A DNA stretch of 33,741 bases from an uncultured SAR86 cluster bacterium (GTDB lineage Bacteria > Pseudomonadota > Gammaproteobacteria > Magnimaribacterales > Magnimaribacteraceae): positions 67,839-101,579 of the forward strand of contig CACDOC010000001.1 of assembly GCA_902554355.1 (NCBI GenBank), in the 5' to 3' direction. Positions 1-33,741 of this stretch are shown here, piece after piece (within the stretch, counting starts at the first letter, position 1; each line of letters begins with the position of its first letter). Made by a program: the position numbers and the translations under genes. The notes under the pieces were generated by a model. It searched no databases and was not told the DNA's origin. It was given only the letters and a program-made list of their open reading frames with translations.

Positions 1-223
1 TCAATTCTCTTATCGCAGGATAATCTTCCCATAAATTCTGACATTGAATAAAGGATTGTTCATATTCACTCTTGTCGTCTAAAGGCCTTAAATCGTGTTG
101 CTTCCTTTCCTTGATAGCATCTTTAATGACTTCTCTGTAAAATTCTATTTCTGATAAGGTAAAAACATCAGGAACAGTCACGAAACCTTTGTCTTTAAAT
201 TGTTTTATTAAATCTTTACGCAT
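1..223 (-). CDS. Phytanoyl-CoA dioxygenase (PhyH) family protein, N-terminal part (runs off left edge)
   Basis: The reverse strand is open from an ATG at 223 to the window edge and gives 74 residues. It starts MRKDLIKQFKDKGFVTVPDV and ends near FIQCQNLWEDYPAIREL. The opening 'F...GFV.VPDV.....I...R' and the later 'F.Q..NLW...P.IR' match the N-terminus of PhyH-family non-haem Fe(II)/2-oxoglutarate oxygenases; the HxD...H iron site would lie outside the window. The substrate cannot be told. The start codon overlaps the start codon of the divergent dsbD gene within CATG at 221-224, so any control region lies inside the other gene's coding sequence. A TTG at 229 is an alternative start. No Shine-Dalgarno sequence is visible. 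Confidence 0.72.
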   Translation of the reverse strand, partial: MRKDLIKQFKDKGFVTVPDVFTLSEIEFYREVIKDAIKERKQHDLRPLDDKSEYEQSFIQCQNLWEDYPAIREL

Positions 224-2276
224 GCTCAAAAAACTAAGAACAGTTAAATATAAGAATAGTATAAAGCTATTTTTATTAATCTGTGCATCTCTAATTTCTA
301 CTCAAGCCCTTACAGATAACATAGTTGATGCTAGTGATTCAAGAATTGAGATATTAACAGAATCAACTTCTATCACTCCTGGAGATGAACTGCTTATAGG
401 ATTTAAATTTACTTTATATCCAGGGTGGCATACCTACTGGGAAAATCCTGGAGATGCTGGAGAAGGTGCTTCAATTAAATGGAATTTACCTAATGATGTT
501 AGTGCCTCAGAAATTTTATGGCCGGGACCTCAAAGAATCCCCGTTGAGCCTCTGATGACTTTTGGTTATGAAGATGAAGTGGTGCTACTGACAAAAATAT
601 ACACTTCCGAGGCTACGATAGTTCCTTTAAATCTAAATGCATTGGTTAGTTGGTACACCTGTAAGGAAATATGCATACCTCAAGAAGCTGAGGTTAGTAT
701 CCCAATAAAACTAGGAAATAAAACCCCTTCTGTCTCAAAAGCAATTTTAGACCAGACGCTAAAAGAAGTTCCTATTCAATTCGAAGGTACTTATAGGGTA
801 CAAAGGCTTGAAGATTCATATATTCTTCAAGGTCAACTGGAAAACCAAGATCAATATGATTCTATTTATTTCTTTCCTAAAGATTACGGTTTAACTGACT
901 ACACAAAAGATCAATTCTACGAAATTAATAAAGATAGTTTCAGTTTACAAATAAAAGCTGCGGAGATAGGAATTGAAAATAGAACTTTTGAGGGAGTTAT
1001 AGCTATAAATAAGGGTGAAGCAGTTTCTTTTATTGAAATTAATTACCCTTTGAAAGCAAAACCTATTTCTCAAGAATTTAATATATTTACCTTAATTTTC
1101 TTTGCTTTCTTAGGTGGTCTTATCTTAAATATAATGCCGTGCGTATTTCCAATTCTCTCAATAAAGATATTAAGATTCGTTGAGCAAAGTGGAGACTCGA
1201 CTTATAAAACCATGCAACAAGGCTTACTTTTCTCATTAGGTGTTATTGTTAGCTTTTTAGCAATAGCTGCTTTGCTAGTCTCACTGAAGTCTGGAGGAGA
1301 ATCGATCGGATGGGGTTATCAATTGCAATCTCCTATTGTTGTTTCATTATTAGTTTATTTATTTGTAGTCCTTGGTTACATTTTTATGAGTAATATGGTT
1401 CTAGGGACTAGTTTAGCTAGACTAAGTTCTATTTCACTAGGTAAAGGCGACTCAATTGAATCCTTCTTAACTGGCGTGTTAGCCGTAATTGTTGCTTCCC
1501 CATGCACTGCCCCGTTTATGGGTTCTGCAATTGGTTTTGCCCTATTGCAACCTAGTTTTTATTCAGTCCTAATCTTTTTAGGTCTTGGTATAGGATTTTC
1601 ACTGCCATATTTGGTGTTAAGTGCAAAACCATCCCTGCTTAGTTTTCTTCCAAAACCAGGTCAATGGATGGAAACTTTTAAGCAATTTATGGCCTTCCCT
1701 ATGTGGGCTTCAGCGCTTTGGCTGTTATGGGTCCTTAGCAGCCAGGTCAATAATCAAGAAGTTATTCAAGTCTTACTAGGATCTCTATTGATAATCATAG
1801 GCCTCTGGCTTGTTGAAAAAAATAACTCGAAAACTAATTGGATAAGATGGATTGTTCGTCTGCCCTTTATATTACTTTTAATTTTTTCTTTGTGGTTAAT
1901 CCCTACTTCTTATAGCGACTTGGATGAGTCTAAACAAAATCAATTAGCCTACTCTCCTCAATTACTAGAAGATCTAAGAGAAGAAAATGCTCTAGTTTTT
2001 CTTAACTTCACAGCAGACTGGTGTATAACTTGCAAAGTTAATGAGTCTGTAGCTTTAAAAACTTCGAAAGTACGTAAATTACTTACTGACAAGGATATCA
2101 CTTATATAGAAGCTGATTGGACAAGAAAAGATCCTGTTATTTCTTCAGCGCTAGAAGAATATGGACGAACTGGCTTGCCTTTATATCTTCTGTTCCCTTC
2201 AAAAGGAGATCCCTTGATCTTGCCTGAAATACTCACTGAAGATATATTATTATCATACTTAAATGAGGTTCAGTAA
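222..2276 (+). CDS. dsbD: DsbD/ScsB-type protein-disulfide reductase
   Basis: This inner-membrane protein is expected to carry electrons from cytoplasmic thioredoxin to periplasmic thiol proteins. From the ATG at 222 it has 684 residues: a signal peptide (about 1-32), a periplasmic N-terminal domain with a paired-cysteine CKEIC segment (C147, C151), a polytopic CcdA-like core from about residue 290 to 562 with Cys in NIMPCVFP (C307) and ASPCTAPF (C428), and a C-terminal thioredoxin domain with WCITC (C601, C604). The TCKEICIPQEA motif resembles ScsB-like DsbD variants more than E. coli DsbD. A TTG at 189 would add 11 residues before the signal peptide, so ATG 222 is preferred. A redoxin gene follows one base after the stop. 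Confidence 0.9.
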   Translation: MLKKLRTVKYKNSIKLFLLICASLISTQALTDNIVDASDSRIEILTESTSITPGDELLIGFKFTLYPGWHTYWENPGDAGEGASIKWNLPNDVSASEILWPGPQRIPVEPLMTFGYEDEVVLLTKIYTSEATIVPLNLNALVSWYTCKEICIPQEAEVSIPIKLGNKTPSVSKAILDQTLKEVPIQFEGTYRVQRLEDSYILQGQLENQDQYDSIYFFPKDYGLTDYTKDQFYEINKDSFSLQIKAAEIGIENRTFEGVIAINKGEAVSFIEINYPLKAKPISQEFNIFTLIFFAFLGGLILNIMPCVFPILSIKILRFVEQSGDSTYKTMQQGLLFSLGVIVSFLAIAALLVSLKSGGESIGWGYQLQSPIVVSLLVYLFVVLGYIFMSNMVLGTSLARLSSISLGKGDSIESFLTGVLAVIVASPCTAPFMGSAIGFALLQPSFYSVLIFLGLGIGFSLPYLVLSAKPSLLSFLPKPGQWMETFKQFMAFPMWASALWLLWVLSSQVNNQEVIQVLLGSLLIIIGLWLVEKNNSKTNWIRWIVRLPFILLLIFSLWLIPTSYSDLDESKQNQLAYSPQLLEDLREENALVFLNFTADWCITCKVNESVALKTSKVRKLLTDKDITYIEADWTRKDPVISSALEEYGRTGLPLYLLFPSKGDPLILPEILTEDILLSYLNEVQ

Positions 2277-2277
2277 T

Positions 2278-2883
2278 ATGAAAAGTTTTTTAATCTCTAT
2301 TTTGTTCATATTTACAAATGCTTGTATTGCTTTTGTAGAAATAGACTCTGCAGCTCCTAACTTTGAACTATTAGATACTTATGGAAATGAAATCTCTTTA
2401 GAATCCTTTAAAGGGAAGAAAGTTGTTCTTGAATGGACTAATCATGGCTGCCCTTTCGTAGCCAAACATTACAAGACAAAAAATATGCAATCTACGCAGC
2501 AATTAGCTGAAAACGAAGATGCAGTCTGGTTAAGCATAATTTCTTCTGCTCCGGGAACTCAAGGATATGTAACTAAAGAAGAAGCAAATAAACTAACAGT
2601 TACCAGAGAGGCATCTCCATCTCATGTTTTACTTGATCCAACAGGTAAGGCAGGGAAGCTATATAGCGCAAAAACTACACCTCATATGTATGTTATCGAT
2701 GAAAAGGGTATTCTTAAGTACCAAGGTGCAATTGATGACGCTGGAGGCAGAGGGTTTATGTTTAAAGACCTACTTAAAGCTAAAAACTACGTTAAGAATG
2801 CTATTAATGAGTTAAATTCAGGACAGAAGATATCTGACCCAATAACTAAGCCCTATGGGTGTTCTGTTAAATACGCTGGATAG
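2278..2883 (+). CDS. Secreted redoxin / thioredoxin-fold protein
   Basis: A 201-residue thioredoxin-fold protein with a cleavable-looking N-terminal hydrophobic segment (1-19), so probably periplasmic. The core has APNFELLDTYG, then NHGCPFVAKHY with a single Cys (C58) in place of CxxC, and the cis-proline loop TTPHMYVID (P136). A second Cys sits near the end (GCSVKY, C195). This is the AhpC/TSA-redoxin class; a single reactive Cys suggests peroxidase- or mixed-disulfide-type chemistry rather than oxidation of substrates. The ATG at 2278 is one base past the dsbD stop and has GAGG at 2266-2269 as ribosome binding site, so it is preferred to an ATG at 2263 inside dsbD. Pairing with dsbD suggests that DsbD reduces it (inference). 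Confidence 0.85.
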   Translation: MKSFLISILFIFTNACIAFVEIDSAAPNFELLDTYGNEISLESFKGKKVVLEWTNHGCPFVAKHYKTKNMQSTQQLAENEDAVWLSIISSAPGTQGYVTKEEANKLTVTREASPSHVLLDPTGKAGKLYSAKTTPHMYVIDEKGILKYQGAIDDAGGRGFMFKDLLKAKNYVKNAINELNSGQKISDPITKPYGCSVKYAG

Positions 2884-2888
2884 AAATC

Positions 2889-3215
2889 TTATTCTGGGGC
2901 TTTAAATACAGATCCTAGCTTCTGACCTAAAGACATATCGCCTGAGAATTTAACTTTCCCTTGCATGAAAGCTCCCATTGCAGCTTGTTGGTCACCTGAA
3001 AAAACTTTTTCCATTGTTTCTTCACTATCAAAAGTTAAAGATAAACCAGCATTATCATGCTCTCCTTCTTCAACATTTAATGAACCATCATTTATATCAA
3101 CAAAAAAGTTAGTCAAATCTTCAATATTGATTTGAATAGTTGCTTTAATACCTTTAGCGCCTTCTGGATCAAACGCCTCTTCTAACCCTTTCTTTAAATC
3201 TTCAAAAGTTGCCAT
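2889..3215 (-). CDS. SCP2 sterol-binding domain protein
   Basis: A 108-residue stand-alone SCP2 domain. Characteristic features are the alternating beta strands (ATIQINIEDL, LSLTFDSEETMEKVFSG) and the closing segment MGAFMQGKVKFSGDMSLGQKL, which matches the lipid-tunnel end of SCP2-like proteins. No signal peptide or membrane segment is present, so it should be cytoplasmic and bind a hydrophobic ligand such as an acyl-CoA or sterol-like lipid. An AGGA lies upstream of the ATG on the reverse strand. The gene is convergent with the redoxin gene (5-bp gap) and divergent from the PhyH gene at 3312. Its presence among PhyH and acyl-CoA dehydrogenase genes fits lipid metabolism. Confidence 0.88.
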   Translation of the reverse strand: MATFEDLKKGLEEAFDPEGAKGIKATIQINIEDLTNFFVDINDGSLNVEEGEHDNAGLSLTFDSEETMEKVFSGDQQAAMGAFMQGKVKFSGDMSLGQKLGSVFKAPE

Positions 3216-3311
3216 AATTATTCATCCTATGATTATTTACTCACTAATCTTCTCAGAATTAGTTCTATTAAACTAGGGAAATATAAAATTTAATCTTAAA
3301 ATATATTAATT

Positions 3312-4226
3312 ATGGAAAAAATTGAGTCTAGTGGAGTTCCTGAAGATAGAGACGTAAGTAAAACTTCTAAAGAAGAATTCTCATCTACAGTTAATAGACA
3401 AAAGGGTCGGGTATCTAGAAAACTTGTTGAGAAAAATTTATATATTTCAAAAGAACAAAAAAAATCTTGGAATGAAGAAGGTTACATACTTTTAAAAGGG
3501 TTTTGTTCTGAAAAATTTTGTGATCAATTAAATCAGGAAGTTATTGAAATAATTCATTCCATTGTTAAAAAAGAAGATGGATTTAGCCATGCTTATGCTG
3601 GAAATGGTCATTTAGCTATAAGAGAAATGAAACCAAACCAAAATGCTAAAAATATCGAAGATGAAATCTCAAAATTATTTCGAATACATTCAACTGGTTC
3701 ATTTAAAGAATTCATTCATAGAGAAGACTTGTTAGATATATTAGAGGATTTGCTGGGTGGTGATATTGACTGTTTCTTAAGTCAATTTATATTTAAGAAT
3801 CCTGGGGCGTGGGGTCAACCTTGGCATCAAGACTCTTCTTATTTTCCTTTCGATAGAGAACCTCAGGTAGGAGTTTGGATAGCGACTAGTAAAGCGACTT
3901 TAGAAAATGGTTGCTTAGTTGTATTACCAGAATCTCATTTAGAGCCATTACACGAGCATTTACCCGATGAAAGAGAAAATTCTAATTACGGTTATACAGA
4001 AATTAAAGACCATGATTTTTCTAAAGAAATACCCATGCTGCTTGATAAGGGAGATGTGTTGATTTTTCATAGCTTCTTAATGCACAAGTCCTACGACAAT
4101 AAATCTACTGAAAGAAGAACTGCCATGGTCTACCATTTTGCTGAAACAGGTACAAATTTTGGTGACCTAGACAGTCCAACTAATGAATGGATTTCTGTAA
4201 GAGGCAGGGGCTTACTTAATGAATAA
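3312..4226 (+). CDS. Phytanoyl-CoA dioxygenase (PhyH) family protein
   Basis: A 304-residue member of the Fe(II)/2-oxoglutarate-dependent PhyH family. The metal site is visible as WHQDSSYFPF (H172, D174) and FHSFLMHKS (H258 the likely third ligand), followed by ERRTAMVYHF, whose Arg at 268-269 would bind 2-oxoglutarate. The fold begins near residue 45 (WNEEGYILLKGF); the first 40 residues are a charged, probably disordered extension. The gene ends inside the start of the DUF3604 gene (8-bp overlap, in a different frame), indicating translational coupling. The substrate is unknown; PhyH proteins hydroxylate lipids but also many small molecules. No clear Shine-Dalgarno sequence precedes the ATG. 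Confidence 0.88.
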   Translation: MEKIESSGVPEDRDVSKTSKEEFSSTVNRQKGRVSRKLVEKNLYISKEQKKSWNEEGYILLKGFCSEKFCDQLNQEVIEIIHSIVKKEDGFSHAYAGNGHLAIREMKPNQNAKNIEDEISKLFRIHSTGSFKEFIHREDLLDILEDLLGGDIDCFLSQFIFKNPGAWGQPWHQDSSYFPFDREPQVGVWIATSKATLENGCLVVLPESHLEPLHEHLPDERENSNYGYTEIKDHDFSKEIPMLLDKGDVLIFHSFLMHKSYDNKSTERRTAMVYHFAETGTNFGDLDSPTNEWISVRGRGLLNE

Positions 4227-6321
4227 AGTTCTGAAGTTTTTTGGTTACCTACTTTTATTTATACTACTGATAGTTACGTATGTCTTCATCTCTTCATCTG
4301 GACTTATAGGAAATTTACCTCAAGATTACAAAGTAATTGAATCTCCTCGTCCTCAAGTAAAGGACTCTGCAAATACTAATCAAATATTTTTTGGAGACTT
4401 ACACGTCCATACGACTTTTTCACAAGACGCTTTTTTATTTAGTCTCCCTGTAATTCAAGGTGAAGGAGCGCACCCTCCTGCTGATGCCTGTAATTTTGCT
4501 AGATTTTGCTCCTCTTTAGATTTTTTCTCTATTACTGACCACGCCGAAGGCCTGACAAAGGAGATGTGGCAAGATACAGTTAATTCGATAAAAAATTGTG
4601 ATGATGTATCTAATGACGAGCAAAAAGATCTTATAGCATTTGCTGGTTGGGAATGGACCCAAATGGGTCCTACGCCTGAAACGCATTATGGGCATAAAAA
4701 TGTAATCCTAAGAGACTTAGATAACCTGCCTGAAAAACCAATTGGTGCTGGTTTAACTGGGCTTGATTTAATGATTAAACATTACGCCGCCCCCCTTATC
4801 CCTTTAATTTTCGATTTTCCACCCGAGCAAATTGACTTTGATTTTCTAAAATACAGAAGTACAACATATGCTGAGCCCTTTTGTGTTGATCTTAAAGATA
4901 ACCAGAATGTTAAATGCAAAGAAAAAGCTGAAAATCCGAAAGAGTTATTTAAAAAGCTTGATGAATTGGAACTAGAAGCCCTAGTTATACCTCATGGCAC
5001 TGCTTGGGGTATTCACGCTCCAGCAGATTCAAACTTAAGTTTCCAATTGCTTAATGATCAACACGATCCTGAAAAACAAAGATTAATAGAAGTTTATTCT
5101 GGTCATGGTAATTCTGAAATCTTTAAAGACTTTAAGCATGCTATAAAACTTGATGATGGTACTTATAAATGTCCTGATCCAACTGATGACTTCGAACCTT
5201 GTTGCTGGAGAGCAGGAGAAATTATTAAGCAAAGGTGTGAAAATAAAGAAGATGCATCATGTATAGCTGAAGTTAATAAAGTTAAATATGAATTTGCTAA
5301 TAATGTTTCTGGATTACTAAGATTTGGATTAGTTGAGAATACTACTCCTGAAGATTGGATGCAGTGTGGTCAACTTAAAAATGAATTCTTACCAGCATAT
5401 ACCTATAGACCAGGAATGAGTGCTCAAGCTGCTCTTGCTTCCGAAGTGAAGCAAGGCAATCTTATAAATTCTTTTAAATTAGGTCTTATAGGCTCAACAG
5501 ATAATCATAAAGCTAGGGCAGGTTCTGGCTATAAAGAATTTGCAAGAAAATCCATGGGAGATTCTTGGGGAGCTAAAGATAACTTAACCTGGCTCTTGCC
5601 ACCTGAGAGAGGGGCCTCATTTTATTCAACCGGAGGTTTGGTGGCTGTTCATGCGACTAAGTTAGACAGAAATGAGATCTACAATTCACTTTACGAAAGA
5701 GAGGTATATGCAACTTCAGGGGAAAGAATATTGCTCTGGTTTAACTTATTAGATAATCAAAAGGGGACAATACCTATGGGCAGTGAATATTTAATGTCTA
5801 AAAACCCTCAATTTGAAGTCAGAGCGATAGGATCTTTCAAACAAAAACCGGGTTGTCCTGATTATGTTTATAACGCTATGGATCCTGATGAAATTTCTAG
5901 ACTATGCTTAAACGAATGTTATAACCCAGGAAATGAAAGGCACAAGATAGACAGAATTGAAATAGTCAAAGTCACTCCTACCACTCAATTAGATTTACTT
6001 TCTAAGAATATTCAGGACCCTTGGAAAGTAATTTTATGCGAAGATAAAGGTGAAGGATGTTCAGTTTTCTTCTCTGACGATGAATATGCTTTAAACAATG
6101 AAAACTCTTTATATTACGTTAGAGCTATACAGGAAGAAACAGATACTGTTGGAGGAGACCCTTTAAGATGCGAATTAAATGAATCAGGTGAATGCATTAA
6201 AATAAGACCTTGTTATTCAAGTGGGTCCAAGTTTGATCCTAAAGATGATTGTTTAGCGCCTGCAGGAGAGAGGGCATGGTCTTCTCCTATTTTTTTAACC
6301 CATCCAATGTCTATGTATTAA
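4219..6321 (+). CDS. Membrane-anchored DUF3604 protein
   Basis: A 700-residue DUF3604 protein. One hydrophobic segment at about residues 7-26 should anchor it with the rest in the periplasm. Metal-binding-type motifs of the PHP-like fold are visible: GDLHVHTTFS (D60, H62, H64), SITDHAEG (D107, H108), HYGHKNV near 157, VIPHGTAWG in the middle, and GSTDNHKARAGSGYKEF near residue 430. Many cysteines lie in the second half, fitting an exported protein with disulfides. AGGGG at 4206-4210 is a good ribosome binding site, and the start overlaps the PhyH gene. The family has no established reaction; a metal-dependent hydrolase is the reasonable guess from its histidine/aspartate motifs. Confidence 0.88.
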   Translation: MNKVLKFFGYLLLFILLIVTYVFISSSGLIGNLPQDYKVIESPRPQVKDSANTNQIFFGDLHVHTTFSQDAFLFSLPVIQGEGAHPPADACNFARFCSSLDFFSITDHAEGLTKEMWQDTVNSIKNCDDVSNDEQKDLIAFAGWEWTQMGPTPETHYGHKNVILRDLDNLPEKPIGAGLTGLDLMIKHYAAPLIPLIFDFPPEQIDFDFLKYRSTTYAEPFCVDLKDNQNVKCKEKAENPKELFKKLDELELEALVIPHGTAWGIHAPADSNLSFQLLNDQHDPEKQRLIEVYSGHGNSEIFKDFKHAIKLDDGTYKCPDPTDDFEPCCWRAGEIIKQRCENKEDASCIAEVNKVKYEFANNVSGLLRFGLVENTTPEDWMQCGQLKNEFLPAYTYRPGMSAQAALASEVKQGNLINSFKLGLIGSTDNHKARAGSGYKEFARKSMGDSWGAKDNLTWLLPPERGASFYSTGGLVAVHATKLDRNEIYNSLYEREVYATSGERILLWFNLLDNQKGTIPMGSEYLMSKNPQFEVRAIGSFKQKPGCPDYVYNAMDPDEISRLCLNECYNPGNERHKIDRIEIVKVTPTTQLDLLSKNIQDPWKVILCEDKGEGCSVFFSDDEYALNNENSLYYVRAIQEETDTVGGDPLRCELNESGECIKIRPCYSSGSKFDPKDDCLAPAGERAWSSPIFLTHPMSMY

Positions 6322-6356
6322 TGTTATGATGCTGCTTGTGAAGCAAGAAAAACTAC

Positions 6357-7370
6357 ATGGATTTTAGCGGTAGTCATATTCTTTCCATAGACCAGTTCAG
6401 TCGCTCGGATGTCGAGAAGTTATTTACCATTGCTGATAGTTTAGAGCCCTACTCTTCGAAAAATAAAGTAACTCGTGTTCTTGAAGGTGCAATATTAGGC
6501 AACATGTTCTTTGAGCCAAGCACAAGAACAAGAATTAGTTTCGGGGCTTCATTCAATCTATTAGGTGGGAATGTAAGAGAAATAACTGAGGTAAGCTCTT
6601 CATCTCTTGCTAAAGGAGAGTCATTAGTTGATACAGCGAAAGTTTTAAGTGGGTATAGCGATGTAATTGTAATGAGACACCCGGAAGAAGGATCTGTGCA
6701 AAGATTTGCTGAAGCCAGTAGGGTTCCAGTAATAAATGGAGGGGATGGCTCTAATGAACATCCTTCTCAAGCTTTGCTTGATCTTTTTACTATAGAAAAA
6801 GAACTATCTCAAAATAATAAATCTATTGATGGGTTAAGAATTGCTCTAGTAGGAGATCTTAAATTTGGACGAGCAGTACATTCTCTTTGCAAAATACTCT
6901 CCCTTTATAAAGATGTAACAATAAATCTAATTTCTCCAAAAGAATTAAAACTTCCTGATAATCTTGTTAAACAACTCACTACAGCAAATATAATTCTGAA
7001 TGAAACTGAGAATATGGAAGAAGGTATCTCAGAAGTCGATATTATTTATGTCACCAGAATCCAAGAAGAAAGATTTAAGAATAAGAAAGACGCAGAGAAA
7101 TACAAGGGCTTAATGAGCCTTAACCAGTCAATATATACTGCAAATTGTGAACCTAACACTGTCATTATGCACCCTCTCCCTAGAGATTCTAGGAGCGATG
7201 CAAACGAACTTGATTCAGATCTTTATGAAAATCCTAATCTTGCAATATTCAGACAAGCTGATAATGGTGTAGTTGTAAGAATGGCTTTATTTGCCCTAGT
7301 TCTAGGTGTGGAGAATCAAATAGATAAATTCTCTAAACCAGTAAATTGGAAAATTAACCGAGACCTTTAA
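6357..7370 (+). CDS. pyrB: Aspartate carbamoyltransferase catalytic subunit
   Basis: PyrB makes N-carbamoyl-aspartate from carbamoyl phosphate and aspartate in pyrimidine synthesis. The 337-residue protein has the carbamoyl-phosphate motif FFEPSTRTRISFG, the active-site loop SSSSLAKGESLVDTAKVLS, MRHPEEG, GGDGSNEHPSQALLDLFTI, the aspartate-domain MHPLPRDSR and the end FRQADNGVVVRMALFALVLG. It is longer than E. coli PyrB (about 311), matching the subgroup of roughly 330 residues. No pyrI or pyrC gene is adjacent. The 35-bp spacer from the DUF3604 gene has no strong ribosome binding site and no terminator. Its 3' end overlaps the convergent PLP-enzyme gene by 17 bp. Confidence 0.96.
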   Translation: MDFSGSHILSIDQFSRSDVEKLFTIADSLEPYSSKNKVTRVLEGAILGNMFFEPSTRTRISFGASFNLLGGNVREITEVSSSSLAKGESLVDTAKVLSGYSDVIVMRHPEEGSVQRFAEASRVPVINGGDGSNEHPSQALLDLFTIEKELSQNNKSIDGLRIALVGDLKFGRAVHSLCKILSLYKDVTINLISPKELKLPDNLVKQLTTANIILNETENMEEGISEVDIIYVTRIQEERFKNKKDAEKYKGLMSLNQSIYTANCEPNTVIMHPLPRDSRSDANELDSDLYENPNLAIFRQADNGVVVRMALFALVLGVENQIDKFSKPVNWKINRDL

Positions 7371-8529
7371 GAGAAACTTCTAAATCTTGAATCAAATCAT
7401 CTAAAGACTCAATTCCTACAGAAAGCCTAACCAAACCATCACCTATTCCAAGTTGTTCCCTTATTTCAGTTGGAACTGAAGCATGAGTCATGATTGCAGG
7501 ATGTTCGATTAAGCTTTCAACTCCACCCAAACTTTCAGCTAATGAAAATATCTCAGTTCTTTCAAGAAAAGTTTTAGCAGAATCGAGGCCTCCTTTAAGT
7601 ATCAAAGTTAACATTCCTCCATATCCTTTCATTTGTTTATTAGCAATGTCATGATGAGGATGACTTTTTAAGCCAGGATATATGACCTTTTCTATTGCCT
7701 TTTGATTCTCTAAGTAAGATGCTATTTCCATGGCATTTTCACAATGCCTTTCCATTCTGACAGCAAGCGTTTTAAGGCTCCTTAGAAGTAAAAAAGAATC
7801 GAAAGGATTCATGATTGCTCCTACCGCGTTTTGTAAATAAAGAATCTCATCAGCTAATTCAGGTTTTTGATTTGAACAAATCACTACTCCTCCAATTAAG
7901 TCTGAATGTCCGTTCAAATATTTCGTAGCTGAATGTACGACGATATCAAATCCTAGCTCCAAAGGGTTTTGTACATAAGGAGAACAAAAGGTGTTATCAC
8001 ACACTGAAATCAGATTGTTCTGCTTAGCAAATTGGGCAAGTTCTTCTAGATCAACTATTTTTAAAAGCGGATTAGTAGGTGACTCAACCCAAATCATTTT
8101 CGTATTAGGTTTAATTGCTGACTTGAGATTTGATAAATCACTTAAATCAGAAAAGGTAAATTCAAGTCCGGCAGATCTTTTTCTTACATCTTCGAAGAGC
8201 CTATAAGTTCCTCCGTATAAGTCATCCATAGCTAATACATGATCGCCAGAATTTAGTACTTCTAATACAGTAGAGCATGCCGCCATTCCAGATGAGAAAG
8301 CATAGCCAAAAGAGCTACCTTCAAGATCAGCAATGCATGATTCAAGAGCTTTTCTAGTAGGATTTATGCTTCTAGCATAATCATACCCTTTATGAACTCC
8401 AGGACTATCTTGTACATAAGTCGAGCTAGTATAAATTGGTGTCATGATCGCTCCAGTAGTTGGATCAGGTTCTTGCCCTGCATGAATGGCTCTTGTTTCA
8501 AAACCTTGTTTATTCTTTTTATCCACCAT
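7354..8529 (-). CDS. Cystathionine gamma-lyase / gamma-synthase family PLP enzyme
   Basis: A 391-residue enzyme of the Cys/Met metabolism PLP family (aspartate aminotransferase fold). Signature features are FETRAIHAGQEPDPTTGAI at the N-terminus, YDYARSINPTR, the cofactor-stacking DDLYGGTYRLF, the PLP Asp in CDNTFCSP (D178), the Schiff-base Lys in HSATKYLNGHSD (K203), and the C-terminal SLGGVESLIEHPAIMTHAS. Family members (MetB, MetC, gamma-lyase) cannot be separated by sequence alone. It lies three bases after cystathionine beta-synthase on the same strand, so cystathionine gamma-lyase (cystathionine to cysteine) is the favoured role. It would be cytosolic. Confidence 0.9.
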   Translation of the reverse strand: MVDKKNKQGFETRAIHAGQEPDPTTGAIMTPIYTSSTYVQDSPGVHKGYDYARSINPTRKALESCIADLEGSSFGYAFSSGMAACSTVLEVLNSGDHVLAMDDLYGGTYRLFEDVRKRSAGLEFTFSDLSDLSNLKSAIKPNTKMIWVESPTNPLLKIVDLEELAQFAKQNNLISVCDNTFCSPYVQNPLELGFDIVVHSATKYLNGHSDLIGGVVICSNQKPELADEILYLQNAVGAIMNPFDSFLLLRSLKTLAVRMERHCENAMEIASYLENQKAIEKVIYPGLKSHPHHDIANKQMKGYGGMLTLILKGGLDSAKTFLERTEIFSLAESLGGVESLIEHPAIMTHASVPTEIREQLGIGDGLVRLSVGIESLDDLIQDLEVSLKGLG

Positions 8530-8531
8530 CT

Positions 8532-9908
8532 TTAGTTTTGGTTTAATTTATTCCTATAATGATTGATTAGATCAACTTTTGTAATAAATCCTATAAATTT
8601 ATCTTGATCATAAATGATTGCTACTTTTCCTTCAGACAGAATAGCTAAAAGTTCTTCGTTGCTTGCGTTTACCTGCAAGACATCTAGCTTATCTGTCATT
8701 ATTTCTGTGACAGGATTAGAAAAAGCAGCTTGATCTTTGGCTACACTAAGAAGAAGATCCTCTTCATCTAAAATCCCAAGCAAATCTTCGCCATCTAAGA
8801 CAGGTATTTGAGAAATATCTGCTGAACGCATTCTGTTATATGCAATTAAAAGAGTATTACTTGGAGATACTGTGATCATTTCTCCTTTATCAGCCCTTCT
8901 ATTGATCAGATCACTTAAGTTACCTTCCTTTTCTTGATCCAACAAATTGTTGTCATGCAGCCAAGATTTATTGAAGGCCTTTGAAAGATATTTATTTCCT
9001 GTATCACATATAAATGTAACTACCTTTTTAGGTTCTTTTTGTTTCTGACACCATTTAATGGCTCCAGCTACTAAGGTTCCAGTTGAAGAACCTCCCAAAA
9101 TTCCTTCCTCCTGGAGTAAAACCTGCAAAACTTCAAAAGCTTCTTTGTCAGTTACTGTTACAGCATCATCTATTAAGGATAAATTTAAATTATCAGGAAT
9201 AAAATCTTCCCCAACACCTTCTACCAACCAACTACCACCATCGTAGGAATAACTACCTTTAATAACAGCATCAGCAACAATCGAGTTTTCAGGATCGGCA
9301 GCCACGATGCTTATAGATTCATCTTGTTCTTTAAAAAATTCAGCTAAGCCAGTTATGGTGCCTCCAGACCCTACTCCAGCAACTACAGCGTCTAAATCCC
9401 CATTCATTTGATCCCAAATCTCTGGAGCTGTTGTTGTTCTGTGTGCATAAGGATTTGCAGGATTAGAAAATTGATTAGCTAAGAAACTACCAGGAGTCTC
9501 ACTAGCTACCTTTCTTGCTACATCGTGGTAATACTCTGGATGGCCCTCAGGAACATCAGATCTAGTTAGTATAATTTCCGCTCCTAGTCCTTCAAGATGT
9601 AATATCTTCTCTCTGCTCATCTTGTCTGGAATAATTAAGATAATTTTGTAGCCTTTAAGTGCAGCCACTAAAGCCAAACCAATTCCAGTATTTCCAGCAG
9701 TAGCTTCAATGATAGTACCTCCTTCTTTTAGTTCACCGGATTCCTCTGCTTGTTCTATTATCGACAAACCTATCCTGTCTTTAATGGAGCCTCCAGGATT
9801 TTGAGATTCTAATTTAACAAATAACTCGCAAACTCCTGTATCCACAGAAGAAAGTTTAAGCATAGGAGTATTCCCAATTAAATTTAGTAAAGAAGTATTA
9901 ATATCCAT
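8532..9908 (-). CDS. cbs: Cystathionine beta-synthase with C-terminal CBS pair
   Basis: A 458-residue fold-type II PLP enzyme. The catalytic part (1 to about 320) has GNTPMLKL, the PLP-lysine motif NPGGSIKDRIG (K43), EATAGNTGIG, and the phosphate-binding loop GVGSGGTITG. After a linker (about 320-340) come two CBS motifs ending near residue 455 (MITVSPSNTLLIAYNRM and VLQVNASNEELLAILSEG regions). This layout is that of cystathionine beta-synthase rather than plain cysteine synthase, which lacks the CBS pair; there is no N-terminal haem-binding extension. It would condense homocysteine and serine to cystathionine, passed to the downstream PLP enzyme. The CBS pair may sense adenosyl ligands (family knowledge, not shown here). 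Confidence 0.9.
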   Translation of the reverse strand: MDINTSLLNLIGNTPMLKLSSVDTGVCELFVKLESQNPGGSIKDRIGLSIIEQAEESGELKEGGTIIEATAGNTGIGLALVAALKGYKIILIIPDKMSREKILHLEGLGAEIILTRSDVPEGHPEYYHDVARKVASETPGSFLANQFSNPANPYAHRTTTAPEIWDQMNGDLDAVVAGVGSGGTITGLAEFFKEQDESISIVAADPENSIVADAVIKGSYSYDGGSWLVEGVGEDFIPDNLNLSLIDDAVTVTDKEAFEVLQVLLQEEGILGGSSTGTLVAGAIKWCQKQKEPKKVVTFICDTGNKYLSKAFNKSWLHDNNLLDQEKEGNLSDLINRRADKGEMITVSPSNTLLIAYNRMRSADISQIPVLDGEDLLGILDEEDLLLSVAKDQAAFSNPVTEIMTDKLDVLQVNASNEELLAILSEGKVAIIYDQDKFIGFITKVDLINHYRNKLNQN

Positions 9909-10011
9909 ATAAATTACAGTATAGCTTTCAAAAGTTACTTTAGAAATGTTTAGAGACTTATTGACCCTTGAATTTTCTATAATAATATATAAAAAAAATT
10001 TAAGGGCAATT

Positions 10012-10857
10012 ATGGAAGATAAAAACGCAAAGCAAAAAGAATTCTGGTCTGGAAAAGGTGGTGATTACTGGGTAGTAAAGCAAAATGAAATGGACGTAAT
10101 GCTTAACCCTTTAGGTGAAAAAGCTCTAGCAAAATTAGATTTAAGAATTGACTCAAAAGTTTTAGACATAGGGTGTGGGTGTGGTGCAACAACTATAGAC
10201 ATAGCTACGAAAGTTCCTGAAGGAAAGGTAACCGGTTTAGATATTTCAGTTCCTATGCTTGAACAGGCTAAATCAGAAGCGATAGAACGAGGTCTTACAA
10301 ATATTGATTTTAAAGTTGTTGATGTACAGATAGATCAATTAGTAACCGAGAAGTATGATTGCGTGTATTCAAGGTTCGGGGTTATGTTTTTCGAGGACCC
10401 TTTCGAGGCTTTCAAGAACATTTTCTCTTCAGTTAAGGAAGGAGGAGAATTAAGCTTTGTTTGTTGGCAAGACCCAACCTTAAACCCTTGGCAAAGTTTA
10501 TCCATCAAAGTAATTAAAGAATACCTGGACATTCCTTCTCCTCCTGAAAGAAGTCCTGGTCCATTTGCTTTTCAAGAACAGGATTACGTAAAAGACATTC
10601 TTACTCAATCTGGTTTTTCTGAAATTAATTTCGATAACAATCAAGAAGACATAACTATGTTCTCTGGAAAATCCTTACAACAAGCTTCGGAAGATTATTT
10701 GGCTATCAATCCTGTTGTTACGGAGATGCTTAAAGACTCTCCAGATAATCTTAAAGCTGAAATAGTTGAATCTTTGAAGGAAGCTTTCTCTGAATTCCAC
10801 AAAGGTGATGGCCTACTATTCCCAAGTGCTACTTGGATAGTTTCTGCAAGTAAATAA
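10012..10857 (+). CDS. Class I SAM-dependent methyltransferase
   Basis: A 281-residue Rossmann-fold methyltransferase. Motif I is VLDIGCGCGATTIDIA (50-65), followed by the acidic residue in VTGLDIS that would hold the SAM ribose, then FKVVDVQ and YDCVYSRFGVMFFEDP, typical of UbiE/ArsM-like methyltransferases. The start EFWSGKGGDYWVVKQNEMD resembles methyltransferases annotated as ubiquinone/menaquinone-type, but the substrate is not identifiable. The ATG at 10012 follows AAGGG at 10002-10006; the in-frame ATG at 9946 adds a segment with no family match and lies in the spacer shared with the divergent cbs gene, so it was not used. Confidence 0.87.
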   Translation: MEDKNAKQKEFWSGKGGDYWVVKQNEMDVMLNPLGEKALAKLDLRIDSKVLDIGCGCGATTIDIATKVPEGKVTGLDISVPMLEQAKSEAIERGLTNIDFKVVDVQIDQLVTEKYDCVYSRFGVMFFEDPFEAFKNIFSSVKEGGELSFVCWQDPTLNPWQSLSIKVIKEYLDIPSPPERSPGPFAFQEQDYVKDILTQSGFSEINFDNNQEDITMFSGKSLQQASEDYLAINPVVTEMLKDSPDNLKAEIVESLKEAFSEFHKGDGLLFPSATWIVSASK

Positions 10858-10875
10858 AAAATCTACTAATAGATC

Positions 10876-11256
10876 TTAACCAAATTTACAAAAGGTTAAC
10901 TTATTTCCGTCTAAGTCTCTTACATACGCTCCGTAAAAAGTCGGTACCCTTTGTCCTGGCTCTCCTTCATCTGTAGCTCCAAGTTCAATTGCCTTCTTGT
11001 AAAGTGCATCAACGTCTTCTGTTGTCTCGAGCGTAATGCCAACCATACTACCATTACCAATAGTTGCCTCTTCTCCATCGTAAGGAACAAAAACTGCGAA
11101 ATTTGTATCATCCCCAGGTATTGTCCAGAAAAAACTTCTCTCGTTAGGGCCAAAGCTAGTGACTCCTAGATCAGAAAAGAGAGCATCATAAAACTCTTTT
11201 GCTCTATTCAGGTCATTGGTCCCGACTGTGACGTATTTTGCTATTTTTCCTTTCAT
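10876..11256 (-). CDS. VOC (glyoxalase-like) family protein
   Basis: A 126-residue single vicinal-oxygen-chelate module: it opens with KYVTVGTNDLNRAKEFYDALF and ends with TFYGAYVRDLDGNKLTFCKFG, the usual beta-alpha-beta-beta-beta VOC endings. The His of the first half is replaced (VTVGTNDL), so a canonical glyoxalase metal site is incomplete and the activity cannot be assigned. AGGAGA sits before the ATG. It is downstream of the Msr fusion by 19 bp on the same strand and may be co-transcribed with it. It is convergent with the methyltransferase gene. Confidence 0.85.
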   Translation of the reverse strand: MKGKIAKYVTVGTNDLNRAKEFYDALFSDLGVTSFGPNERSFFWTIPGDDTNFAVFVPYDGEEATIGNGSMVGITLETTEDVDALYKKAIELGATDEGEPGQRVPTFYGAYVRDLDGNKLTFCKFG

Positions 11257-11275
11257 TAGTTTCTCCTTTATTTAA

Positions 11276-12538
11276 TTAACTTTTATCTATATCTTTTCTG
11301 TTCTTAAATTCAAGTACAGTGGCATTAATACAATACCTAGGTAGTCCATTAGGACCGTCAGGAAATACATGGCCAAGATGTATATCAGAGGTCTTTGAGC
11401 GTATTTCTATTCTCCGCATACCGTAACTATTGTCTGCCTTCCTGTACACCGAACCATCTACTGGTTTAGTGAAAGACAACCACCCTGTTCCAGAATTGAA
11501 TCTATCTCTTGTATCAAAAAGAGGGGCTCCGCTGAGTTTATCTACAAATACTCCATCTGGAGTATTTTTGAAAATTTCATATTCTTTACAAAACCTTGCA
11601 TCAGTTCCGTCTTCAAATGCTACCTCGTAGGCTTCTGAATCACCAAGCTTAAAAAACCCCAGAGCTTTGTAGAATTCTTTGGGAGACATATACCCTTGAT
11701 GTGCAAAAATTTCCTTACCTTCTTCCAAAAATATAATTGTAGGGGTTGCCCAGGTAGGAGTATCTATTTGTAGACTATCTAATTGAAGTGCCAATCTAAA
11801 ATATATTGGAATGCTTCCCTGGTAATCCTCTGCGACCAAAGCTTTAAATTTTTCACAATAAGGGCAATACCCTTGCGGTTCTATAACTACTATGTTTTTT
11901 CCTTTTAAAAGTTCAGTATTATCCTTTCGTTCAATAGGATTATCTTTAGCGAATCTGATGCCAGTAGAATGATCTGGACAATAGCCATTAGGGTTTTTAG
12001 CAATATAATCTTGATGATAGGTTTCTGCTCTAAAAAACTCATCTAAAGATTTAACTACAGTTGCAATTTGTCCATATCCAGAATTAGTAAGTAATTGTTG
12101 GTATTCAAAAATAAGTTTCTCGGCAGTTCTTTGTTGCTCTTTATTGGTGTATAAAATTATAGATCTGTATTGCGTACCTATATCATTTCCTTGTTGATTT
12201 AATTGGGTTGGATCGTGAGATTCAAAATAATGTTCCAGCAGGTCCTTGGTAGAAATAATATTTTTGTTATAAGTTACTTCTACTACTTCAGCATGGTTAT
12301 TGGGATTGAACTTATTGATATATTTAGTTATTTCTCTATAGGAAGGTCGGACTCCATACCCGTCTGCGTATCCCGAAACGGCATCTACGACTCCTGGTAA
12401 AGCCTCATAGCCCTTTTCGGCACCCCAAAAGCATCCAGAACCTAAGATAATCCTTTCTAAATGAGAAGTAGATTGATTAGATTGAGAAGCTATAGTAAAG
12501 CTCAGTAAGAAAAGAAATAATAAAGGAAGAAACTTCAT
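11276..12538 (-). CDS. msrAB: Periplasmic methionine sulfoxide reductase fusion MsrA-thioredoxin-like-MsrB
   Basis: A 420-residue exported repair enzyme for oxidised methionine. A signal peptide (1-18) precedes MsrA (about 28-195) with GSGCFWGAEKGY (catalytic C36), GNDIGTQYRS, and YHQDYIAKNPNGYC (C187 as likely recycling Cys). A thioredoxin/glutaredoxin-like domain follows (about 212-297) with GYCPYC (C225, C228) and a TPT cis-Pro site. MsrB (about 300-412) has FNSGTGWLSF, HLGHVFPDGP and RYCINA (catalytic C403; C317 as possible resolving Cys). The CxxC pairs that bind zinc in many MsrBs are absent. Neisserial MsrAB has its thioredoxin domain first; here it is in the middle. DsbD at 222 is a plausible reductant. 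The MAPEG gene lies 9 bp upstream. Confidence 0.93.
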   Translation of the reverse strand: MKFLPLLFLFLLSFTIASQSNQSTSHLERIILGSGCFWGAEKGYEALPGVVDAVSGYADGYGVRPSYREITKYINKFNPNNHAEVVEVTYNKNIISTKDLLEHYFESHDPTQLNQQGNDIGTQYRSIILYTNKEQQRTAEKLIFEYQQLLTNSGYGQIATVVKSLDEFFRAETYHQDYIAKNPNGYCPDHSTGIRFAKDNPIERKDNTELLKGKNIVVIEPQGYCPYCEKFKALVAEDYQGSIPIYFRLALQLDSLQIDTPTWATPTIIFLEEGKEIFAHQGYMSPKEFYKALGFFKLGDSEAYEVAFEDGTDARFCKEYEIFKNTPDGVFVDKLSGAPLFDTRDRFNSGTGWLSFTKPVDGSVYRKADNSYGMRRIEIRSKTSDIHLGHVFPDGPNGLPRYCINATVLEFKNRKDIDKS

Positions 12539-12547
12539 TATGTCGCT

Positions 12548-12964
12548 TCAGAATCCCCAATTGTTAGACAATAGCCAGGAAATAGAAATCTTTAAGGCCC
12601 AAATAGATTGGGTTACTAATACCAAAAAGGTGCCAGTTGCTCCTAACATCCTAAATACACTTTCTGCCCCTGGTCTTGTTATCCCGTAAGCATGGGCAAT
12701 TCTCGATAAAAGAAATACATCTCCAAGAATATAAAGTGCTAAAACAGGTATCTCTCCCACTATTTCTAATAAAGCTGACAGAATTAAAAAGAAAACCGCA
12801 TTTTCAATTAAGTTTCCATGAGCTCTAGTTATTTGTAGCAGTTCAAAATTATCCCCTACTCCTATAGTGATATTTGCGTCTTTCGAGAATCTCTTTTGAC
12901 CTGTCTTAATTCCTAGAAAAAGAGCTAAAACCGATAAAGAACCTGCATAAAATAAAGTGATCAT
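12548..12964 (-). CDS. MAPEG family integral membrane protein
   Basis: A 138-residue protein with four predicted hydrophobic helices. The family signature is seen in ITRAHGNLIENAVFFLIL and in LLSRIAHAYGITRPGAE near residues 85-100. This is the MAPEG group (microsomal glutathione S-transferase-like; bacterial YecN type). Bacterial members are poorly characterised; a glutathione-linked activity is possible. It is the first gene of the minus-strand set MAPEG, msrAB, VOC, with 9-19 bp spacing, so an oxidative-stress or detoxification theme is plausible. Confidence 0.88.
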   Translation of the reverse strand: MITLFYAGSLSVLALFLGIKTGQKRFSKDANITIGVGDNFELLQITRAHGNLIENAVFFLILSALLEIVGEIPVLALYILGDVFLLSRIAHAYGITRPGAESVFRMLGATGTFLVLVTQSIWALKISISWLLSNNWGF

Positions 12965-13033
12965 AATCTTATATATATTTACTAAGTTATTAGTCTATTA
13001 TTGTAGATGACTTAATGAAATTATAGGTAATTT

Positions 13034-13207
13034 ATGAAATTTTTTTTAAGCTTACTTTTTCTTACTTTGTTGTTCAGTTGCTCAGTAGCAAGTCTTGCAA
13101 GTAGCACTGTTTCAACGGCAGCAAAAATTATAGAAGTTCCTATAAAGGCTATAGGTAAAGTTGTAACAAGGGATAGTGAAGAAGAAGAAGAAGAAGAAGA
13201 AGATTAA
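13034..13207 (+). CDS. Small putative lipoprotein with poly-glutamate tail
   Basis: A 57-residue reading frame missed by simple length cut-offs. It begins MKFFLSLLFLTLLFSC, a signal sequence with a lipobox-like LFSC (Cys16), continues with a Ser/Thr/Ala/Val-rich stretch (VASLASSTVSTAAK), then a basic helix (VPIKAIGKVV), and ends in eight consecutive Glu (GAA codons) plus Asp. ATAGG lies 6-10 bases before the ATG. It resembles small exported proteins of unknown function with a Cys followed by alternating Val/Ala/Lys repeats. It lies between the divergent MAPEG gene and the tRNA-Val gene. The function is unknown; being coding rests on the signal, lipobox and spacing. Confidence 0.62.
   Translation: MKFFLSLLFLTLLFSCSVASLASSTVSTAAKIIEVPIKAIGKVVTRDSEEEEEEEED
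13182..13204 (+). repeat. (GAA)8 trinucleotide tract
   Basis: Eight tandem GAA codons followed by GAT encode the acidic tail of the small lipoprotein. The repeat unit is three bases, so changes in copy number would alter tail length without changing the frame. Confidence 0.85.
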
Positions 13208-13211
13208 GAAT

Positions 13212-13289
13212 TGGTAGACACGAGTGGACTCGAACCACCGACCCCCACCATGTCAAGGTGGTGCTCTAACCAGACTGAGCTACGTGTCT
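13212..13289 (-). tRNA. tRNA-Val (anticodon GAC)
   Basis: The reverse strand folds as a full cloverleaf: acceptor AGACACG/CGTGTCT, D arm GCTC...GAGC, anticodon stem CCACC/GGTGG with loop TTGACAT (anticodon GAC, Val), a T arm with TTCGAGT, discriminator A and an encoded CCA at 13212-13214. It reads GUC/GUU codons. A TATAAT -10 box lies 15 bases upstream of the 5' end. Confidence 0.95.
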
Positions 13290-13303
13290 ATAGTTTGAAA
13301 AAG

Positions 13304-13309
13304 ATTATA
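13304..13309 (-). promoter_or_regulatory. -10 box for tRNA-Val
   Basis: A perfect TATAAT on the reverse strand, about 15 bases before the mature tRNA 5' end. The -35 region would fall inside the hairpin at 13314-13334 and is weak. Confidence 0.55.
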
Positions 13310-13313
13310 TAGA

Positions 13314-13341
13314 AAGGGCACTTAAAGTGCCCTTATCTTTT
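13314..13341. terminator. Hairpin terminator, possibly bidirectional
   Basis: AAGGGCACT at 13314-13322 pairs with AGTGCCCTT at 13326-13334 (9 bp, loop TAA). On the plus strand it is followed by ATCTTTT, on the minus strand by a T-rich stretch. It lies 18 bases past the stop of the SnoaL-like gene, which reads toward it on the minus strand. Confidence 0.6.
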
Positions 13342-13352
13342 AGCAAGATCTT

Positions 13353-13835
13353 TTAGTCTTCAAAATCAGCTGCCTGAGTTTGATGCACTCCTCCGTAATT
13401 TGCTGGGGAATAGTGCTGGCTCTTTACTACCCAATTACCATTCTCCTTAACCCAGGTCATAGTCACTCTAGTGCGGTAATCAGAAGCGTTTCCTCCTGCT
13501 GTCACAACACCTTCAGCGTAAAACCTTGCTAATACGACATTCTCTGAAAGCTGTATAGCTTCAGGATAAAATACATTTGTTACTCCTCCTTGATCGAACT
13601 TTTCCCATTGTTCAACAGAAGGTATTTGTCTAGGTTTATGAAAACTACCGTCCGAGTTAGTACCATAAGTTCCCGTCTTGCTTTCTAACGCTACGACAGT
13701 TTCATAATCGTTATTATTCCTCGCTTCAAAATATTGATCTAATGCAGCTAATACATCCTTCTCTGACTTTAAATGTCCATCTGCGCTAACAAATGAGAGG
13801 AAGAATATGCTTAAAATTAAAATTACGTGTTTCAT
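13353..13835 (-). CDS. Secreted SnoaL-like / NTF2-fold protein
   Basis: A 160-residue exported protein: signal peptide MKHVILILSIFFLSFVSADG, then an NTF2-like cone domain with AALDQYFEARNNNDYETVVAL and the closing strands RVTMTWVKENGNWVVKSQHYSP, as in SnoaL-like/DUF4440 proteins. Such folds serve as small-molecule binding or isomerase scaffolds; no catalytic residue can be assigned, so the function is unknown. AGGAGA precedes the ATG. It follows lpd by about 48 bases with opposite ends facing the same way, and ends at the hairpin at 13314-13334. Confidence 0.82.
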   Translation of the reverse strand: MKHVILILSIFFLSFVSADGHLKSEKDVLAALDQYFEARNNNDYETVVALESKTGTYGTNSDGSFHKPRQIPSVEQWEKFDQGGVTNVFYPEAIQLSENVVLARFYAEGVVTAGGNASDYRTRVTMTWVKENGNWVVKSQHYSPANYGGVHQTQAADFED

Positions 13836-13883
13836 TTATTCTCCTAATTTATTATTAATACTCAGCTTAACAAATTATTTTTA

Positions 13884-15314
13884 TTAATCAGCTTTATTTT
13901 TTCTATTTGCTATGTGAATAGCTTCTTTATTCACGGCTAAAGCTGCTTCATGTAATGCTTCGGATACAGTGGGATGACTAAATACAGTATTACCTAATTC
14001 TTTAGCAGTAGAACCAAATTTCATAGCTATAACCGCTTGCTGAACCAAATCAGCAGCTGACGGACCAAATACGTGAACTCCTAGGATTTCATCTGTTTCC
14101 TTATCAGCGATTACTTTAACGAAGCCAGTACTTTCTCCTGACGTAAGCGCCCTACCATTAGCAGCGAACGGAAAAGTTCCTGATTTAAAATCTGCCTTTT
14201 CTTTTTTTAATTCTTCTTCACTCTTCCCCACCCAGGCTACTTCTGGATGTATATATATTACGGAAGGAATGAGTTGATAGTTTAAATCTGTTTCTTTTCC
14301 AGCTATATTTTCAGCTACCATTATTCCTTCTTCTGAAGCTTTATGAGCAAGCATAGGGCCTCTAACTACATCGCCTATAGCATATATGTTTTTAACTGAA
14401 GTCTCACATCGATCATTTACAGAGATAAATCCATTTTCATCGATTAATAAATCACAATCCTTTTCTATAATATCTAAAGTATTTGGCTTTCTACCCGCAG
14501 CTACTATCAATTTGTCTACTTGTATATCTATGGAATCATCTTCGTGTTTGTAACGAATTTTTACTCCTTCTGAATCTGAACTTGCCTCAATTACTTCACT
14601 GTCTAAACAAATATTTAAACCTTGTGCTTTCAAAGTTCTTAACACATCTCTTGCTATCCTTTTATCTGCTTTAGGTAAAAATTCTTCCATAACTTCAATA
14701 ATTGTTACCTCAGAACCAAGCCTTGCCCAAACACTACCTAACTCAAGACCTATAATTCCAGCACCTACTATCCCTAGTTTATTCGGAACAGTATCAAACT
14801 CTAGGGCACCTGAACTATCAACTATGTGTTCTTGATTGATAGAAGCAACGGGAATATCAACTGGAGAAGAGCCAGTAGCAATAATTATATGCTCAGCCTC
14901 AACTATCTCTAATTTACCATTATGAGTTACTTCAATTGTATTAGCTTTTTTTACTTTAGCTACACCGAAAATTGAATCGACCTTGTTCGCCTTAAATAAA
15001 CCTGAAACACCTGAAGTGAGTTGCGAAACAATATCATTTTTTCTTTCCATCATCTTAGGAAGATCTAATTCGGGTTTATTTATTTTAATACCGTGACTTG
15101 AAAGTTTCTTTCGAGCTTCTATATATTCTTGGGATGAATCTAGTAGAGACTTAGAAGGAATACATCCTTTATTTAAGCATGTTCCTCCAAGTTGAGATTT
15201 AGATTCAGTGTCTGATTCTTTTTCTATGCAAGCAGTCTTAAGTCCAAGTTGAGAAGATCTAATTGCAGCAACATAACCGCCTGGACCACTACCTATAACT
15301 ACGACATCGTACAT
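13884..15314 (-). CDS. lpd: Dihydrolipoyl dehydrogenase (E3)
   Basis: A 476-residue flavoprotein disulfide reductase that reoxidises dihydrolipoamide of 2-oxo-acid dehydrogenase or glycine cleavage complexes with NAD+. It has the FAD GxGxxG at VVIGSGPGGYVAA, the redox disulfide GGTCLNKGCIPSK (C46, C51), an NAD-binding GIVGAGIIGLELGSVWARLG, the FAD-binding YAIGDVVRGPMLAHKASEEG and the C-terminal catalytic dyad in FSHPTVSEALHEAA. The protein is full length. The E1/E2 genes are not in the window, so one E3 may serve several complexes. Only a weak ribosome binding site is seen before the ATG. Confidence 0.96.
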   Translation of the reverse strand: MYDVVVIGSGPGGYVAAIRSSQLGLKTACIEKESDTESKSQLGGTCLNKGCIPSKSLLDSSQEYIEARKKLSSHGIKINKPELDLPKMMERKNDIVSQLTSGVSGLFKANKVDSIFGVAKVKKANTIEVTHNGKLEIVEAEHIIIATGSSPVDIPVASINQEHIVDSSGALEFDTVPNKLGIVGAGIIGLELGSVWARLGSEVTIIEVMEEFLPKADKRIARDVLRTLKAQGLNICLDSEVIEASSDSEGVKIRYKHEDDSIDIQVDKLIVAAGRKPNTLDIIEKDCDLLIDENGFISVNDRCETSVKNIYAIGDVVRGPMLAHKASEEGIMVAENIAGKETDLNYQLIPSVIYIHPEVAWVGKSEEELKKEKADFKSGTFPFAANGRALTSGESTGFVKVIADKETDEILGVHVFGPSAADLVQQAVIAMKFGSTAKELGNTVFSHPTVSEALHEAALAVNKEAIHIANRKNKAD

Positions 15315-15383
15315 ATTTCACTCTTGTAGGTTTAATAATAGCATTTCTAATAGGATCTTTAGATTAGGGTCTTAATTAAAAGC

Positions 15384-15407
15384 AAAAAGGCCCTAAAAAG
15401 GGCCTTA
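15384..15407 (-). terminator. Rho-independent terminator of the acyl-CoA dehydrogenase at 15426
   Basis: AAGGCCC (15387-15393) and GGGCCTT (15400-15406) form a 7-bp GC-rich stem with a 6-base loop. Read on the minus strand it is followed by TTTTTGCTTTT. It sits 19 bases past the stop of the acyl-CoA dehydrogenase gene and separates it from lpd. Confidence 0.8.
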
Positions 15408-15425
15408 AATACTGCAAAATTAGAT

Positions 15426-16676
15426 TTAATCTCTAGTCACAACCGCTTCAGTACTTTGTCCTCCGCCGTATTTACCTAGCTCTTCTCTTGCAACCGTTCT
15501 TCTATGTACTTCATCAGGACCATCAGCAATCCTTAAGGTTCTCATATGAGCATACATACTAGCTAAAGGGAAATCTTGACTGACTCCGCCCCCACCGTGC
15601 ATTTGTATAGCTCTATCTATCAACCTACAAGCTACTATAGGTACGTGCACTTTTATCTGTGCTATCTCACTCCTAGCAACTTTATTGCCTACGGTGTCCA
15701 TTAAATGCGCAGCATTTAAAGTTAGTAGTCTTGAAGTCTCTATATCTATTCTACTTTCAGCTATATAGTCGTAGTTAGCACCAAGGCTAGATATTTTTTT
15801 TCCAAAAGCTATTCTTTCTTCAGACCTTCTGCACATAAGCTCAAGGGCTCTTTCCATAACACCAATGGTTCTCATGCAGTGATGGATCCTACCTGGGCCT
15901 AATCTTCCTTGAGCAATCTCAAATCCTCTACCTTCTCCTAACAGAAGATTTTCTTTGGGAACCCTCACGTCCTTAAATGAAACTCTTCCATGTCCATGAG
16001 GAGCATCGTCATAACCAAATACATGCATCATTTTTTCAATCTTTATTCCAGGAGTATCCATAGGAACTATAATCTGAGACTGACGCTGATGTTTTGGATT
16101 ATCTGGGTTAGTCATACACATAAAAATTAGAACTTTACATCTAGGATCACCAGCTCCAGAAGTCCACCATTTTTCTCCGTTTATCACATATTCATCACCA
16201 TCTAGAACAGCCGTTGTACATATATTTGTAGCATCAGAAGAAGCTACAGCAGGTTCTGTCATAGCGAAGGCAGATCTTATTTCTCCCTCTAAAAGAGGTT
16301 TTAGCCATCTCTCTTGTTGTTCTTCATTAGCATATCTTGCTAACACTTCCATGTTGCCAGTGTCTGGTGCAGAACAGTTAAAAATTTCAGAAGCTATTCC
16401 CGATCTTCCCATCAACTCAGCTAATGGAGCATAATCTAGGTTGCTCATGCTTTCACCCATAGGGTTTTCTGGTAAAAATAAATTCCAAAGGCCTTCTTCC
16501 TTAGCTATTTCCTTTTTATCTTCAATAATTTGAGGTATTTGCCATCTATCACCTTGCTCAGTAAATTCTTGCATTTGTTGCGCATAAATTTCTTCAGCAG
16601 GATAAATATGATCATCTAAGAACTTTGTAATCCTTAACTGAAGCTCTTGCGATCTATCTGAAAACTGAAATCCCAT
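15426..16676 (-). CDS. Acyl-CoA dehydrogenase (ACAD10/11- or FadE2-like)
   Basis: A 416-residue flavoprotein that would desaturate an acyl-CoA thioester using FAD and pass electrons to ETF. Conserved blocks are [16 protein letters not shown] and [16 protein letters not shown] of the FAD/substrate domain, [35 protein letters not shown], and the end [24 protein letters not shown]. The GPDEVH ending is that of the ACAD10/ACAD11/FadE2 group rather than short-chain enzymes. AGGAGA precedes the ATG. The gene is divergent from a LysR regulator with a 149-bp intergenic region holding an inverted repeat, and has its own terminator, so it is probably a single-gene unit under that regulator (inference). 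Confidence 0.92.
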
Positions 16677-16701
16677 CTAACTTCTCCTTATAATTGATAT
16701 G

Positions 16702-16722
16702 TATTACTGTTATTATGTAATA
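16702..16722. promoter_or_regulatory. Inverted repeat, candidate LysR operator
   Basis: TATTAC (16702-16707) and GTAATA (16717-16722) are exact reverse complements around a 9-base spacer, between the divergent starts of the acyl-CoA dehydrogenase and the LysR gene and 26-46 bases from the former. LysR proteins usually bind short dyads in such positions. The arms are AT-rich, so chance is not excluded. Confidence 0.4.
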
Positions 16723-16825
16723 TAAGTTTTATTTATATCTAATGTTAATGTTAGTACTGATAATAGTGCCATACATTAAGTTAGTCTAGGTTGATATTTA
16801 CTCTAAAAACAATTTATAGAATTTC

Positions 16826-17731
16826 ATGAACTTAAAAGAAACAGATCTAAACTTATTTAAAGCCTTTGACGTTATCTATACTGAAAAGAATCTAACCAAA
16901 GCAGGTGAAATCCTAGGAATAACACAACCTGCTGTAAGCAATGCCCTATCTAGACTAAGAGAGATGTTCAATGATGAACTTTTCATAAGATCTTCCAAAG
17001 GCATGCTACCCACTCCAGTGGCTCAAGATATTATTAAAGATGTAAGAGAGGCGTTGGGGTTAATGAATAAAACTATTGCACAAACCGACTCTTTTGACCC
17101 TAGCACTTCCGAAGTTACTTTTAAAATATCTATTGGTGATAGTTCCGAATATAGGCTTTTACCAATATTACTTAAGGAATTAGCAAAAGATGCGCCTAAT
17201 ATTTCAGTTGAAAGTTTTTTAATTCCTCGAAAAGAGACTCCAAAAGAATTGTCTGCAGGAAACGTAGATTTCTGCATAGATCCACCGGTACATACTGATT
17301 CTTTTTTAAGGCATAAAAAGATTTATGAAGATGATTACGTGCTTATAGCAAGAAAAGGTCATCCGATAATGAAAAAGAAAAAAATTAGCATGGATGAGTA
17401 TTTATCTCTTTCCCATATACATGTTTCCAATAGAAAGTCAGGCATAGGTCTTGTTGATATGGCTCTAAACAGATTAGGGCATTCAAGAAAAATAACACTT
17501 AGGTCTCAGAACTTCTTAGTTGCACCTTTTGTTATTGAAAGATCAGACTTAGTAATTAGTACCACGAGAGGTTTTGCGAAACACAGAGGTTTAGAAGTAA
17601 TGGAATTGCCCTTCAAAATTGATCCAATAGTTTTGCATCTGTATTGGCACGAATCAAAAGATTCTGATCCCTCTAATCAATGGATGAGGGAATTAATGCT
17701 TAAAACATACGGTCTAATAAATAAAACTTAG
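16826..17731 (+). CDS. LysR-family transcriptional regulator
   Basis: A 301-residue regulator. The N-terminal winged helix-turn-helix is clear: LNLFKAFDVIYTEKNLTKAG, then GITQPAVSNALSRLREMFND ending in ELFIRSSKGMLPTP (to about residue 68). The remainder is a periplasmic-binding-protein-like effector domain. The LeuO/NodD-type start (DLNLFKAFDVI.TE..LT.A) is recognisable. The effector is unknown. Divergence from the acyl-CoA dehydrogenase makes that gene the likeliest target, possibly with an acyl-CoA or its product as signal. The stop is one base from the 3' end of the tRNA-Leu gene on the other strand. Confidence 0.93.
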   Translation: MNLKETDLNLFKAFDVIYTEKNLTKAGEILGITQPAVSNALSRLREMFNDELFIRSSKGMLPTPVAQDIIKDVREALGLMNKTIAQTDSFDPSTSEVTFKISIGDSSEYRLLPILLKELAKDAPNISVESFLIPRKETPKELSAGNVDFCIDPPVHTDSFLRHKKIYEDDYVLIARKGHPIMKKKKISMDEYLSLSHIHVSNRKSGIGLVDMALNRLGHSRKITLRSQNFLVAPFVIERSDLVISTTRGFAKHRGLEVMELPFKIDPIVLHLYWHESKDSDPSNQWMRELMLKTYGLINKT

Positions 17732-17732
17732 A

Positions 17733-17817
<85 letters not shown>

Positions 17818-17828
17818 AAGTGGTGAGT

Positions 17829-17857
17829 ATTATAGGCATCTACTCGTTTGATGTCGC
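17829..17857 (-). promoter_or_regulatory. Promoter of tRNA-Leu
   Basis: On the reverse strand GCGACA (17852-17857) is followed after 17 bases by a perfect TATAAT (17829-17834), 11 bases before the tRNA 5' end. This sigma70-type promoter lies partly in the 3' end of the coiled-coil membrane protein gene. Confidence 0.7.
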
Positions 17858-18535
17858 CTCTTCAGAACCAATATTTAAAATTTCTAACTCTAAATCATTT
17901 AACTTATCTTTGAGAGATAATATCGACTGATTTACTTGATTTCGATAAAGGTCCATAGATTTAATTGCGTCCTCTAAATCAACCAATCTATCTTCGGTAT
18001 CGTCATTCTCAGAAGAAGGGCTAACCATATCTAAAGATTGACTGAACTTTTCTTGCATTTTTTCAAGTTTAGAAAGCTCTAGATTTAATGATCTTTGTTT
18101 CGCTGATAATGTTTTATATTCTTTATCAAGAACTTGTAGAGTCTCTTCTATAGATTCTATGGAATTTAAATTCTGGGATATGCTCTTTCTATTCTTCTTA
18201 TTACTTAAATCCCATAATTTCCTAATCTCCTTATTAATAAATTTTAAGTCTTGGGAATTTGTCTCCAGAAGATCATCAACTTTATTAGATTGAATTGAAA
18301 TGCTCTCTTCTAACATACTAATTCTTTCAATAAAGCTTTTTCCAGCTTGCTGTTGACTTCCAGAAGTATTAAAAAACCACAGCCCCAATAAGATTAGTCC
18401 AATTGTGTTGACTATGGTTATAGTTGATGAAAACAGCATAGATCCGCCTTTAATTCTTCTTTGCCCTCTATTTGAGACAGCTTCTGAACGGACAGGCTTA
18501 ATATCTTGGTTTTCTTCTTCTTTAGATTTGTTCAT
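17840..18535 (-). CDS. Single-pass membrane protein with long coiled coil, function unknown
   Basis: A 231-residue protein not assigned to a named family. A charged cytosolic head (1-32) is followed by one membrane segment (about 33-55, MLFSSTITIVNTIGLILLGL) and a periplasmic coiled coil from about 65 to 220, with heptad-like Leu/Ile spacing and repeated Glu/Lys/Ser. The stretch FINKEIRKLWDLSNKKNRKS (about 98-117) looks like a conserved patch. A fairly acidic, Ser/Asp-rich break near residue 170-180 (SPSSENDDTEDR) splits the coil. A structural or cell-envelope scaffold is possible but unproven. The gene is transcribed toward tRNA-Leu and carries its promoter in its 3' end. Confidence 0.75.
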   Translation of the reverse strand: MNKSKEEENQDIKPVRSEAVSNRGQRRIKGGSMLFSSTITIVNTIGLILLGLWFFNTSGSQQQAGKSFIERISMLEESISIQSNKVDDLLETNSQDLKFINKEIRKLWDLSNKKNRKSISQNLNSIESIEETLQVLDKEYKTLSAKQRSLNLELSKLEKMQEKFSQSLDMVSPSSENDDTEDRLVDLEDAIKSMDLYRNQVNQSILSLKDKLNDLELEILNIGSEEATSNE

Positions 18536-18639
18536 TATTAGGTATATTTTAGTCTTTCTTTCTATTTGATCGAAGATACAATAGAAGTTTATATTAAAAG
18601 TTAAACAATTAGGATTAGATTTAATTTAAGAGGAATTAT

Positions 18640-19743
18640 ATGAATTTTGAATTTTCAGGAGACCAAATGCAATTGAAAGATATTGCTAGGAAATTTTTAG
18701 AGAAAGAAGAATCAGTTAAAAGAGCCAGGGCAGTCCTGGAAGGCGAAGAGTCTTATGACAAAGATCTTTGGTCTCAAGTAGCTGAGATGGGCTTTACTGC
18801 TACTGCCATTCCTGAAGAATATGGTGGTTTAGGTTTAGGATATTTAGAACTTTGTGTAATAGCAGAAGAACTAGGAAGAAGTTTAGCTCCGACACCTTTT
18901 TCATCTAGTGTCTACTTGGCTACAGAATCTATTCTTCAATTTGGTTCAGATTCATTAAAACAAAACTATCTTCCCTCTTTGGCAAGTGGAGAAAAAATAG
19001 GTGCATTTGCTCACTCAGAATCAACTACTGCCCCAACTGAACAAAACATAACTTGCGAATTTAAAGATGGTTCTTTAAGCGGATCAAAAATTGCCGTAAC
19101 TGACGGAGATGTAGCAGATTTTTATATAGTCTCTGCTAAGACAGGGTCTGAAATTGGGCTATTTCTTGTTGAGTCTTCAGCAGATGGAGTTGAAATATCT
19201 AGCCAACCTACTCTTGATCCTTCTAGATCTCATGCTTCCATAACATTTAAAAATGCTAAAGCTGAAGCATTAGACTCTGGATGGTCAAATATAACCACAT
19301 TGCTTGATAGAGCTGCTGTTCTTTTTTCATTTGAACAACTTGGTGGCGCAGAAGCTTGCATGGATATGGCTAAAGAATACGCTATGGGTAGATATGCTTT
19401 TGGTAGATCTATAGCGTCCTTCCAAGCTATAAAACATAAATTAGCTGATATGTACATTGCAGTAGAGTTAGCAAGATCTAATTGCTACTACGGGGCTTGG
19501 GCTTTAAGTACGGACGCTCCGGAACTACCTACGGCAGCTGCAACTTGTAGGGTTAGTGCTAGTCAGGCTTATCATGAATGCTCTAAAGAAAATATACAAA
19601 CACATGGCGGAATGGGTTTCACTTGGGAATTTGATTGTCATCTCTATTACAGAAGATGCAGACAACTGGCTGCGAACATAGGAAGCCAATCAATTTGGAA
19701 AGATAAACTAATTAGCTCCTTAGAGAGAGCTAATCAAATATAG
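18640..19743 (+). CDS. Acyl-CoA dehydrogenase, probable non-catalytic partner subunit
   Basis: A 367-residue acyl-CoA dehydrogenase-fold protein: N-terminal helical domain with MGFTATAIPEEYGGLGLGYL, a shortened middle beta domain, and a C-terminal helical domain ending QTHGGMGFTWEFDCHLYYRR. The C-terminus has no GT(D/N)E-type catalytic Glu motif after that point (it runs QLAANIGSQSIWKDKL). The next gene has it. Adjacent ACAD genes of this kind in Mycobacterium (FadE28-FadE29, ChsE1-ChsE2) form heterotetramers with one FAD-competent active site type; the same is inferred here. AGAGGA lies upstream of the ATG. There are 9 bases between its stop and the next start. Confidence 0.9.
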   Translation: MNFEFSGDQMQLKDIARKFLEKEESVKRARAVLEGEESYDKDLWSQVAEMGFTATAIPEEYGGLGLGYLELCVIAEELGRSLAPTPFSSSVYLATESILQFGSDSLKQNYLPSLASGEKIGAFAHSESTTAPTEQNITCEFKDGSLSGSKIAVTDGDVADFYIVSAKTGSEIGLFLVESSADGVEISSQPTLDPSRSHASITFKNAKAEALDSGWSNITTLLDRAAVLFSFEQLGGAEACMDMAKEYAMGRYAFGRSIASFQAIKHKLADMYIAVELARSNCYYGAWALSTDAPELPTAAATCRVSASQAYHECSKENIQTHGGMGFTWEFDCHLYYRRCRQLAANIGSQSIWKDKLISSLERANQI

Positions 19744-19752
19744 GAGAAAATT

Positions 19753-20982
19753 ATGGATTTTAACGATACTCCAGAAGAAGCTAAATTTAGAAAAGAAGCT
19801 TATGAATGGCTAAAGGCCAATGCCCCTTTAAAAGAAGGTCCAAAAGACGGCTGGAGAGCAGCTTCTGAAGAAGAAGGACTTAAAGAGGTTAAAGTTTGGC
19901 AGAAAAAATTACATGAAGCTGGTTGGGCATGCATGCACTGGCCAAAAGCTTATGGCGGACGTGAATCTACTCCTATTGAGAGAGTTATTTGGGGACAGGA
20001 AGTTTCTAAATTTAAAGTTCCTGGTGGCTATCTTGAGATCGGCCAAGGGATGGCTGGACCTGTAATGATGATGTACGCAACCGATGAACAAAAAGAAAGA
20101 TACCTTCCTCCTTTGGCAACTGGTGAAGAAATATGGTGTCAGCTTTTTAGTGAGCCTGCTGCAGGATCAGATGTTGCTGGAATTAAAACAAAGGCTGAAT
20201 TAGATGGAGACACCTGGACAATCAATGGTCAAAAAGTATGGACTTCAGGTGCTCATTTTAGCGATTACGGAATTCTAGTTACTAGAAGCGATCCTTCTGC
20301 ACCCAAACATAAAGGTTTGACCTTCTTCTTTGTTGATATGAAATCTCCAGGTATTGAAGTAAAACCAATAAAACAAATATCTGGTGGTGCGAACTTTAAT
20401 GAAGTTTATTTCACTGACGTAAAAATACCTGATAGCCAACGATTGGGTGCTATTGGAGATGGTTGGAAAGTTTCTCTTACAACATTAATGAATGAAAGGC
20501 TTGCAGTAGGTGATGCATCAGGACCTGATTTTGAAGAAGCTTTCTCTCTTGCAAGAGGTCAAGATCTAAATGGAAAACTAGCAATTGAGAATGATGCGGT
20601 AAGAGAAAAACTAGCAGATTGGTATTGCCAACAGAGTGGTTTAAAGTATGCCAAATATAGAAACATTTCAGCTTTATCTAGAGGAGAAACGCCAGGCCCT
20701 CAATCTTCAATAACAAAAATTGTTAGTGGTAATAAATTACAAGAAGTTGCTAATTTTGGCCTAGATATCTTAGATTCTGCCGGAATAGTGAGGAGTGATG
20801 AAGAAGGTGCTGAACAATCTATGTATCAATATGGATTTTATGGTGCTGCTGGAATAAGGATTGCTGGCGGAACAGATGAGATACTAAAAAACATCATTTC
20901 AGAACAAGTTTTAGGGATGCCTCAAGACATGAGAGCAGATAAAGGCATTCCGTTCAACGAAATACCGACAGGAAATAAGTAA
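19753..20982 (+). CDS. Acyl-CoA dehydrogenase, probable catalytic partner subunit
   Basis: A 409-residue acyl-CoA dehydrogenase. It shows MHWPKAYGGRESTPIERVIW, CQLFSEPAAGSDVAGIKTKA, INGQKVWTSGAHFSDYG, DVKIPDSQRLGAIGDGW and, near the C-terminus, RIAGGTDEILKNIISEQVLG, where the Glu of GTDE is at the usual catalytic-base position. The end DMRADKGIPFNEIPTG is typical of long FadE-type proteins. GGAGAA precedes the ATG. With the partner at 18640 it probably forms an alpha2beta2 complex acting on a bulky or branched acyl-CoA (inference). The 3' end overlaps the presumed 5' end of mnmC. Confidence 0.93.
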   Translation: MDFNDTPEEAKFRKEAYEWLKANAPLKEGPKDGWRAASEEEGLKEVKVWQKKLHEAGWACMHWPKAYGGRESTPIERVIWGQEVSKFKVPGGYLEIGQGMAGPVMMMYATDEQKERYLPPLATGEEIWCQLFSEPAAGSDVAGIKTKAELDGDTWTINGQKVWTSGAHFSDYGILVTRSDPSAPKHKGLTFFFVDMKSPGIEVKPIKQISGGANFNEVYFTDVKIPDSQRLGAIGDGWKVSLTTLMNERLAVGDASGPDFEEAFSLARGQDLNGKLAIENDAVREKLADWYCQQSGLKYAKYRNISALSRGETPGPQSSITKIVSGNKLQEVANFGLDILDSAGIVRSDEEGAEQSMYQYGFYGAAGIRIAGGTDEILKNIISEQVLGMPQDMRADKGIPFNEIPTGNK

Positions 20983-22798
20983 TTCTCTAAAAGACAATCA
21001 ATCAGCAAGCTCTTTCTTAAACCTTGAGTTTGCTGATCTGTCTTGGGAAGATAATTTTCCTTTATCTAAATTCTACGATGACCTCTATTCTTCAAAAAAT
21101 GGAGCCTATGAAGAAGCAAAACATGTATTTATTAAGGGAAATTCACTTAAGGAGAAATTCAGAAATCTAAAAGCTGAAGAAAATTTTTCTATAGTGGAAA
21201 TAGGATTCGGAGTCGGAATAAATTTCCTAGCTACTTGCGAAGAATGGTTGAACGAAAGCAAAAGTAAAAAACTTTTACAATATATAGCATTTGATAAAGC
21301 TTTATTTAGCCTAAAACAGTTCGAAAAAGCGATAGGGCATTACCCAAACCTAAAAAATTTTTCGAACGAATATATAAAAGAATATCCCTACAATATTGCA
21401 GGAACTCAAAGAATCTCCCTTTTTGAAAACAGAATCTCTCTAACTTTAATTCTTGATGATATACAAACTTCATTGTCTTACTTCAACAATGCTTCTGATA
21501 TAGATGCTTGGTATTTAGACGGTTTCTCACCAGATAAAAACCCTGATATGTGGTCTAAAGAGATTTTTAGACAGATCTATCGTGCAAGCCACAAAGATTC
21601 TACATTTTCAACCTATGCATCAGCAAGATTAGTCAAAGACAATATAGAAAATTCTGATTTAACTTACAAAATAGCTGAAGGTTTTGCTAATAAGAAACAC
21701 ATGCTAAAAGGGACGGTTAAAACTAATAAAACTAAAGGATTAATTAAACAAAAAAAGGTAGCTATTATTGGATCAGGAATAGCCGGGTCTACTCTAGCCT
21801 ATACGTTAGCCGAGAGAGGTCACAAAGTAGATCTATATGAACAAGATGAAGAAATCTGCTCGAGAGCGTCAGGAAATGATCTATTAATAACTTACCCCCG
21901 ATTGTCTGCATTCGATTCGCCATACGCTAGATTTTGTATACATTCTTTCCTATTTGCCTCATCTTTTTATGATCGCCTAAAAACAATAGCCTGGAATAGA
22001 TGTGGAGTATTACTTTTAAATCATGATGATTCTTCTCTTAAAAGACAAGCCTCTCTTTTAAATGCTAGATCTGATGACAAATTATTCGAAGCATTAAGTT
22101 GTGAGGAAGCTAGTAAAAAAGCAAATTTAAAACTAAATAACGGAGGAATGTTTTTTAAGAAAGGTGGATTTATTGAACCTAAAATATTATGTCAAAGGTT
22201 ACTGACCCATAAAAATATAAATCAAATCCTATCAACCAAGATAGAAAAATTAGATTCCGATGGGATCAATCATAAGATTGTTACTAACGGGAAAGTTATT
22301 GAATACGAAGAGGTTTGCTTATGCGCAGGACACACTTCTAAAGAATTGATAGATTTAAATGGTCTAAGTTCTAAAAGAGGACAAATCTCTTATGTGGATA
22401 GTTCAAATGATTTTGAGAACTTAAAATTTCCTATTTGTGGAAGTGGTTATTTCTCTCCGAAGGTAAATGGAACTCACATTGCAGGTTCTTCTTATAGCGA
22501 CATAAAGAATGGCGATATTGATGAAGAAGAGCATAAAAGTAATATGGAAAAATTAAAAACGATACATAGCTTTGACGTAAATATTGTAAATGGCAAGGTA
22601 GGTTTCAGGGCTGTAACAAAAGACAGAATGCCGTTAGTAGGAGTCAAAAAAGGAATTTACGTAAATACAGGGCATGGTTCAAGAGGCTCAACAAGCTCTC
22701 CTTTATGTGCAGAGATTATTGCTGACCTTATAGATGAAAAGCCCCTACCTGTGGATGATGGTATTGCTAATGCCTTGGACCTAAATAGATTTAATTAA
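20975..22798 (+). CDS. mnmC: tRNA 5-methylaminomethyl-2-thiouridine biosynthesis bifunctional protein MnmC
   Basis: MnmC finishes mnm5s2U34 in tRNA: an FAD oxidase domain removes the carboxymethyl group and a SAM domain methylates the amine. The methyltransferase domain shows IVEIGFGVGINFL and DAWYLDGFSPDKNPDMW; the oxidase domain shows VAIIGSGIAGSTLAYTLAE, SRASGND and GFRAVTKDRMPLVG. The reading frame is open upstream to a TGA at 20930-20932, and 20975-21193 encodes the conserved N-terminus (LSWEDNFPLSKFYDDLY, EEAKHVFIKGN). That stretch has no ATG, GTG or TTG, so the start is uncertain; ATA at 20975 is given as a placeholder. From there the protein has 607 residues versus 668 in E. coli. It lies inside the end of the upstream ACAD gene. 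Confidence 0.85.
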   Translation: MSNSLKDNQSASSFLNLEFADLSWEDNFPLSKFYDDLYSSKNGAYEEAKHVFIKGNSLKEKFRNLKAEENFSIVEIGFGVGINFLATCEEWLNESKSKKLLQYIAFDKALFSLKQFEKAIGHYPNLKNFSNEYIKEYPYNIAGTQRISLFENRISLTLILDDIQTSLSYFNNASDIDAWYLDGFSPDKNPDMWSKEIFRQIYRASHKDSTFSTYASARLVKDNIENSDLTYKIAEGFANKKHMLKGTVKTNKTKGLIKQKKVAIIGSGIAGSTLAYTLAERGHKVDLYEQDEEICSRASGNDLLITYPRLSAFDSPYARFCIHSFLFASSFYDRLKTIAWNRCGVLLLNHDDSSLKRQASLLNARSDDKLFEALSCEEASKKANLKLNNGGMFFKKGGFIEPKILCQRLLTHKNINQILSTKIEKLDSDGINHKIVTNGKVIEYEEVCLCAGHTSKELIDLNGLSSKRGQISYVDSSNDFENLKFPICGSGYFSPKVNGTHIAGSSYSDIKNGDIDEEEHKSNMEKLKTIHSFDVNIVNGKVGFRAVTKDRMPLVGVKKGIYVNTGHGSRGSTSSPLCAEIIADLIDEKPLPVDDGIANALDLNRFN

Positions 22799-23306
22799 AA
22801 CTAGAAATAGCTTCCTGAATTAGCTTATTAATTGACTCCTGATCATTCTGATTATTTGATCTTTTAAATCTAGTAAATGCATACCAGACAACTTCATCAC
22901 TCTTTGCATCATGGAACCTTATCGAAATTTCATCTTTGTCCGACCTAATATATCTTTGATCCCTTGTTTCAAAGTATCTTCCATAATATCCATAGCTTCC
23001 TAGATCAGAGGATCTATCAACTTCTCTTTTCGTTCCTAAATAAAATCTAACAACTAAGTCAGCTTTTTCAGATGACCTAAGACCCTTTTCTGACAAAGAG
23101 ATTTCTATAGCTCGATTAATCCTTTGAATAAGTATAGGGTTGATACTAATTAACTCAGGCGTGCTTTCTACATTTGGAGATTCAACCTTGAAAGACTTGT
23201 ACGAAGATAAATCATAATTTTGATCAGAGTCTGTTTGGATATAGGGAGAACTTGCACAAGCAGCCATTAAAGATGTTGCCAATAGAAGAAGTACGTTTCT
23301 TATCAT
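22791..23306 (-). CDS. DUF4136 lipoprotein
   Basis: A 171-residue lipoprotein: signal peptide with lipobox LMAAC (C17), then a DUF4136 domain (YDLSSYKSFKVE near 32, IQRINRAIEISLSEKGLR near 66, EISIRFHDAKSDEVVWYAF near 125). The family is periplasmic or outer-membrane attached and of unknown function; the WYA motif near the C-terminus is usual. The gene is convergent with mnmC, overlapping it by 8 bp, and comes 24 bases after the transglycosylase-like gene on the same strand, which suggests co-transcription with the ligA cluster. Confidence 0.88.
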   Translation of the reverse strand: MIRNVLLLLATSLMAACASSPYIQTDSDQNYDLSSYKSFKVESPNVESTPELISINPILIQRINRAIEISLSEKGLRSSEKADLVVRFYLGTKREVDRSSDLGSYGYYGRYFETRDQRYIRSDKDEISIRFHDAKSDEVVWYAFTRFKRSNNQNDQESINKLIQEAISSFN

Positions 23307-23330
23307 AATCTGTATAAATGATATTTATAA

Positions 23331-26010
<2,680 letters not shown>

Positions 26011-26661
26011 CTAACCGGTGCTTACCATAAATTGTCTTTTGTATTCAATGACTTGTTGTCTCATATGCTCAATCATTTGTTTAGTAAGCAGATTCCTGTC
26101 TTCATCTAGAACTTCGCATTCGAAGTATTCTTTTAAAAATTGAGAAACCTCAATTAATTGTTCAAACGATTCTAATGGACTTGAAAGATTAACAGGATCT
26201 AATACAAGAGCTACATCATCGGAAGTAGTGTCTTCTAAAAACGTTCCAGGTTTCTTGCCGTTCAAGAGACTAAAAGATATATTTCCTTTTGCGTCTAATA
26301 AAGTAAATAGACCTTTTTCTTCATAGACGAAATCAAATTTACCTAAAGCTTCTGAAATAGATTGCATAGAAAATTGATCTTTTTTTAGACTACCTAAATG
26401 TAAAATAAGAAGAGAGTTTGATGGTTGGATATCTAAAGGTGAATCTTCTATCGGTTCTTCAAAATTTTCATTAGAGGGTTCATCACTAAAACCCTGCATC
26501 CATTCTTCTTCAAAATCTTTGCCCATGTACTCATCAACATCGATGAGATCTACTTTTAAAGAGTCTCTTTTTATTCTAACGGCCCTTCTAATACCATCTA
26601 TAAATACCAAAGCTAAAAGAGCTCCTATAACTAAGGTTAATATTTCAGGCAAATTAAACAT
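26011..26661 (-). CDS. zipA: Cell division protein ZipA
   Basis: ZipA tethers FtsZ to the inner membrane in gammaproteobacterial division. The 216-residue protein starts with a membrane segment (about 4-23, PEILTLVIGALLALVFIDGI), followed by a basic patch (RRAVRIKRD), a short acidic linker (about 35-80) and a C-terminal FtsZ-binding domain (about 83-216) with SLLILHLGSL, ISFSLLNGKKPGTF and LDEDRNLLTKQMIEHMRQQV, the usual ending. The linker is much shorter than in E. coli ZipA (328 residues). The ATG at 26661 is one base after the smc stop; an upstream ATG in the smc 3' end gives a non-membrane N-terminus and was not chosen. Confidence 0.92.
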   Translation of the reverse strand: MFNLPEILTLVIGALLALVFIDGIRRAVRIKRDSLKVDLIDVDEYMGKDFEEEWMQGFSDEPSNENFEEPIEDSPLDIQPSNSLLILHLGSLKKDQFSMQSISEALGKFDFVYEEKGLFTLLDAKGNISFSLLNGKKPGTFLEDTTSDDVALVLDPVNLSSPLESFEQLIEVSQFLKEYFECEVLDEDRNLLTKQMIEHMRQQVIEYKRQFMVSTG

Positions 26662-26662
26662 T

Positions 26663-29140
26663 TCAACTAGCTGCCAGTTCCACAGCTTGATCGACATCGA
26701 CTGCAACCATTCTAGATACTCCCGGCTCTTGCATGGTTACGCCCATTAGATGTTTACTCTTTTCCATAGAAATTTTGTTATGAGATATATATACAAACTG
26801 AACTCGTTGAGACATATCTTCAACTAAGTCTATAAAACGCATAGTATTCAGATCATCTAACGGAGCATCTACTTCATCCAACATACAGAAGGGAGCGGGG
26901 TTTAGTTCAAAGAAAGCAAAAACAGTTGCTATAGCAGTTAAGGCTTTCTCTCCACCTGATAACTGAGAGACGCTTGCATTTTTCTTTCCAGGAGGTCTAG
27001 CAGAGATACCAACACCACAACTTAACAAATCATCCCCCAACATAACAAACTCGGCATGCCCTCCTCCAAAAAGCTTTGGGAAAGAATTTGCTAGGCTTAA
27101 ATTCAACTTATCAAAAGTATCTTTAAATGTTGTTCTGGTTTCCTTATCGATCTTATTAATAGCATTTTGAAGGGTTTCAAGAGCATCCATTAATTCTTGA
27201 TGTTGACTATCAAGTAACTCTTTCCTCTTTTCTTCTTGTTCAAATTCTTCCATAGCAGCTAGGTTAATTGCTCCTAATCTTGAAATTTTGTTTTCAATTG
27301 ATTCTAGATCTGTTGCGAGATCTTCTGAAGACTTCGATTCATCCAATTCATTTAAAAGACTATTTAAATCTCCATCTAAATCTTTTATTTGCCCGACTAA
27401 ATTATCTCCTTCTATAGTAGATGCTTGCTTTTCTAATCTAAAATTTTCCAAAGCTTCTCGTAGGCTAATTGCAAGTTGTTCCTTTTCTATCTTCTCTCTT
27501 TCAATCTTGTGTATAGACTCATTACACTCTTCTATTGCTTTCCTAGACTCTAGTAATTTATTTTCTACAATTAATCTTTGTGATAATAGTTCTTCTAAAT
27601 TAGTTTGTATTTCTGAAATAGGGTTATTTAATTGCTGAGACTCATTTACTAAAGTTAAATTCTCTGACTCAAGGTCCTTTAGCTTTGTATTTGCATGTTT
27701 ATCTTCTGATGTTAATGAAGCAAATTTAGCTTGAAGGTCAGCAAATTTATTAGTCTTATCAATTAAATTAATCCTTTGTTGTTTGGCATCCTCAGAAGAG
27801 TTAGATAAGAAATCTTGGGTTAATTTAGTTAATTTACTTGGCTCTTCTTTTAAAAGTTCAATCTCACTCTTTAGTTCAAGAACTTCTGACTCAAGTTCTT
27901 TAATGGTTCCAAGAGAGATCTTTTTATTTAAACTCTCTACGAGTGATCCTATATTTCTTTCTAGTTTGGAGATAATCAATTTTGATTGCGTAATAAATGC
28001 CAACCAAGAACTTTCAATTTTTTCAGATTCTTCTAAATTTAATTCGTCTCCTTTTCCTTCTTTAATTTTCTGCAACTCTGAATCAATTGAATCAATATTT
28101 GATTTAACATGTTCTTTGGATTTATTTAATGCTTGCAACTCTTCTTTTCTTGAGTCTATTTGCATGCTATTTGTGTTTAATTTTTCTTCGATCTCCCTAA
28201 CTCTTTCCTTTTTTAAGGCAAGTTCTTGCTCTACACGCGAAATGTCAGCACCAAAGCTATAAAATTCTTGCTGCACCTTATCCATTTCGGATTGCAATTC
28301 AATCTGCTGAGCTCTAAGTTCAATCACTTCGCTATCAGAAGTATTTTTAGCAGAATTTATCTCCTCAACCTTTAATTCTTGGTCTTTTACTTCCTTCTCT
28401 TTTGCTTTAACGATCTTAGAAATATCAAGCCATTTAGAAGCGAGAAGAAATTGTTTTGCTTTATTTTCATCTTTTCTTAGTTGCGAATATTTTTCAGCAG
28501 CTTTAGCCTGCCTCTGCAACTTATGCAAAAGCCTAGATATCTCTTCTCTTAAGTCTTCTAACCTGGATAGATTTTCTCTGGTTCTCTTTATTCTTGATTC
28601 TGTTTCCTTTTTTCTTTCTAAATATCTCGAAATACCTGCAACCTCTTCTATGTAACCACGCATTTCATCTGGCTTAGCACTGACCAGTTGTGAAATCATT
28701 CCTTGTTCAATAATTGCATAAGATCTAGGGCCAAGACCTGTACCCAAAAAAACATCAGTAACGTCTCTTTTTCTGCAACTGGTTCCATTCAAGTAATAAT
28801 TAGATTGTCCATCCAACTCGATGCTTCGTCTTACTGATATTTCATTATAACTAGAAAACTCTCCCCCTATTCTTCCATCTTTATTATCGAAGAACAGTTC
28901 TACCGAGGCCTTAGATACTGGTTTTCTTGAAGAAGATCCATTGAAAACTACATCTGACATTGAATCGCTTCTTAAATTTTTTGCAGAACTTTCTCCTAAG
29001 ACCCATCTAACTGCATCTATAACATTTGATTTTCCACACCCATTAGGGCCGACTATACAAGACATTGAGGAGGGGAAAGTTACTGTTGTTGGATCAACAA
29101 AAGATTTAAAACCAGACAGCTTTATAGAGTTTAATCTCAT
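26663..29140 (-). CDS. smc: SMC chromosome-segregation ATPase, short form lacking a recognisable hinge
   Basis: The two half-heads are intact. N-terminal: Walker A GPNGCGKSNVIDAVRW (31-46), IEQGMISQLVSAKPDEMRGYIEEVAGISRY. C-terminal: RLGAINLAAMEEFEQ, IDKETRTTF, LFGGGHAEF, signature LSGGEKALTAIATVF (727-741), Walker B FCMLDEVDAPLDDLN (751-765) and YISHNK. The protein has 825 residues; SMC is normally about 1,150-1,200. The arms (about 172-360 and 500-690) are predicted coiled coil, and the middle (360-500) is also helical and charged with few Gly. No glycine-rich hinge fold and no CxxC zinc hook is seen. Reading frame and flanking genes are intact. smc-zipA-ligA is the usual gammaproteobacterial order. 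The first gene after the ccm cluster; 110-bp spacer upstream. Confidence 0.93.
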   Translation of the reverse strand: MRLNSIKLSGFKSFVDPTTVTFPSSMSCIVGPNGCGKSNVIDAVRWVLGESSAKNLRSDSMSDVVFNGSSSRKPVSKASVELFFDNKDGRIGGEFSSYNEISVRRSIELDGQSNYYLNGTSCRKRDVTDVFLGTGLGPRSYAIIEQGMISQLVSAKPDEMRGYIEEVAGISRYLERKKETESRIKRTRENLSRLEDLREEISRLLHKLQRQAKAAEKYSQLRKDENKAKQFLLASKWLDISKIVKAKEKEVKDQELKVEEINSAKNTSDSEVIELRAQQIELQSEMDKVQQEFYSFGADISRVEQELALKKERVREIEEKLNTNSMQIDSRKEELQALNKSKEHVKSNIDSIDSELQKIKEGKGDELNLEESEKIESSWLAFITQSKLIISKLERNIGSLVESLNKKISLGTIKELESEVLELKSEIELLKEEPSKLTKLTQDFLSNSSEDAKQQRINLIDKTNKFADLQAKFASLTSEDKHANTKLKDLESENLTLVNESQQLNNPISEIQTNLEELLSQRLIVENKLLESRKAIEECNESIHKIEREKIEKEQLAISLREALENFRLEKQASTIEGDNLVGQIKDLDGDLNSLLNELDESKSSEDLATDLESIENKISRLGAINLAAMEEFEQEEKRKELLDSQHQELMDALETLQNAINKIDKETRTTFKDTFDKLNLSLANSFPKLFGGGHAEFVMLGDDLLSCGVGISARPPGKKNASVSQLSGGEKALTAIATVFAFFELNPAPFCMLDEVDAPLDDLNTMRFIDLVEDMSQRVQFVYISHNKISMEKSKHLMGVTMQEPGVSRMVAVDVDQAVELAAS

Positions 29141-29250
29141 AATTTAAATTTTATTGGAGGGTAAGAATCCATTGCTTCAGAAAGAAGCATTAATGAAACA
29201 GAATTAACCTTCATTTACATGTAAAGTCTATTCTATATAAGGCCGAGAAA

Positions 29251-29916
29251 CTACTGATTTTTTAGTTTTTTTACTGTTTCTATTAGAGTCTTCAGTTCAG
29301 AAATATCCCTTTCATTATCCAGAAAATCGAGGGCTTTAGTCCAAAGCTTAATAGTTAAATCTATATTCTTATTTTCTAACTCCTTCAATCCTTGTAGGGT
29401 TAAAGCTGAAGGATTATTAGGGCTTTTAATTAAAGCTTCACCTAAGACTTTCTCAATTTCATTATTAAAGGTCCTTTCTTCTTTTAAGAACATTGCTTGA
29501 GCGTATTCAGCCAATACTCCTCCATCTAATTCATTAGAAAATTTCCTATATAACTGTTCAAAAGCGTAGCTAGCTAATTCGTTCTGATTGACTTCTTTTA
29601 ACCTTTTGGCAACTATATAAATTTCTCCTGGTTGTACCGCTTCTTTATTAGATAACTCAAGTATTATGCGGCTAACATCAATAGCGTCTTTTTCTTTGTT
29701 TTCTGACTGATCTGAAACAAATCTCTCTAGAATTTCCTTATCATGAATCAATTTATAATTGCTCTGTCCTTCCAAAGCTTTGTATATATATAGAGTCATT
29801 GAAGTGCAAACAAATGAAACTACCACTAGAGGAATCATTGCATCTGATCTTACAAAGCCCCTTAAAGTAAAATAAAATAAAATAAAAAGAGGAATAAATA
29901 GATAAATATAAAACAT
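29251..29916 (-). CDS. ccmI: Cytochrome c maturation protein CcmI
   Basis: CcmI presents apocytochrome c to the haem lyase. The 221-residue protein has two N-terminal membrane segments (about 1-17 and 28-47) and a periplasmic TPR-like domain (about 90-215) with alternating AYAFEQLYRKF, ALIKSPNNPSALTLQGLKEL and LTIKLWTKALDFL helices. That is the CcmI/CycH layout. It is last in the minus-strand ccm cluster, 12 bases after ccmH. Separate ccmH and ccmI differ from E. coli, where both are fused into one CcmH. Confidence 0.88.
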   Translation of the reverse strand: MFYIYLFIPLFILFYFTLRGFVRSDAMIPLVVVSFVCTSMTLYIYKALEGQSNYKLIHDKEILERFVSDQSENKEKDAIDVSRIILELSNKEAVQPGEIYIVAKRLKEVNQNELASYAFEQLYRKFSNELDGGVLAEYAQAMFLKEERTFNNEIEKVLGEALIKSPNNPSALTLQGLKELENKNIDLTIKLWTKALDFLDNERDISELKTLIETVKKLKNQ

Positions 29917-29928
29917 TAAATAAGATTC

Positions 29929-30351
29929 TTACTGGTTGATTTCCTTTGAATTAGAAATTCTTTTCCTAAGTATTAAGAGAATTATTGATAGTGTTAGCAG
30001 AAAAAAGAGTAGAGGCCCTAACCATAAGACAAAAGTATCGACTCTAAAGGGAGGGTCATAGACAATAAAATTCCCATATCTTTCTACTAAATAAGCCTTT
30101 ACCTCTTCTTCAGTCTGACCTGATCTTACAAGCCTATATACTTCTCTCTTCAGATCATTGGCTATAGGCGCATTTGAACCAGCTAAATTAGAACTCTGAC
30201 ATTTTGGGCACCTAATTTCATCTAGTAGAGACAAAAATATCTTTTCCTGATTGCTGTCATCAAATGGATAGATTTCCTTAGAATCATCAGCAAAACCTAG
30301 GGTGTAGACAGATAAAACAAGTATTGTAGATAGAACTTTATTTATCTTCAT
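29929..30351 (-). CDS. ccmH: Cytochrome c maturation protein CcmH
   Basis: A 140-residue membrane-anchored thiol oxidoreductase acting on the CXXCH of apocytochrome c. It has a signal peptide (1-21), a three-helix domain with the active site EIRCPKCQSSNLAGSNAPIA (C48, C51), EVYRLVRSGQTEEEVKAYLVERYG and a C-terminal membrane helix (about 106-128). The family motif RCxxC is intact. The start overlaps the end of ccmG by 14 bp. It would receive electrons through CcmG and ultimately the DsbD-type system. Confidence 0.95.
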   Translation of the reverse strand: MKINKVLSTILVLSVYTLGFADDSKEIYPFDDSNQEKIFLSLLDEIRCPKCQSSNLAGSNAPIANDLKREVYRLVRSGQTEEEVKAYLVERYGNFIVYDPPFRVDTFVLWLGPLLFFLLTLSIILLILRKRISNSKEINQ

Positions 30352-30874
30352 TGTCTTCTTTTAGAAATTTTTCAAATTTATCTTTCCAAACCTTATCATT
30401 CAAAACACCTACATGCCTTTCTCTTATAATTCCTGTTTTATCTACAAAAAAAGTTTCAGGAGCCCCATAAACCCCCAAATCTATAGCGAGCTTTCCATAT
30501 TCATCAAAAATACTGAATTCAAATGGGTTGCCATCTCTTTCTAAAAGATTCAAAGCCTTTTGCCTATCATCTTTGTAATTCAGGCCATAGACTGTCAGAA
30601 TCGATTCATTCTTTAATTGCATTAAGAAGGGATGCTCTACTCTGCAAGCTATACACCAAGTTGCCCAGACATTAATCAAAGCTGGTAAGTTATTTATGTT
30701 GCTCTTAGAAATTAAATTTTCTGGATCTTCTAACTCTGGTAATTGAAATTCAGGGACTGATTGGTCGACAAGAACTGATTCAAGTTCTTCATTCTCTTGA
30801 TTTAAAAAAGAATAAAGAAGGACAACAAGAATCCCGAAAGCAATGAAGGGAGTTAAATTTAGAAATCTTCTCAT
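30338..30874 (-). CDS. ccmG: Periplasmic thioredoxin CcmG (DsbE)
   Basis: A 178-residue protein with an uncleaved N-terminal anchor (about 7-24) and a thioredoxin fold. The active site is VWATWCIACRVEHPFL (C74, C77); NYKDDRQKALNLLERDGNPF and the cis-Pro GAPETFFVDKTG are typical of CcmG. It keeps apocytochrome or CcmH thiols reduced. The start overlaps the ccmF stop as ATGA (30871-30874). Confidence 0.96.
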   Translation of the reverse strand: MRRFLNLTPFIAFGILVVLLYSFLNQENEELESVLVDQSVPEFQLPELEDPENLISKSNINNLPALINVWATWCIACRVEHPFLMQLKNESILTVYGLNYKDDRQKALNLLERDGNPFEFSIFDEYGKLAIDLGVYGAPETFFVDKTGIIRERHVGVLNDKVWKDKFEKFLKEDNEDK

Positions 30875-32769
30875 GACAATCTTCTTACCATATTAATACT
30901 GGAAACAAAGGTTCCTAGGGTTATCAGTAAAGCTCCAAACCATATCCATCTAATAAAAGGTTTGCTCTGAAGTTTGAAGGACCAAGAATCACCGTTAAAA
31001 TTATCTCCCATTGAAACATAGAAATCTCCAAAAATTCCCGTTTCTATTCCAGCTTCAGTTGTGACTTGACCAGAAGGGAAGTAAGTTCTTTTTTCCGTTT
31101 GGAGCTCAAAAGACCTATTATCATCTATGACTCTTATTTCAGCTGCCTTAGAGATATAATTTGGGCCTTTAACATCTCTAATTCCTAAGAATTCAATATC
31201 CTTGTTATGGAATTTAATCTTATCTCCAGGGTCTAGTATGAGTTCTTTTTCATTTGAATAAGAGGACACAACTCCAACACCCAAAACCAGTATGGCCATA
31301 CCTACATGAGATAATAAAACTCCTATTCTTCTATTAATAAAATCTAAATATTTTTCAAGAGAACGAAAAGAAAAGTTAAAAAAGATAGATCCGCTAATAA
31401 GCCAAGCAAAGATGAAGATTGTAATAAAAGAAGCTGGGATAAGATCTTCAAATAAAACAAAAAGCAAAATAAGAGTTAAGAGAAAAATGGATAAAGACTC
31501 TATTATTAATTTACCTAAAAAATTAAACGATTTTGTACTGCCCCAAGATAAATACAAAGCTATTCCTTGTAATAAACCAAGCATTAAAGAAAAAGGAAAT
31601 ATTATAAATTCAAAATAGGGAGCACCTACAGAAATCTGTTTACCTCCTGTATAAGCTTCGTAGATTAGCGGATATAAAGTACCAAAAAGTATAGAAACTG
31701 CTAAAACCACTAACAATAGATTATTTAACAGTAGTCCAAATTCTTTTGAATTGATTGAGTAGTCTGAGCTCTGATTTTTTGTTGAATTCTTAAATGCAAA
31801 AATAATAAGGCCGCCCAATACAAAGAAAGAAAAGATTCCAAGTAAGAACAGGCCTCTTTCAGGATCCAATGCAAAGGCATGAACAGAAGTTAATATTCCA
31901 GAACGTACTAAAAAAGTACCCAATAAACTAGCTGCAAAAGCAAAGATGGATAGTAAAAGTGACCAGTTAATGAATAAGTTCCTGTTTTCTGTAACTATAA
32001 GTGAGTGGACTAGAGCAACAGTTAGAAGCCAAGGGATAAACGCCGCATTCTCTACAGGGTCCCAAAACCACCAGCCTCCCCACCCTAATTCGTAATAAGC
32101 CCACCAACTTCCAAGGCCAATTCCAACTGTAAGAAAACTACCAGCTAAAAGTGTCCAAGGTCTAGAAGCTGAAGCCCAATCTCTGTTTGGCACACTGCTT
32201 AACATAGCCGCAATCGATATAGCAAAAGGTAATAACAACCCAGAATATCCAAAATAAAGCAAAGGGGGATGAACAGTGAAAGCAAAATCTTGTAATGAAG
32301 GATTAAGATCAGCTCCATTTAAAGGCGGAACAGGCAATATTCTTTCAAACGGATTAGAAGTAAATATTGTAAAAAGAAGGAATGAAAAGATGACTAAACT
32401 GCAAACTCCAAAAACTATATTTGAAAAATTGATGCTTCCACTTTTATTAAAAGATAAAAATGCTAGAAGCCAGAGATTCATTGATAAAATCCATAAAATT
32501 AAAGAGCCTTCATGAGCACCCCAAGTGGCAGCAAATTTATAATAGATCGGTAAATTTATATTGGAATTCTGCGCAACATAAGCAACCGAAAAATCATCAA
32601 TTACAAAAGAGTAAATTAATGCAAAGAAGGCACCCGTTACCAACAAAGTCATCAATAATGCAAACTTTTGGATAGGCAGTTCTTTTTTTAAGAAAAAGGC
32701 ACTAATCCCTCCTGAAAGACTTAAAACCAAAGATGAAATTAAGAATATATGCCCTAACTCAGCAATCAT
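30871..32769 (-). CDS. ccmF: Haem lyase subunit CcmF
   Basis: A 632-residue polytopic membrane protein close to the usual 640-660. It contains the tryptophan-rich WWD domain GWGGWWFWDPVENAAFIPWL (229-248), the conserved LPIYYKFAATWGAHEGSL, DFAFTVHPPLLYFGYSG and VGAPYFEFIIFPFSL. CcmF transfers haem from holo-CcmE to apocytochrome c. The start overlaps the ccmE stop as ATGA and the end overlaps ccmG. Confidence 0.97.
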   Translation of the reverse strand: MIAELGHIFLISSLVLSLSGGISAFFLKKELPIQKFALLMTLLVTGAFFALIYSFVIDDFSVAYVAQNSNINLPIYYKFAATWGAHEGSLILWILSMNLWLLAFLSFNKSGSINFSNIVFGVCSLVIFSFLLFTIFTSNPFERILPVPPLNGADLNPSLQDFAFTVHPPLLYFGYSGLLLPFAISIAAMLSSVPNRDWASASRPWTLLAGSFLTVGIGLGSWWAYYELGWGGWWFWDPVENAAFIPWLLTVALVHSLIVTENRNLFINWSLLLSIFAFAASLLGTFLVRSGILTSVHAFALDPERGLFLLGIFSFFVLGGLIIFAFKNSTKNQSSDYSINSKEFGLLLNNLLLVVLAVSILFGTLYPLIYEAYTGGKQISVGAPYFEFIIFPFSLMLGLLQGIALYLSWGSTKSFNFLGKLIIESLSIFLLTLILLFVLFEDLIPASFITIFIFAWLISGSIFFNFSFRSLEKYLDFINRRIGVLLSHVGMAILVLGVGVVSSYSNEKELILDPGDKIKFHNKDIEFLGIRDVKGPNYISKAAEIRVIDDNRSFELQTEKRTYFPSGQVTTEAGIETGIFGDFYVSMGDNFNGDSWSFKLQSKPFIRWIWFGALLITLGTFVSSINMVRRLS

Positions 32770-33191
32770 TCGGCATTTTCCATTAACTTTGCAACCTCAG
32801 GGGGCATGTAGTTTTCGTCATGCTTAGCCAAAACTTCTATCGCCCTGAAAGATCCTTCTTTTTCAAGATATCCTTGTACAACTACGCCAGCTTTTTCAGA
32901 AAATAAATCAGGCAAGATACCAGAGTAATTTATTGTTAGATCGTTTTTAAAATCTGTAACAACAAATTCTATATTTAAAGAGTTATTGCTTCTTTTTATA
33001 GACCCCTCCCTAACCATGCCTCCTGCTCTAATTAACGTGTCTGGAGAAAGCTCATTATTTAATAAATCTGTAGGCGAATAAAATAAATTTAAATTTTTAG
33101 ATAAAGCAGAAACTACAAGAAATACGGCCAAAATAGATCCGCCTGCAATAGCCATAAGTGCATATACTCTTTGCTTCCTAATAGGGTTCAT
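32766..33191 (-). CDS. ccmE: Haem chaperone CcmE
   Basis: A 141-residue periplasmic, membrane-anchored haem carrier: membrane segment at about 8-30, then an OB-fold domain with DTLIRAGGMVREGSI, VVTDFKNDLTINYSGILPDLF and the haem-binding His in LAKHDENYMPPEV (H124). Haem is covalently bound there before passing to CcmF. Its start overlaps the ccmD stop as TAATG. Confidence 0.97.
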   Translation of the reverse strand: MNPIRKQRVYALMAIAGGSILAVFLVVSALSKNLNLFYSPTDLLNNELSPDTLIRAGGMVREGSIKRSNNSLNIEFVVTDFKNDLTINYSGILPDLFSEKAGVVVQGYLEKEGSFRAIEVLAKHDENYMPPEVAKLMENAE

Positions 33192-33346
33192 TAGTCTTGT
33201 ATTTTATTTCTTTTATATATTCTTTTTAGCCTTCTCATAGGCATGTAAATATTAATACCTATTATAAAAAGCAATATGAATACACATGACCAGACATACA
33301 AGCCGTTACCGTCCATATAGATTATTATAGATATTTGTTCAATCAT
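33191..33346 (-). CDS. ccmD: Haem exporter accessory protein CcmD
   Basis: A 51-residue protein too short for length-based gene calls. It reads MIEQISIIIYMDGNGLYVWS, then a hydrophobic helix (about 21-37) and a basic tail (MRRLKRIYKRNK), the standard CcmD pattern: short N-terminus with M-G-x-G-x-YVW, one membrane segment and positive-inside tail. It helps release holo-CcmE from the CcmABC transporter. The start overlaps the ccmC stop (ATGA, 33343-33346) and the stop overlaps the ccmE start (TAATG). Confidence 0.88.
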   Translation of the reverse strand: MIEQISIIIYMDGNGLYVWSCVFILLFIIGINIYMPMRRLKRIYKRNKIQD

Positions 33347-33741
33347 CTTTCTATATCAGAAAATTCTTTTAAGACCCAAGATTTATTCTTCTCTCTCATT
33401 AGCACTTCAGCTCTCAGATTAATCGTCAACAGTAAGCCAAAAATCAAGTAGAAGCCTAAAACGCATACCAGTAAAGGCATGTACATATCTGGTGTCATGC
33501 TAGGCGCAGAAGTTAAAGTAAAAGTTGAAGGTTGATGTAATGTTTGCCACCAATCAACAGATTTCTTTATTATAGGAATGATAGCTATTCCAACTAAGGA
33601 AAGAATCGAAATAGCGCGATCTGCTTTTGTTTTATTATCAATTGAAGAATGTAATCCGATTATTGCTGTGTAAATAAAAAATAAAATTAAAGTCGAAGTT
33701 ATTCTTGCATCCCAAACCCACCAAGTACCCCAAGTAGGTTT
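33343..33741 (-). CDS. ccmC: Haem transport protein CcmC, C-terminal part (runs off right edge)
   Basis: The reverse strand is open from the right edge for 132 codons to a TGA at 33343. It has the WWD motif KPTWGTWWVWDARITS, SVDWWQTLHQPSTF and membrane helices typical of CcmC. CcmC loads haem on CcmE. The N-terminal half and ccmA/ccmB are presumably beyond the window. Confidence 0.95.
   Translation of the reverse strand, partial: KPTWGTWWVWDARITSTLILFFIYTAIIGLHSSIDNKTKADRAISILSLVGIAIIPIIKKSVDWWQTLHQPSTFTLTSAPSMTPDMYMPLLVCVLGFYLIFGLLLTINLRAEVLMREKNKSWVLKEFSDIER

Follow-up and report, generated by a model that had tools for sequence, protein, structure and literature searches.

A hinge-less SMC ATPase conserved across the SAR86 order

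SMC proteins are usually defined by the hinge, the domain through which they dimerise, and its purpose is an open question. The window analysed here, a stretch of 33,741 nucleotides from an uncultured SAR86 cluster bacterium, encodes an SMC for which an initial annotation reported both ATPase half-heads but no hinge. This raises the question of whether such a short gene is real, how widely it is shared, and what could hold two copies of its product together. The features of the locus are as follows.

26663..29140, minus strand: smc, hinge-less SMC ATPase of 825 aa in an open frame; TIGR02168 score 810.5 bits against a cut-off of 567
29024..29050, minus strand: Walker A GPNGCGKSN, residues 31-39, read from the sequence; residues 30-39 are invariant in 52 SAR86 SMCs
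28061..28630, minus strand: N-terminal coiled-coil strand, residues 171-360, predicted by AF2 as a continuous helix
27794..28060, minus strand: predicted apex standing where hinge and distal arms would be expected, residues 361-449, from AF2 models of the whole protein and of a fragment
27278..27793, minus strand: C-terminal coiled-coil strand predicted by AF2, residues 450-621, interrupted at 588-604
26945..26962, minus strand: ABC signature LSGGEK, residues 727-732, invariant in 52 SAR86 sequences
26867..26887, minus strand: Walker B region CMLDEVD, residues 752-758, from the sequence and the alignment of 52 SAR86 SMCs
26011..26706, minus strand: zipA, the next gene and a syntenic neighbour; Pfam ZipA_C 1.3e-18
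23929..25998, minus strand: ligA, NAD-dependent DNA ligase, a syntenic neighbour; Pfam DNA_ligase_aden 6.1e-92

The smc frame starts with ATG and contains no internal stops, in accordance with the initial reading of a continuous frame. The ATPase motifs are intact as well and match those of bacterial SMC (Walker A GPNGCGKSN, signature LSGGEKAL, Walker B CMLDEVDAPLDD). The protein is recognised by the NCBIfam model TIGR02168 (SMC_prok_B), with the match split into two pieces. Rad50 models of the same collection stayed below their cut-offs, and of the 32 NCBIfam matches the 25 best-scoring ones included no RecN model. Pfam matched SMC_N but gave no match to PF06470, SMC_hinge. Since the hinge dimerisation domain is absent, we regard the protein as an SMC by descent with a non-canonical architecture.

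Downstream of smc lie zipA and ligA, and upstream the ccm cytochrome-c genes. The order smc-zipA-ligA is the usual one in gammaproteobacteria, which argues that the gene is a native orthologue and not an import. Gene order and the N-terminal part of the protein, which is 54% identical to a gammaproteobacterial SMC, both point to a gammaproteobacterial SMC. In the tree of head sequences the SAR86 SMCs form one clade next to the gammaproteobacterial SMCs (actinobacterial SMCs were absent from all trees), and a profile search of the source genome returned one SMC match. The SAR86 protein is the orthologous, single housekeeping SMC. The zipA frame as called mechanically begins with TTG at 26706 and shares 44 bases with the end of smc (window 26663-26706); its true start probably lies further downstream.

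The genes scpA, for the kleisin, and scpB, for the kite protein, had been noted as missing from the window. They are indeed located outside it, adjacent to each other on contig C4 of the same genome. An NAD synthetase gene lies on one side and a pseudouridine synthase gene follows scpB on the other, with a short-chain dehydrogenase gene in the same neighbourhood. ScpA was found in 92 of 101 genomes and ScpB likewise in 92 of 101, the source genome included; among genomes at least 90% complete the counts are 38/39 for each. Head, signature motifs, head-near arms, genome context and ScpA/ScpB are common to the SAR86 system and bacterial SMC-ScpAB.

The difference lies in the middle of the protein. 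We aligned it with 20 hinge-bearing gammaproteobacterial SMCs of 1163-1193 aa. Its residues 1-~355 and ~507-825 find their counterparts in canonical residues 1-~355 and ~853-1171, while the ~500 canonical residues between them (~356-852), which comprise the distal arms and the hinge, are represented by ~150 aa, so that the SAR86 SMC has shorter arms and no hinge. A hinge HMM built from the same 20 proteins recovered 12 of 12 held-out gammaproteobacterial SMCs (E<=4e-18). Among 85 distinct SAR86 SMCs its best E was 0.42, with 77 of the 85 reported at all, and residues 360-500 of the protein gave no match. A CxxC zinc hook, the absence of which had also been noted, occurs in none of the 85 and is rejected. 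The partial proteins L083 and L084 were excluded from this set and from the alignments.

PF06470 matched none of 203 SAR86-order genomes and 285 of 369 genomes in a draw from the class that includes 4 SAR86 genomes. Many hinges of full-length gamma- and alphaproteobacterial SMCs escape this profile, and many of the 80 non-SAR86 genomes of the class draw without a match have full-length frames (1127-1264 aa). Surveys based on PF06470 only will therefore overstate hinge loss, and we base the absence of the hinge on lengths, alignment and hinge HMM. As alphaproteobacterial hinges receive weak scores from PF06470, a survey of the phylum with this profile (121/398) is not informative. We could reject a split gene that supplies the hinge separately, as a hinge match was found nowhere in the source genome by a whole-genome profile search and PF06470 matched 0/203 genomes of the order. 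A hinge remnant in the apex was rejected too: when the canonical hinge was compared by hhalign with five profiles of the apex (f1, f2, f3, f4 and f2long), the matches spanned 1-18 columns at E 0.4-0.91.

The source genome is 1.17 Mb in 61 contigs and 51% complete, which could suggest that an assembly gap or a pseudogene accounts for the short frame, with about 1 kb missing from the assembly. This explanation is refuted and its probability negligible. A protein search finds a relative in 56 of 61 related genomes, the named relatives being SAR86 cluster bacteria. The same length class recurs in dozens of assemblies made independently from single cells or metagenomes, and the complete chromosome L091 (CP097968) carries the short form as well. 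None of the frames listed for the order is longer than 1010 aa. The gene is moreover under purifying selection: in five congeners dN/dS was 0-0.06 in the heads, 0.03-0.11 in the arms and 0.07-0.24 in the apex, with two arm values not computable due to saturation. These values by region show that the whole SMC is under selection, the apex least strictly.

TIGR02168 matched 193 of 203 genomes of the order, 178 strongly and 15 weakly (best E weaker than 1e-20). The short form is shared by the related genomes, and the 85 distinct proteins fall into length classes of 727-736, 809-810, 821-827 and 995 aa. Each of the 825, 810 and 995 classes is a single group in the head tree, where the 995 class is nested within the 730 class. 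The heads are nearly invariant across SAR86. We conclude that the hinge-less SMC is conserved order-wide in SAR86. One SMC frame of the order (G134:C2:296008-297363) contains a single internal TGA, which is either a sequencing error or the mark of a broken copy.

What replaces the hinge was described initially as charged helical sequence only. This holds in that there is no hinge; the predicted structure is not a plain coil, and AF2 places breaks and three short helices in it. In the whole-protein model (52 sequences; pLDDT 74, pTM 0.36), in which the head is poorly modelled (pLDDT 39-62 around the ATP site), the N-terminal strand is a single helix over residues 171-360 and the C-terminal strand runs from 450. 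The predicted apex consists of helices 366-405, 410-430 and 433-445, bounded by breaks at 361-365 and 446-449. The apex fragment modelled alone (22 sequences; pLDDT 81.5, pTM 0.51) reproduced the hairpin, but unlike in the whole-protein model its third helix is fused with the C-terminal strand (433-479).

Conservation of the apex varies between families. In family f2 the apex blocks (2.9-3.5 bits) exceed the flanking coil (2.6-2.9 bits). In f1 no part of the protein is less constrained than the apex (1.9-2.5 bits), and the very tip is lowest at 1.9. Residue W379 is the same in all f1 apex rows (22 of 22). Homology of the apex between the four SAR86 families is not convincing, the best hhalign result being E 0.0037 with a probability of 8.9. 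Comparisons with the PDB found no known apex fold beyond an antiparallel coiled coil: Foldseek returned generic antiparallel coiled coils only (best E 0.077), and the VIA Z of ~11 is of a size common for helical models. The only Pfam match of the apex fragment was Rab11-FIP3, which fell below its cut-off and was taken as coiled-coil noise.

One clade has changed its arms further. All four 995-aa SMCs tested (L098, L099, L100 and L102) equal the 732-aa form plus tandem duplications of 120 residues in the N-terminal strand and 143 residues in the C-terminal strand, located within residues 225-480 and 515-802 of the protein. The sum of the two, 263 residues, equals the difference between 995 and 732. 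The copies are 39-60% identical, and the short-form control L103 gave no duplication signal (best score 18 as compared to 109 and 128). Judged from these sequences, the 995-aa arms are re-lengthened from a short ancestor. Since both strands of the antiparallel coil were lengthened, selection on arm length is suggested. INLAA motifs occur at 652 and 795, and the second of them suggests that the head-proximal joint region may have been copied. Burmann reported SMC arm-length modes of 163, 238 and 341 aa (PMC5344682); as described there the survey located hinges first, so hinge-less SMCs could hardly appear in it. The strand of P0001 measures ~235 residues to the tip, near the 238 mode. We do not claim quantised arm lengths for SAR86, as the other length classes do not fit the modes by our own estimate.

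The loss had been proposed to be either a lineage-specific reduction or an unusual adaptation. It does cover the whole SAR86 order, with PF06470 in 0/203 genomes, yet it is not confined to that lineage. Two gammaproteobacterial families with genomes of 1.0-1.1 Mb, f145 (G343, G455, G550) and f42 (G240, G486), carry SMC frames of 930-950 aa (L181-L185) in which the profile match skips the hinge; the hinge HMM gave a best E of 1.3 on these five proteins, with four of them reported at all. In an alphaproteobacterial draw of 210 genomes we found family f277 (G966, G1083; 0.8-1.0 Mb) with SMCs of 820 and 806 aa (L236, L237), for which the hinge HMM gave E 2.1 and 3.5, as compared to 2e-6 for the alphaproteobacterial control G998. 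The 987-aa SMC of another alphaproteobacterium, G1105 (L238), keeps its hinge (1.4e-7) on much shorter arms. The SMC of G998 (L239), from the same genus, has 1165 aa, so in G1105 the arms were shortened without loss of the hinge.

A single clade of f277 and SAR86 SMCs was rejected (p-AU 0.0123), which indicates that the hinge was lost at least twice within the lineages tested, and perhaps more often. Within the gammaproteobacteria the RpoB tree, from which the very long branch of G205 was dropped and for which the G285 frame was chosen by similarity, places SAR86 beside the hinge-bearing G564 and G209 (SH-aLRT 98), whereas f42/f145 group elsewhere together with families that have a hinge (95-96). 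The groups for the AU tests were named after the trees had been seen. A single hinge-less gammaproteobacterial clade was at most weakly rejected with RpoB (lnL 41.9 lower, p 0.10) and was not rejected with SMC heads (AU p 0.565), where the tree holding these SMCs together was 4.7 lnL better than the free search result. One tree used 18 SAR86 rows and did not contain L031, L035 and L049. Separate losses among the gammaproteobacteria are favoured, not proven, and other bacteria with tiny genomes appear to have lost the hinge separately from SAR86. Small genome size alone does not cause the loss, because hinge-bearing SMCs occur in genomes of 1.0 Mb, e.g., G514 and G374. G514 has two full rpoB matches on different contigs and is possibly a mixed bin.

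Our literature search, which left subscription papers and bioRxiv preprints largely outside, found no paper on hinge loss in the SAR86 SMC. The trait itself is not wholly new in print, as hinge-less SMCs without CxxC have been published for marine Actinobacteria, with speculation on their function (Sussfeld et al., 2025; PMC12153180). Like the SAR86 protein, these lack hinge and CxxC and belong to abundant marine bacteria without a second SMC. Their authors place them in Actinobacteria. The main text of that paper mentions neither SAR86 nor ScpA, names gammaproteobacteria only as users of MukBEF, and as presented includes no kleisin partners or apex analysis. Its retrieval as described required 80% mutual coverage with the seeds, which SMCs of 730-825 aa may fail.

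Engineered proteins offer a second comparison. In the core-only Wadjet JetC described by Liu et al. (2025; PMC12647877) the segment from elbow to hinge is replaced by a short linker; the complex keeps loop extrusion and loses obstacle bypass. JetC is engineered and held by a disulfide at the elbow, and it belongs to Wadjet and not to ScpAB. The SAR86 SMC likewise keeps heads, joint-side arms and kleisin partners while hinge and periphery are gone. According to the same report, SMCs without a hinge channel tend towards longer arms. The short SAR86 arms run opposite to this trend and to the idea of compensation by arm length, except in the clade with duplicated arms. RecN, which as described dimerises through three apical helices (PMC4255302), has a short antiparallel arm without a hinge, as does the SAR86 SMC, in which three apical helices are predicted. 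RecN acts in repair without known accessory proteins, whereas the SAR86 protein is an SMC_prok_B orthologue with ScpAB. Rad50/SbcC also combines an SMC-like arm with the lack of an SMC hinge, but CxxC occurs in 0/85 SAR86 SMCs.

We think it somewhat likely that the SAR86 SMC is a natural 'core-only' SMC-ScpAB motor without a hinge gate that dimerises by other means, perhaps via its apical helices. The hinge and hinge-proximal arms would have disappeared no later than the base of the order, so that an ATPase head remains with a shortened antiparallel arm ending in a small helical tip. Most likely the protein would still serve, together with ScpA and ScpB, as a motor of the condensin type, in which ATP would engage two heads, ScpA would bridge them, and the arms would open and close. 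At the top the subunits would probably be held by the apical helices, as in RecN, and by arm-to-arm rod contacts. With the hinge toroid absent, the gate for obstacle passage would be gone and obstacle bypass presumably lost with it, which a small chromosome may be the reason that SAR86 tolerates. The case for an apical interface is weakened by the f1 apex, where bits and the highest dN/dS mark the least constrained part of the protein; this is weak for a vital interface. The unconvincing homology of the apex between families, its resemblance to any antiparallel coiled coil and the poor AF2 model of the head speak against this reading as well.

The same features could be read as an SMC that does not dimerise at its apex at all, with two open-topped arms kept together only through ScpA/ScpB and ATP at the heads and through weak side-by-side contacts of the arms, forming a clamp and not a ring. 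A tip that is a simple helical turn of low conservation in f1 would fit such a clamp, and arm contacts are described as probably contributing to dimerisation of hinge-less B. subtilis Smc (PMC5526789). We nevertheless find it rather unlikely, as core-only Wadjet is reported to need a closed ring for loop extrusion (PMC12647877) and in f2 conservation of the apex exceeds that of the neighbouring coil. If a closed ring is required, as it seems to be, and the apex by itself looks plain, a further partner protein might bridge both apices in place of the hinge. There is no extra gene near smc (ccm, zipA, ligA) or near scpAB, and streamlined genomes would hardly add a subunit, which makes such a partner very unlikely.

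The SMC might also be degenerate and on its way out, kept for head-kleisin DNA binding without loop extrusion. Hinge loss in small-genome lineages, shortened arms and the low constraint on the apex agree with this, but heads that are nearly invariant (dN/dS 0-0.06), the retention of ScpAB and a clade that re-lengthened both arm strands, which suggests that arm length matters, leave decay improbable.

A wider form of the core-only reading is that streamlined bacteria repeatedly converted SMC-ScpAB to a natural core-only loop extruder, in which the hinge gate and with it hinge-based obstacle bypass would be absent and a newly built apical helical module and arm contacts would zip the two subunits. 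We hold this only tentatively. It would apply to SAR86, to the published marine actinobacteria, to one or more alphaproteobacterial families and probably to further gammaproteobacterial families.

In SAR86 the main chromosome-organising motor protein lacks the hinge that normally joins two copies. Engineering has provided precedents in that the hinge can be swapped, as in the B. subtilis SMC chimera where a Rad50 zinc hook reportedly substitutes for it (PMC5344682), or removed with loop extrusion kept, as in the Wadjet core. An abundant ocean order without a hinge but with ScpAB and intact heads is a natural test of these claims. Since SAR86 and apparently other small-genome lineages have lost the hinge, such a test of its purpose is available in nature, and its recurrence in other small genomes permits a comparative one. 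If the repeated core-only reading were true, the hinge would be no part of the motor but an accessory that small chromosomes with few obstacles can do without.
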